A stretch of DNA of 64,000 nt from contig CM026554.1 of assembly GCA_015143295.1 (NCBI GenBank), forward strand, positions 32,563,531 to 32,627,530, read 5' to 3'. This document shows, in pieces, positions 1 to 64,000 of this stretch. The notes under the pieces are model-generated. The model saw nothing but the letters and a program-made list of their open reading frames with translations, had not been told where the DNA came from and searched no databases. Both the position numbers and the translations under genes were made by a program. The stretch is from Tetracentron sinense (Eukaryota > Streptophyta > Magnoliopsida > Trochodendrales > Trochodendraceae). Each line of letters starts with the position of its first letter. The first letter of the stretch is position 1.

Positions 1-1873
1 CTATGCCACCAGCCACAATCCCTATCCCTCCATCCGCACTTGTTTCTCACTCGAACCCTTACAATCTTTGCAGCAAAGATGACACACTTATACCAAAAGC
101 TTGGCTCTTGACTCGACATCCCATTTCTCCCTCCTTGTTGGCATTCTATGCCTCTCAAATTCATGAACCCACATACTACACCCAAGCCGCCAAACAACCT
201 CACTAGCGTATGGCAATGGTTGAGGAGTTCAATGCTCGATCTTCTTCGCAACCACACTTGATCTCTTGTTCCCCCTCAACCGAATATGAACATTGTTGGT
301 TCTAAATGAGTGTTCAAAGTGAAACAACGTGCCGATGGTACTCTGGAATGTTATAAAGACCGCCTTGTGGCCAAGGGCTTTAATCAGCAACACGAAATTG
401 ATTTTGATGAGATTTTCAGTCCAGTAGTCAAACCAACAACTATACGGTTAGTTCTATCTCTAGCTGTCTCCTTCAACTGGTCTATTCGTCAACTTTATGT
501 GAGTAATGCCTTCCTTCATGGTGAACTCGAAAAAGAAGTATTTATGTCTCAACCCCCGGGTTTCTTGATCGTGATTTTCCAGATCATGTATGTCGCCTCC
601 ACAAAGCTTTGTATGGTCTCAAACATGCCCCTTGCGCTTGGTTTCAAAAGTTTAGCTCTTATTTACTTGCGCACGGGTTTGTGTGTAGCAAGGCCGACAA
701 CTCCATGTTTATCTCCCGGTCCTCTCTTGGTACCTTGGTCTTGCTTCTCTATGTGGATGACATTATTATTGTTGGGACTTCAGATTCTCTCATTTCACCA
801 ACATGGCAAGGACCTTGGTCCTCTTCACTAAGCATGACATGATCAGCTCGAAGCCCTATTCTAGTCCTGTTGCTCTCCGATCCAAGTTATCTGCTCTTGA
901 AGGTGATCCCCTTGAGGATCCAACTGCCTATCGCCAATTAGTTAGGGCCTTATAGTATCTCACCATCACTAGACCTGATTTAACCTTTGGTGTTAATCAG
1001 GCATGCCAATTCATGCACCGCTTGGCCTCCCTCCACCTCCAGGTTGCAAAACGGATTCTTTGGTACTTGAAAGGGCATCTTGATCATGGCTTGACTATCC
1101 GTCCCTCTAATAACTTTACCTTGACAGCCTATTTTAATGCCGATTGGGCAGGTGATCCAGATGATCGACACTCCACTACCAGTTTCTGTATTTTTCTTAG
1201 TCCTAATCTTATCTCCTGGTGTAGCAAGAAGTAGAAAATCATTTTCCGATCCAGTGCCGAGGCTGAATATCGGGCTTTAGCATTCACCGCTACCGAAACG
1301 GTGTGGCTTCGTTATTTTCTTCGAGATCTTCCATTTGTTTAGTTCCCCAATCCGGCTCTATTGTGACAACGTCAGTGCCACCTACATGGCCTTGAATCCC
1401 ATTTTCCATGCTCGCACCAAGCATATAGAGATAGATTATCACTTCCTTCGTGATCGAGTTGTTCAAGTAGATCTCCAAATTTTATTTATCTCCACTGACA
1501 AACAGCCAACGGATATTTTAACAAAGGGCCTCCCTAGTCCATGGTTTCGTTTCCTGCAGTCCAAGTTGCTTTCTCATTCGCCATCAACTTGCGGGGGTGT
1601 ATTAACCAATACGCATGGAGCCACCTCTCCTTCTATTCCTGGAGACTACTCTTGGAGGATCTCCAATGATCCCTAAACAGATACGGTTACCAACATAGCA
1701 AGATATATATTGGAGTATCTTCTTATTGTATTCTTTCCTAAAACTCATTGTAACTCTTGCCTGTATTATCTCCAAGATATTGGCTGATAATAGAAGTTGT
1801 AAGGCTCTATAAATATGGATTAATGGAAGAGAGAAAGCAAGTTTTCCAATTCTTCATCTTAGTCCAATATCCA
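1..1873 (+). mobile_element. Ty1/copia retrotransposon fossil, 3' half with LTR
   Basis: The translated pieces follow the copia pol order. A linker that usually joins integrase to reverse transcriptase (ending EPTYYTQAAK) lies at about 150-200. The RT core lies at 310-842, with [24 protein letters not shown] and the catalytic [11 protein letters not shown]. RNase H follows at 1013-1560 (ADWAGDPDDR, then KHIEIDYHFLRD and ADILTKGL-like text). A G-rich polypurine tract sits at 1591-1597, directly before an LTR that starts TGTATTAACC. The element enters from the left window edge, so gag, protease, most of integrase and the 5' LTR are not seen. It is clearly broken and is read here as an old fossil. 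Confidence 0.92.
1598..1873 (+). repeat. 3' LTR of the Ty1/copia fossil
   Basis: The repeat starts with TG right after the polypurine tract. It contains a TATA-like CTATAAATATGG near 1806 and ends about CCA at 1873. The length of ~276 bp suits a small copia LTR. The 3' edge is inferred, because the matching 5' LTR lies outside the window. Confidence 0.6.
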
Positions 1874-3267
1874 CCTTTTTAGTGATGAGATACACTTGAA
1901 TGATTTAGTGTATCTCATCCACTTGCTCTTACTATATTCTCCAATAAATGAGAGTTTGGAAATAAAAAATGAAGTTTGAGTTTGGGGCTAGCTAGAACAC
2001 CTATAAAAAAGAGTTTTTTTTTTTTTTACGTAAATTGCTCAAGATATTCCACTTATAAATGGCCTTTAAAAAAACAACTTTACTGTTTCGGCCCTAACCT
2101 CTAGCTTCAAGATTTTCCACTTAGATATAAATGGCCTTTATAAAAGCAACTTTAGTGTTTTGGCCCTAAACCTCTCTTAGACATTACTACAATAAAAGGG
2201 ATTTAGAGAAAATTCATTTTATCCCTTAAAGAAACTCGAGATTCTTACATTGTCTATCTTCTTCCTTCCGTTTTCTTCTCCTCTCTATTCTTTTGTTCAT
2301 TTCTTCCCCTCGCAAACATCCATGCTTTACCCATTGCTATTTTCAAAGGGCATGTAATGGTTGGGGTCACCGGACAAGGGAGCTGACGGTAGTTTGGTTG
2401 TCATTCAACATCTTATTCACAAGCCATAAGGCTTTCTAATATCATTTTATTTTATAATTCTTATGTAAGCACCCCATTTTTGCACTCTTATGGGTCCTAC
2501 ATGACTCCATATAACCTATGAGAGATTTTTCAAGAAATACTAACCTTTTTAAAAATGACTTAAATTATCAAAATATCCTTGACAAATTTCAAAAGAAAGA
2601 TATTCTTTTACCTTATTTTTACTAAAATAATCAATTTGGTATAATTCTATACATTTTCTATCTCTAAGCGGCCTTAAATATGAAATATTGGTAATAGGCC
2701 AATGGGTGACATGTGTCCCCTAGAAGAATTTGGATAAACTTTAAGACATTAAAAAATAAAGAGTTTAAAGGTAGTGTTTGGATACACTTCTAAATAGACT
2801 TTTATTGACTTTGGGCTCTTGAAGAGTCAAAAGTCGATTAAAATGTCATTTGGTTCGGCACTTAAGAGAGTAACTTCTCCATGAGTCAAAGGAACTCTCT
2901 AAAAATAGTCAAATTTGAGAACAAAAGGCCAAAGATAAATCAAACATTTAAAGTTGTGTTGGGAAGTAACTAGTTAGGGCCCCGCAGGGTGCATGAGCCG
3001 CTGTTTAAAACGATGACCTCCCATGTGGGACTTGTTTTTTACTCCAACTTTTTTTTTTGTTTGAATTAAAATTCCTCTTTGACCCTATTTATCCCTCTAT
3101 AAAAGGACTTCTATAGGTTTGATTTATGGATTGAAAAGATTTAGACTTGAAATGAATTAATGAGAATGATCTAGAAGAACTTTTGGAATATCTCTACTCT
3201 CAAACAGAAACCTCCCCTATGGGACTTCTTTTTCACTCCCACTACTTATTTTATTTGAATTATAATT
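1874..3267. other. AT-rich spacer with a ~68-bp tandem duplication
   Basis: No gene is visible. A short direct duplication lies at about 2041-2102 and 2109-2172; both copies share CCACTTA...ATGGCCTTTA and GGCCCTAA. Phrases around CCTCCCATGTGGGACTT near 3017 recur in altered form near 3210, suggesting an old duplicated non-coding element. Confidence 0.5.
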
Positions 3268-3440
3268 CACTACTACAAATATGCTTATTAATTATGGTTG
3301 CATTTTGAATTATAATAACTATTTTTGCAGAAACAATGATTATAACCGTGATCTTATATTGATAAAATATACTTAGAATTTATTTGATTACCGATCATGG
3401 TTATACAATAACCGTGATTGTAATCAGTGTCTATAAATAT
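3268..3440 (+). mobile_element. Possible CACTA transposon terminus
   Basis: The sequence begins CACTACTACAAATATGC, a form often seen at plant CACTA ends. It is followed by repeated short motifs of the type AACCGTGAT and ACCGATCATGG in both orientations, which look like subterminal repeats. No matching opposite end was found, so this may be a lone end or an unrelated AT-rich element. Confidence 0.4.
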
Positions 3441-4138
3441 TTCATATATGCAAGCAGTTGCTAAATAAATAACTTTTGGGGGTGTTCTTCTCCCTTGTTA
3501 TCCCTTCATCTTTCTAATTTTCTTTGTCATTTTATTAATGCAGTTATTAAACAAGCTTTTTTTTTCTCTTGCGGAAGTTTAAGCCAAGAGTTCCTTATTA
3601 TAAAGTGGAAGAAAACTTCCGGAGAGAAAGAAAATCGTGTTTTACAGCGAAAACTTTCACAAGAGAAAGAAAAATGTCTTTACTCCTCACTGTCATAAAG
3701 AACCCTTGAAGACATGGAGAAAAAGAAGAAACTCGAGAGTGAGTTATCTCTTTTCATGGAAAGAGCACACCTTTATTTTCTTTCATTTCTTTAAGTCCAT
3801 TTTTTTCTAAAATAGAAACCCCCCAAGAATTAGCGTGTCTTCTAGTTTCATTGTTGCTTCTCACCAAGGGAAGAATGGATCTTCTGTTGCATTTTCAACT
3901 CCAAAGTATGAGAAAAGAAATTATTGTAGGGAAGCATGCAAAAATTACATTTTAGACAATGAGGGAGAAGATGAAGAAGTATGAGAATGAATCATCTCTT
4001 CTATTTGAAGTGGCACATAAGAACTCACGTGTTCATGTAATTATGGATATTGTAGAAGATGTATCAAATAAATGGCTATTGCATAAGATGTATTTAAAAA
4101 ATACTTATGATCACAGTTTTATTGTAAATTTGAATTTT
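3441..4138. other. Spacer, possibly interior of the CACTA-like element
   Basis: Only short open frames occur here (a 67-residue frame at 3495-3698 and an 81-residue frame at 3959-4204). Neither has a recognisable domain. They are lysine- and glutamate-rich and not supported as genes. Confidence 0.35.
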
Positions 4139-6293
4139 TGGATTCAGATTCACTGCCACTCCATGGCGCGTTCATTGCCTTCCCTTTTTCATTTTTCTTA
4201 TTAGGATAATCTAGCGATATATGCATGTAGCATTCATAGCATTGAACCCCTCAAGAAATCTTTTTAGCACCATTGAGATTTTTCTTCGCTTCTTGGTGCT
4301 TAGGCCTTGATTTTAAAGGATTTTCGTTCTTGCTTAGGATTAAGTCCTTTATTTGTTTTAAGAAATTTCTTGAATTTCCTAACGAATATGGCCACATCAT
4401 TTATAAAACTTAGATTCACTATCCGAACCCTCTACTAATTCCTTGATAGATTTCAAGGCTATATTCTTAGTTTGTATGTTTGGAGTGAACCAACCAACTC
4501 CTCAAATTTTAAAATATCAACGTAATTGCTTTCTTCAATGACCGTGTCCTTAGGCTAAAACCTCTCCGATAGAGACCTAAAAACCTTTCTGACAATCTTT
4601 CACTCTGATAGTCTTTCACCTAGGTTAAAGTTGGAATTGATAATGTTGCTAAGTTTAGCATAAAAATCATTAAATGTTTCATTGTCTTCCAACTTCAGCA
4701 TTTGGGAGTTTAGAGATTTTAAATGTTGAGGTCCCTTCATGGGTATTCTCTATAATTACTCATGCCTTATTCAATGTGTCACACATAGAAATGTGCCGAA
4801 ATTCTTCAAGCGTGACAACATTGACATTGAAGATAACATTGAGACCCCTGATGTTCCACCCACAACTATCAAACTCCTCTCGAGTTCATTCCAAGGAAGG
4901 TTTCTCGGTGGAATTCTCCTCTACGATTTTGGTGGGGGGCATTTCCAACCCTTTTTTATGGTTATCCATACCCTTTCGTCCAAAGATTTTAAAAATGCTC
5001 TCATTCGAGCTCTTCAATATGCATAATTATTCCCATTAAATAATGAGGGGAGCGATGGATCCACCATCTCTAAGAGAATTCATAATACAAGGTTTATGCT
5101 CAAGATCACACTAAAGGGGTTAGCCTTAATAGTGAACTGCTCTAATACCAATTGAAATTCCTTATTTAATGATTTCCCAAGACCTAGAGAGGGGGGGGGG
5201 GGGGGACCTCATCCAGTAGACACAATTTTTATGTGGAAACTATTTTGGGAAAAATGAGGGACCTCATCCAGTAAACACAATTCACTATGAGACAAGCATA
5301 TAAAAATTACTAAGTTTGAACCTTTGCCCAACAAGACACGACACAACGCTCCACAACATCATGTTCTCCACTTTGTAAACCACAAACGCACAAGTCCGAT
5401 CTCAATTGCAACGGCTCTAATTCCTCACCAGCCAAAGCTTTCTCAAAGCTACTCGTTCATGATCCGCCGATTGATCTCAGTCCTCGATAACTTTTGCTCA
5501 CACCAACCAAGACTTAACAATTTGAGTTTAAGAGGTATGAAAGGTTTGAATAAACCTCTAAAGGGATCTCACAAGGGTTTGAAGGTCATTCAATGCAAGT
5601 TTGAATTGATAAACTTTAGACTTGCATCCTTGGAGAAAGGATGAGAGGAGAAGAATGGGGATCAACCAAAGGTATAGGAAACCCTAGATAGCTCTAAGCA
5701 ATCTCAACTCTCATACACAAAAACTCTAATTTCATTCAAAGGAAAATTTGTATTTATAAGGAAGTTAAGAACCTGAGTTTGGAAGTTGCTAGCAAAAACT
5801 TTATTTTTACGAAGAGCGTTCAAACCAATATCCAATCCGTTCGAACGAGATTCCATTTGTTCGAACGTTTTTGGCTTCATGACATCTAGATCAATAACAC
5901 TGTCAAACCCAAGCAATTCCGTTCGATCCACCAGAGGGCCATTCGAACGACCAAGCTTCGTTTGTACGCAAAATTTGGGCTTGTTCGAACTAAATTTGAC
6001 AGAATGCTGTAACCTTCATATTTTGGTCTAGAGTTCCAAACTAAGGATCAAGACACTAGCCACCTAGGGTATAGAATATTATTTTAAGTCAATTCTTTCT
6101 AAGGTATAAAATAGGTATCTAGGTCACTTACCATCCTATAGATGTGAGCAAAGCTTCCGACATAATGTTCTTACTTGAACATCTTCAAGCTTCATTTTCA
6201 CGAACTTGATCAAATGGACGACCAGGACATAAGACTCATAACCTGACACTGAGTTTGACACTTGAATTAGCCAATCCATATTTGGACTTTAAA
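4139..6293 (-). mobile_element. Sirevirus-like Ty1/copia fossil: gag, leader and 5' LTR
   Basis: Read on the minus strand this matches, stretch by stretch, the gag, leader and LTR of the larger Sirevirus-like element at 24777-38872. Shared landmarks are the region around the gag zinc knuckle (near 4230), the leader near 5000-5060 and a primer-binding site complementary to initiator tRNA-Met at about 5138-5152. An LTR of ~1.14 kb begins with TG at 5153 on the plus strand and ends near 6293. Within the LTR, at 5815-5990, lie several GTTCGAAC-type palindromes. The element is broken and heavily decayed. Only its 5' part is present. Confidence 0.75.
5153..6293 (-). repeat. 5' LTR of the Sirevirus-like fossil
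   Basis: The LTR abuts the tRNA-Met primer-binding site. It shares the edge text GAATTAGCCAA...GGACTTTA with the LTRs at 24777-26259 and 37376-38872, but its central part has diverged. The distal edge is approximate. Confidence 0.6.
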
Positions 6294-7606
6294 TGTTTAT
6301 ACATATTAAGTATTTTCATATGATAAAAACATGAGGTTCTTTCCATAATATTGTTGAAGAACTTTGTTATTGTTGTGAACTACAGACATGAGATATGATT
6401 CTTTAGTTATCACTGTAGACATAAAACTATTCTGAGTTAATTATGTGTATTCGTTGGGCATCATGCTCTATTATGGCTTATATATGTTATGCTATTATAT
6501 AATAGTATGATGTTCACTATAATAAAGGGTAGCGACCCTAAAGCAAGCATGTAGGTGTATGTAACAAGTACATAGAACTAGAAGGATCAATTTGAGAACA
6601 CCCCATAGAATGGTCACTATCAGATTCAAATAGTGGTTTTCATTGTCTATGTGATTTTGATATTACCAAACGGTAATGCCTAACCAAGGGTTATATACAG
6701 GTATGTTGAGTCATGCACATGATGTATGTGAAAAGATGTAGATGATCAATAAGGAATCCATTACTCCGATAATGAGAGAATATTTAATTGATATATCATT
6801 AAGACTAAACTCAATAAATCTAACTGATAGTTTTAATAAAAGTGTTTTATCGAAATATTTATAGATTATATATTACAAAAGTATATTAATTTATCAAAAG
6901 AGTTTTGCTAAGTCATTCTGAGTCCAATGAGAAGATTATTTTAAAGGAATGAAATTAATACATAATCCTGATTCTAGACAGTGGTGAATAATCTATTCTT
7001 ACTTAGTCTTATATGAAATATTGAAATGTAGGAAATGGTCTTACTAATAAAGCCCTAATCTTTGGACTTTAATTATAATGTGTTGATGGATATAATTATA
7101 ATATGTGAAAAATTCAAAGAAGTTTTCTATAAAATTAGAAACTCATAAGGGAATAATTAGAATAAAAATTATGAGATAATACTAATTGAATTAGTATTAG
7201 GATTCACATCCAAAAATAAAGTCCCTCTAAATTCCACTCAAGCTTTCTCTCATAGAATCGGGCACCTAAATAACACTTCTAGTGAGGAATCCTAATGCCC
7301 AAACAATAATTTTAGGAAATTAAGAGAATTGTTCTCTAAGATTTGGGTTGTACAAAGAATCAAAACTTGAAGGAGAAGTCCATCAGTTCTCCTAGTTTTG
7401 ATTCATCGAGAGTTATGCGAGTGAGGGCATAAATCTTACTAAGCTTAGTGAGATAACATCTTCTATCATTCCTTAAGATTTATAATCTCATGTGAAGATC
7501 TTGAATTAAAATATAATTTTTAATCATCACAAATAGATTTAGATTTGTGATATGTATTTTTAAGAGATAAACTATGAATATGAGCTCTGGTTGAAGAGCA
7601 AACATG
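6294..7606. other. AT-rich spacer, unassigned
   Basis: No open frame with a recognisable domain was seen on either strand. The stretch at 7200-7500 (aligned repeats of GTTCTC and GAATCAAAACTTG) looks like a decayed LTR or leader, but no polypurine tract, primer site or paired repeat supports this. Confidence 0.3.
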
Positions 7607-7716
7607 GAGCAACCCGAAAATATGCTATGATAGGGATAGTTTGGGTATTACAGGACCTTCATTTGTATTGTAATTTTCAAACTACCTATGCCATAAAACA
7701 TATTTCTGGTTGCTCC
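7607..7716. mobile_element. MITE, copy 1 of a family with GAGCAACCC ends
   Basis: Inverted ends read GAGCAACCCGAAAATATG and, from the other side, GAGCAACCAGAAATATG. Inside is a second inverted pair, ATAGGGATAGTTTG against ATAGGTAGTTTG. A diverged copy lies at 59107-59240. Confidence 0.65.
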
Positions 7717-8144
7717 GGCTTCTTACCTCTTGTTCATACTAGAAATTAACATGTCTCCTGGGAGAGGGCATCAAACATTAATCCATTAATCCATGAAAAA
7801 GTAATTAAGAACACCTTCTTGGTGACCACCTCCACCTTTTCTTTTATACCCGATTAATAGAATCCCCATTCTTTGGGTAATATTGCTAACTCACTTTCTT
7901 TAAAGGAAAGACGTCTTGTTGTCTTCTACCAAGAGAAACGACACTTGGTGGTTTTGCAACAACACTTTGCCTATTCATAAAGAAAGCGTTGCTAGTAGCA
8001 TTATCCCTAGAAGTCACACCTAAAGCTTAATTTACAATCTGTCATTACACTTATATATATTAGGAAAACTTAAACTACATTAATTTACAGTTGGGTTCTT
8101 CACATGGATCATTGCTACAAGGATGAAAGTACATACAAATTCCT
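7717..8144. other. 3' flank of the OCT1 gene
   Basis: Non-coding sequence just downstream (minus strand) of the OCT1 stop codon. It should contain the 3' untranslated region. No clear poly(A) signal was singled out. Confidence 0.4.
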
Positions 8145-9349
8145 TCACTGCTTGCCAAGTTCTAACCCTGAACTTGACATAGAACATAGTTTTTCCTCCT
8201 CTTCTTGCTGCTCCAGTGTCTCATAAAGAGGAGCATTCCTAGTTTCAGGCAGCCATATTGTTAAAAGCCCACTAAAAATGGCAAAGCCCCCAAATATCAG
8301 GAAGGAAAGAGATGTGCTCAAACGGCCTAGAACCACAAGCAGAGGCGCCATTGATGCACCTAACATCAAAGATTGTCGCAGCAATGATACAGCAAAGTTC
8401 CTCACGTTCGTCGGAAACAGCTCCACACAGTAAATATATAGTAAATCAAAAGCTGTTGAAGCTGCCATAAACCCTATTCCTTCAATAGTTAACTGAGGCC
8501 AGCTTCCTCTGAATTCATTCTTTCCTTCACCCCCATCCTTCTTCTTGCCGGAGAAAAAGATGCACACAATGCACGAAACTCCGGCTATGTAAGCGGACAT
8601 AGAGAGAAGTACACGGCGGTCTGTGAAGCTCAAGAGTACACTACCAATAAAAACCGCCGGAATTTCCATCATTGCATTTAGCGCGACGGTGTAGTAGAGA
8701 TTGAAATTCAAGTTCTCGACGTTGAGCTGAATTCCATAATAAACAAACCCAACTCCTAAACCAGCTATCATAACCAGGATCATCCTTCTAGTAGCCCACC
8801 TTGCAGACCAAAGGCTCTTAGACTTAGTCGCATTTTGATCGCTAAATTTGGTTGAAGAGGGGTTGGAGATGGTTAGATTCTTGGGTAATATCTTCCCGTT
8901 AAGCCGGGCCAACTTGTTCAAGACATCAAATGCTTCTTTAGTTCTTCCCATGATCATAAGCCATCGCGGGGACTCCGAAACAAAAGGGAGGATTAAAAGA
9001 GAGTAGATGAGGGGAAGAAGGGAGATGATTTTGTATATGTTTCTCCAAGAGGTTCTTGTTGGATAAGCAATCAAGGGGAGGGAAAGGAAACCTGCTGTGA
9101 AGAAGAAGAAACCGTATTGGCCAACTTGGCCTCGCCATTTCCTTCCTACAGCCTCGGTAGAGAGAACAAGACAGCAGATCCCAATGCCTGATCGAGCGAA
9201 CCCGTTTGAGAAGCGAAGGAGAGCGTATATCCAGACGTTTGGAGAGAGGGATGTGGCGAAAGTAGTGACGGAGGTAAGAAGGCATGAGAGGAGCACTGTA
9301 TTCTTCCTTCCTAGATATGAGTCCGCTAGGCGACCGTAAAAGGCAGAGC
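8145..9349 (-). CDS. OCT1: Organic cation/carnitine transporter OCT1-like, exon 2
   Basis: Exon 2 encodes residues 139-539 of a major facilitator superfamily carrier that moves organic cations or carnitine across a membrane. Joined to exon 1 (13938-14352) it gives 539 residues, a usual plant OCT length. The acceptor reads TTGATGCAG before 9349 and restores a split glycine codon. Visible motifs are GRLADSYLGRK (about residues 144-154, the loop 2-3 MFS signature), GRKWRGQVGQYG, ESPRW (264-268), FVYYGIQLN, CVELFPTNVRN and LPETRN (505-510). Many hydrophobic stretches fit about 11 membrane spans in this exon. The C-terminal tail is acidic (QQEEEEKL), then serine-rich. The stop TGA is the complement of 8145-8147. 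By eye it is closest to Arabidopsis OCT1 (same YETL-type tail); other OCT paralogues remain possible. No defect was seen. Confidence 0.93.
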
Positions 9350-9367
9350 CTGCATCAACAGGGATAA

Positions 9368-11340
9368 GTGGCAGTTCAGCAAAAACCACGACCAAGTATC
9401 TTACTTGTGTAACCGGAACTATACAACAAAATATGTCTTTGTAGGACATTTTGGAAGGAGACAGCGAAAGGGTCCATCTGAAATCCCGTGCCCAGATGCT
9501 CCGTCTCGGTGGTCTTCGCCCTTTAGCGGTCTCAAAAGCATTACTTTGCTAGTGGACCTCGTTAGTGTTGAAACCAAGACCATACTCTAAGAGCATAAGA
9601 TTTCAGGTGAGACCCATTTCACATGATAGGCCTCACCTGATATTCCGTTACACGGTATCGGTGGTCTCGGCCCTAAGGGTCCGTAGCTTTATCTTTTTGA
9701 ATTTTAACCATTGGGATTCATTTTTTTTTCTTAAAAATCTAGATGCTTTAACCATACTTGATTGAACGGAGTAAAAAGGGTACATGTGACACAAAAAAGT
9801 GATGGGCTGGTAAATTACCTCCTCTTATGGAGGAAGTGATTTTTCTATTTTGGAAATGGATTATAATCCGCTTCTCACGGTGTGTAACTTAATTCTAAAA
9901 ATACATATATATATTTTTAATTCTCACTGGGTGGAACTTAATTCTAAAAATATTAATTATTTTAACCCTGATTAAAATTCACTAACACTTGGGGTTAAAT
10001 TCTTTTTAAATCCAAATTAAATTCTTTTTAATAATTTGTTTTAAAAACCAAAGTTAGGTGGATGATCATTAAGGGTGGGTGAATCTTAACCACAGTTAAG
10101 AGGTGTCAAAAAGAATACGTGGCAACCTCAAGGGCATGCATAACCAGATTGGGACGGTTATAACTCATAACGGTGGAAAATTTCAAGCCTTAGAAATTAC
10201 GTTAATTTTTTTTTTTAAAGAAAGCCTTTTATAGTTTCCAAATTACCCCGTAAGGAAAGCTCTTTTGCTGTGTGTGAAGTTGGTAGAAGGGAAATAAAAT
10301 ACGGACCCGGGGTCAGCTTAGAAGCTGACCCCCTGCTCTCATTGGTCCAGAATCCCTTTTTATCACGGAAAAAGATTACTTTTGGTGCGCTCGGGTAGCC
10401 ACAAACCATTAGGCAGGTGGCATTTTACAGGGGAAAGATATCACATGGGGAGAAGTCAAAATCATGGGGAGAAAATGAAATGACTTCTCCCCTAAATTAT
10501 CACTACCTGCCCAATGTTTTGTGGATGCCTGATCACCCAGCTCGGGCAGCCACAAGAGGTAATCTTTTTCCTTTTTATCACTCATCAACTGTTGTTAGGA
10601 TTCACTCAGCTCTTAGGGTTAAGGGGTCAAACCATGATTTTTAGAAAAACAAAAAAACAAAAATATTAATTTTAATTTAATTAAACTTAACCATGGTTTA
10701 AAAGCTGCTAAAAGGGACATGGAACACTGCGGTCAGCTTAGAACACAGCTTAGAACAGGACTCTTGGTAGAATATGACTTGAAATTCTACAAGGTTATAA
10801 CCCGACTCTTTGGAGTCAAAGGTTATGTCCCACGTGTCAACACATGTCCCTTTTAATATCTCTTAATTATGGTTAAGATTCACTAAACCCTGGGGTTCAA
10901 CTATTTAAAATTGGTTTTTAAAAGACAACATTTTAACCGTTGTAATTGTAACTGGACTCAAGTTACAACCTTAGAGAATTTCAAGTGGTAGAATATATTC
11001 CTCAAAGACGTGTTGACACTTGATACCGTAACGGATTTTGGGCAGTTTTGTGTTAAACACACCTTAAGTGCGCCCAAAACCTAATATTTGCTTTCTATTA
11101 ATGGCAAGATCTTAGCCGTCCAATTAACGGAGCCCGTATTGGATTGATCATCTAAACGTCCTATTAGTCAAAGAGTCCGTCTATGTTTATGAATACTCTC
11201 CCAAGCATACTCCTAAATATACGTGACTTTTGAAAATGAAAGAATAAATCAAGCTAGATTAGTCGAGCCAAATCTATTATTGACCCTTAGTTATTTGAAT
11301 CAACCCTTTGATATCCAAAAAGTTAAGTCTTCGTCATATA
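9368..11340. repeat. Intronic tandem duplication, copy A
   Basis: Copy A begins GTGGCAGTTCAGCAAAAACC and ends CTTCGTCATATA. It runs colinear with copy B through landmarks such as GGTACATGTGACAC, GATGGGCTGGTAAAT, CTCATTGGTCCA, GACTCTTGGTAGAATATG and GATACCGTAACGG. It is longer than copy B partly because a ~204-bp MITE sits inside it. Confidence 0.88.
10367..10570. mobile_element. Mutator-type MITE inside duplication copy A
   Basis: The segment is present in copy A and absent from the matching place in copy B (near 12470). It is bounded by CTTTTTATCAC at 10356-10366 and again at 10571-10581, a direct repeat of 9-11 bp that fits a Mutator-like target duplication. Its ends are inverted: GGAAAAAGATTAC on the left against GAAAAAGATTAC read inward from the right. 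The empty site in copy B defines the insertion well. Confidence 0.82.
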
Positions 11341-13223
11341 GTGGTAGTTCAGCAAAAACCACGGCCAAGTATCTTACTTGTGTAACCGGAACTATACAAC
11401 AAAATATGTCTTTGTAGGACATTTTGGAAGGAGACGGCGAAAGGGTCCATCTGAAATCGCGTGCACATCTGAAATCCCTTCAACAGATGTTCCATCTTGG
11501 TGGTCTTCGCCCTTTAGCAGTCTCAAAAGCATTTTCTTTTCTGGAAGAGAAAATGGCTCTCCCAGAACCTTTTTGAATTGGACTTTGCTACTTTGCTACT
11601 GAGACCCCCCATTAGGGTCGAGACCGAGACCATACTTTAAGAGCATGGGATTTCAGGTGGGGCCCATTTCACATGGTAGGCCTCACCTGAAATCCTGTGT
11701 TCTTAGAACATGGTCTCGGCCCTAAGAAGGTCTAAATAGCTTTATCCTTTTTGAATTATAACCATTGGGATTTTTTTTTCTTCTAAAAATCTGGATGCTT
11801 TAACCTCATTTGATTGATCGGATTAAAAAGGGTACATGTGACACAAAAAAGTGATGGGCTGGTAAATCACCTCCTCTTATGGAGGAAGTGATTTTTCTAT
11901 TTTGGAAATGGATTATAATCCGCTTGTCACTGTGTGTAACTTAATTCTAAAAATACATATATATATTTTTAATTCTCCCAGGGTGAAACTTAATTCTAAA
12001 AATATTAATTTTTTTAATTCTCATTGGGTGGAACTTAATTCGAAAAATATTAATTTTTTTTACCCCGATTAAAATTCACTAACACTTGGGGTTAAATTCT
12101 TTTTAAATCCAAGTTAAATTCTGTTTAATAATTTATTTTAAAAACCAAAGATTGGTGGATGAACACTAAGGGTAGGTGAATCTTAACCACAATTAAAGGG
12201 TGTCAAAAAAAATACGTGGCAACCTCAAGGGCATGCATAACCAGACTGGGACCGGTTATAACTTGTAACGGTGGAAAATTACAAGTTTTAGAAATTACTT
12301 TAATTTTTTTTTAAAAGAAAACCTTTGATAGTTTCCAAATTAGCCCGTAAGGAAAGCTCTTTTCCTGCATGGAGCCATGGAGTGTGTGAAGTTGGTAGAA
12401 GGGAAATAAAAAACGGACCCAGGGTCAGCTTAGAAGCTGACCCCGTCCTCTCATTGGTCCACAGCCCCCCTTATTATCACTCATTACTTGTTGGATTCAC
12501 TCACCCCTTAGGGTTAAGGGGTCTAGCCATGAGTTTTAGAAAAACAAAAATACAAAATGATTAATTTTAATTTAATTAAGCTTAATCATAGTTTAAGAGG
12601 TGCTAAAAGGGTCACGGGGGCACTGCGTTCAGCTTAGAACAGGACTCTTGGTAGAATATGACTTGAAATTCTACAAGGTTATAACCCGACTCTTTGGAGT
12701 CAAAGGTTATGTCTCACGTGTCAACACATGTCCCTTTTTAATATCTGTGGTTAAGATTCACTAAACCCTAAGGTTCAACTATTTAAAATTGGTTTTTAAA
12801 AAACAACATTTTAACCAGAGTTGTAATTGTAATTAGACTCAAGTTTCAAGTTACAGCCGTAGAGAATTTCATGTGGTAGAATATATTCCTCAAAGACGTG
12901 TTAACACTTGATACCGTAACGGATTTTGGGCAGTTTTGTGTTAAACACACCTTAAGTGCGCCCAAAACCTAATATTTGCTTTCTATTAATGGCAAGATCT
13001 TAGCCGTCCAATTAACGGAGCCCGTATTGGATTGACCATCTAAACGTCCTATTAGTCAAAGAGTCGGTCTATGTTTATTTATGGAGACTCTCCCAAGCAT
13101 ACTCCTAAATATACGTGACTATCGAAAATGAAAGAATAAACCAAGTCGAGCCAAATCTATTATTGACCCTTAGTTATTTGAATCAACCCTTTGATATCCA
13201 AAGAGTTAAGGCTTCGTCATATA
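11341..13223. repeat. Intronic tandem duplication, copy B
   Basis: Copy B starts at the head-to-tail junction with copy A (CATATA|GTGGTAGTTCAGC) and ends GGCTTCGTCATATA at 13223. Most long stretches match copy A nearly base for base, with scattered small insertions and deletions. It retains the empty site of the MITE found in copy A. Confidence 0.88.
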
Positions 13224-13585
13224 GTAAAAATATTAGACGGATAAATACTAAAGGATCAGACGGCAAGAATTCTTCATCTCACTAACCCCAATTAGTTTGA
13301 AACAAAATTTTTGGAAATCCTTAAAAAAAAAAAAAAAAAAAACAGTTCCCAACTATTAAAATCCAACAATTTTTAAAAGGATTTTACTAGTCTTAATCCC
13401 CCTACATGGGCAAAAGGCAAACCCCCTTGTGCACCAAGGACCCTCCTTGCCCAAAAAAGGCGCATTAACACTAGGGATAAAACTTCTTAGACCGTATTAA
13501 GGCCGAGACCACCAAGACAGCTCTCTAAGAGTACGAGATTTCAGATGGGGCCTACACGGTCTCTGTAGTAAAGTCCTCTATGCTA

Positions 13586-13873
13586 GGGCCTCGGATTGTC
13601 TCTGGCGAACTAGAAAGGGCTCTCGGGGTTCCATACATTGTGTGCGACAGTTGGCGTAAAAAATAGGGAGAAATCATCCCATTTTCTCCCCATAATTTTG
13701 ATTTCTCCCCATTTGATATCTCTCACCCGTATTCTCATACACTTATCGCCATATGTCTTATTATGGGTGGGGAATTCAAAATCATGGGCCCATGATTTTG
13801 ACTCTACCACTTGTCACCTATTCTATGGAACCCCAAGACAAGCCCTTTCTGGCTTCGCCAGATACAAAGGCCG
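13586..13873. mobile_element. MITE with GGCCTCGGATTGTCTC ends, copy 1
   Basis: The left end reads GGCCTCGGATTGTCTCTGG and the right end, inverted, GGCCTTTGTATCTGGCGAAG. The interior has inverted GGGAGAAATCA / TGATTTCTCCCC text. A second copy with the same order of motifs lies at 17881-18158. It sits just inside the intron, ~65 bp from the OCT1 donor site. Confidence 0.72.
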
Positions 13874-13937
13874 CTAGAAAAACTTTACCATTCCATTTCC
13901 AAGTAATAAGAATTGTCAAAAAAACAAAAAAACGTAC

Positions 13938-14352
13938 CCATGAGCGAACCAAGGAAGAACAAGGACGCGGGTAGTCCAGCAACGAACTTGTGATCACAAA
14001 CGAGTCCCCACTCAGCTATTGTAGAGCTAGAGTTGCCACCAATCCATTCCCACGTCCCAGACGGAAGCCCACACACCGACTTGGACTCGGACAAACCCCC
14101 CTTCGCGCACCAAGAACCCCCGCCTTTGCACGACCAAGAAGGCTGTGCATCGCTAAATATGGTTACCAATGTATTTTGGGAGTCGAAAATCCAGGCCAAG
14201 GACACCAAGAACACTTGGACCATCTGAGAGAATCCGAACGATCCTACATACTCTTCTATTATTTCGTCCACCGTCAGCTCCAGCTTCGTCGCTGCTGCCT
14301 CGGCTTCTCCTCCTTGGACTCTGTGGAGAACTAGCTCTTGCAGTTCTTCCAT
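13938..14352 (-). CDS. OCT1: Organic cation/carnitine transporter OCT1-like, exon 1
   Basis: Exon 1 encodes residues 1-138 plus the first base of codon 139. The start ATG is the complement of 14350-14352. It fits because the conserved LTVDEIIEEYVGSFG block follows at residues 26-40, as in plant OCTs. The first membrane span lies at about residues 44-62 (VQVFLVSLAWIFDSQNTL). A long loop with several cysteines (residues 75-119) follows, as is usual between spans 1 and 2 in this family. Span 2 begins at HKFVAGLPASLFFLGSLMG. The donor ATGG|GTACGT joins exactly to exon 2. The upstream-most N-terminal residues are the least certain part. Confidence 0.9.
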
Positions 14353-14416
14353 TGGGTCCCTGTAGGCTCTAGCTAAGTGAGGTTGGTTTCAGTAAATGGA
14401 AATCAAGCTGCTTCAC

Positions 14417-14425
14417 CATTTATAG
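14417..14425 (-). promoter_or_regulatory. Candidate TATA box of OCT1
   Basis: The complement reads CTATAAATG, ~65 bp upstream of the start codon, a fitting distance for a short 5' untranslated region. The upstream side is soon occupied by two MITEs (14469-14612 and 14638-14785), so any distal promoter lies within or beyond transposon DNA. Confidence 0.5.
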
Positions 14426-14468
14426 ATTATTATAGAGGTGGTTCCTGTTTAATTTTATTTTAAGGAAA

Positions 14469-14612
14469 TGCTATTGAGACCGCAAAGGGCCGAGACCGTG
14501 CACCACATGCATGGATCTCAAAATTTCATAAACGGGTTTAATAAAATTTTGAGATCTGTACATATGATATACGGTCTCGGTGTGTCTCGGCACTTTACAG
14601 TCTCAGTAGCAA
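14469..14612. mobile_element. MITE with TGCTATTGAGACC ends
   Basis: The left end reads TGCTATTGAGACCGCAAAGG and the right end, inverted, TGCTACTGAGACTGTAAAG. Both are followed by GCCGAGAC. The interior has an inverted AAAATTTTGAGATC pair. Similar GGTCTCGGCC phrases occur in both copies of the OCT1 intron duplication, so the family is repeated locally. Confidence 0.7.
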
Positions 14613-14637
14613 AGTCATTTCTTTTATTTGACACTTA

Positions 14638-14785
14638 GGCTCCGTTTGTTTCGATGTAAAATAGGGGAAAACAAATGAATTTCACCGAAAATATCAATTG
14701 TCCTAAATAAATTATGTGCGAAAAATGATATTTTCCGTGAAATTCATTTGTTTTCCCCTATTTTCCATCAAAACAAACGGAGCAT
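14638..14785. mobile_element. Fold-back MITE with GCTCCGTTTGTTT ends
   Basis: Almost the whole element is an inverted repeat of ~60 bp per arm. GCTCCGTTTGTTTCGATG on the left matches GCTCCGTTTGTTTTGATG read from the right, then AAACAAATGAATTTCAC and GAAAATATCA on both arms. The terminal motif is typical of hAT-like plant MITEs. No clean 8-bp target duplication was recognised. Confidence 0.75.
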
Positions 14786-15681
14786 TAAAAGAAATGGCAG
14801 CACGGGAATAAGCGGTCCTCCTTAGTTTTAGGTTTTCAATTCCACGTGGGGAGCATGAGTGGTTGTTAGGAACCACCATCATCTTTGAATATGCGGCATA
14901 AGCAGAAGTATTTGGACATGTATCATGCATGCAGGGTCCCACTATCCACCATTGTAAAATGCGTCTCTTGTATAAAACTTTCATGAATATTCTGAATCAA
15001 TCCGCAAGTTGAACGGTAGAGATCATACAGTCCTTTGAAGAAGTGGGTTCTAGCCTGGCCTCTTTATCTTTTTTTTTTGGTTGGACTAGCTAGCCCTCTG
15101 ATCTTTACTTTCCTTTAGTGAGTACAATCAATTATGAGTGGGATCCACTCTTGCAATTGCAGGAGAATCTCTCTTTTACTTGTAAATACATAGCACGTGT
15201 CCCAATAGCATTAACCCTCAAGATTAATTAAGTAAATTTTAGAATTTGAAAAAGCATACAAAAACCTGAAAGCCCTGGACAGGTGGTGCAACTTTTTTTT
15301 TTCTCTTCATGCATATGAGGTCATGAATTTACATGATTGTGAATTACCAAATATATTAGTGGGTCCTACTTGGTCTTTTTCTCCGTCCTCCCATCATAAA
15401 AGTCCGGATCTGCCCAATTGCAATTGAACTCCCGAGTTCCATTGCATACCCTTTAACTATTTTTAACTGGCTTCGGATTATCTCAGGTGGATACCCGAGG
15501 TGGGTGCTCGGGCATCCACATATCGTCCGACATGTGGCGATACAAGTGGCGACAATTAATCGAAGAGTTTTGATTAGAGGACCACAAGGTCCTCTTTGAA
15601 GCTGAGCACTCCCATCAAGTTTCAATACATTGGAAAAAAGAAAATGATAAAAAACTAAAATAAAAGTTTTATTGTCTCATG
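14786..15681. other. Spacer upstream of OCT1, unassigned
   Basis: No convincing gene is present. The short minus-strand frames at 14712-14984 and 15356-15625 have no recognisable domain. Confidence 0.35.
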
Positions 15682-15836
15682 CTAGGAAGCACGAATACTT
15701 TGAAAATGGAAACGTACCCATATTGTTGTATCGGATACGTATCAGATACGACACTCTAAGGTAAAACTTAACTATTTTTCATAATTTCTGTTGTATCGTC
15801 GTACCCGTATCATATCGCCGTACCCGTGCTTCCTAG
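15682..15836. mobile_element. Small inverted-repeat element with CTAGGAAGCACG ends
   Basis: The left end reads CTAGGAAGCACGAATAC and the right end, inverted, CTAGGAAGCACGGGTAC. TCATG-like text on both sides may be a target duplication. The interior repeats the motif GTATCGGATACG. Confidence 0.6.
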
Positions 15837-16278
15837 GCCTCATGTCATTTAGCAATTTGGTGGTTTGTTTGGAAGAAGATCCTGTAATTGATTTTCTAAT
15901 TTTTTTAATAGAATTAATAAATCGTAACCACAATTTAAAGGTGCTGTTAGGCGCAGCCAACTTTTTGATGACTGCACCCTATTAGTAAAAAATTATTTAT
16001 TGCATGCCATTAAATTCATAAAATTACTTATACACCCCAAAAATAAAATAAATTTATAACTATGCACCAATCACGATTTAAGCATTACCTATTAAGCAAG
16101 ACCAACCAACGACAACAGGTTCAAAGCTTCTCCCATTAATCTTTACTATTCAGATTTTGTACGTGTGTGACTTCTCCAATTAATCTTCACTTCCCAGATT
16201 TTGTACATGTGTGACTCCTGATTTATGTTGATCATTCCTATTCATAAAACCATGATACCTTCCACCTCTTGTTGATAA
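15837..16278. other. AT-rich spacer with a short duplication
   Basis: A ~50-bp direct duplication (TCTTTACTATTCAGATTTTG / TCTTCACTTCCCAGATTTTG, each followed by GTACRTGTGTGACT) lies at about 16139-16217. Nothing else was recognised. Confidence 0.45.
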
Positions 16279-17703
16279 GAGTTTTTAGGGGTTTTTCCCA
16301 GATTGCCCCTCTAGTATGGGGTTCTTCCCCAAATAACCAGGTTTTGAAAACCCTTCTATAAATGCCTTTATCATCTATTTTCCATAATTCAGTATTTATG
16401 AAAAGTCTTAAACACCTCTCCATTGATTTTGAAAGAAGAAGAAGAAGAAGAAAAGGGTTTTAGGTTCATGGATGAGAGATCTTCGTTCTCACCCTATTTC
16501 CAGCGAGAGTTATTCGTTCCCACCCCATTTCCCGCGAGAGTTCTTCATTCCAAGAAGAAGAAGAAGATATGTACGTGGATGAGATGAATGAAGCTCACCC
16601 ACTCCCCTCATCTTCCAAATACTCATCCATTACCATTTATACTGATTTTGAAAGAAGAAGAATAATTAAAAAAAAAAGATGAAAAAATCGCAAAAATCTG
16701 AGTTTCCCGAAGTTTTTTGTGTGCAGGGTCAATTCAGTGCATCGACCTCGTGCATTTTTTGCATCGACCCCGTGCAAAATGCATCGACCGCGTACAAAAT
16801 GTACTAAGTCGATACAATGCATCGACCTCATGCATTTTATATATCGACTCTGTGCAAAATGCATCGACCGCGTACAAAATACACTAGGTTGATGCAATGC
16901 ATCGACCTCGTGCATTTTATGCATCGACCTCGTGCAAAATGCATCGACCACGTACAAAATGCACTACGTTGATACAATGCATCGACCTCGTGCATTTAAT
17001 GCATCAACCTCCTGCAAAATGCATCGATCGCGTACAAAAAGCAGTAGGTTGATGTAATGCATCGACCTTGTGCATTTTATACATCGACCCCGTGCAAAAT
17101 GCATCGACCGCGTACAAAATGCACTAGGTCGATACAGTGCATCGACCTCGTGCATTTTCTGCATCGACCCCGTGCAAAATGCATCGACCGTCATCTTCAA
17201 GCTTGGAAATATGACTGTAAATCATAGAAAATGAAAAAAAACACATGTAAACACATATATAACATGAAATTTAATGTTTTGAACTATAAATACAATGATT
17301 ATAAACATTTTTCAATGAATTAATCATACATGCAATGATTTTTTTGAATTCATTTTTTTTAAACACAAGAAACCTGAAAATGAGAGTTGTTCTTCGGTTA
17401 ATGATGTTTTTTCACGAAAATAACATGGAAAGAACGCTCTTGGAACAAAGATCTCTCACCGGAAATGGGGTGGGAACGAAGTTCTCTCATTGGAAATAGG
17501 GTGGGAATGAAGAACTCGTCGGAAATAAAGTAGGGATACCCAAAGTCTTTTTTTCAAATGATTTGGATAAAATGGGAAAAATTCGCATGTGCGAATAGAT
17601 GCACATGTGTTTGGGGACATTTAGAGAATGGTTTTTAAAACCTGGTTATTTGGGGAAGGACCCCATACTAAAGGGGCAATCTGGGAAAAACCCCGAGTTT
17701 TAA
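16279..17703. mobile_element. 1.4-kb fold-back element with long TIRs and an internal minisatellite
   Basis: Outer inverted repeats of ~75 bp match: GGGGTTTTTCCCAGATTGCC ... CCAAATAACCAGGTTTT at 16288-16358, and the reverse complement of the same at 17638-17695. A second inverted pair lies inside (GAGAGATCTTCGTTCTCACC near 16474 and its partner near 17440-17515). Between the arms is a six-copy 80-bp tandem array at 16738-17190. No transposase was seen. The long arms suggest a Mutator-like or fold-back non-autonomous DNA element, but no target duplication was confirmed. Confidence 0.72.
16738..17190. repeat. 80-bp minisatellite, about six copies
   Basis: The phrase TGCATCGACCT recurs at about 16739, 16817, 16897, 16977, 17057 and 17137, an almost exact 80-bp period. 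Each unit has three or four ~20-bp sub-repeats built on GCATCGACC plus GTGCAAAATGC or GCGTACAAAATGCACTA. The unit ends in GGTCGAT, which pairs with ATCGACC to give frequent short palindromes. Confidence 0.9.
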
Positions 17704-17880
17704 GCCCAGTACATACCAACTAACATTACTTGAGCATATCATACAACAATTTTTTTTTAAATTTTTTTATTTTATCGGTAGCATACCATGAAACATTGGT
17801 TTGAGAATCCAAACACACTATGTCTATAATCCTCAAACACTCTGATATGTGCGATTCACATGGTAACATTAATAGAAAAA

Positions 17881-18158
17881 GGCCTCGGATTGTCTCTGGT
17901 GAGGCCAGAAAGGTGGTCTCGGGCAACTACAAAATAAGGGGCATGTGACGTTAAAAAGGGGAGAAGTCATTCCATTTTCTCTTCATGATTTTGACTTCTC
18001 TCCACTTGATATCTCTCCCCTTATCTCACCACTTTATCATCATGTGTCAAATAATGTGTGGAGAAATCAAAATCATGTGCCCATGAAATGACTTCTCCAA
18101 CCACTTGTCCCCTATTTTATGGTTGTCCTTCTGGTTTCGCTAGAGAGAATTTGAGGCC
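17881..18158. mobile_element. MITE with GGCCTCGGATTGTCTC ends, copy 2
   Basis: Same order as the copy at 13586-13873: GGCCTCGGATTGTCTCTGG at the left, GGGGAGAAGTCAT, TTTGACTTCTC, GATATCTCTCCCC and ATCATGTGTCAA in the middle, and an inverted CTAGCGAAACCAGAAGG near the right end. Confidence 0.72.
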
Positions 18159-18567
18159 ATAGAAAAACTGGTGTTTAGATGAGAGAGTGTTTATCCAAGC
18201 ACACTGATACCGTGTCTAGATTCCATAACCATGAAATGATGTATCATTAATGCAATTACAGACATACAATGATACCATGTCGAGCGGAAGAACAAAGAAA
18301 GAACCAAGGAGAATGGCATGTCTTCCCTCCAAGAAAATTTTGGGATGCGGCTATTAAAATTTAAAAAATGGGGTATACTCGTAATAAAGTGGGATGCGCC
18401 TAACATCAACCTTCAATTAATAAGAGTTGAAAGAAAAACGTATTGACCTCTGGGCACAATTGAACTCTGGTTCAATTGTGATGATCTGATCATCTTGATG
18501 AGAGTACCTCTGACATTGAAATATTCTATTTTGATAAGACAACATTGAGAATTGTCCAATGGACAAC
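18159..18567. other. Spacer, unassigned
   Basis: Short frames only. No domain, paired repeat or RNA gene was recognised. Confidence 0.35.
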
Positions 18568-18901
18568 AAGGTTTAAAATAAAAAGGTTTAAAATTTTGTG
18601 AAATTTCTGTTTCAGGCAACCCAACGACATCGAAACTGGGTGTATTTCAAAAATCAAATTTTGGTTGAAATTTTGGAAAATTTCAGATTTCGGAAATTTC
18701 AGAATTTCGGTCGAAACCTGATCTTTTAATTTTTAAATAGTTTTAAAAAAAATTTTTCTTAAAATTCTGAAATATTCCAAAATATTTCGAAATGTTTACT
18801 CAAATTTCATGAAATTTATATATTAATTAAAAAAATAAAATAATAATATTTATATAAATATGTAAAATTTTAATAAAATATTATTTTTTAATATATATAT
18901 T

Positions 18902-18941
<40 letters not shown>

Positions 18942-19053
18942 AATTATTAATATTTCGGATTTTGAAATTTTGCCGAAATCCCGTAATTTTTCAGGATTTC
19001 AGTTTGGGTTGGCTGGGTGAAATCTTCGAAAATTTTGAAATTAAAAACCTTGC
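18568..19053. mobile_element. AT-rich inverted-repeat element with a (TA)n core
   Basis: The left flank has CAAGGTTTAAAAT and GTGAAATTTCTGTTTCAGGC. The right side, read inverted, has CAAGGTTTTTAATTTCAAAA and GATTTCACCCAGCCAACC. The middle is almost pure A/T with a TA run at about 18895-18931 and repeated GAAATTTC / GAATTTCGG palindromes. This fits an old MITE-like fold-back element. Confidence 0.5.
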
Positions 19054-20629
19054 ATGGACCTCGAGTTCTGGTTTGTGCTGTGTTTGCCACCTTTGTGTGC
19101 GTTCGTTTTATGTGGTGGTTACACATAGAGATCTTGTTGGCCACCTCTCTCCTTTTGGAGTGCCATTTGACGTGTTTAGGCACTTCCCAAATATATTATG
19201 TTAACTTAAAGAAAAAAGTGCTATTATAATTCACACTTACTCCTCAGTTCTACTTGACTTCTCATTGGAATGTGACTCAAGTAAATAGACAACCTTATAC
19301 TCAAACCATCAAGAACATTCAATTAGTTATTGTGTATGGGTACTCCTAATTATACTCCCAAATATATTTCCTAATCCTAACTATTTATAACCAATCACTA
19401 AGAGTCAAGATTTGAATTGACTTATTTTATCTTTTCTACTGCCACATCAGTTCTAATTCTAATCCTAACCGTTTAATAATTGAAATCAATGGTTAGGATT
19501 TTGGAGTAGGCTTTAGGAGTATGCCTAGACTAATTCATTTTTTTTTAGAATGATCCATCAAAGGTCAATAATAGTCAACCAATTGGACGGCAGATTGGGA
19601 AAGTTGAGCCTTTGTAAGGTCCTGCTCTATAATCTCACCTCTAGTCAAGAAAACGAAAATTGTTGGTGCTTGCTTTGTCATGCATAGGAATGGAAACGAA
19701 GACAAAGTGGAATTTGAAAGCGACTTAAAAGATTCCTTAGACGAATACTTGTGGCTGAAATTATCCAGCTTCAGTGCAATCCATGCTGGACAAGGGAATT
19801 TGTGACTGTCAATGCAACCCATTATGGAAATGGAAAGGAAATGGAAATGGGAGTTTGTTACTTCGACAAACGATATTCATACGTATCTCTTTTTTCAAAT
19901 GCCCCGTTCATGTGCTTAGTGGTTGCTTCAATATTAGAGCACCTCCATTAATACATACTATTCACGTTGACCACAACAGAGAACAGTAGGCATCCCACGA
20001 ACCCACTGTATTGAGTTGTGGACGCGGCTCCAGCACTTGGTCATTGCATCTTGCCTCAACTCCTACGAGTCCTTGGCAAGCAAGCCTCATTCCTTGTGTT
20101 CTTCGGCAATCTAAGCGAGAGCTAGCGTAGTCCAAGGTTCGGTACCCATGCTCATTAAAGCCATTAATAAGCAGTCTCTCGTACAAGACATCTGACAGAT
20201 TTTTTTAGAATCTGACCGTTGGATCTCAAGATGGGTCTCATGAGGAAAACGTGATAAAAAACACTTGGATCGGACATTTATAAACCGTCCAATAAAAAAA
20301 AAAAGAGGAAGACCGACCTACTAACAAAAGAGAGAATTTGTTAAGAGGATAGATGTAGAGGGGAGAGCAGTGTAATTTTAAAAATAAGAGGGGAGGTTTT
20401 AGCAATTTCACCAAACCTCGAGGAAGGTCGGTGTAATTTAGCTTCTTAATTTTCTGTATAAACAACAATTTTGTTATGCACAACTAGCACCACACAAGTA
20501 AAGGAATGGAGAACACCTTTTTCACTGATCCTTGTGAGTATTCTTTTGCTCTATGACGTACGTATCTTCTTGCTCGACAGTGGGTTCTATTACACTACTT
20601 CTTTATCATGGTTAAGTAATTTAACTATG
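19054..20629. other. Spacer, unassigned
   Basis: Open frames in this stretch are all under 90 residues and have no recognisable motif. A few A/T runs and GGAAATGGAAA repeats near 19830 are the only structure seen. Confidence 0.35.
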
Positions 20630-20880
20630 CTTAGTTTGGCCAAACCATAAGTTAAACACTAGGTCAACCCTGGTTAAATCCTAGGTCAACTCTAGTCAAA
20701 CCCTAATCAAATCCTAGGTCAACCTTAGCTTAACCCTAGGTAAACTATAGCCTAACCCTAGATGAACCCTATGTCAAATCCTAGGTTAACCATAGCCTAA
20801 CCCTAGATGAATCCTAGGTCAAACCCTAGTTAGCACTAACCTAGCCAAGGACCTAGGGCTAAGCCCCAGCCCCTTAGGAC
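20630..20880. repeat. Degenerate CCCTAGGTCAA short tandem repeat
   Basis: AACCCTAGGTCAA-type words recur about every 12-20 bases with many substitutions (CCTAGATGAACC, CCTAGCCTAACC, CCTAGGTTAACC). The core AACCCTA recalls the plant telomere unit, but the spacing is not the 7-bp telomere period. Confidence 0.6.
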
Positions 20881-20938
20881 CTAAACCCATAGACAAACAG
20901 TCCTTAGGCCCAAACATACACCCGTGACCCAAGCTAAG

Positions 20939-21076
20939 CTCTAGGGGGCGCGGGGGGGGGGGGGCTAGCCCTGAAATTCAAATTTTCTAAGAATGTAGAT
21001 AATCTAATTATCGGCTCTAGGGGGGGGCTAGCCCTGAAATTCAAATTTTCTAAGAATGTAGATAATCTAGTTATCG
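20939..21076. repeat. ~70-bp tandem duplication with a poly(G) run
   Basis: CTAGCCCTGAAATTC through GTAGATAATCTA is present twice in a row, each copy preceded by CTCTAGGGGGG. The first copy carries a longer G run (12 G near 20953-20964). Confidence 0.85.
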
Positions 21077-21789
21077 ACATTCCTTTTATGGTAAGCAAAG
21101 TACCGCGTGCATGAGCATTTAAACCTGAGCAGACCCATTTCTGAAAAAACCCAAGAATGGTGGTAAACTATTTACCGCCATTTAGTCTTATACCTTGCAA
21201 AGAATGGCGGTACTAGAATTACCGGTATTCCTAGAGTTTGCATTCCACGCAAACTCTGTTCCCCCCAGTGCTTTGGCACAACTTCTGGCAACCACTCACA
21301 CCTTCTGTGACCTTCACCAACTCCTTTCCTATTCCCTTTGGTGTCCCTAACCTCCCAATCCAGTAAAATGAGACCCTTGGCCAAGCTTAAGGATACACTC
21401 CGAAAATACTGGGCAAATCTCTGAAAGAATTCTGATCAAAGCTTCTAGTTCTTTGAATTCTGCCTCTGGAAGCTGAGTGTGAACCTAGAGGAACAACTTA
21501 AGCTTTCCCCTCTACTGCGAGCCTCCCCTTTTAGCCACCACCACCATCATCCAGTACTGTTGGAGCTCAGAAATCAAAGGGTAGGATCACCCCAATTTTT
21601 TCTTTTTCCTCCTATTGAGCATCTGTAAACCCCTGGTCACCTCCAAGGGGTCTCAGCTCGTTGCAAATCCAAAAGTAGGTAGTAGAGGACCCCTCTTGTC
21701 TTCTCCCATAGGCAAGGGGACCCCCTTGCAACTTTCGATACTGCCCACACTTCACACACGAAGCACAACCCTTCCTCTCACTCCCCATG
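21077..21789. other. Spacer, unassigned
   Basis: A 70-residue minus-strand frame at 21172-21384 and a 75-residue plus-strand frame at 21615-21842 have no recognisable domain. GGCGGTA / TACCGCC inverted words around 21100-21220 hint at another small element. Confidence 0.35.
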
Positions 21790-22160
21790 CACTACAAAAA
21801 TCAAGGTTTTTAACGACGGTTCAAAATCGCGTTATAATATGAGAACCCACCGTCACTGGATATAACGACGGTGGAGTAAACCGTTGTCGATTATCTTATT
21901 GAGGAATCCTGTAGCGGCGGATATTAATGGTGGTTTAATTGAACCACTGTCATACATAAATATTTTACGGCGGTTTCCAACTGCCGCCGTTAACTTTTTA
22001 ATATGATTATTAAAATGCTCTATTGCGTTGTATATCTAACCGTCGTGACAAATCCGCCGTTACAGAGTAAATATATAACGGCTGGTCAAACTGCCTTCCT
22101 TTATCAAATACATGTAACGGCAGTTCTAAACCGCCGTCGTTAAGTTATAAATAATTAAAT
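21790..22160 (-). mobile_element. Terminus of outer CACTA element (CACTA-1)
   Basis: The stretch begins CACTACAAAAATC, a classic CACTA end, and is followed by dense subterminal motifs in both orientations: AACGACGGT, CCGCCGTTA, ACGGCGGTTT, ACGGCAGTT. This pattern is typical of En/Spm-type elements. Because the related transposase remnant at 40780-41270 is read on the minus strand toward this end, this is inferred to be the 3' end of that element. Confidence 0.75.
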
Positions 22161-22633
22161 TAATATTTTTTATATCGGAAGCTGGAACCGTCGCTAATAG
22201 TTAAAAAATAAAAAAAAAGAATTTTTTTTGGGAAAAATTTTGGTTTTTTTTTCCTGTATTATTTGTACTTGACAGCAATAAAAAAATCAATAAACGCATA
22301 TTGTACCTATAAGCAATATATAATTCCAATAAAAAATAAAAATCTCATGTAAGAAAAACATGCACCAAACATGTAATAATAAAATTACATATACATACCC
22401 ATAAAAAGTGTCACAAAAAGTACACATAGTAAAAATAGAAAAAAAATCCTAAACTAGTCGCCTAGCTCCTTTGCCGGTGCTCCAAAACCCGACAAGTGTG
22501 TGTTGTCGGCTCCCTCCTACAAAAAACAACAATATACAATTTATTATTAAAATATCGACATAATAAAATTTTAGAATGTAATAATTAATTAATATGCGAA
22601 GAACCAAACCCATCTAAGAATATTAATAGTTTT
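22161..22633. other. AT-rich interior of CACTA-1
   Basis: This stretch lies between the subterminal repeats and the satellite array. No gene was recognised. CTAGTCGCCTAGCTCC near 22455 resembles the edge of a decayed coding stretch. Confidence 0.35.
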
Positions 22634-24771
22634 TGGTAATACTTTGCCCTAAACCTACAACCTTTTACCAAATCCAAAATAGGAGTCAGATTTCGATGTC
22701 ATTTCTTCTAACGAGTGTATTTCAATATATCCTGAGTGTTGGAATTGGTTTCGAGAGAATCTGAGGCCGTTTGCCCAATTTGGGCACCGAGAACGCCAAA
22801 TTCTAATTTCTTAAGTATACTTTGGCCTAAACCTACAACATTCTACCAAATCCAAATTGGGGGTCAGATTTGGATGCCATTTCTTTTAACGCATGTATTT
22901 CAATATATCGTAAGTGTTAGAATTGGTTTCGAGGGAATCTGATGCCGTTTCCTCGATTTGGGCACTGAGAAGGTCGAAATCCATGTTTTTCAAGTATACT
23001 TTGGCCTAAACCTATAACCTTCTACCAAATCCAAACCGGGGGTCAGATTTCGATGTTGTTTTTTCTAACGCGTGTATTTCAATATATCCTAAGTGTTAGA
23101 ATTAGTTTCGATGGAATCCGAGACAGTTTAACCGATTTGGGCACCGAGAAGGCCGAATTCAACATTCTTAAGTATATTTTAGCCTAAATCTACAACCTTC
23201 TACCAAATCCAAACCGGGGGTTGGATTTCGATGTCATTTATTCTAACGCATACATTTAATTAAATCCAGAAAGTTAGAATTGATTTCGAGAGAATCCGAG
23301 GCCGTTTGCCTGATTTGGGTACCAAGAAGGCCGAAATCCATGTTTTTCAAGTTTACTTTGGCCTAAACCTACAAACTTCTACCAAATCCAAACCGGGGGT
23401 TGGATTTAGATGTCGTTTCTTCTAACATGTGTATTTCAATATATCCTAAGTGTTGGAAATAGTTTCGAGGGAATCCGAGGCCGTTTGCCCGATTTAGGCA
23501 CCGAGAAGGCCAAAATCCATGTTTCTTAAATATACTTTTGCCTAAACCAACAACCTTCCACCAAATCCAAACTGTGGGTTGGATTTTGATGCCGTTCATT
23601 TTAACGCGTGTATTTTGATATATCCTAAGTGTTGGAATTGGTTTCAAGGGAATCCGAGACCGTTTGCCCGATTTGGGTACCGAAAATACCGAATTCTATC
23701 TTCTTAAGTATACTTTGTCTTAAACCTACAACCTTCTACCAAATCCAAAAGGAGGTCGGATTTCGATGCCGTTTCTTCTAACGCGTGTATTTCAATATAT
23801 CATAAGTGTTGGAATTGGTTTCAAGGGAAACTGAGGCCGTTTGCCCGATTTGGGCACCGAGAAGGTCGAAATCCATGTTTCTCAAGTATACTTTGACCTA
23901 AGCCTACAACCTTCGAGCAAATCCAAACCGGGGGTCGGATTTTGATGTTGTTTTTTTAACGCGTGGATTTCGATATATCCTAAGTGTTGGAAATGATTTC
24001 GAAGGAATCCGAGGCTGTTTGCTTGATTTGAGCACCGAGAAAGCCGAATTCTAACTTCTTAAATATAATTTGCCCAAAACCTACAACTTTCTACCAAATC
24101 CAAAACATGGGTCGGATTTCGATGTCGTTTCTTCTAATGCGAGTATTTCAATATATCATAAGTGTTGGAATTTGTTTCGAGGGAATCCGAGGCCGTTTAC
24201 CCGATTTGGGCACCGAGAAGGCCGAAATTCATGTTTCTCAAGTATACTTTGGCTTAAACATACAACCTTCCACCAAATCCAAACCAGGGGTCGGATTTTG
24301 ATGTTGTTTTTTCTAACACGTGTATTTCAATATATCGTAAGTGCTAGAATTAGTTTCGAAGGAATCCGATGCCGTTTGCCCGATTTGGGCACCGAGAAGG
24401 CCGAATTCCAACTTCTTAAGTATATTTTGGTCTAAACTTACAACCTTTTACCAAATCCAAACCGGGGGTTGGATTTTGATGTTGTTTCTTCTAACGTGTG
24501 TATTTCATTATATGCTAAGTGTTGAAATTGGTTTTGAGGGAATCTGAGGCCGTTTGCCCAATTTGAACACTGAGAACGCCGAAATCTATGTTTTTCGAGT
24601 ATACTTTAGCCTAAACCAACAACCTTCTATCAAATCCAAACAGAGGGTTGAATTTCGATGCCGTTTCTTGTAACGCGTGTATTTCAATATATCCAAAATG
24701 TTGGAATTGGTTTCGAGGGAATCCGATGCCGTTTGCCCGATTTGGGCATTGAGAAGGCCAAAAAATGCTTG
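22634..24771. repeat. ~178-bp satellite array, left block (about 12 monomers)
   Basis: The phrase AAGTATACTTTGGCC recurs near 22815, 22992, 23172, 23351, 23531, 23708, 23887, 24063, 24241, 24420 and 24600, giving a period of 176-180 bp. Each monomer contains AAACCTACAACCTTCTACC, GGGGGTCGGATTTCGATG, CGTGTATTTCAATATATCC and CCGTTTGCCCGATTTGGG. Two monomer types largely alternate: one ends CCGAATTCCAACTTCTTAAG, the other CCGAAATCCATGTTTCTCAAG-like. The array is cut by the retroelement at 24777. Confidence 0.93.
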
Positions 24772-24776
24772 TTTTT

Positions 24777-26259
24777 TGAAAAAATTCAGTGAACCTCAAA
24801 TCTATGGTTTGAGTTGAGAACTCACAAAATCAAGGGGATGGTTAGGTCTTTCTACAAGTCTATCTACCCTTTTTAATATTTTAACAATTAAGTTATTAAT
24901 TTAGGGGATGATGAACTTAAAGTGTGGAACTAGAGAAAATAATCAAACCACAACACAATGAATTTTACATGGAAACCCTTCCGGGAAAAACCACGGGGCC
25001 TAGTCCAGCCAAGAGATATCACTAAGACAAAGTCAACAAGAACTTACAAGACTCGAACTTGACTCATTTGGACTCGACACTACGATCCTTCAGTTCTTAG
25101 TCTTTCACGTCTCAAAAAGTTATCATATACTCACAAGTCCCGTGATCAACCGCAGCCGCTTGTACTTCTCTTAGATCTCCAAAATAACCATGATCTTCCG
25201 ATCGATCTTCATAAATGACGGCTTCGGATTCCACTGACCAAATCACAAATCCACGATCATTCACAGATCGATCTCTTTCGCAAAGGCACCAGAACACTTC
25301 GGCCAATTTGATCTCTCCAGAATGGGTTAATGGTTTGATTAAAATCAAATCCTAGATAGACTCCATCAATGGGAAAGTCCAAGCAAGTAAGCAAGAATGG
25401 AATATTGACTTGTAAAATCTAGGATGAAAGAAGAACTAAGGAGAGAAAATAAAAAAATAAAGCTTTTATGAACTCTAAAGATAGTTAAAAATGCCTTTTA
25501 TACTCTCCCAAAATTGTTCTCCATGAACTAGAAGGGTTCACAATAAATAGAGAACCCAAAACCCAAGTATAGAAGTTACTAAAACTCAAAAATAGCATGA
25601 AAAATGAAAAAGGAATGAAATCCCATATCAGGGTCGACCTTGGGAGTCACTTTGGTCGACCCAACATGGCACTTCGGTCGACCCAAGTATCTTCCAGGGT
25701 CGACCTTGGATATTTCAAGCTTCTGCCCTTTTTTCCCATACATATTTTTGGAGACTCAGGGTCGACTAAAAGTGCTCAGGGTCGACCTTGAGGTGAAAAC
25801 CCATTTTTAGCTCTTGTATGCTTCACAAAAGTTGTAGATCATTTCGACGCGGTCGATTTGATATAATATAGAGTAAAATCTAAGCTACGGTTTGAGAGAT
25901 ATGCCACCTACAAGCAACCTTAGTTTTTAAAGAATTTTTCAGAACTTTTAACTTGTTTTGGGCTATATATCTAATCACTTAGGGTCCATATGATTAGTCT
26001 AAGTCAATTTCCACCTAAGGTATCATATTATAATTATTCTAAGTCAATTTCTACCTAAGGTAATATGGTATTAGGTCACTTACCATCCTATGAGTTAAAC
26101 GAAGGATATGATCAACCGAGTCTTCAACCAATTTTCTTCGGTCTTCAACTTTCACTTGTTGTGGATACTTGAAGGCAATGACACAAGATACACATCTAAT
26201 CACTTAGACTCACTTGTTTTGACACCGGAATAAGCCAACACTAAAATATGGACTTTACA
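24777..26259 (-). repeat. 3' LTR of the Sirevirus-like element
   Basis: Starts TGAAAAAATTCAGTGAACC and ends GGACTTTACA on the plus strand. It is colinear with 37376-38872 over its full length. A cluster of GGTCGACC palindromes lies at 25631-25790. Confidence 0.92.
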
Positions 26260-26790
26260 ATCTCCCCCTTTGGCAATTCCGTGGCAAAATCAAACTGAAG
26301 TACATAACTTGACACAAATTCACCCAAACACATTAAAACGGTGAATTAGGGCATTACATGACTCTAACACTGTTACATGACAGCAATTGACAAAAATTCT
26401 TAAAGTGAAGACACTGAAGCTCTTGTCAAGTAAGATCTGTCTGCTGCAGCCTAGCACATGCTCATAAAAAAAACACCCAGTGAAGCATGTATAGAATAAG
26501 GAAATAAATAAACACAGGTATTGTAAGGAATGTACTGAACTTGGGAAATAGTACCCTAACATTCTCCCCCTTTTTGGCACAATTTCCAAAGGTAGGCAGG
26601 AAGCCAATATCCCAAAAAAATATACTAATTTAGCACATGTGAAATATCAAGGCAACCATAATACAACCAAGCATATGCAGACAATGAGGGGACTAAAGAG
26701 CGGGAACAAAATAGCAATATAAAGCACAAAACTCCACCTCAACAACATAACTTGATCTTCTCCCCCTAAGATCAAGGACACCACCAAAAT
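26260..26790 (-). promoter_or_regulatory. Multiple polypurine tracts of the Sirevirus-like element
   Basis: On the minus strand AAAGGGGGAGA lies directly before the 3' LTR (26260-26273). Related tracts occur near 26563 (AAAAAGGGGGAGAATG) and 26757 (AGGGGGAGAAG). Repeated polypurine tracts are a described Sirevirus feature and prime plus-strand DNA synthesis in active relatives. Confidence 0.75.
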
Positions 26791-28039
26791 TAGGGCACCT
26801 AAGCTAGAAAGGCCCATACCAACTAATAAGGAAACATATAATACTAATGCTAAAAAGGTATCATGTGCCACACAAACTTGCATCAAAAGCATTCTAAGCA
26901 GTAGTAATTTAAAATTACAAATCCAATGAAGAACATGATTAGTTAGTCCGACTGAGGATACACATCTAACTAAATCTCATGGAATGCTAAAGCATAGTCA
27001 ATTCACTTAGTCACATTTAGGGAACAGTTCAAAAGTGAAGCAATATGTGTGTAGTGGAGGTCTGATTAGATACTAGATCAAGGTTTCTTTCACTTTCCAA
27101 GGAAATGACATTAACCACTAAGGGGACTCCAAGAGACAATTCTTAGAAGTCAAACCTAGTTAGATCCAGATATGCTGATTTTTTACATTTTGGTGCGCCT
27201 TTATCCATTTTATTTGAGTCAATATTTTTCTTTTACTTTTGGTCAAATACTTCCAAACATTGTAAGATTTCTTTTGATGTTCTTTATCTGAACATATTTT
27301 TTCATGCAATGATGACTTTCATACTCTCTAGGTAGGTAGTCTTGACTATTGGCAGCAGAGGCTTTCACTCTAGTGACCCAGATAAATATCTACTGTCTAC
27401 CTAGGTAGTCATTTCATATTGTTTGCATCTAATAGTGACTTTCATATTAGCCCAGTAGGTAGCCATTTTCATTGCAACAATTTTTTCTCATAGAGGATAC
27501 ACAAAATGAGTATGACTAATAATATGGTCATTCTAGATTGGTCATCCAAGGTCACACTTTTGAGATAAGTCAAACACTTACAGATTGGAAAATAGACATC
27601 TCAACAAAATCAGTCAGAGTGCATGTGAAATTTATGAAACATATACACATGAATAAGTCTCTGATTGTTCAAGGTAAAATCGGTCTAATTTTTAGCCTAA
27701 TCAAGAGACTATGAAGGTGATATATCCTCAATCAGCAACAAACTCATGTTCAACCCTGGACATGTATAAAAATAAAGATCACACAAGAAATGCATATCAT
27801 GCAAGTCAAGCAAGGGCAACATGACAAAAATCTTTTTGAATTTTAGTTTTTCAATGTTTTTGGATTTTTTAAAATAAAGAAAACATAAAAACAAACCAAA
27901 ACAAATAACAACTAAAAAAAATAAAATCTACTAGTATATACAAGTAGCATAGCACTAGGACAAGATATAACAATACTAGCACACCCTAGGCTATGACATG
28001 CAAGGGCTAAGTGAAGCCCTTCAGGTCTTCCTTTTTCAC
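26791..28039 (-). other. Non-coding 3' interior of the Sirevirus-like element
   Basis: No pol domain was recognised. The tract is AT-rich. TCTAGGTAGGTAGTC-like words recur near 27340-27470, the only repeats noticed. Confidence 0.4.
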
Positions 28040-28412
28040 CCAAACAGTTTTAGCAATTTGATTGACCATTTGGTCTTTAACTGTTTCAGTTGAGGTAGGT
28101 ATGACCTTTTGCCTCTAACTCTTGTTTCTCCTTTTCCAGGATTGAGTCCTAAAATTATGGCTGACATTATGGTTCTTCCCATTACCTTCTTTATATTTAG
28201 CATAAGGAGTTTCATGACCATGCCACTATCTAGAGTTGTGAGCAATTTTCATCACATCTTCACACAAACTCCTAGACTAGGGTCTCAATTCTCCTTTGAA
28301 GATTCCCATTAAGATTATTTTGGTTCTCAAAATCATGATTGGGCATTCTTCGAAGTTTAGGACATCAAGGCTTAATATGACCCTTCACTCCACATTTATG
28401 ACATGTAGGAAT
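28040..28412 (-). mobile_element. gag/pol-junction remnant of the Sirevirus-like element
   Basis: Read on the minus strand, text near 28370-28405 resembles a second CCHC knuckle (CHKCGVKGHIK). Nearer 28025 is text like WVKKEDLKGL, as found just after gag in Sirevirus-type copia elements. The nested CACTA insertion at 28413 separates it from the main gag block. Confidence 0.55.
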
Positions 28413-28894
28413 CACTACGTCAAAATGCGCTAAAAACGACGGCCCAAACCCGTCCATGAAACAAAATTACGACGTCCTTTGGCCGTCGTGTAGTCCGTGG
28501 GGAACGGGGTGTAGTTCACCATAAACGACGGCCTATAGCAGTCGCTATTATGTCGGAAAGAACGACGGCCATTAGCCGTCGTTTAAATAAACGGGGTATT
28601 AAAGCCGTCGTTGATTGCGCGATATACTTTTTAGAAAAAAAATTAATTTTATTATAAACGACGGCCAATAGCCGTCGTTTTTGACGAAAAAATTAAAAAA
28701 AAAATTACTATTTTTTCCTGAATGAACCTGTCAGTTATACATTTTACCTGCAAATTCGCTTAATATACATTTAGTCCAACCCATCACACAATACAATACA
28801 CAACTTCATCTTCTAATTATCAAGCAAACGAGGCAATTACACGCACAAACAAAGAAAACATAAATACTTAACCAATTTATATGTCAATACAAAA

Positions 28895-29135
28895 GTCAAA
28901 GAAATTTAACACAATATTTGGGCCAAATGATAGTTTCGCCAATGCTAATATCTCCAAGTGTTCCCACTCGTTCATACAAATCTGTATTTTGATCATAGAT
29001 GTCATCTACTATAACGCTATATACTTCAGGATTTTGTGCTACATCGCCATGAATCCGTCCCAAGGCAATAATTGCCCCTCTAAAATTCTTTAATAAACAT
29101 TGCCTGGAAGTTGGGGGTGACTCGGGGAGAGAATG
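28895..29135 (-). pseudogene. Remnant of a CACTA-encoded protein in CACTA-2
   Basis: One minus-strand frame reads ALGRIHGDVAQNP, then DDIYDQNTDLYERV and TLGDISIGETIIWP. The last phrase recalls the TLG-(A/E)-x-GSF-x-WP block near the C-terminus of plant En/Spm-associated proteins. It is short and has no start codon. Possible further exons on the same strand (frames at 29390-29605 and 29615-29962, lysine-rich) could not be assigned. The identification rests on one motif. Confidence 0.4.
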
Positions 29136-30291
29136 CCGCCTTCCCTACAAACATTAAAAAGAGTTTGTTTAACAATAAAATTTTTAAAAAAACAATATAA
29201 GAGTAGTCAATATGATCATTTACATGTCAAGCTTCCATAATAACAAATAAACCAATAAGATACTTTACATATATGCTAAGCTTACAAAAAATATATAATA
29301 GCTAAGTCAGAAGTATGGATTCCAATCTGGGATTTTGAGGATACACAAATACGGGCAGTGATGCTCATTTCTGTGTTTTGTTTCTGATCCTATTGTTGGG
29401 CTTGAAGCTGTGGTTGTCGCTTTGTGTGGGTCTTGTTCTCAAGCTTTTTGGATGATTTCTTTTGAGCTCCGTTAGTAATGCTTATTTCTGTTGTCATACT
29501 TGATATAGATATCTGATTTCCCAAGATTTTAATATCACTCCTATCAAATAAAAGACTTATCAATCTACCTACATTCACATGAACTACAAACATTCCGGAA
29601 TTCACAATTCAAAATCAAAGAACACCCATTAAGATATTAATTACAGATTGCTTGAGTTTCTTAAGCTTACGACGGTGTATAGTATAATTGTTGGTTTGTA
29701 ATTCTGAACTTGATGAATTCAATCTCCTCGCAAAATCCTTTACCTCACTGCATAAAAAGAATGCAATATATAGATGAGATAAGAATATATACGTGCGACA
29801 GAAGAAGAATAAGAACATGATCATCATTTCATATTTGTCAATCTTCTTCTTGTAATGATCAGATAAGTTTCCATGGGACAGCAGGAGATTTATTGAAGCA
29901 AATGTGAAAATAAAAAAGTGGGAGAGATGAGGGACAAGCTGATGCCAAAGTGTTCCAATCACTGAAGGTGGGTATTAAGAGATGAATGATGAATCTATGG
30001 TAGTTACATATATCATCTCTCATAAACTTTTTATCTGACATATGTAAAATGATACCGTCGCCTTCATAACATCCACACCATTCATGTAGAAACTTATGAA
30101 TAACCATGATTCCACTTATCTTAATCCATCTGTAATCTTTTAAGCCTAAATGACTTGAATAGTAGGAAAACTAATCAAAATTTATTTCAGAAAAATACTT
30201 TATGGGCTCATGCATCATTTTCAATACTTAGGGGTGTTTTAAGAAAGAACGTGAGTATGCCAAATGCCTTGAAAAGAGCTAGTTGAAACGG

Positions 30292-30329
<38 letters not shown>

Positions 30330-33300
30330 CTCATGTAAGAGTATTACTAACAGTTCAGTGATAATATCATGAACCTGCAGGTTACATAAAATCTACAGCA
30401 AGTAATCTAAACTCTAAATTGTTGTAATCAAGTCTCATGGTATATTCTTGCTTCAATAGTATAAATAATCAACAAAGAAATCAAAATATACATCAAACTC
30501 TATAAGAAGCTAATAAGAAACCATCCAGCTACAAGGAATTATGGCATTAATGTACGACTGTATCACTTGGATTGTTATAGTCACCTGTAAGTAGTTGTTG
30601 CTTCAAACAATTGTTGCAAAGAAGATGCAGCCTGAAACGTGGAAAAAGAGTTAGGTTCAAGGTGCAAAGAAGCACAAAAGAGATCAACTGGCCTCAAAAG
30701 GTTTCCATCACAGATCATATGAAATATCAAATCGCTGAACCAGATTAACTATTTTGTGGAAGAAAGGAAATTATTTCTTATAATTTTGATATTTCAGAGT
30801 CCAGAACTCTGGCAACCAAAGTCCCAAACCCAACTCAACGCCCAATACACTACCAGGTAATACTGGTGCCGATACTCCGGAAGGAAGATATAAACTGTGT
30901 CGGATCCGGAGAACAGATTCTAATCTGTGTGAATTCCAGAGAGTTTAGCAGCTCTGTTTTAATGTGATTTGGTGGGTAGTTTGGAATAATGGGTCACTGG
31001 GTTGTGAAGAGTTCAACCCACTACTTTGCAGTAATACCCACTTTATAGTGCTGCCCGGATGAAGTTACTTTTGCAGTAATACCCATTTTCTCTTGCTTTA
31101 AGTTCATACCACTTTATAGATAGAACCCAGATTACAGTTCAACCATTGATGACTTAAGCTGAGCCTGTACCACTCTCTCAAGTTAAGCTTGGACAGGAAT
31201 ATGAGGTTGTTCTCACCACTTTTACAGGTCATCTCTGATTATGTGAAGATTTGAAAATTAGAACAGATTATGATCTGTGTGAATTCCAGAGAATATGCCT
31301 TATTATTGGGCATTTGACCTGCATCTAGATGGACACTAAAATGCTAGCACTAAAAAAAGTGGACCAATCTATCAATCAAACAAACCAAAACATAATGTCC
31401 ATAAAGTATACATCAAAGTATTGTCTTTAAAAAAAAATACTTTGATGTCAATGTGACAAGAAAATCTATTTTGCATTGTTAACTAATTTCTTAGTTACAG
31501 TTCTTTTGTCTTAAATGCCAAACTTACCATTAGAGATTCAAATTAGGATAGTCAAACACCAAAAACCATGAAATAGGCCCAAAAAAGGGGAGAGATCAAG
31601 GTCTTTTACCTGCCAATCAAAAACCAGAGCTTTCACAAGCTCCATCTCTCTCTCTCTCTCTCTCTCTTTCTCATTCCAATAGAAGCCCCAATTTAAAGAA
31701 TAACTCCTTATAGTTACTCCATGTCTCTGACCAACTCCCTTGTTTATATATACCTATACATTAAAAAATGTCAAAGTAGGTATAATAGAGCATGCCATAA
31801 CCCAAAAATTGTAAAGAATTTAGGTAGACTTTATTATTAATATGAGATGTAAAAAATTGTAAAGAATTTAACAGAGCATACCAAAAGAGCGTGTTGTTCA
31901 CTTCTTCTTGAGACTAGAAAAAAATATGAGAAAAAAAGATAGAAGGTCAAAAAAGTAAGCACGTCAAGTTTCCATGAAAGAACACAAGTAAACAAAGTTC
32001 CCCAATTCCTTTCCACCATCAAACTAAATCTATCTATGACCCTGAATGGTCATATAACTCTTAGATTAAACTAGAGTGCTAATTTCAAAGATAGAATTTT
32101 TTCCCTCAAATATCCAAAGCCTCCTAAAAACTGCACAGTATATCCTATTGACCACATTCATTTAGTGTACCATCTCCAATATCCATAATAAAAAATCTTC
32201 CACAGTGTAGCTACTCTATCTAACTAAATAAGATAGTCAAACCTAATGTGGCCAACTATGGCAAAACAATCCATGTAATGAAAGCTTAGGATCTTCAGAT
32301 CAACATCGGTCATAAATTTGGCACATCCAGAAGTGCCCCACCTACCAAAATGCTCTAAATTGGAAAGTGCATGAGTCCCAGCACAGTTATATTATGGGAC
32401 AGTAAAAATCCCTCCAGTGTCGGTGCCACAAATACTACTAAAATTTCTTATGAACTTGTTTTTACAATTAAAAAAAAGTATATTTTATAACAAATATCTT
32501 TGAACTTCTGAAAATATGTTTGAGCTTCCAATAGGTTGATCTATAGATTAAACTAGCAAACTAACAAATGTAATAAACCCAAACAGTCATTCTTGTGACA
32601 ACTAAAAATAGTAGCCAAAGAGTCCTAATTAGAACATTACCAAAAAAAAATAAATTTCAAAACTATGCATAGCTGATCTGCAAAAAAAACCATTCAACAG
32701 AGCATTGAGCTTCTGAAAATATGTTTGACTATCTCATCATTTCCCAAACACCAAAACCCAACACCAAAAGCACCACCATCAAAGAATTTGGTTATCATCT
32801 ACACACTACAAGTAATAGAAAACACATTAAACTCGGTAAAGCTAACATGCAATGAAGAACACCCAAAAAGGGAAAAAGAAAGATGCTCTTGAGAATTGGA
32901 TCGTATCTTTTCATTTCTAAATGCTTGTCATAAGTTCTATAGAAAAGAACATATTACCAGCAAAAACTCACAAAGCATAAGAAAACAGGGATTTTACATT
33001 TTTTAGATCAATGACACAAGCACATTACATATCTGTACTTACAATAAAGAAAAAAGAAAATATCTATTTTCCACTTAATTTTTTCCCATTACAGATCTTT
33101 ACTTAGGGTAACAAAACCCTCTCCTTGTTCTTACCCTTTTTTTTATACTCTATTTGCGCCATTTCCCTTTCTCGAGCAGCCTCGAGGAATACCACAAGTC
33201 TAGAATATATATAAAATACCTTGTTTAAAAAACCCAAGTGCAAGCATTTCAATTCCTAAATGCAGAAATTTTGGATTTAACAGAGCAACAAGAGGTTTAC

Positions 33301-34930
33301 TTACAAGTGCTGATCCGCTCTCGATTTAACAGAGCAACAAGAGGTTTACCTCCACGCAATCCAGAATCATATAAACCAAACATCACAACCATAATCTTAT
33401 GTTTGATTACTTACTTTTGAGGGACATTATATTTATGGCAAACTGTCCAGGAAACAGGTCCTTTGGTTGGATGGTTTGATCATTTAATAGGTGTTATGGG
33501 GTTAGTTTGTGACCGAAGGTGACGGTCAGCCATGGTTCTATGGTTTGGGTGGATGAACTTGTGCAGTTGTGCATCATATTTGACTATAAAAAAATTACCC
33601 CCACAGATTTAAATATAAACGAATTACACCCATGCTCACACACACATGGACACAAAGAATAAGCGTGCCCATTCTTCAACAAGAAGAGGATATTAAAGAC
33701 TAATCAAATGTATAAAGAAGATTATAACAGACATGATTGTTTGATTATCAAAGGCCGTGTAAGGCACTATTTCAAGGATTATATCATCTTGGGTTTTCAA
33801 GTGAGCGTAGAGCTCACTTCACCAATATTGGGTTTTCAAGATCAAAGTAAAAATAAAAATAGTAAAAAGCCCAATCATCGACTAAGTAACTTACATATCT
33901 AAAGCACAATCACCTATATTGGGTTTTCTGATTGTTTCCAGGAAATTAAAAGCAACATATATATCCAAATCAGAACATGTGGTTGCTAAGTATTTTTGAG
34001 TTAGAGATTAAAGATTGAATCTTCTACTTGTGGACAGCCATATATCATCGACCAAGCTTCACAAATATGTGCCAATTGAAATATCTGGAAAACAAAAACT
34101 AAGAAATTACTCAAAATACCTAAAGGTTAATGGCAACTTCGAGAACCCCACAAAGTCTGCAACACCAAAAAATCAGGTTATTAACCCTAATCCATGTGAA
34201 GCTCACTCAGGCTCACAAACCTAAACCTTTAGTACATAAATGCATATAAATACCAACACCTTCCTAAGTGACTCTATCATCTTATTTCTCTCCTCTAAAC
34301 TCACCTCAATTTTTTTTAAAAAAAAGCCTAAAAAGGAGCAAAATTTCATGCAAAATATGAACAAATTCATTTGATAAAGTGAACAAATGCATATAAATGT
34401 CATCCAAAAAATAGCAGATCTAACGCTAACCATTACAAAACCAAATCAACTAACTAAAATTTCCAGCTACAGTACTAACCTAATTGAATTTTCCAGCATA
34501 TGTCGTCCAAAAAATAGTAGATCTAACCCTAACCTTGAAACAGAATCAATCGTTCATTAAACCATTAGAAAACCAAAATTTCTTAATTGAAACATTCAAA
34601 TTCTAGCTACATTACTAACCTAACCCAGATTGCATAAACAATATAACCATATCTCGAAAAAAATAACAAGAAATTTGATAGAAAAACCAGAAATCTAGTA
34701 CGATCCAATACCTTTTATGATCGAGGGATCTATGGTGTTTATTCTTCAAAAGGATTGAACGATTCAACTATGGCTTTGATTTGAGAGAAACCGAGAGAGA
34801 GGAAGAAGTAGCCATCCGGGAGAGAGGCAGAAGAAACCTTCCGAGAGAGAAAGGAAGAAGAAGCCATGCCAGAGAGAGAGAGAGAGAGGAAGAAGAAGTC
34901 GTTGAGAGAAACTGAGAGAGAAGGGAAGAA
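29136..34930. other. Non-coding interior of CACTA-2
   Basis: Mostly AT-rich with small frames only. Internal duplications are visible: CTGTGTGAATTCCAGAGA near 30925 and 31275, and AACAGAGCAACAAGAGGTTTA at about 33279 and 33327. A further GGGTTTTCAAG pair lies near 33790 and 33830. No gene is supported. Confidence 0.45.
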
Positions 34931-35600
34931 GCTGTCACCGGAGATCTGACCCACCGGTCATCTCTCACCCTTCTCGCCGTCCCTAACAACTTCCTCCGCT
35001 CCTCCGATCTGCTCCACCGCTACTCTCCTGCCAACGTCGCTGACGTCATCCGCTACCACGTCCTCCTCCAGTACCTATCATGGTCCGAGCTCCGTCAGAT
35101 TCCGTCCGCCGGCAAACTCGTCACCACTCTCTACCAAACCACCGGCCGTGCCACCAACAACCTCGGCGCCGTTAACCTTACTCTTAACCCCATTGACGGA
35201 ATGGTGTATATTCGGTCGCCCGTCGCTTATTCTCCGTCAAATGCCACCATTCTCTCTTTGGCCAAAACCGTTCCTTACAATGTCAGCATCTTTATTGTTA
35301 ATTCCATCCTTATCCCTTACGGGTTTGATTTAATGGCGTCGGAGAATCAATTGAACATAACTAGGGTTTTGAAAGACGGGCGTCATTTTAACGTTGCGGC
35401 ATCGATGTTAACAGTGTCTGGGGTGGTGGAGGAGTTTGAGGCGGATGAACGTGGGGCAGGGATAACGGTGTTTGCTCCGACGGACGTTGAATATTACGAG
35501 GGTTAATGGGTCGGTGGCAATTGATACGGGGATCGTTCAAGCGTCGATAACCCAAACAGTTTTTGATCAGAATCCAGTGTCCATTTTTGCAAAAGAGTAA
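34931..35600 (+). pseudogene. Captured fasciclin-like arabinogalactan protein fragment (FLA4/SOS5-like)
   Basis: A single plus-strand frame from ~34931 to ~35490 reads as a fasciclin-like arabinogalactan protein: VTGDLTHRSSLTLLAVPN, SPANVADVIRYHVLLQYLS, GKLVTTLYQTTGRATNN, NATILSLAKT, VPYGFDLMASE-like text, then LNITRVLKDGRHFNVAASML and FEADERGAGITVFAPTD. These are the H1/YH/H2-type blocks of two fasciclin domains. After the H1 block of the second domain the match jumps: the next piece, in another frame (35499-35600), reads RVNGSVAIDTGIVQASITQT and FDQNPVSIF. The intervening ~50-60 residues are missing. There is no signal peptide or GPI-anchor end. The family is cell-wall/apoplastic and acts in adhesion. 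It sits wholly inside CACTA-2, so it is a captured fragment, not a working gene. Confidence 0.88.
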
Positions 35601-35801
35601 AGGGGAAAAAAGGAACATTCACAGGTTAGGGTTATTTCGCAAAAGAACGACGACTCTGAGCAGTCGTTTACTGTGTTACACGTATATGACTTCCACAAGC
35701 CATCGTTTGTTGTAAAATAGCCGTCGGATACTTAACGACAGTGGGCTGTCGTTTTCCCCGACTACTCAGCGTCGTTTTTTACCCATTTTCACGTAGTGAA
35801 T

Positions 35802-36938
35802 GAATTTCTGAGTAGAAGAGTCTTTCCTATTTTCAGGAGGGTGCCTTTTATCATCAGACTCAGTGTTTGAGGTAGGTGGAGTTCCCTTCACATCTCTATA
35901 CGTCTAATTTTGCTCAAGGTCAGCCAACTTGATTTCAAGACTTATCTTTTCATCAAGACAAACATGCAAATCAGATTCAAGAAGCTGAGTCTTGATAAGG
36001 AGGGAAGCCTCCTCTTCCTCAAGTTGTGACATAAGAGCTTTCAACCCTGAAGTCACTTGGTCTAAGACATTTCTTTCCATTTCAGTAGATTTGACCTTTT
36101 TGATCATGAAAAATTGAACATTTTTCAGCTTTAGGCATTCTTGAAATAGCTCATTATATGCTGCCTCGAGGTCTCTTTCAGACTCTGAGTCATTCTGACT
36201 CTCATCATCATCCTCACCATCACTATGGTGTTGGTTACTCACAACATTTGAAGAAGATTCTTCAATACCAGATAGAGATGCAGTGAAGGCCATATAACCC
36301 CTAGTCTTCTCACAAGAAGAACTATCTGATTCCTCAGATTCAGATTCACTGTCATCCCTTGCCTTGTCCTTGAATCTTTTCTTATTGGAGCACTCAGCGG
36401 CAATATGGCCGTAGCCTTGACATTCATAGCATTGAACACCTTGGGATTTATTGTCAGCACTTTTAAGATGCTTTTTACTTTCAAAGTGCTTGGACTTTAG
36501 CTTTTCAAAAGATTTTTGTCCTTTCGGATTAAATCTCTTATTAAATTTCAAAAATTTTCTGAATTTCTTTGCAAATAAAGTCAACTCTTCTTCATCATCC
36601 TTAAAGTCATTATCTGAATCATTTCTGGATTCCTTGACAGATTTCAAGGCAATAGATTTTGGTTTCTTAGATGGGTGTAGATTTAACTCATAGGTTTGGA
36701 GAGAACCAACCAACTCTTCAATTTTGAGAGCATCAACATTTTTGTTCTCTTCGATGGTGGTAACCTTTGATCGAAATCTCTCAGGTAGAGATCTCAAAAT
36801 TTTTCTAACAATTTTGGATTCACGAATTCTTTCCCCTATATTGAAACTAGAATTGACAATGTCACTCAGATTAGGATAAAAACTGTCAAAAGTTTCATTA
36901 TCATCCATCATCAACTTTTCAAACTTGGAGGTAAGCAT
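35802..36938 (-). mobile_element. gag region of the Sirevirus-like element
   Basis: A 344-residue frame (35904-36938) starts inside a UBN2-type copia gag. KILRSLPERFRSKVTTIEE lies at residues 46-64, lysine-rich text at 120-160, and a CCHC knuckle CYECQGYGHIAAEC at 170-183. A serine/glutamate-rich stretch follows, then a leucine-rich, coiled-coil-like C-terminal part (about 245-344). gag proteins form the particle in active relatives. This copy belongs to a fossil. Confidence 0.85.
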
Positions 36939-37375
36939 TTGAAGTTTGGAGATCTTGACAGTTGTAGTCCCTTCATGAGTTATTTGAAGAATATCCTATG
37001 CCTCATTCGAAGTGTCACATTTAGAAATGCGCTGAAATTCTTCGAGTGTGACAGTAACGAATATTGCATTTAGATCCTTACTGTTCCATCTACAACTTTC
37101 AAGATCTATATTGGTCCATTCAGAAGAAAGTCTAGGGATGGTCTGATCATCTATGGTCTTTATTGGATGAGTCCAACCTTGTTCAATGGAGATCTATACT
37201 CTCTCATCTAATGAATTTAGAAACGCTCTCATTCGAGCTTTCTAATAGGCATAATTATTCCTATCAAATAATGGGAGACAAGAGATGGATCATCCATCTC
37301 TTTGAATATTCATATTTACCGAAAATATGAGACAAGATCACACTAATAAATTAGTGAACCCACTCTAATATCAAT

Positions 37376-38872
37376 TGAAAAAATTTGGTGAATCTCAAAT
37401 CTAAAGTTTGAGTTGAGAACTCATAAAATCAAGGAGATAGTTAGGTTTCCCTACAAATCTATCTACCCTTTTTAATATTTTAAAAAATTAAGTTATTAAC
37501 TTAGGGGATGATAAGCTTAAAGTGCGAAAATAGATAAAATAATCAAATCACAACACAAGAAATTTCACGTGGAAACCCTTTCGGGAAAAACCACAGGACC
37601 TAATCCAGCCAAGAGATATCACTAAGACAAAGTCAACAAGAACTTACAAGACTCGAACTTGACTCATTCGGACTCGACACTGCGATCTTTCAATTCTTAG
37701 TCCTCTATGCCTCGAAAAGTCATCACGTGCTCACAAGTCCCGTGATCAACCGCAGCCATTCATACTTCTCTTAGATCTCCAAAACAACCATGATCTTCGG
37801 ATCGATCTCCTTCAATGACGGCTTCGGATTCCACCGATCAAATCACACATCCATGATCCTTTATGGATCGATCTCCTTCGCAAAGGCTCCGGAACACTCC
37901 GGCCAATTTGTTCTCTCTAGAATGGGTTGATGGTTTTATTAACATCAAATCCTAGATGGACTCCATCAATGGGAAAGTCTAAGCAAGCAAGAATGGAGCA
38001 TTGACTTGTAAAATCTAGGATGAAAGAAGAACTAACAGAGGAGAGGAGAGACAATAAAAAAATAGAGCTTTTATGAACTCTAGAGATAGTTAAGAATACT
38101 CTCTATACTCTCCCAAAGTTGTTCTCCACGAACTAGAAGGGTTCACAATAAATAGAGAACCCAAAACTCAAGTATAGAAGTTGCCAAAACTCAAAATAGC
38201 ATGAAAAACGAAAAAGGAATGAAATTCCATATCAGGGTCGACGAGTCACTTGGGTCGACCCAACATGGCACTTTGGTCGACCCAAGTGTCTTCCAGGGTC
38301 GACCTTAGATATTTCAAGCTTCTGGCATTTTTTCCCATACATAATTTTGGAGACTCAGGGTCGACCCAAAGTGCTCAGGGTCGACATTGAGGTGAAAACC
38401 TGTTTTTAAAATCCTATTTTTAGCTCTTGCATCCTTAAAAAAAGTTTTAGATTATTTCGACATTGTTGATTTGATATATTATGGAGTAAAATCTGAGCTA
38501 CGGTTTGAGAGTTATGCCACCTACAAGCAACTTTGGTTTTTTAAGAAATTTTCAGAACTTTTAACTTGTTTTGGGCAACATATCTAATCACCTAGGGTCC
38601 ATATGATTAGTCTAAGTCAATTTCCACCTAAGGTATCATATTATAATTATTCTAAGTCAATTTCTACCTAAGGTAATATGGTATTAGGTCACTTACGATC
38701 CTATGAGTGAAACGAAGGACATGATCAACCGAGTCTTCAACCAATTTTCTTCGGTCTTCAACTTTCACTTGTTGTAGATACTTGAAGGCAATGACACAAG
38801 ATACACATCTAATCACTTAGACTCACTTGTTTTGACACCGGAATAAGCCAACACTAAAACATGGTTTTTACA
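37376..38872 (-). repeat. 5' LTR of the Sirevirus-like element
   Basis: Bounded by TG at 37376 and CA at 38872 on the plus strand, then the TTTTT target repeat and resumption of the satellite phrase CAAGTATACTTTGGCC. The GGTCGACC palindrome cluster recurs at 38236-38385. Confidence 0.92.
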
Positions 38873-38877
38873 TTTTT

Positions 38878-40085
38878 CAAGTATACTTTGGCCTAAACCT
38901 ACAACCTTCTACCAAATCCAAACCAGGGGTCAGATATTGATGTCGTTTCCTCTAACGCGTGTATTTCAATATACATACGTGTTAGATTTGGTTTGGAGGG
39001 AATCTGAGGCCGTTTGCCCAACTTGGGTACCGAGAAGGCCGAAATCCATGTTTTTCAAGTATACTTTGGTTTAAACTTACAACCTTCTACCAAATCCACA
39101 CCGGGGGTCGGATTTCGATGCCGTTTCTTTTAACGCGTATATTTCAATTTATTCTAAGTGTTTGATTTGGTTTCGAGGGAATCTGAGGCCGTTTGCCCGA
39201 TTTGGGTACCGAGAAGGTCGGAATCCATGTTTTTCAAGTATACTTTAGCTTAAACCTATAACCTTCTATCAAATCCAAATCGAGGGTCGGATTTTGATGT
39301 CGTTACTTCTAACACTTGTATTTCAATATATCCTCAGTATTAGAATTGGTTTCGAGGGAATCCGAGACCGTTTGACCAATTTGGGCACCGAGAATGCCGA
39401 ATTCCAACTTCTTAAGTATACTTTGGCCTAAACCTACATCCTTTTATCAAATCGAAATCGGGGGTCGGATTTCTATGCTATTTCTTCTAATGCGTGTATT
39501 TCAATATATCCTAAGTGTTGGAATTAGTTTTGAGGGAATCCGAAACCATTTGCCCGATTTGGGCACCGAGAAGACCGAAATCCATGTTTCTCAAGTATAC
39601 TTTGGCCTAAACCTACAACATTTTACTAAATCCAAATTGGTAGTCAGATTTTGATGCCATTTCTTCTAATCAGTGTATTTTAATATATCCCAAGTGTTGG
39701 AATTCGTTTTGAAGGAATCCGAGGTTGTGTACCCGATTTGGGCATCGAGAAGGCCGAATTCCAACTTCTTAAGTATACTTTGGCCTAAACCTATAACCCT
39801 CTACCAAATCCAAAACGGGGGTCGAATTTCGATGCCGTTTCTTTAAACACGTGTAGTTCAATATATCCAAGTGTTGGAATTGGTTTCGAGGGAATCCGAG
39901 ACCGTTTGCCTGATTTGTGCACCGAGAAGGCCGAAATCCATGTTTCTCAAGTATACTTTGGCCTAAACCTACAACCTTCTACCAAAATCAAAATTGGGGG
40001 TCAGATTTCGATGTCGTTTCTTCTAACGTGTGTATTTTAATATATCCTAAGTGTTGGAATTGGTTTCAAGGGAATCCGGGGCCAT
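38878..40085. repeat. ~178-bp satellite array, right block (about 7 monomers)
   Basis: Continues the array interrupted at 24772. AAGTATACTTTGGCC-type phrases occur near 38878, 39058, 39238, 39416, 39593, 39772 and 39948. The alternation of the two monomer ends persists in the right part of the block. It stops inside a monomer at GGAATCCGGGGCCATT. Confidence 0.92.
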
Positions 40086-40779
40086 TAAGAGATAGAAGCC
40101 TTGGAATTTGAGATTCATTCTTCATCGTAGAAGATAGAAAATTATCGGATCTTTCTTGTTTATTATCCATAGAATCAGTACCCATTTATAAAAAACATTT
40201 GCACAATTCTTTCATTAGTTCCACCAAATCCAGACCGGGGTCAATAATTTTATATGAATAAGACATTTCTTCCATTAATTTTTGAACTGCATTCAAAGTA
40301 GGTATGTGGAAGTCAGATCGTTTGAGAGTAGAATTACAGCTCAGAAAAATCTTCACCTCTCCCAATCTTCTATGGGGAAGAAAAACTGGGCATTCAAAGT
40401 TTTCTACCACCACTACCACTACTACACCATCCACAACCACCACCATTGGTTATGCACCACTACCCACCACCCACCATGACCTGCATATTTTGTAAGGTAT
40501 AGAGTCCAACTCACAAAAGTGAGGTTCATCCATCACTAACATACTACATAACTCATAAAAGTGAGTTACAACCATCACTAACATGCAAACTAAATACACA
40601 ACCCACCCATGACCGGTCCACCGCTAATACCTCTACCACCACCCCCACATACATGCCCACCACCACAATAATATATAATGCAGTTAAAAATAGAACTAAA
40701 ATCTTATAAAATTAACATTTCCTACCCCAAACGTGTGTGGTGCTATAGAAGGCTCACTTGCCCCTATAATACCTGATCG
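40086..40779. other. Interior of CACTA-1 with (CCA)n-rich tract
   Basis: A CCACCACTACC-type low-complexity tract lies at about 40405-40475 and again near 40630-40670. AACTCACAAAAGTGAGGTT and AACTCATAAAAGTGAGTTA are a short direct repeat near 40510 and 40550. The minus-strand frame 40186-40446 has coding-like text (RSDFHIPTLNAVQKL, GLDLVELMKELCKCF) but was not recognised. Confidence 0.4.
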
Positions 40780-41270
40780 AGCAGAAGGTGGATCTCATCG
40801 AGTTAAGCTTGCTGGGATGCCACTTGTGCTCTTGTATCTGCGAGTTGATCCCTCAACATCTGGGTCTCGGCAGCTCTTGAACCAGAACCGGCATGGCTCG
40901 ACGATCGTGACCAACCTAACTGGGTGGCGGTCGGGCCTAATCCAAATCCATGTATTCTCCTAGGATGGTCAGGCCCCATGACCTGGGAAAATACATAACC
41001 TCGAGCCGTGCTGTCCTACGAGCCAATCGGTAGCTGCGTTAGGAGCTCCGTCATTTTTCCCTACAAACAATTGGAAACAGTTGTTGTATGTCACAAATGT
41101 TAAAAAATTTAGTATTTCAGATTATGGATTATTCCAACTTCTTATGATTACCGACCATCAGCTCTCCCGCCTCATCGTTAACCGGTGCACCATTCTTATG
41201 TTGGTGCGTGACAATCCATACCTCTGCACGCCTAGGGGCTGTCTGGGTGGGGCTTTCCTTTTTCTGTGAC
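40780..41270 (-). pseudogene. CACTA transposase remnant (Transposase_24 / En-Spm type)
   Basis: Minus-strand text matches the plant Ptta/En/Spm Transposase_24 family. One exon-like stretch near 41129-41268 reads EVWIVTHQHKNGAPVNDEA after an acceptor-like GTCACAG. The next, from about 41055 down to 40785, reads ELLTQLPIG, then GYVFSQVMGPDHPRRIHGFG, GLGPTATQLGW, AAETQMLRDQLADTRAQVA. One in-frame stop lies just after ELLTQLPIGS. The typical downstream leucine/glutamine-rich coil is visible. It is broken and incomplete. It probably belongs to the CACTA-1 element ending at 21790. Confidence 0.8.
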
Positions 41271-41574
41271 AGTTTCAATAATGACAACATAAACCAGTAA
41301 ACACAACATAAAGATATAATAATTTTCAAATTAAGACCACAAAATCTATCATGTCACTTCATCTCTCATACAAGTGAAGCTCTTCGACTCAAAAGTATGT
41401 ACGACCTTTTGCTTTCCTCGATTCACTTTATTCTGAATACTTCTTTTCTGAAAAATTGAAATTTATTACCTACTAGAATGGAGAAGTAACATAATTGAAG
41501 TCTATTACCTATTAGAATGAAGAAGTTAAATAAGATATACCATCCAGGTAAGGTGATGGATGGAGTTAAATAAG
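41271..41574. other. Spacer between CACTA-1 remnant and gypsy fossil
   Basis: AT-rich; a short direct repeat around GAATGGAGAAGTAA / GAATGAAGAAGTTA lies near 41477-41530. Nothing else was recognised. Confidence 0.35.
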
Positions 41575-44500
41575 TTCAATAAGAACTTTAAGAAGGAGTT
41601 GAATATGAGGCAGCTTTGATGGATAGAGTTCATGAAGGACTATGATTATTCCATTCAGTACCATTCGGGTAAGGCGAACGTGGTAGCCGATGCTCTTAGC
41701 AGGAAGCCTTACAGGGTTATGGCTCACGTGAGAGTCCAAGAGTGGAAGTTATTGAAGGATAAGTGTAACCTTGACACTACCCTCAGACTTGCTACTTATG
41801 GGCCGGAGATGTCAAGCATCTCAGTTAGGCCGCATATCTTGGATTGGATCAAGGAGTTGCAGGATTTCGATGATGAATTGCTTGCTTACTTGGACAAGTC
41901 GGTGAGTAGCAGTAGTCAGGATTTTGCTGTGAGTAATGGATATACTATCACATTCGAAGGCAGGTTGTGTGTTCCCACCGACGCGGTGTTGAGGGGTGAG
42001 ATCTTGGATGAGGCTCATCGATCCAAGTACACGGTACATCCTAGAGGTACTAAGATGTACCAGAATCTCAAGAGGCACTACTGGTGGCGAAACATGAAGA
42101 GGAAAGTCGCAGGGTACGTTTTTAGATGTTTGGTGTGCCAGCAGGTGCAGGCCGAGCATCAGAGGCCAGCAGGTGTTTTACAGTCCCTCCCTATTCCAGA
42201 ATGGAAATGGGAGAATATCTCGATGGATTTCATCATTGGCTTACTGCGGACGACGAATGGCTCCGATGCTATCTAAGTGATAGTGGACAGATTGACAAAG
42301 TCTGCACATTTTCTTCCTTACCAGACTACGTTCAGTTCGAATTAGTTCGTAGCCTTATATGTTAAGGAGGTGGTCCGTCTGCATGGAGTGCCGGTTTCCA
42401 TCGTGCCTGATCGAGACCCTAGGTTTACTTCCAGGTTCTAGAAAACTTTTCAGAGCGCTATGGGTTCTCGGTTAGATTTCAGCACTGCCTTTCATCCTCA
42501 AACCAATGGGCAAACTGAGCGGGTGAACCAGATTGTAAAGGATATGCTCCGAGCTTGTATGTTGGACTTTCAGGGAAATTGGGAGGAACACTTGCCGTTG
42601 GTAAAGTTCACCGACAACAACAGTTACCAGGCGAGCATCGAAATGACGCCTTTTGAAGCTCTGTATGGTCAAAGTTGTAGATCTCCTCTATACTGGGATG
42701 AAGTTGGTGAGAGGAAGATACTGGATCCTGAATTGATTGAATAGACCGCAGAAAGGGTCAAGGTCATCAAGGAGCGGTTGAAAACTGTTCAGGATAGGCA
42801 GAAGAGCTATGCGGACACTCACTGCAGAGATTTGGAATTCCAAGTTTGGGATCGGGTCTTTGTGAAGATTTCGCCGAGCTGGGGAATCATGAGGTTCGGG
42901 AAGAAAGGGAAGCTCAGCCCTAGGTACGTGGGGCCATTCGAGATCATCACTAGGGTTGGTGAGGTTGCTTATCGGGTATCCCTACCGCCTCACATGGCAG
43001 TGGTCCATAATGTATTTCACATTTCCATGCTCAGGAAATACATTCCGGATCCGTCCCACGTCATTGCTCTTGATCCTGTGGAGATTTGAGAGGATCTCAC
43101 TTTGGTTGAGCAACCCGCTCAGGTCTTGGATCGTCGAGATCAAGTCTTGCGCACCAAGACTATCTATTAGTCCTTTTGAAATGGCAGCACCATTCTACAG
43201 AAGAGGCTATGTGGGAGCGTGAAGCTGAAGTGAGGGAAAAGTACCCTCATTTGTTTTCTTGATGTTTTGTGTATGTAAATTATTTCTTCTTGTTCTTTTG
43301 GTATCGTTCCAATTTCGGGGACAAAATTCTTGTAAGGGGGGAGGATGTAGAATCCTGAATCTTCATTTCACCAAGTAGTGAATAGCGTGTGAATAGTGTT
43401 CAAGTGGAGTCTTGTACACTAATGAGTTTTATGCTAATGAGAATGTTTGGATATATGGTGTGCGTGTGTTGATAGGTATATATAGCCTAAGTGAGTATGT
43501 TTTGAGTGTACAAGGTGTTAGAGTTGGAATGGAGAATGTCCAAGTAGTGGAAAAAGGGTTTTACAACAAAAACAGGGGAGAACCGATTGCTCGATGATAA
43601 CATCGATCGCTTGGTCAACTAGCGATCAATCGGTATCTATCGACTAGTAAAAGTTTTTGTATGGGGAAAAATTACAGAGATGGTGTTTTCAACCGATCTC
43701 TCGGTCAAAACACTGATCGCTCGATCCTGACCACCGATCGATCGGTGATACACAGATTTTCTTCATTAAAGGTTTTTGAGTCTTTAACCACCACCCATTT
43801 GCCTATAAAAGGCCCAGCTCGTGCCTTAGGGTTTCAGAAACCCTTAAGGCATATTTTTGAGGAGAGTTTGAGAGGAGAAGAAGGAGAAAAAGCTAGGGTT
43901 TGCTCAAGCTTGTAGAAGAAGATCAAATCTTCCATTCTTTGGTGTTTTTCAACAAAGAACTCGAAGTTCTCACTTGTTCCAAGCATTTGAAATCGAATTC
44001 ATCGATTTCACCAAGGTAGATACATTCTACTACTAAACTTGTGATAATACTAGTTCACCATATGATGTTCTTCTCATTCTATGTTAAAAATCTTAGGTTA
44101 ATTATTAGGCACTCTATGTGTTTGGTTTAATGCCTCTAAGGGCTTTTGTGTTCAAATATGCTATTGTTCTCATATGTTTCGCATGTCTCGCATGAATTGG
44201 GTTTTTATATGGATTTCTCAAAGTTATAAGAAGGGTTTTTGAATAAGTCACTCACATGATGATTTTAAGAAACTCCATGATATTGTCTAAGATCGGTTCA
44301 CAAGCTCCAAGGATCATCCAAAACTTGTAAGGAACTCCATGATAAGGTCTAAGATCGATGTACAAGCTCGAAGGATCATAAATGTAATTGTTCTAAGATC
44401 TCTATGGTTTTGCTATACGGTATTGCTCTAAGGCTCTATGGATCATAAATGACTCTAAAGGACTCTATGAACTTAACATGACTCAAATAACTCACAAGGC

Positions 44501-45085
44501 TATGATTATCGCAGGACTTACACGGTTTTGGTTTTCGGATGTCATTACACGTGCTATTTCATGGTTTCCACACTTTGATATGTTTTAAAGATCTCAGTTT
44601 TCATGACTTGCATGTTTCTATGATATTATTGCTTTATTATTAGTAATATGTATTCGCTGAGTATTCCACGCTCAGCCGATATTTGTTATCATCGGCAGGT
44701 GCTCGGGTCTTTCGACTTGTGTGGTTTGGAGCCTTGGGTAGAGGAAGAGTACTACGACCCAGAACCTTCCATGGACCACTACTAGGATGGTGGATCGCTA
44801 GATAGGTAGCTCGACTTTGACTTCTGCTGACTATGTTAGGAAGAAAAGACATTTCGTTTATATTGAGAGTGGGACTTTTCCACTACATATTTTGGATATA
44901 TGTTTTGTTGGTTCAGACTTGAACCGAATGATAGGAGTAATTGTTTTTAAATCGTTTTTGCTATGTATAATTTGTGTACTTTGACAGGTTAGTATGTGTG
45001 TCTTATGTGTCATACGGGATGGTATGTCACGGCGGTCACGAGCTAAAATATCCCTAACTCGTAGGGGGTATTTTGGGTCGTGACA
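41575..45085 (+). mobile_element. Ty3/gypsy chromovirus fossil (Tekay/Del type), 3' half with LTR
   Basis: The end of RNase H (KDYDYSIQYHSGKANVVADALSRK-like text, 41632-41703) is followed by the integrase zinc-binding region at about 42018-42150 (HPRGTKMYQNLKRHYWW ... CLVCQQVQAEHQRPAG). The integrase core follows (TAFHPQTNGQTERVNQ near 42485), then the GPFEI...VFHISMLRKYIPD region at 42930-43050. A chromodomain-like tail runs to ~43260. The order and wording fit Tekay/Del chromoviruses. A polypurine tract lies at 43331-43345 and the LTR at 43346-45085. The 5' half is absent. It is a broken fossil of moderate age, with translated stretches still easy to read. Confidence 0.92.
43346..45085 (+). 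repeat. 3' LTR of the Tekay-type element
   Basis: Starts TGTAGAATCCTGAATC right after AAGGGGGGAGGA and ends GGGTCGTGACA at 45085, the usual Tekay LTR edges. The length is ~1.74 kb. A cluster of CGATCG-type palindromes (for example ACCGATCGATCGGTG) lies at 43580-43752. The paired 5' LTR is not in the window. Confidence 0.85.
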
Positions 45086-46100
45086 TTAATGTTTGAAACA
45101 AACCTCAATCAAATCAAATTAGACCTAATCTAATCAAGTCCCAGTTAATTCAAATATATCTTGTGATGAGATACAATGTATGTCATCACACCTTATTATA
45201 ATACAATATTTTATTCCCTAATACTTCCCCCCGAACACATGAGGGTCGAAAGATATTCATTGCTTTGACAAAAATAGAGCCTCGTTTGTTGTAGTAAATT
45301 GAAATCTCCCTATAGATTGCTAGTTTGTTAGTTGCTTTGCCACCATGGAGATGGTAATGACAAAATTGAGATAGAACATAAATGAGCCTTGTTGGGCCAA
45401 ATATACCATGCTCTATGGGTTGAAACAGCACCTCTATGGGCTTGATGAGTTGGTTCCAACTGAATTCAACTTGAATTGTGCCTTTGTGGGCCCAAACTAT
45501 TAGTCTCTTTGGACTTGAAAACAAGGTGTCTACAGGTCTGAGAAGCCTCAAATGGGCTTGGATAGAGGGACCTCTATCAGTCAAAGGAAGGTCCCTAATG
45601 GATAAAATTTGGTTGTTACAATAGAGAATCAATGGAGAATCATAATTGTCGAGAGCAATAACATGGTGGGTATAGTGAAGGATATATAATCCTTAGAGAA
45701 CAATTTTGACTAGTTTGTTGATTCAATTATCAAAGACATACGAACCTATACTGATAGGTTTATGGAGAATGATTAGCTGGGTATGAAATATTATGGGTCC
45801 ATGTGTTTTGTACATATCCTACGAGTATTATTTCTCCTTATTTAGAGCAAACTCATATTTATATTCTTGTTATGACTTTTATTAAGGTTCATCTATAATT
45901 TTAGAGAGAACGAAGATATGCGACTTCTTTTAAAAAACGAGGAAGTCCATAAAGGCTTCAAATCTTTGGCCCATGAGGCCAATATCCTTGACTCAAAAGG
46001 CCACTTAATTATCTTTGGCCTAATGAGACTTACTCGCACTCTATCTCCATCTCCAAGTCCGCAAAGCCTATTGTTGTTAAAGATATGAATATATTTCTAT
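45086..46100 (-). mobile_element. TRIM-like LTR unit, minus orientation, partial
   Basis: On the minus strand a polypurine tract TTCGGGGGGAAG (45224-45235) is followed by LTR-like text TATTAGGGAATAAAATATTG and GGTGTGATGACATAC. This resembles the plus-strand LTR at 46122. The upstream interior repeats CCTCTATGGGC / GGGCCTTTGTGGG words, the mirror of the words in the neighbouring plus-strand unit. It abuts the gypsy LTR end, so its far edge is lost or hidden. Boundaries are approximate. Confidence 0.5.
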
Positions 46101-46121
46101 CCCCATATGTTTGAGGGGAAA

Positions 46122-47292
46122 TATGAGAGATATTATGACGCTTAGTAATAAAGTGTGATGAGATACATCTTAGATTTGAATTTGCATGCATATTGATTTA
46201 GGATTTGTTTAGGCTGATTTATTTTCCATAAAATCTCTATTGTTATCTCTATATAAACCATATTTAGGGTCATTATAAATCAGCCAAGTCTCTCAATAAA
46301 ACCTTTTTCTTCAGATATAACAGAGGGTTCATCTGTCGTAAATTTCTTTGCCTTTGTTTCCTTTAGTTGGTATCATCGTTTTCGGTGGGTAGCCCTCAAT
46401 GCTGCCCCGTCCGGCTTCCACTTTCTCTTCTATTTTAATTTTCCACACAATCCCAGAGCAGTTTTGCACTCTTACCACCTTCTCTCTTCTAATTACCTTT
46501 CAATTCTCTCATTCCCCCATTAGTCTCTCCTTGCGTATGAAAATTGCCGCCTAATGCTTCTTTCACCATCAACAGTTTCTTATTTGTCGCAACCCCTTTC
46601 ACTTTCCTTTTGATTTATGGTACAAAGATGAAAATGAAAAAAAAAAACATTTCTCCTTAAGGCCCACAAGTCAATTCGGGTCCATAGAGGTTATGTTCTT
46701 TGGTTCATAGAGACCAATATTTTAGGCCCATGGAAGCTCAATTCAAGCCCATTGAGGCTGATTTTCTTAGCCATTGAGGCATTTTCAAGCACAATTTGAG
46801 GGTTACTTTAAAACTCATTAGAGACACTTTTTCCTAGCCCATAGAGGTCCATCTCTATGTACCGAAATCCTTGCTAGGGATGGCTAAATTTAGCGGCATA
46901 CAATTACGTATCAACATTTGGAAGCATGAAGGATACTCAAGTTGCAACAAGCGCAATTCACTCAAGCAAACATCATGGCATTCAAATTTTCATAATGGCA
47001 AACTCATGAAGATATTTCTATCCCCATGAGTTTGAGGGGGAATATTAGAGAATAGCATGGAGTGTTCTAATAAGTTGTGATTAGATATTTCACAAGATTG
47101 CCTATATCTATTTTAGAACCGAATAGATTAGTTTAGATTAAATTAAATTGAATTGTGATTGGAGTATGTTTCCATCTTTAAATACCTTTCACCTCTATAT
47201 AAACCCTAATTAGGGTGATTGTAATGATCATCTAATTCTAAATAAAACCAGTTTCTTCAGTTTGTTCCTCTACTATGTAGGGTTTATTCTGT
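46122..47292 (+). mobile_element. TRIM-like mini LTR retrotransposon
   Basis: Two related LTR-like repeats start after near-identical polypurine phrases (TTTGAGGGGAA at 46110-46120; TTTGAGGGGGAA at 47031-47042). LTR A is 46122-46367 and LTR B 47043-47292. Both contain CTCTATATAAACC as a TATA region and AATAAAACC near the end. A primer-binding site TGGTATCATCG (46368-46378) follows LTR A. The ~660-bp interior has no coding frame but repeats GGCCCATAGAGG words. This is the layout of a terminal-repeat retrotransposon in miniature; it appears old and broken. Confidence 0.65.
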
Positions 47293-48166
47293 TGGTTTGA
47301 GCTATAGTGAATAGATATGAATCTCTGTGGATGTAGTCCACATTGGATGAACCACATAAATTACTATATTACTTTTCTTTGTATTTATGTATTTTATTTT
47401 CCCTTCATTTTTTTCATCATGAGGAAGTTCACTCATATTAGAAAGATCTAGAACACACTTGCTCACCAGTTACCTCTATTGGCCATACATGTTAGTAGTT
47501 GTTTGGAACCCTAGTTACCCTAACATACATGTAATGCTCCAGACTGCTTTTCAATTATTACTGAAACTTTGCATTATAGCAAAAATAAATAAATAATAAA
47601 AACAACAAATAAATAAATAAGAATTTTAGACAACTTTTAGATTTGAGCTCTTCTTTATATTTAAAATTTTTATTTCTCTTTTTTCTCGTTTTTCATATTT
47701 TAATGAATCACCCAGTGGGGGTGTGGGTTAGGCTGACCCCTAACTGTTTATTATTAATAAAATCAAATTTGGGGGACATAAACCTTACCCCTACAAAAGG
47801 ATGAGTGAACTCATTTATTGACCATTCTTATTAAACCAAGACCAAAATTTATCAAAAAAAATCAAAGGATTAATACAAGAAAGAACTTGACGAGGATTAC
47901 AAAAACAAAAGAAGAACTAGAGTCACACCTTTTTCATTTTTGGTATATAAGCATTCAAACATTATGCATACACATACATATATGCCTGAACAAGTACATC
48001 CAAGAGTGGAGAGAGAGAGAGAGACAAACATGGCCCTAGCCTCAAGATGGATGCAATTATTATTATTTTTTGTAATGCATGCATGAACATATATGTCTAT
48101 GCATTCATCTAGGAATGTACAAACATAGTTGCTTATTCGTAGGTACGTGTTTAATTACATGCACGA

Positions 48167-48197
<31 letters not shown>

Positions 48198-51100
48198 GGA
48201 GCGAGAAATGCTAGCTGCCCCAGATGCAGAGTTCCAAACTCTCACTGTACAGTGAGATGGGTCCTGCTTTGATTCAATGCCTGCAGAACCGCTCTCCTTT
48301 TTCTATTTTTTTTCCAGTCTCATCCATAGCCCAACAATGACTCCAGATTTCCTTAAGGAACACATCTAGCCAGAGAATTTTCCTCCAGGATAATTGCCAT
48401 TGCGTAATATGCTAGAACAAGGGTACAATTTTATAAAACTTTGTTGGATAGTATTAATCGTAAGAGTTAAGGCTGACCAATTAAAGTTAACTGGATAGGT
48501 GGGGAAATCATGAGGAAATCCCAAGTGACTAATAACTTGAAATTACCTCCCTTTAAAATCCAATTTGGGAAAGAAGCTTTTTGGGAAATTGAAAGGAGGG
48601 CTTATTTGTTACTGGGCTCTCTCCAAATCAGCCCTCCTTTTTGTAGTTGTTGAGAAAGTAGGTCAAAACATAGCAAAGAAAAAAAAAATTGTATTTCTAT
48701 CACAAATTTAGTTAGGTTTTCACAATTTTTATTTTCTTCTCTCTTTTTACTTATTTTCACCCAAATATAGGTAAGATTCTTCTCCCAGTATTTCCAACTT
48801 AGTATCTGTGTATCTCCAGTCTCCACTTTGTGCTAAAAAAAAAAAATCAACCAGACATGGGAGGCCATCATTGCCTCAGGTCCACGTGTGGACGATCTCA
48901 GAACACCCTTGTTTTTATATTTAGGTCGCAGGTCACCCTCATTCACATGCGTCGCGCAGGCAAAGCACATGCTCGTGTGTTGCATTTTCTTGGTACTTTT
49001 CGAAACATGTGATTCATGTATGATTTTTTTTTTGGTAACAGTTTGGTTTAAAAGAACAAAGAAAGGAAGAATAATACCAACTAAAACTTTGGAGCAAAGG
49101 AACAAAGACCCCTCTACAAGATTGAGATAGGGTTTCCAAAAACAAAAGGATTTAATTAGGGTTGGTGAAGATCTGTGTATAGTAATCATTTTTGTTAGGC
49201 CCTTCGAGAAAGCTTACAGAATAGAGAACCTCTCTCAGATTTTAGTAGACCAACTAAGACTGTAAGATAGTAGGTTCCCAGAATTGTAAAAAAAAAAAAA
49301 TAGAGTGCTAAAAATTAATATATGAATATATGTAGTAGAATAAAGAAATGGTAGAAAATAAGAAAAAAAAAATTGGGAAGTTGAAAGCTTTCATAATAGA
49401 AAACCCATCTCAGATTTTAGTAGAACTAAGAGTACTGTAAGATACTATGTTCCCCGAATTATATATAATAAAAAAGAAAAGCGAAAAAGAAGAGTGCTAA
49501 AAAATAATAATAATAAAAAAAAGTGAAAAAGAAGATTGCTAAATATAATAGACAAATATAAGTAGTAGTATTATAGTATAAAGAAATGGTAGCAAAAAAC
49601 ATGTGAAGTTGGGTAGGTAAACGTAGTTATGTTCCCCAATGCTTAAAAAGAAAAACATAAAATAAAGAGTTAAGTACGATTTTGCCGCCCTAAACAAAAA
49701 ATATCAGGAGCATTGTTTGAGATGTACCCAAAGAGGAGTATGTATTCTATTAAAGCAGTCATTAGCGGACCCTGGGTCCGTTTCTCATCTTACCCCATGC
49801 CTTGGTGTCACTTTTAACAATCAATTAACCTTGGTTAAGTTTAAATAAATTAAAGTTAAAGATTTTGGTTTTTTGTTTTTTATTCTCTGAAAAACCATGG
49901 TTGGATTGTTTAACCCTAGGAGTGAGTGAATCTTAACTACAGAGTTGATGAGTATTCAAAATTAAGGTTTGGACCAATGAGAACCAACCATTTAGTTAAA
50001 AAATGGAAACCACACGTATACCTTAAGTGTTTTCCATTCTAATGTCATATTTATTAGTGTTTGACTTTTATATGTATATTTAAGTATATGCCTTTTTAGA
50101 TAAGAAAATTAAAGACATACCATATTTGATAAACATGTCAAAAGCATGCCTTTTAATCCTGGACTCCTGTCAATATCGGTTGTATGGGTGGCGAATTCCT
50201 TATGAAGCACGTGTGATTAGTCTGAGCCTTCCCTATGTTGTAAGTACAAAGTAAACTTTCAAATTCTTTCAAATGTTTCGTGGAAACTATTACGAGGAAA
50301 CAAGAAATGGAACAATAACAAGAGTTATAACCGCAGTAACAATAACAACCTAGTCCTGTGTGGGTTTGGTTTCCAGGCCTTAAACAACCAGAGTTGGTCC
50401 CGAAAAACTCTTAGCCGAATCGCTATCACCATGCTTGAAGTTCTTAGCCAGTTTTTCCGCCCTGCAGCTCCCCCATCTTAGTGTTGTTCCTGGTATTATT
50501 CGTGACATTCGAGCGGGGATTACTTTTCTCATCCACATGTTTTGGAAAAACTTCGAATTTGAATCCCCTCGTCCCTTACTTAAACAGGGCTAGATACCAA
50601 TTGTCGTGTCCTACTCCTAAAGTCAAGTCTTCTTAATGGTCACTTTCGTTGATTGAGCATACTGGAAAGCAGTGCTCTCAAAAATACAAAAAGTGATGAG
50701 CAGGAAAAGGTAGTGTTGATCACTACTATGGCTCTGTTTGCCAATATTTCAAATAGTTGGTGGATCGGTTCTTTGCATCTGCATTGATGTTTTCACTCCC
50801 CACTCTCCACCATAAAACAAGTCCTTGCATTAGTAGTATGAGTTTGTTGATCGCGTAAGGGCGATCCATCTTGATGACGAATTCCACACTAACTGCTACT
50901 CACTCCTTTCTACTGCTCCGCTTGGTAGATTTTTTGTCTTTTTAGTGTTTGCGTTATAAAAGAATGGGTTCCTTAAGGGTCAGGAGATCGCTATAGGAGT
51001 GGTTGCTTGGACTTAACATTATGACACCTTAACGGCTACCTTATGTCTGACTGTATGTATATGTGTGTGTTTAGAGAGAGTGTCAGTTACATACATAATA

Positions 51101-51820
51101 ATAAAAAAATAAAAAAAAGATATCCATATTTATCAACAAGAAAGAAAAAGGAAAAGAGAATAAAAATGCATGGCATGCCCACTAATGACTAATAATCATC
51201 CTGGAGGGACTGTTTAAGAAAAGACAAGGCGAGGAATGTGTGTAATTTATGGTGTGGTTATAGTGGTGCCGGCAAAAATTCCTCACCATTCCAGTAGGAC
51301 CCAACGCAGTTTCCTTGAAGGTGTGCACGTCACTACCACCATGACCGTGGGAGACAGGGAATCTTCACAACCAGCAAAAGGCATCCCCTCCTGATAACGA
51401 CAGTCCCTAGAACATCCATTTCAGCTAATAAAAAGAATAATGCTTCTTTGTATTCTAATTTAAAATGTGATCAGCTAAAAATTAATTCTGGCAGAAATAT
51501 TAAAAATAAGAGCAATAATCCTCTATTTTGGCTATAAATTTTTTTCCTCTAATTCCCAAGGTTAGATGCTTTAATTCAGGGATTAATGAATCTTAACTAC
51601 AGTTATAAAGGAATTAAAAGAGAACACGTGGCAAAAAAACGGAGTGAGACTCATTTTCCCTCACCTCGCACGAGGAAGGCACCATTTTCTTCAAAATAAA
51701 TCGAGGATTCTTCACAATTCCATTAGGACCCCATCCCTGATTCTTCATATTTTTGATTTGCTGATCTAAAAAAATTAAATACAGAAAAAAAAATAAAAAA
51801 AATTCAGCTGAAACCGAGAA
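47293..51820. other. Long AT-rich spacer with small repeats, no gene
   Basis: No supported coding region. A (CT)n run lies at 48169-48193. A ~170-bp direct duplication lies at about 49208-49380 and 49381-49590 (GAAAGCTT, CTCAGATTTTAGTAGA, AAAGAAATGGTAG in both). 49765-50010 resembles the GGACCC ... ATTGGTCC part of the OCT1 intron repeats. A minus-strand ATTGGTATCTAGCC near 50590-50605 looks like a tRNA-Met primer-binding site, but no LTR pair was identified. Confidence 0.45.
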
Positions 51821-52285
51821 TGACGAGCGTTGGGCTAGTGGTCAAGGCCACGCCTCAAGATGCGGAGGTCAATAGTCAGGGCGGAGCCAGGTGGGGGCCC
51901 TGTGGGGGCAGGTGCCCCCACTCAACTTTTGAAAAAATTAGTCATAAATAATAAATTCTGGGGGCTACGCCCGGAACCCCATCCTCTACGCTCAGAATAT
52001 TTCATACCAATCTAATAATTCGCTATATATCCATCAACAATTACTACCATTTCCACCAACCATCACGTGCCCCCCACTATTGGCTCCATTCCTATCTATA
52101 GTAGTTGAGTTCGAGTCCCTTTCCCTTGTTGGCCACCCTTCAGGATTATCCTGACTTTCCTAGAGTGTAGTATAACGGGATCTGCACACCCCGAGGGACT
52201 TAGTGGGTGCTCTAAGAGGGTTGCTCTAAGAGGCCAGGATACCCTCGTTCCAAACAAAGAATAATTTTTTTTAAAAAAAAATGAA
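51821..52285 (+). mobile_element. tRNA-derived SINE, interrupted by a MITE
   Basis: The head carries an RNA polymerase III box A-like TAGTGGTCAAGG (51835-51846) and a box B-like GAGTTCGAGTCCC (52107-52119). The 3' part ends in a T-run and an A-rich tail near 52266-52282. Once the inserted MITE (51877-52094) and one target copy are set aside, boxes A and B lie ~47 bp apart, within the range for tRNA-like SINE heads. The family was not named. Confidence 0.62.
51877..52094. mobile_element. hAT-type MITE inserted in the SINE
   Basis: The ends are CAGGGCGGAGCCAGG and, inverted, TAGGAATGGAGCCAATAG; both lead into G-rich GTGGGGG text. The flanks TCAATAGT (51869-51876) and TCTATAGT (52095-52102) agree at seven of eight bases, as expected for an aged hAT 8-bp target duplication. 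It splits the SINE between its two polymerase III boxes. Confidence 0.72.
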
Positions 52286-52399
52286 TGGAGCAACATTTTG
52301 GTATTTAAAAACTTTTGTCATGGAGTACTTTTCAAGTAAATTCCGTCCTTAAAACCTTCTTATTGACTGATATATTGGTAGTTTCAGACTAGCTACTTA

Positions 52400-52670
52400 T
52401 CCTTAATTAAAATTTTCTTCTCTACTCTTGTTTAACACTCCTCGAATCTTTTTCCACCTTGAGATTGTCCATTAGAGTCTCCAGTGGGCAATACTCCTCC
52501 TTGTGAATCAGCTCCGTGTGATACTCTTTCCATGATGGTGGCATCTTGGAGATGAGAGTGCTAACATGGAAGTTCCCTCCCAGAACCATTCCAGGGAACT
52601 GATAGCCTTTGTTATATCTGGAACTCATGGAGCTGCTGCAGAATGTTTTTTTTCCCACCTTTTTGAACTC
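52400..52670 (-). mobile_element. Ty1/copia gag fragment
   Basis: The minus-strand frame 52422-52658 reads STLISKMPPSWKEYHTELIH and then EYCPLETLMDNLKVEKDSR, the wording of the UBN2-type copia gag around its conserved LPPSW block. No LTR, primer site or pol part was seen beside it. It is an isolated fossil piece. Confidence 0.72.
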
Positions 52671-54053
52671 TGCTTAATTTGTAATATTGAACTTCTTGTT
52701 CAAAACTATACAAACAAATATGTAGGGTATGCCCTATAGGTCTTTACCATGCTTCATCTTTTTGGAGTGTTGATCGTATACTTGATAATTAGAGAAGTAG
52801 TTGAGTATGTGGCTATGTGCAGTTAGGGTGTTATCAAGCCGAGTAGTGGGATGTTCAAGCTCGAGCTAGGCTTATTTATTAAAGGGTGTTTCACCTAAAA
52901 GGACATGCTTTGCATTTTTATTATCTAAAAGGGCATGCTTTTGACATATCTAAAAAAAAAGGGGATGTTTTGCATTTTTATTATCTAAAAGGATATGCTT
53001 TTGACACATTTACCCCTCAGCTATGCTTATAAAAAGTTAAAAAAAACCAAACACTAGAAGGATAATATTAGAATACATACCCTTTTTGGTAAAACTTTTC
53101 AAACCATGCCCTTTAGGTTATTTTTTTAATTTAGGGTGACAAAACGGTACTTATCCCTATATTAAATAAACAAGCTCGAGCTTTTAACACATGAACTCGA
53201 GAAGTTCAGCTTTATTCATTAGATATAACAATTTATTAGGTTTTAATTTTACTTTATTATCCTCGTATAGGCAAAAAAATTATAGTGTTACCTAAAATTT
53301 TAGGAAAAGTTTATAATTGTATAAAGGATACTCTTATTATGTAAAATGCATTATATATTATTAATCTTTACTAGTATATAATAAATATACTGAATTTTAA
53401 GATTTAAATGAAGTAAGTTTATTTACATAATTTAGTAGGCTAATTATATATATAATCGAGTCAGGCTTTTAATGAGCCGAGTAAGGGTGTGTTCAAGCTT
53501 GACTCATTAACTAAATTAGCTCGAAAATCAAGCTAGAGCTTGCCTTGTTTATTAAATCAAAGAACGATCGAGCTCGAGGTTTTAATGAGCCAAGTTCGAG
53601 TTGTTGTGCCTTTGGAGTTGCAGCTTTAAACTCTTCATTGGTCAAGCCTGATCGAGAGGGGATGCCAAAGCATTCTTCTATCGAAACATAATTGACATTG
53701 GTTTGGTTGAGTTTTATCATCTTTTCCATCCTGGAGAGTTCTTGTCGTCAAATTAGGGCCTCTTCTCGAGGGTTCTAGTTCTAAGGTTTGAAAGTAGCCA
53801 TAAGAATAAAATATGTTTGTATTTTTGGATATCTAGGCTATAATCTTGAACAACTGGCTGCTTTAACATAGTAACTAATAATAATTGTTAGTATCACTTA
53901 GCTCAGAGTCAGAAAGCCTCCCACTTATAAGGGACATGGCACCATTATCTCCGTCATTCAACCTAGCTAGCTCAAATTCTCTCTGCCTATCCATACGAGT
54001 TGCACTACTCTACTAAAATGACATCCTTGTTCAGAATTCCCAAATAAAATAAC
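52671..54053. other. Spacer with CTCGAGCT-rich old repeat
   Basis: Words such as AAGCTCGAGCTAGGC, CTTTTAATGAGCC and GATCGAGCTCGAGG recur at 52840-52870, 53165-53205 and 53460-53610 in both orientations, suggesting a decayed inverted-repeat element. AAAAGGGCATGCTTTTGACAT and AAAGGATATGCTTTTGACAC-like direct repeats lie near 52928 and 52988. The 72-residue minus-strand frame at 53511-53729 was not recognised. Confidence 0.45.
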
Positions 54054-54637
54054 TGATGTGGGAAAAGTACCAATAGAAATAACTAGATGGAAAAGAATAA
54101 ACAAAAAAAAAACACACAAAGGAACACAAGAGATATACGTGGTTTGGCAACAACCCGCCTACGTCTACGGGTCAAGATCCGATCACTTCTTTATTCACAG
54201 AAACTTTGAGGAACCAGTACGAAAGCACTCAACTCGCCTTCTCTATTAAAACCCAAAGAAGAATCTCTATCTATCCTCCCTTAAACCTTTCCCAAGCCCT
54301 AGTATGCTTTAACCCTTTCTATTATCTCCCACTCCCAATGCAAAAGCATTCCCTTGATCATTCGATTACAACCCTAGACCCATAAATACGTATTTATAGG
54401 CCTAAACATGGAGTCCTAGACAAATGAAAAGTCCCCCAATCGGAATAGGGGTTTCCCAAAGCATAAAACACTTACAATAGCAATTTTCCCGAAGAAAACT
54501 GTGCACCTGGGCCGTTAAATAGCGTCCCAGCCGATCGATCTCCACTTGGGCAATCTATCGCCGACCGGCGATCGATCTCCTTTGGTGGGCGATCAATTGC
54601 CCCTTTGTTCTTGTCGAATCCGAGCCAAACTCCAACA
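54054..54637 (-). repeat. 3' LTR of the small copia element
   Basis: Begins TGATGTGGGAAAAGTACC on the plus strand, matching the repeat at 56420 (TGATGTGAGAAAAGTACC), and ends CCAACA at 54637, next to the polypurine-like tract. CGATCG-type palindromes cluster at 54532-54598. Confidence 0.75.
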
Positions 54638-54978
54638 TTCTCCACCTTGGCAAGAATTCCGCGACACCACCACAACCAAGAAAACCGATTTGCTAATCAT
54701 CAAACAAACCTTCAAGATAGAACACCACATCACCCACATCTAGGAAACACTCCTACTTTGAACCAAAATCTCTCTCAAAATTTTGAAACCCGTTTGCAAT
54801 TACCGTAAACCCATTTGTAAATACCGTAAACACCCCTTTGACCTTGCACATCTCTGCACCATCTATGATCGAGACCCACTAACTACATACATCCTCAAAT
54901 CCACCCCGGAAAGCACTCCACCGGATTCGATAAAACATGGTCAAAACCCATGTGTAGCTTGAAAACTCATTCTCCAAT

Positions 54979-55596
54979 CTAGATGAACCCCGGACGAGGA
55001 TATAGATCCGTCCTCTCCATCAAAGGCATAACATCACCATCTCCAACTTTACGAAAACCTATCGGAATACCCATCTCTGCACCGACTGCGAAAGAGACTT
55101 TGGGTGAGCTTTCTACTCTCTGCATCACATCAGGTTTTTGTTTTCCTGCAGACCTTGTAGTCGCTCCGCCTATCACTGTATTCCCCTCTAAGAGATATAA
55201 TCCACCATACTTCTTTCCCTTCATCAAAACTAAGCAACCCTGCTTTTCGCATTTTATTTTGATAACTCCACCTGCAACTGTGTAGCAACAACCATCGGAG
55301 TCTAATTGCCTGAGTGATATTAAATTCTTTCGCAACTTAGGGACACAAGTTATGCCTCCCAAAGTCCGAATAACTCCATCAAACATTTTAATCTTTACAT
55401 TACCAAACCCCGTGATTTCACATTCACATCCATCACCCAAGAACACTTTTCCTGTCCCTTTCTGGAATGTATCAAAAAATTCCATATTTGAGAAAATATG
55501 ACATGAAGCCCCCAAATCTAAAATCCACTCACCAGAAGAACTGTTCATACCTTTAGAGACTGTGAAAGCATCTCCAATGTATTCTTCATTGTCCAT
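54979..55596 (-). mobile_element. Protease and pre-integrase region of the small copia element
   Basis: A 205-residue frame. An aspartic-protease-like DLGAS block lies at about residues 27-31, followed by the usual LGDGCECEITGFG and PKLRKNLISLRQLD phrases and then the gag-pre-integrase text ending LYLLEGNTV. In active relatives the protease cuts the polyprotein; here it is part of a fossil. Confidence 0.8.
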
Positions 55597-55698
55597 TGCT
55601 ATTGCTGCCGAAGAATCTCTTCTGGAAGAATTCCTCTTCCCATCAGAATGCCTCGAACACTCTTTTTTGAAGTGCCCTAATTCTTTGCAAAGATAGCA

Positions 55699-56390
55699 CT
55701 AGACCTTGCCTTTTCCCTTGGATATGGATCTGCCCCTGCCTTTTCCAAATCCTTTCTCCAAGTCCTTTCTTCCTCCCGGAGCAACCAAGGCGTGATTATT
55801 TCCATCATGCGATGGCTTCCGCCTAATCTCGTAAGAGAGTAGCACCGCCGTGACCTCCTCCATTAGCAATGTCTCCTTGCCATACATGAGGGTTGTCACC
55901 AAGTGATCATTTGAGTCAGGAAGTGATGTAAGAAACCCCACGGCCTGGTCTTCTTCATCCACCTTGACACCAACTTTTTGCAGTTGATTAAAGATCTGGT
56001 TGAACAAATTAATGTGTTCCATGAGAACTACACCCTCTACCATTTTTAAGGTATTGAACTCCTTTTTCAAGTATAACCTGTTGGTAAGGCTCTTTCCGAT
56101 ATAGAGGATTTCCAACTTCTTCCAAAGATCCGGTACCGATTCCTCATCCATAACGTTATGCATCACGTTATCGCCAAGAAAGAAACGTATTGTGTTGACT
56201 GCCCTTGCCTCAATGTCCTCCCAATCTACATCGGACATTTTTTCTGGTTTATTGGAACCTCCCTTCAACGCCCTTACGAGACCCTGTTGAACTAGGATAT
56301 CCTTTACCCCCCTTTGCCTCAGATTGAAACTCCCTTTTCCGTCAAACTTTTTCAAGGAAAATTGCCCTGAATTTTTCATAGCAACTGAAA
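55699..56390 (-). mobile_element. gag region of the small copia element
   Basis: Copia gag core: KFDGKGSFNLRQRGVKDIL, then DLWKKLEILY-type text, LYLKKEFNTLKMVEG and GFLTSLPDSNDHLVTTLMYG, then a basic glycine-rich tail just before the zinc knuckle at 55657-55698. The reading frame extends upstream of the likely gag start into the LTR side. Confidence 0.82.
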
Positions 56391-56498
56391 AATAATTTAA
56401 CCTGGCTCTGATACCAATTTGATGTGAGAAAAGTACCAATAGAAATAACCAGATGGAAAAGAATAAACCAGAAAAACACACACACAAAGGAACAATGT

Positions 56499-57199
56499 GT
56501 GTCACCTCTGAAGCGTTACAAGAATTCCTTCTAAAGATGTTTTCCCTCTATTTAACAAAACTTCTTTCAAGCCCTCCAAACCACAACTCATCATCCTCCC
56601 CTAAAACATTCAATTATATCATGAAAGTGGGTCATATGCTTTTATGACATCTTATCCTAAAAGAAATCATAGGTGTTGGACGAAGACACCATTCCCTATT
56701 TAATAATCTCATGTTCTAATGGAAATCATAGGTGCTGGACAAAGACACCATTCCCGGCGAAAACTATATCCGTTGTTAGGCCTCAAACAACCCTATTGTA
56801 AGAGAACAGAACTATGGAGGACACAACCCTCAAATAGCTCACAAGAAAAAAGTGCAAGTAACATCTCAAATCCCTCTTGACTATCAACCCAAAGCAATCC
56901 ATACTACTGGAATAGGTAATGGGGGGAACACACACATCCATTCCCACGGAAAGACAATCCATAACTTAACCCCTTCACAAAGCAAGCTTAGGGTACATGG
57001 TGATCAAATCCCACTGAATCCCTAAGGAAAAAAAACAAGGCTTTTAATCAGTAAACCGCCTTCAATCCCTCGACCTGTTCTTGATCAAATCATTAGGAAG
57101 GCGTTGGAGTCAAAGCAACATCAATGGCGTTAGAGCCAAAACATTAGCAAAATATAAATCAAGATCTGTTCTTTGGATAAATCATCAGAAAAAGTGTTA
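56499..57199. other. Spacer with a ~62-bp tandem duplication
   Basis: AAATCATAGGTGYTGGACRAAGACACCATTCCC occurs twice (about 56663 and 56724) as a head-to-tail duplication. No coding region was recognised. Confidence 0.5.
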
Positions 57200-57760
57200 G
57201 AATCATTAATTCGCTATTGAATCATGATAATATTAGTTTATTAAAACCTCATGTGTAATCCACATGTCATTCATCCCGTAAAATATTTAATTTAATTAAA
57301 TCAAATATTCCAAGTGTCAAGCTTTTCATTATACGCCATCAACAAATTTTAACCATCTGATGGTATATGCATTTTTTCGTTCCACCTGCTTTGGATATTA
57401 TTTATATATTTATTGAGTTGGAATGTGTGGTCCATACACAAAAAAAAATCTATTTACTGATATTCTTGGATTGATTGTTTACAAAAAAATCCTAAGATTT
57501 ATATATTAATGAAATATATTGAAGGATGGAAATATAATATCCAAACAATTCTATTCTAACGTAATGACATACATTGTATCTCATTCACCTTTTTCACTAT
57601 TCCATTTTATTCACCAATACTTTTTCTCAAACACATAGGGATTGAGAAATCTTCATCGATCTACTGCAAATGGAAGTTCGCTTTTAGATCTTCATTGCAG
57701 CACAGTTAGATAAGTCGCGTTTTGTGTTGGCACCAAGGACATTATATATGTGGTTTCAAA
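57200..57760 (-). mobile_element. Decayed LTR related to the TRIM-like units
   Basis: The plus-strand text ACATACATTGTATCTCATTC ... TTTATTCACCAATACTTTTT ... AACACATAGGGATTG matches, in the same order, the LTR edge and polypurine region at 45170-45245. The copy is old and its edges are unclear. Confidence 0.45.
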
Positions 57761-58427
57761 ATGGTAATAGAGCTCAATTACAAGAAACTACAAATAATAC
57801 AAGAAACTACAAATAATCATTACTTTCATATGGAAAAATAAGATTTTAAGGGTAGTCCTTCGATCCTAAGAATAGAGAGATCAGAATTTCTGCTTTTAAC
57901 TTCTTAACTTTTTTTTATATCATTATTATCTCTTAAACATATTTATTATAAATTAATAATTATTATAATATATAATAGAGAAAAAGTTTAAAATATTATT
58001 TTGAATTAATATAAAAAACATGATAAAATATTATATATATATTTCGAGCTGAGTTGAGCTCAAGCAGAACCAAGCATTAAACAAGTCGAGCCGAGCCGAG
58101 CCGAGCCGAGCCGAATCAAACAGGGTCTGGCTTGAGCTTGGCTTGTTTAAACATTCGAGTACAAATAAAAACTTGGCTTGATTCTTTCAAGCCTAAAATA
58201 CCAACATGAGTGTGGCTCAAATGAGTCGAGCCAAGTCGAGCTAGCTTGACTTGAGTGTAGCCCTAGTAATGACTGGTGTCGTTGATTCTATGTTGAACGT
58301 TTACAGTGGTGGAGGTAGCTAATATAAACAAAACAATTGTAGGCTGCAAAGGAAGATGGTTTTAAGACTTGGGGACTTGATGTTGGCATGAATTAAGATT
58401 AGTAAGAAAATAAGTTTTTTAAAAAAA
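57761..58427. other. Spacer with GAGCC pentanucleotide run and TCGAG-rich repeat
   Basis: A (GAGCC)5 run lies at about 58088-58113 within TCGAG-rich text (AAGTCGAGCC, GAGTCGAGCCAAGTCGAGCT) at 58045-58260. It resembles the CTCGAGCT-rich repeat at 52840-53610. No gene was recognised. Confidence 0.5.
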
Positions 58428-58574
58428 GAATGCTAACCGGCCCTACTCTCAGTCAATCCATACTCTCACCCTCCATCAATCATTTGTCCATTTTTTTTTT
58501 GGTAAGAGAGTGCTTTAATCATCACTTAATGAACATAAGGTTGGTGGAGGGTGAGAGTAGGGCTAGCACTCCTC
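58428..58574. mobile_element. MITE with GAATGCTAACCGGCCC / GAGTGCTAGCCC ends
   Basis: The left end GAATGCTAACCGGCCCTACTC and the inverted right end GGAGTGCTAGCCCTACTCTC pair over ~30 bp, with CACCCTCCA on both arms. Related words (GAGAGTAGGGCTAGCATTC) occur at 60371-60395 and 60436-60462. Confidence 0.68.
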
Positions 58575-59106
58575 AAAAATAAATAAAAAGCTTTAGGACC
58601 AAATAACAGATTTATTGCTAATATTAGTTGACTGTTTATGAAATACCCATTTGATTTATCTAGAGATGAAAGATACATAAAATAGAAGTACAATTCAAAA
58701 AAATAATCTAACTAAAACATTGCAATGGGAGGGATAAAATAGACTTGCAAAAAGTATTATGGTCATAAAAGGCATTTGAAAAAAGGTTTTTAGAGAAGTA
58801 AAAGTCACATTTTAAATGAACTAAATGTTCACAAATAAATCTCTACTCACTTTATCATAATAAGTTGAGAAAAGAGATTAACCTTGACTCTTTGAGGTTA
58901 CTTATTATTCAGAGATAAAGCTTCTTATACTAAAATATTTAGACTAATTTTGATTAGACGTTCTTCAGATAGAGTTTTTTAGGAATAAGCCCTATATTTT
59001 AAAAAATTAAAGAAATAAACTCTATTTTCTAAAGTTACCAAATGCTATATAGTATTAATATACAAAATGTAACTATGAACAGGAGGTCTGGTTTAATAAA
59101 CCGTGA
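58575..59106. other. AT-rich spacer
   Basis: No open frame or paired repeat of note was recognised. Confidence 0.35.
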
Positions 59107-59240
59107 GAGCAACCCAAAATATGCCTTGACAGAGGTATTTTAGGAATTAAAGAAAAAAGCTTATTTGACAGAAATACACTTTTTCATATTTATAATTTCA
59201 AATTACCTCTGCCATAAGGTATATTTTGGGGTTTTCAAGT
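59107..59240. mobile_element. MITE with GAGCAACCC ends, copy 2
   Basis: GAGCAACCCAAAATATGCC at the left, AGAGGTATTTT against its inverted partner AAATTACCTCTGCCATAAGG, and a right end reading inverted AAAACCCCAAAATAT. The layout is the same as at 7607-7716. Confidence 0.62.
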
Positions 59241-59392
59241 ATCTCTTCATGCCACAAATCCTATTCGTAGTTAATCTCTTGATATAATCTAAATTTACCT
59301 TGTATTGCTTATTACGTTGCATAATTTACTTAAAAATCAATCAAAAATAAAAACAATGGCGATCAAAACGACAGAAAGAAAATAAACAACCA

Positions 59393-59430
59393 GAAATGCA
59401 ATTACACAGGACACAAACAATTATGTGATT
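59393..59430. repeat. 38-bp direct repeat, copy 1
   Basis: GAAATGCAATTACACAGG through TTATGTGATT. It is identical to 59757-59794, and the two copies flank the MITE at 59468-59757. Confidence 0.92.
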
Positions 59431-59467
59431 GGCTCAGGATCCTCTCGAGTTGAACTCGAGAGAATCT

Positions 59468-59757
59468 CTCGAGTTCGAACCCCTAGAGGTCGCCACGTGT
59501 CTCCTTTGACAGCCCTTAACCATGGGTAAGGTTCACCCACCCCTAAGGTTCACCCATCAATCCTTGGTTTTTTTTTTAAATATTAATTCTTTTTTTAAAA
59601 TTAAAAACTTTTTTAATATTAAAAAAACTCTAAAAACAGTTTTTTAATTAAAAATAATAATTAATATATACAAAAAAACCAATGATGGGTGGGTGAACCT
59701 TACCCATGATTAAGGGGTGTCAAAGGAGACGTGGTGACCTCTAGGGGTTCGAACTCG
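59468..59757. mobile_element. Long-arm inverted-repeat MITE (CTCGAGTTCGAACCCC ends)
   Basis: Arms of ~90 bp: CTCGAGTTCGAACCCCTAGA, CACGTGTCTCCTTTGACA, TAAGGTTCACCCA on the left and their reverse complements on the right (GGTGGGTGAACCTTACCC ... AGGGGTTCGAACTCGA). The loop is AT-rich. Related CACCCCTAAGGTTCAC text recurs in the element at 59996-60258. Confidence 0.82.
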
Positions 59758-59794
59758 AAATGCAATTACACAGGACACAAACAATTATGTGATT
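59757..59794. repeat. 38-bp direct repeat, copy 2
   Basis: Same 38 bases as 59393-59430, starting at the last base of the MITE arm. Confidence 0.92.
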
Positions 59795-59995
59795 CGGCCT
59801 AAGCCTATGTCCACAAACAAGATGCGAGAAAGGTAGAGGGGCATGTTTTTGCATATAAGGTGCACATACTCTACAATAACACGAACTCAAGTAATGTGTG
59901 AGGTACGTTATAGTTACTGATGAATCATCAGTGATGACACCTAAAGCTACATTTCCCAATGTATTCCTCCGTTAGGTATTTTTTTTTTTTTGGGA

Positions 59996-60258
59996 AAATA
60001 GTCACCTCCTCAATCGAGGAGGTGACCTACCGTCTCATCCCCCCTTTTTGGGGCCATGTGTCCCCTTTTTTTTTCCCATTAATTGTGGTTAAGATTCAGT
60101 CACCCCTAAGGTTCACACATCCACCTTGGTTTTTAGAAAAAATTATTTTAAAAAATATTAATCACAAGAGATGGTTAATTTCTTAACCATAGTTCTAAGT
60201 GTTTGTGAGATCGAGGAGGAATAATCCCCTCCTCAGTCGAGGTGGTGATTATTGCTCT
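59996..60258. mobile_element. MITE with TCACCTCCTC / GAGGAGG palindromic ends
   Basis: The left end AATAGTCACCTCCTCAATCG and the inverted right end AATAATCACCACCTCGACTG each carry a small palindrome (CTCCTCAATCGAGGAG; CTCCTCAGTCGAGG). The middle has AATTGTGGTTAAGATTCA and CCCCTAAGGTTCACACATCC, words shared with the OCT1 intron repeats and the element at 59468. Confidence 0.68.
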
Positions 60259-60474
60259 TTTTTTTAAGCTTGGTTAGGCAGACCCCTACAAGATATATTG
60301 ATCAAAAAGACGATTATATATGTGGATATTTATATTCAGACTTATCCTTATCAACTATTGGGGTTGACGGAGAGTAGGGCTAGCATTCCTCAGCAATTTA
60401 ATCATTCTAAAATGAGCAGCTAGTTGTGGAGGGTGAGAGTAGGGTTAGCTAGCATTCTTCATTTAGGTTTAGTG

Positions 60475-61213
60475 GTGTAAGATGGATAAAAACAAAAAAA
60501 GAAATGTAGTTTAATCTAAAGTTTATTATGTATTGTTACTATTTAATTTTGACTGTGGCGGCCGTGGGATGGTGATGAAGGGAGGTTTGTCCTGACTCGA
60601 GTGAGGAGAGATGAGATATTGGGGAAGGAGATGGGAGAGGGTAAGGCCTACACAGGTCTGTGGCCCCAATCCATCGCCGCATAACGACACAGTAGCCTGC
60701 GTGAGACGGGCATGAATAGTAACAACTTCCCTAATTAAATATTCATTTTTTTTTTCCTTTTATTTGTGGTAGGAAAATCTGGAAGATAAACTCTTCTACG
60801 GAGAAAGAAAAGTATGTATATCTGGGTATGTATGTGTCTGTGTGTGTTCATGACAACAAAACTTTGAAGAACATCAACAGCAATCTCTTCATTTTTTTCT
60901 CAATAAAAGACAAGAGAGTGAGGAGAAGCGAAAGAGCTCCTGAGTGTACCCTTTGCTTTAGATTTTTCCTTTTGGTTCTATTTCCTTGGGTGGAGTTGGA
61001 AATTTTCAGGGCATATATATATATATATATATATATACCCACTGATAGAATTTCATTTCTCATTTCATTGCTCCCCATTTTAATATTTTTTTTTTATACA
61101 AAAAACTGTGAAGGGGAACTAGAGAGGAGTATGATTTCAAATGGGGGTTCTGAAAAATTGTTTTAGTTCTTGAATTTTTTATTAGCTGCTGAGAAAAAAA
61201 AGAGCTGTTGAAG
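60475..61213 (+). promoter_or_regulatory. Upstream region and probable 5' UTR of the IDD gene
   Basis: No other gene lies between the last MITE and the IDD start. A (TA)n run at 61014-61036 and T-rich tracts (61084-61095) sit in the likely untranslated leader or core promoter. The 112-residue frame at 60828-61166 has no domain and would be an upstream frame at best. The transcription start cannot be fixed from sequence alone. Confidence 0.45.
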
Positions 61214-61364
61214 ATGGCGGCTCCTTCTTCATCGACACCATTCTTCGGAATCAGAGAAGAAGATCAAAACGAGATGAAACAGCAACATTCCTCTGCACCC
61301 ACTTCATCAACAGCTCAAACCACAGCACCTCAGAAGAAAAGGAGGAATCAACCAGGAACACCAA
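61214..61364 (+). CDS. IDD: INDETERMINATE DOMAIN zinc-finger protein, exon 1
   Basis: Exon 1 encodes residues 1-50 plus the first base of codon 51. The ATG at 61214 is the first that leads in frame into the conserved IDD start. The N-terminus is serine/threonine/glutamine-rich. A basic nuclear-localisation motif KKRRNQPGTP occupies residues 41-50, just where IDD proteins carry it. For the protein to continue as N-PDSEVIALSPKT, splicing must occur after CCAA at 61364. The intron then begins GCAAGT, a GC-AG type donor. The nearby GT at 61369 would put exon 2 out of frame. IDD proteins are nuclear DNA-binding regulators of development and of gibberellin and sugar responses in plants. Confidence 0.88.
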
Positions 61365-61534
61365 GCAAGTAGCTATATTTTTTATTTTATAAAAAAGGGA
61401 TCTCTTTCTCAATGATAAGAAACTCTAATTCTAACATTAATATTGGAATGAGTACTTCTTTATCTCCCCAACTATTTTTCTTCTAACTATTGTGATTTTA
61501 TGTTTTTTTTTTTGACTTCTCTTACAACAAACAG

Positions 61535-61931
61535 ATCCAGACTCAGAGGTGATTGCACTATCTCCCAAGACTCTAATGGCCACAAACAGATTCATTTGTG
61601 AGGTATGCAACAAAGGGTTCCAAAGGGAACAAAACCTACAGCTTCACAGAAGAGGACACAACCTCCCTTGGAAGCTAAAGCAGAAGAGTACAAAAGAGGT
61701 GAAGAGGAAGGTGTATCTGTGTCCTGAACCCACATGCGTCCACCACCACCCTTCAAGAGCTCTTGGCGATCTCACAGGCATTAAGAAGCACTTCTCTAGA
61801 AAACATGGTGAGAAGAAGTGGAAGTGTGACAAGTGTTCAAAGAAATATGCAGTGCAATCAGATTGGAAAGCCCATTCCAAGACCTGTGGTACTAGAGAAT
61901 ACAGATGCGATTGTGGAACTCTTTTCTCAAG
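61535..61931 (+). CDS. IDD: INDETERMINATE DOMAIN zinc-finger protein, exon 2
   Basis: Exon 2 encodes most of the conserved ID domain, residues 51-182 and part of 183. ALSPKTLMATNRF leads into zinc finger 1 (C2H2, C72 C75 H88 H92). Finger 2 is at about 111-141 (C113 C118 H136 H141). Finger 3 is at 146-168 (C148 C151 H164 C168, the C2HC type). Finger 4 opens with CDCGTLFSR. A second basic stretch (KLKQKSTKEVKRK, 97-109) lies between fingers 1 and 2. All zinc ligands expected in IDD proteins are present. The acceptor is CAAACAG before 61535; the donor is AAG|GTAATC at 61931/61932, in the usual IDD phase. No defect was seen. Confidence 0.95.
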
Positions 61932-63752
61932 GTAATCACACCCATTATAAATATTAGCAATAATCATTCATCATTTGTAACTTTTGGTTGATTTAATTGT
62001 TATCCTTATTCCTTAGGGTTTTTTTTTTGGGTTTTCGTTCTTTCTGCTACAACTACGTGTAGGGACTGCTCCCACGTGAATAATCTGTGGAACTGGCATG
62101 GTAGTAGAGGTTTCAGAAGACAAAAAAACAGTTCATCTTTCTTCCTCCTAGGAACCACCGCCCTTTTTACTCTTCCTTTCCTTTTCCAATTCACGTGCTG
62201 CCAAGGAGGGTGTTGTTAATTACCAGGTTTGTTCTCTTATGGGTTGGCTAGATGTCACCAGTACTGGGTTCTTGCAGGGTCCCCATTTGATAAAAACGTT
62301 AGGGTTAGGAGGACAAGAGACCAAGATGCTCTCTCTCTCTCTCCTGAAGTTATTCAAGTACAGGTACGGAAGATGGGATTCTCCATTGATAGAAGTGGAG
62401 CTCAAATATTGAAGCTTTGTTAAGTGTTATAGAAATGGGGTTATTGATGCCTGATTTTCATGGTTTTAGAAAAATTCTTGCATTGGAAAACTAGACAATT
62501 CATGGAATTCGCATTTAATAAGGAATTACTCCCTGAAATGGGCTTCTTGATCGATGATTTTTATCAACTTTGAAAAAATTCTCCTCTTACATTTATTGAA
62601 GATCCAGTCCTGAAAATAGGAGTTCTTGGGGATGATTGATTAATAATACTCAACTTTTAGAAAAATTCTTCATTTCTCCTTTTTTAAGTCCCATCCATCT
62701 TTTTGGCAAGTTAAGTTACTTCCTGCAACCACCCCCTTTTTTTCCCATTTTTTTCTTGAACAAAAGAATTTTTTATAGTGGTTGCTTGGACTTACCCTTA
62801 TGGAACTTAGCGGCTATATACCTTAGGTCTCGTTATGTATGAGTTTAGTGTGTGTTAGGGAGCCAAATCGTCTGGGTTTATCTCTGTGGCCTTCCCTGTG
62901 GCCAAGGGTGTTTATTGGTTAGCATCAATTGTACAGTTGTTAAATTCGTACTCTGGCCTTTGAACACCCCTGACCACAGGGTATGCCATAGGGATAAACA
63001 CAGATGATATGCTTTTGTGTGTTAGTTACATGATAACATTTCACCAAAAAAAACACCTTTTTTCCCTCCTACAATTTTTTTTACTTATCTTCCCCTTTTT
63101 TTTTTGGAAGTTACTTACTTATCTTCCCCTTATAGTGGAAGAATTAAACCTTTTTTTTTTCCTGTGAAATTACAGCATTGCTTGATTGAATAAAGAAAAC
63201 AAGTCCTAGGATGGATTTAATTTTACACCAAGGATTTTAATATTTCCAACAAAATCCTAAAATGCATTTCTAACTAGCATCTTTGTGATTGAACAAGAAA
63301 AGAAAAATCTAGCATCTTTGTTTAGACAATTCTTTTGTTAGAGAATTTTTAGATTTTCTTTTCTTACAAGAGATATCCGTAACTTCTTACATCCCATTTC
63401 AGTTTCGTAATTACTGACCAGTGGAGTGGCAGTTTCACAAAAATTTTCTGTATAATTACAAATTAAACTGCCACAATATTTGTACTCAAAATGGAGGGCT
63501 ACGGATACATCTTGAACCCAAAATCCTGTTCAAATTTAAACCCTACTTTTAATATATTCTTTAGTTCAAATAATAATGTTCAATTATTTAATTTGAATTT
63601 GTGGAATAACTCATTGTAAACGTGAGTTTCTGTATACATTTTGTTTTTACTTCTTTTTCTCCCCACTTTTTCTTGTTACTGAAGTAAAGCCTAATTTTCC
63701 TTTGCGACATTTTTACTTTCTATCTGAAATGATTCTTATTCAATTCTTGCAG
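61932..63752 (+). other. IDD intron 2 (1,821 bp)
   Basis: Canonical GT-AG intron between GTAATC and TTGCAG. It holds a small MITE at 62865-63011, a (TC)n run near 62328-62343 and many T-rich tracts. Text near 62775-62830 (GTGGTTGCTTGGACTTA ... CTTAGCGGCTA) also occurs near 50998-51045, so an old dispersed repeat adjoins the MITE. Confidence 0.85.
62865..63011. mobile_element. MITE in IDD intron 2
   Basis: Inverted arms of ~45 bp: AAATCGTCTGGGTTTATCTC, GTGGCCTTCCCTGTGGCC and AAGGGTGTT on the left, against ATATCATCTGTGTTTATCCC, ATGGCATACCCTGTGGTC and AGGGGTGTTC read from the right. Confidence 0.72.
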
Positions 63753-64000
63753 GCGTGATAGTTTCATCACCCACAGGGCCTTCTGTGATGCACTGGCTCA
63801 AGAGAGTGCAAGGCTTCCTACTGGTCTAAACACCATAGGTAGCCATTTATATGGAAGTGGCAATATGGGCTTAGGCTTATCTCAAGTGGGTTCCCAAATT
63901 TCCTCATTACAAGATCAGAACCACCCAATTAGTGATATATTACGGCTTGGTGGAGCCGGGGCACAGCCTTTTAATCACCTTATCCCGCCATCTAACGCTT
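63753..64000 (+). CDS. IDD: INDETERMINATE DOMAIN zinc-finger protein, exon 3 (runs off the window)
   Basis: Exon 3 completes codon 183 (AG|G) and finger 4: RRDSFITHRAFCDALAQESA supplies H190 and C194. It continues with the text typical of one IDD subgroup: LPTGLNTIGSHLYG, GLGLSQVGSQISSLQDQ and SDILRLGGAG. By memory this suggests the clade around Arabidopsis IDD4/5/6 rather than the shoot-gravitropism IDD14-16 group, but the paralogue cannot be fixed. The C-terminal part lies beyond the window. The frame is open to the last base. Confidence 0.92.

Follow-up and report, generated by a model that had tools for sequence, protein, structure and literature searches.

Within the window, a stretch of 64,000 nucleotides of Tetracentron sinense DNA, a CACTA element carries a piece of a fasciclin-like arabinogalactan (FLA) gene. 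In all likelihood, this piece was captured by a CACTA element which lost 14–21 bp near its right end; a donor-like gene lies on C11, and nothing clearly indicates a retained frame. That a CACTA transposon had taken up part of an FLA gene was the claim of the original prediction, and it is upheld by element ends with a target-site duplication, an empty site, a donor-like gene elsewhere in the genome, sister elements free of FLA sequence and two further carriers. The genome searched comprised 1.16 Gb. The element and its immediate surroundings consist of the following features.

28413..35798, no strand assigned: complete CACTA element with the FLA fragment, 7386 bp, with terminal inverted repeats, AAT target-site duplication and empty site
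28413..28427, plus strand: left terminal inverted repeat CACTACGTCAAAATG, element end
35784..35798, minus strand: right terminal inverted repeat CACTACGTGAAAATG, differing from the left one at 1 of 15 bp
28410..28412, no strand assigned: left target-site duplication AAT, directly outside the left end
35799..35801, no strand assigned: right target-site duplication AAT, directly outside the right end
28413..29680, plus strand: left 1268 bp of the element, present in full or almost in full at 29 further fetched loci (95–98%)
35904..36995, minus strand: copia gag ORF to the right of the element (Retrotran_gag_2, zinc knuckle)

The terminal inverted repeats begin with CACTACGTSAAAATG at both element ends and a 3-bp duplication, AAT, is found on each side, both being features of the CACTA superfamily. 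Candidate subterminal repeats were also noted: motifs like ACGACGGC can be seen towards the left end, and a self-comparison gave short repeats at the ends. The flanks of the element are high-copy DNA. They were searched separately, the best 40 of 1949 and the best 40 of 1504 candidates being scored, and one place was common to both lists. At this place, on C14, the left flank runs up to 18892028 and the right one starts at 18892026; the fetched sequence, a sister copia copy, has a single AAT, adjacent flanks and no element. The target-site duplication together with this empty site establishes the element ends and the insertion. The window copy thus lies within a copia element, its insertion having produced a 3-bp target-site duplication. 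No Pfam match to a transposase or any other domain was obtained in four scanned ORFs inside the window element. Transposase_21 genes are plentiful in the genome, many of them with long open frames; among the best 150 of 1467 candidates, which were the ones scored, no autonomous partner with the ends of the window element was identified.

The FLA fragment was delimited as follows.

34934..35590, plus strand: captured FLA gene fragment, 657 bp, donor codons 52–333 of 415 minus a 12-bp and a 179-bp deletion
34916..35503, plus strand: open frame of 196 codons, without an in-frame ATG before the fragment
34934..34937, plus strand: left capture junction, GTCG in the donor and in 7 of 8 sisters, last base A in the window
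35352..35353, plus strand: point of the 12-bp in-frame deletion, common to the window and C1 copies
35484..35486, plus strand: ACG microhomology at the 179-bp frameshifting deletion, which is in the window copy only
35583..35590, plus strand: right capture junction, with microhomology of 2 bp (GC) or 6 bp (TTTCGC), depending on the sister taken as ancestor

An extent of 34931–35600 had been predicted for the fragment. An FLA piece is indeed present there, but the FLA-derived part is restricted to 34934–35590, with element DNA on either side. At the DNA level this part matches a genomic FLA gene with an E value of 2e-266 for the first, longer piece, and a chance match is therefore excluded. The predicted long open frame with a fasciclin signal was recovered as well: the protein of the frame matched Pfam Fasciclin PF02469 at E 2e-6 (28.5 bits, cut-off 22), as a whole-protein score in which no individual stretch reached 0.001 by itself. 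Between the fragment and the right end of the element lie 208 bp, close to the ~200 bp proposed earlier. The GC content of the fragment is 53%, whereas the remaining element DNA has 35%. Neither the start nor the C-terminal end of the donor was captured. The second fasciclin domain, of which a part was said to be missing, is shortened in the window copy by the 179-bp deletion, and the captured piece itself stops short of the end of this domain (profile positions 2–108 of 123 in the C1 copy, which does not have that deletion).

The source FLA gene was sought in the same genome. The likely donor lies at C11:7946955-7947802, minus strand, is 96–97% identical to the fragment and has an intact ORF of 415 codons (all 6 candidates were scored). 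Two paralogues are more distant from the fragment, with 86–90% for the one on C12 and 80–87% for the one on C7; a closer genomic FLA gene than these, as a capture demands, thus exists. The donor protein contains two Pfam fasciclin stretches (87.9 bits). Apart from the FLA piece itself, the 6001 bp retrieved for the donor gene and its surroundings contain no match to element sequence. The captured gene is plausibly FLA4/SOS5-like: an approximate Arabidopsis FLA4 sequence gave 53–54% with each of the three paralogues over 422–431 columns, compared with 33–37% over 156–226 columns for 6 of 8 other FLA loci, the remaining 2 being unmatched. On C12, at 33142061-33527775, there is a cluster of fasciclin-domain genes with 24 matches within ~386 kb.

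Other copies of the element with the fragment had also been looked for, and fragment and element DNA occur together at two places besides the window, on C1 and C14. At C1 (38887452-38888335, minus strand), element sequence is present on both sides of the FLA piece, and the captured piece is complete except for the 12-bp deletion (833 bp, with an open frame of 287 codons). This copy lacks the left part of the element, which did not turn up in a further 6000 bp either; the last base at its right end is not G. In the C14 carrier (about 207.4-212.9 kb), a deletion leaves ~40 bp of FLA sequence, and no match was found for the initial 128 bp of the element. Since both copies are truncated on the left, neither has a target-site duplication to record a transposition of its own. 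The right junction is common to the window, C1 and C14 copies, and the left junction to the window and C1 copies. At one FLA base, in donor codon 326, C14 agrees with C1 against the window, so that this change, counted with C1, goes back further than that one copy. An FLA sequence lying in the same arrangement outside CACTA ends was not encountered, all three places with the fragment junction adjoining CACTA sequence.

Elements without the FLA piece were compared across the capture site. The right-end search listed 40 matches: the 3 carriers, the 8 next best (starting after the fragment), which were fetched, and 29 more distant ones, which were left out. All 8 fetched sister right ends are FLA-free, and a matching left end is also present in 6 of them. 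Seven of the 8 carry an AMP-binding piece. Across the capture site all 8 read GCTG[T/G]CG-ATGTGGTTAGGGTT-ATTT[T/C]GC-AAAAGAG, and thus have 14–21 bp of element at the position that is taken up in the carriers by a piece corresponding to 845 bp of the donor. Microhomology at the junctions was measured with 4 of the 8 sisters; the commoner type makes up 7 of 8 in the alignment, and three of those were measured. With L054, L056 or L057 as ancestor it amounts to 4 bp at the left and 2 bp at the right junction, and with L061 as ancestor to 2 and 6 bp respectively. At random junctions, microhomology of at least 2, at least 4 and at least 6 bp is found in 17%, 2.0% and 0.2% of cases. A point against guidance by microhomology is that, for 7 of the 8 sisters, the match at the right junction consists of just GC, for which the chance level is 17%. 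L061 resembles the carriers at some bases adjoining the junctions, and for this reason the ancestor may have had a longer right match.

Element sequence runs across the site in the sisters, with 14–21 bp more, and the donor-like gene has remained intact; for these reasons gap repair or template switching is favoured as the mode of capture. We consider it rather likely that the repair was guided by microhomology and took place at a break inside the element. A break near the right end of a CACTA element would have led to the loss of the short stretch that the sisters retain, and gap filling or template switching would have copied the FLA piece into it. The chimera would then have spread by transposition, with transposase presumably supplied in trans; that it has moved follows from the insertion of the window copy with a target-site duplication. 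Subsequently, the fragment would decay without making protein, CG methylation adding C-to-T changes.

PMC8903248 and PMC13317346 set out a different route for Pack-TYPE elements, Pack-CACTA among them, as a model, namely that two elements in or beside a gene, here the FLA gene, lose their inner ends and leave as one hybrid. The latter, a review, mentions complementary terminal deletions, which fit such a tandem insertion (PMC13317346). At this locus such an origin seems unlikely. The donor-like gene is intact and its surroundings have no other match to the element. Moreover, the two element parts meet almost as they do in the sisters, which would have required the inner deletions of the two elements to stop no more than ~20 bp apart. 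Repair at a break inside one element remains the reading we prefer.

Of the 22 changes since the split of the window and C1 copies, 16 are C-to-T or G-to-A, and 11 of these are at CG. Within the fragment, such changes were found at 11 of 224 CG site-branches as against 5 of 470 others (p 0.0045). Per C/G site they are also more frequent in the fragment than in the element body (16/694 against 5/792, p 0.0075). Methylation special to the fragment was considered but is not borne out: the excess over the body is due to the fragment's many CG sites and disappears when the context is matched (CG, 11/224 against 0/56, p 0.13; other, 5/470 against 5/736, p 0.52). CG methylation of a GC-rich piece offers the simple reading of the mutation pattern. 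As the bias is seen at CG and not elsewhere, there is no pointer to RNA-directed methylation in particular. The concentration of C-to-T changes at CG, as methylation would leave, and the 96–97% identity of fragment and donor could also be taken to mean that the carrier copies yield small RNAs which act in trans on the donor FLA4/SOS5-like gene; if true, a transposon family would have gained a handle on a cell-wall gene. We regard this as quite improbable: the donor branch shows one change on the aligned sites, and it is synonymous.

Slightly more improbable still is that the frame is under selection, with the element as the source of a truncated FLA protein or of an exon. In its favour are the 196 codons open in the window and the 287 in the C1 copy, the 12-bp deletion shared by both copies, which is in frame, and Ka/Ks values below 1: 0.39 for window–donor, 0.33 for C1–donor and 0.50 for window–C1, by a count that ignores transition and CG bias. 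The same measure between donor and paralogues is 0.14–0.16. Changes were polarised with the C12 and C7 paralogues, and the ratios of non-synonymous to synonymous changes were 7/3 on the window branch, 7/5 on the C1 branch, 2/3 on the shared stem and 3/4 for changes on C1 or the stem. Since the window–C1 split, 14 of 22 changes are non-synonymous, which matches the neutral share of 64–71% (binomial p 0.41 against 0.68). On the whole captured lineage the proportion is 19 of 34 (binomial p 0.09 against 0.68). Zero stops in these 34 changes has a probability of 0.42 if 2.5% per change is assumed. No in-frame ATG precedes the fragment, the four ATGs in 34601-34960 all being in other frames; the donor ends were not captured; and the window copy is put out of frame by its 179-bp deletion. 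Selection on the frame is thus supported neither by the polarised counts nor by the stop expectation, despite Ka/Ks below 1. By these measures, constraint on the carrier copies is relaxed, though Ka/Ks remains under 1. A weak constraint on the frame may exist, because 19 of 34 changes are non-synonymous and Ka/Ks is 0.33–0.50 and not 1. Youth alone suffices to explain the open frame. As to whether the capture was recent or the frame had been kept, the two options offered in the original prediction, the data fit the first and gave no clear sign of the second. The captured FLA piece is probably a decaying gene fragment, and no clear sign of a function was found.

That there was no capture at all, with an ordinary gene remnant lying near CACTA ends by chance or an assembly artefact, has next to no probability, as it is contradicted by the target-site duplication with its empty site, by the recurrence of the junctions on other contigs and by the FLA-free sisters, and no supporting evidence was found.

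Pack-TYPE elements are reportedly the subject of Catoni et al. 2019. Features of this class are present here: a host coding piece between terminal inverted repeats, a donor-like gene elsewhere and related elements without the piece. The window element is Pack-CACTA-like, and gene capture by CACTA elements is already known. As described in PMC8903248 and PMC13317346, Pack-CACTA and Pack-TYPE elements resemble it in being CACTA elements without a detected transposase, with terminal inverted repeats, a 3-bp target-site duplication, captured coding DNA, several copies and relatives with other gene pieces. In contrast to the neighbouring-insertion model for Pack-CACTA set out there, the window shows a near-exact internal replacement, an unlinked intact donor-like gene and microhomology. 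Tgm-Express1, a soybean CACTA element with five host gene fragments, likewise carries pieces of host genes; according to PMC1947982, these come from unrelated genes, and the element lies in an intron, its gene pieces being incorporated into transcripts by splicing. The window element, unlike Tgm-Express1, sits in a copia element and is known here from DNA alone. Animal Pack-TIRs, for which gap filling or FoSTeST is described in PMC8277862, share with the window close internal breakpoints, microhomology and spread by transposition, and the multicopy ones also share GC-rich captured DNA; those are animal elements, whereas the present one is from a plant. The authors of that paper consider the applicability of their models to plant Pack-MULEs worth exploring (PMC8277862). 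According to the 2026 review, an alternative, yet undiscovered mechanism may let DNA transposons take up unlinked gene pieces (PMC13317346). The present locus bears the marks of a candidate mechanism for such unlinked capture, gap repair or template switching. It is a useful case, with the donor-like gene, piece-free elements, both junctions and several copies available within one genome. Among the papers listed in a literature search, judged by titles and abstract openings, no earlier record of FLA capture by a CACTA element was found.

Going by Pfam and ORF resemblances, the element family is a carrier of other gene pieces besides FLA, and these provide material for testing the capture mechanism. 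Beyond the left part, the 29 loci sharing the left 1268 bp fall into groups of 15, 7, 4, 1, 1 and 1. One or two members per group were searched with Pfam at E 0.01, the single locus L029 being left out. A clear case is L052:609-965, which has the same left end and a DUF1191 gene piece (130 bits, cut-off 25.8). The group of 7 (L027, L028, L030, L031, L032, L037, L043) gave an AMP-binding match of 20.7 bits, below the cut-off of 29.9; we take this piece to be 4CL-like. For it there was no clear single donor among 43 genome matches, the best 40 of 45 candidates having been scored. In the group of 15 (L025, L033 and 13 further loci), two members were scanned and gave a disease-resistance-type LRR of 23.1 bits, below the cut-off of 27. 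The group of 4 (L049, L050, L051, L053), which has a different insert, and one single locus had no Pfam match at E 0.01; one ORF of L049 resembles a zeatin O-glucosyltransferase.

Further repeats were observed around the CACTA element. Arrays of a ~178-bp tandem unit flank it, at window positions 22525-24881 on the left and 38863-40086 on the right. Direct repeats ~12.6 kb apart (86–96%) lie within 24776-26095 and 37375-38708 and are perhaps LTRs in an unusual arrangement. A short tandem repeat with an 11-bp unit like CCTAGGTCAAC occupies 20640-20822.
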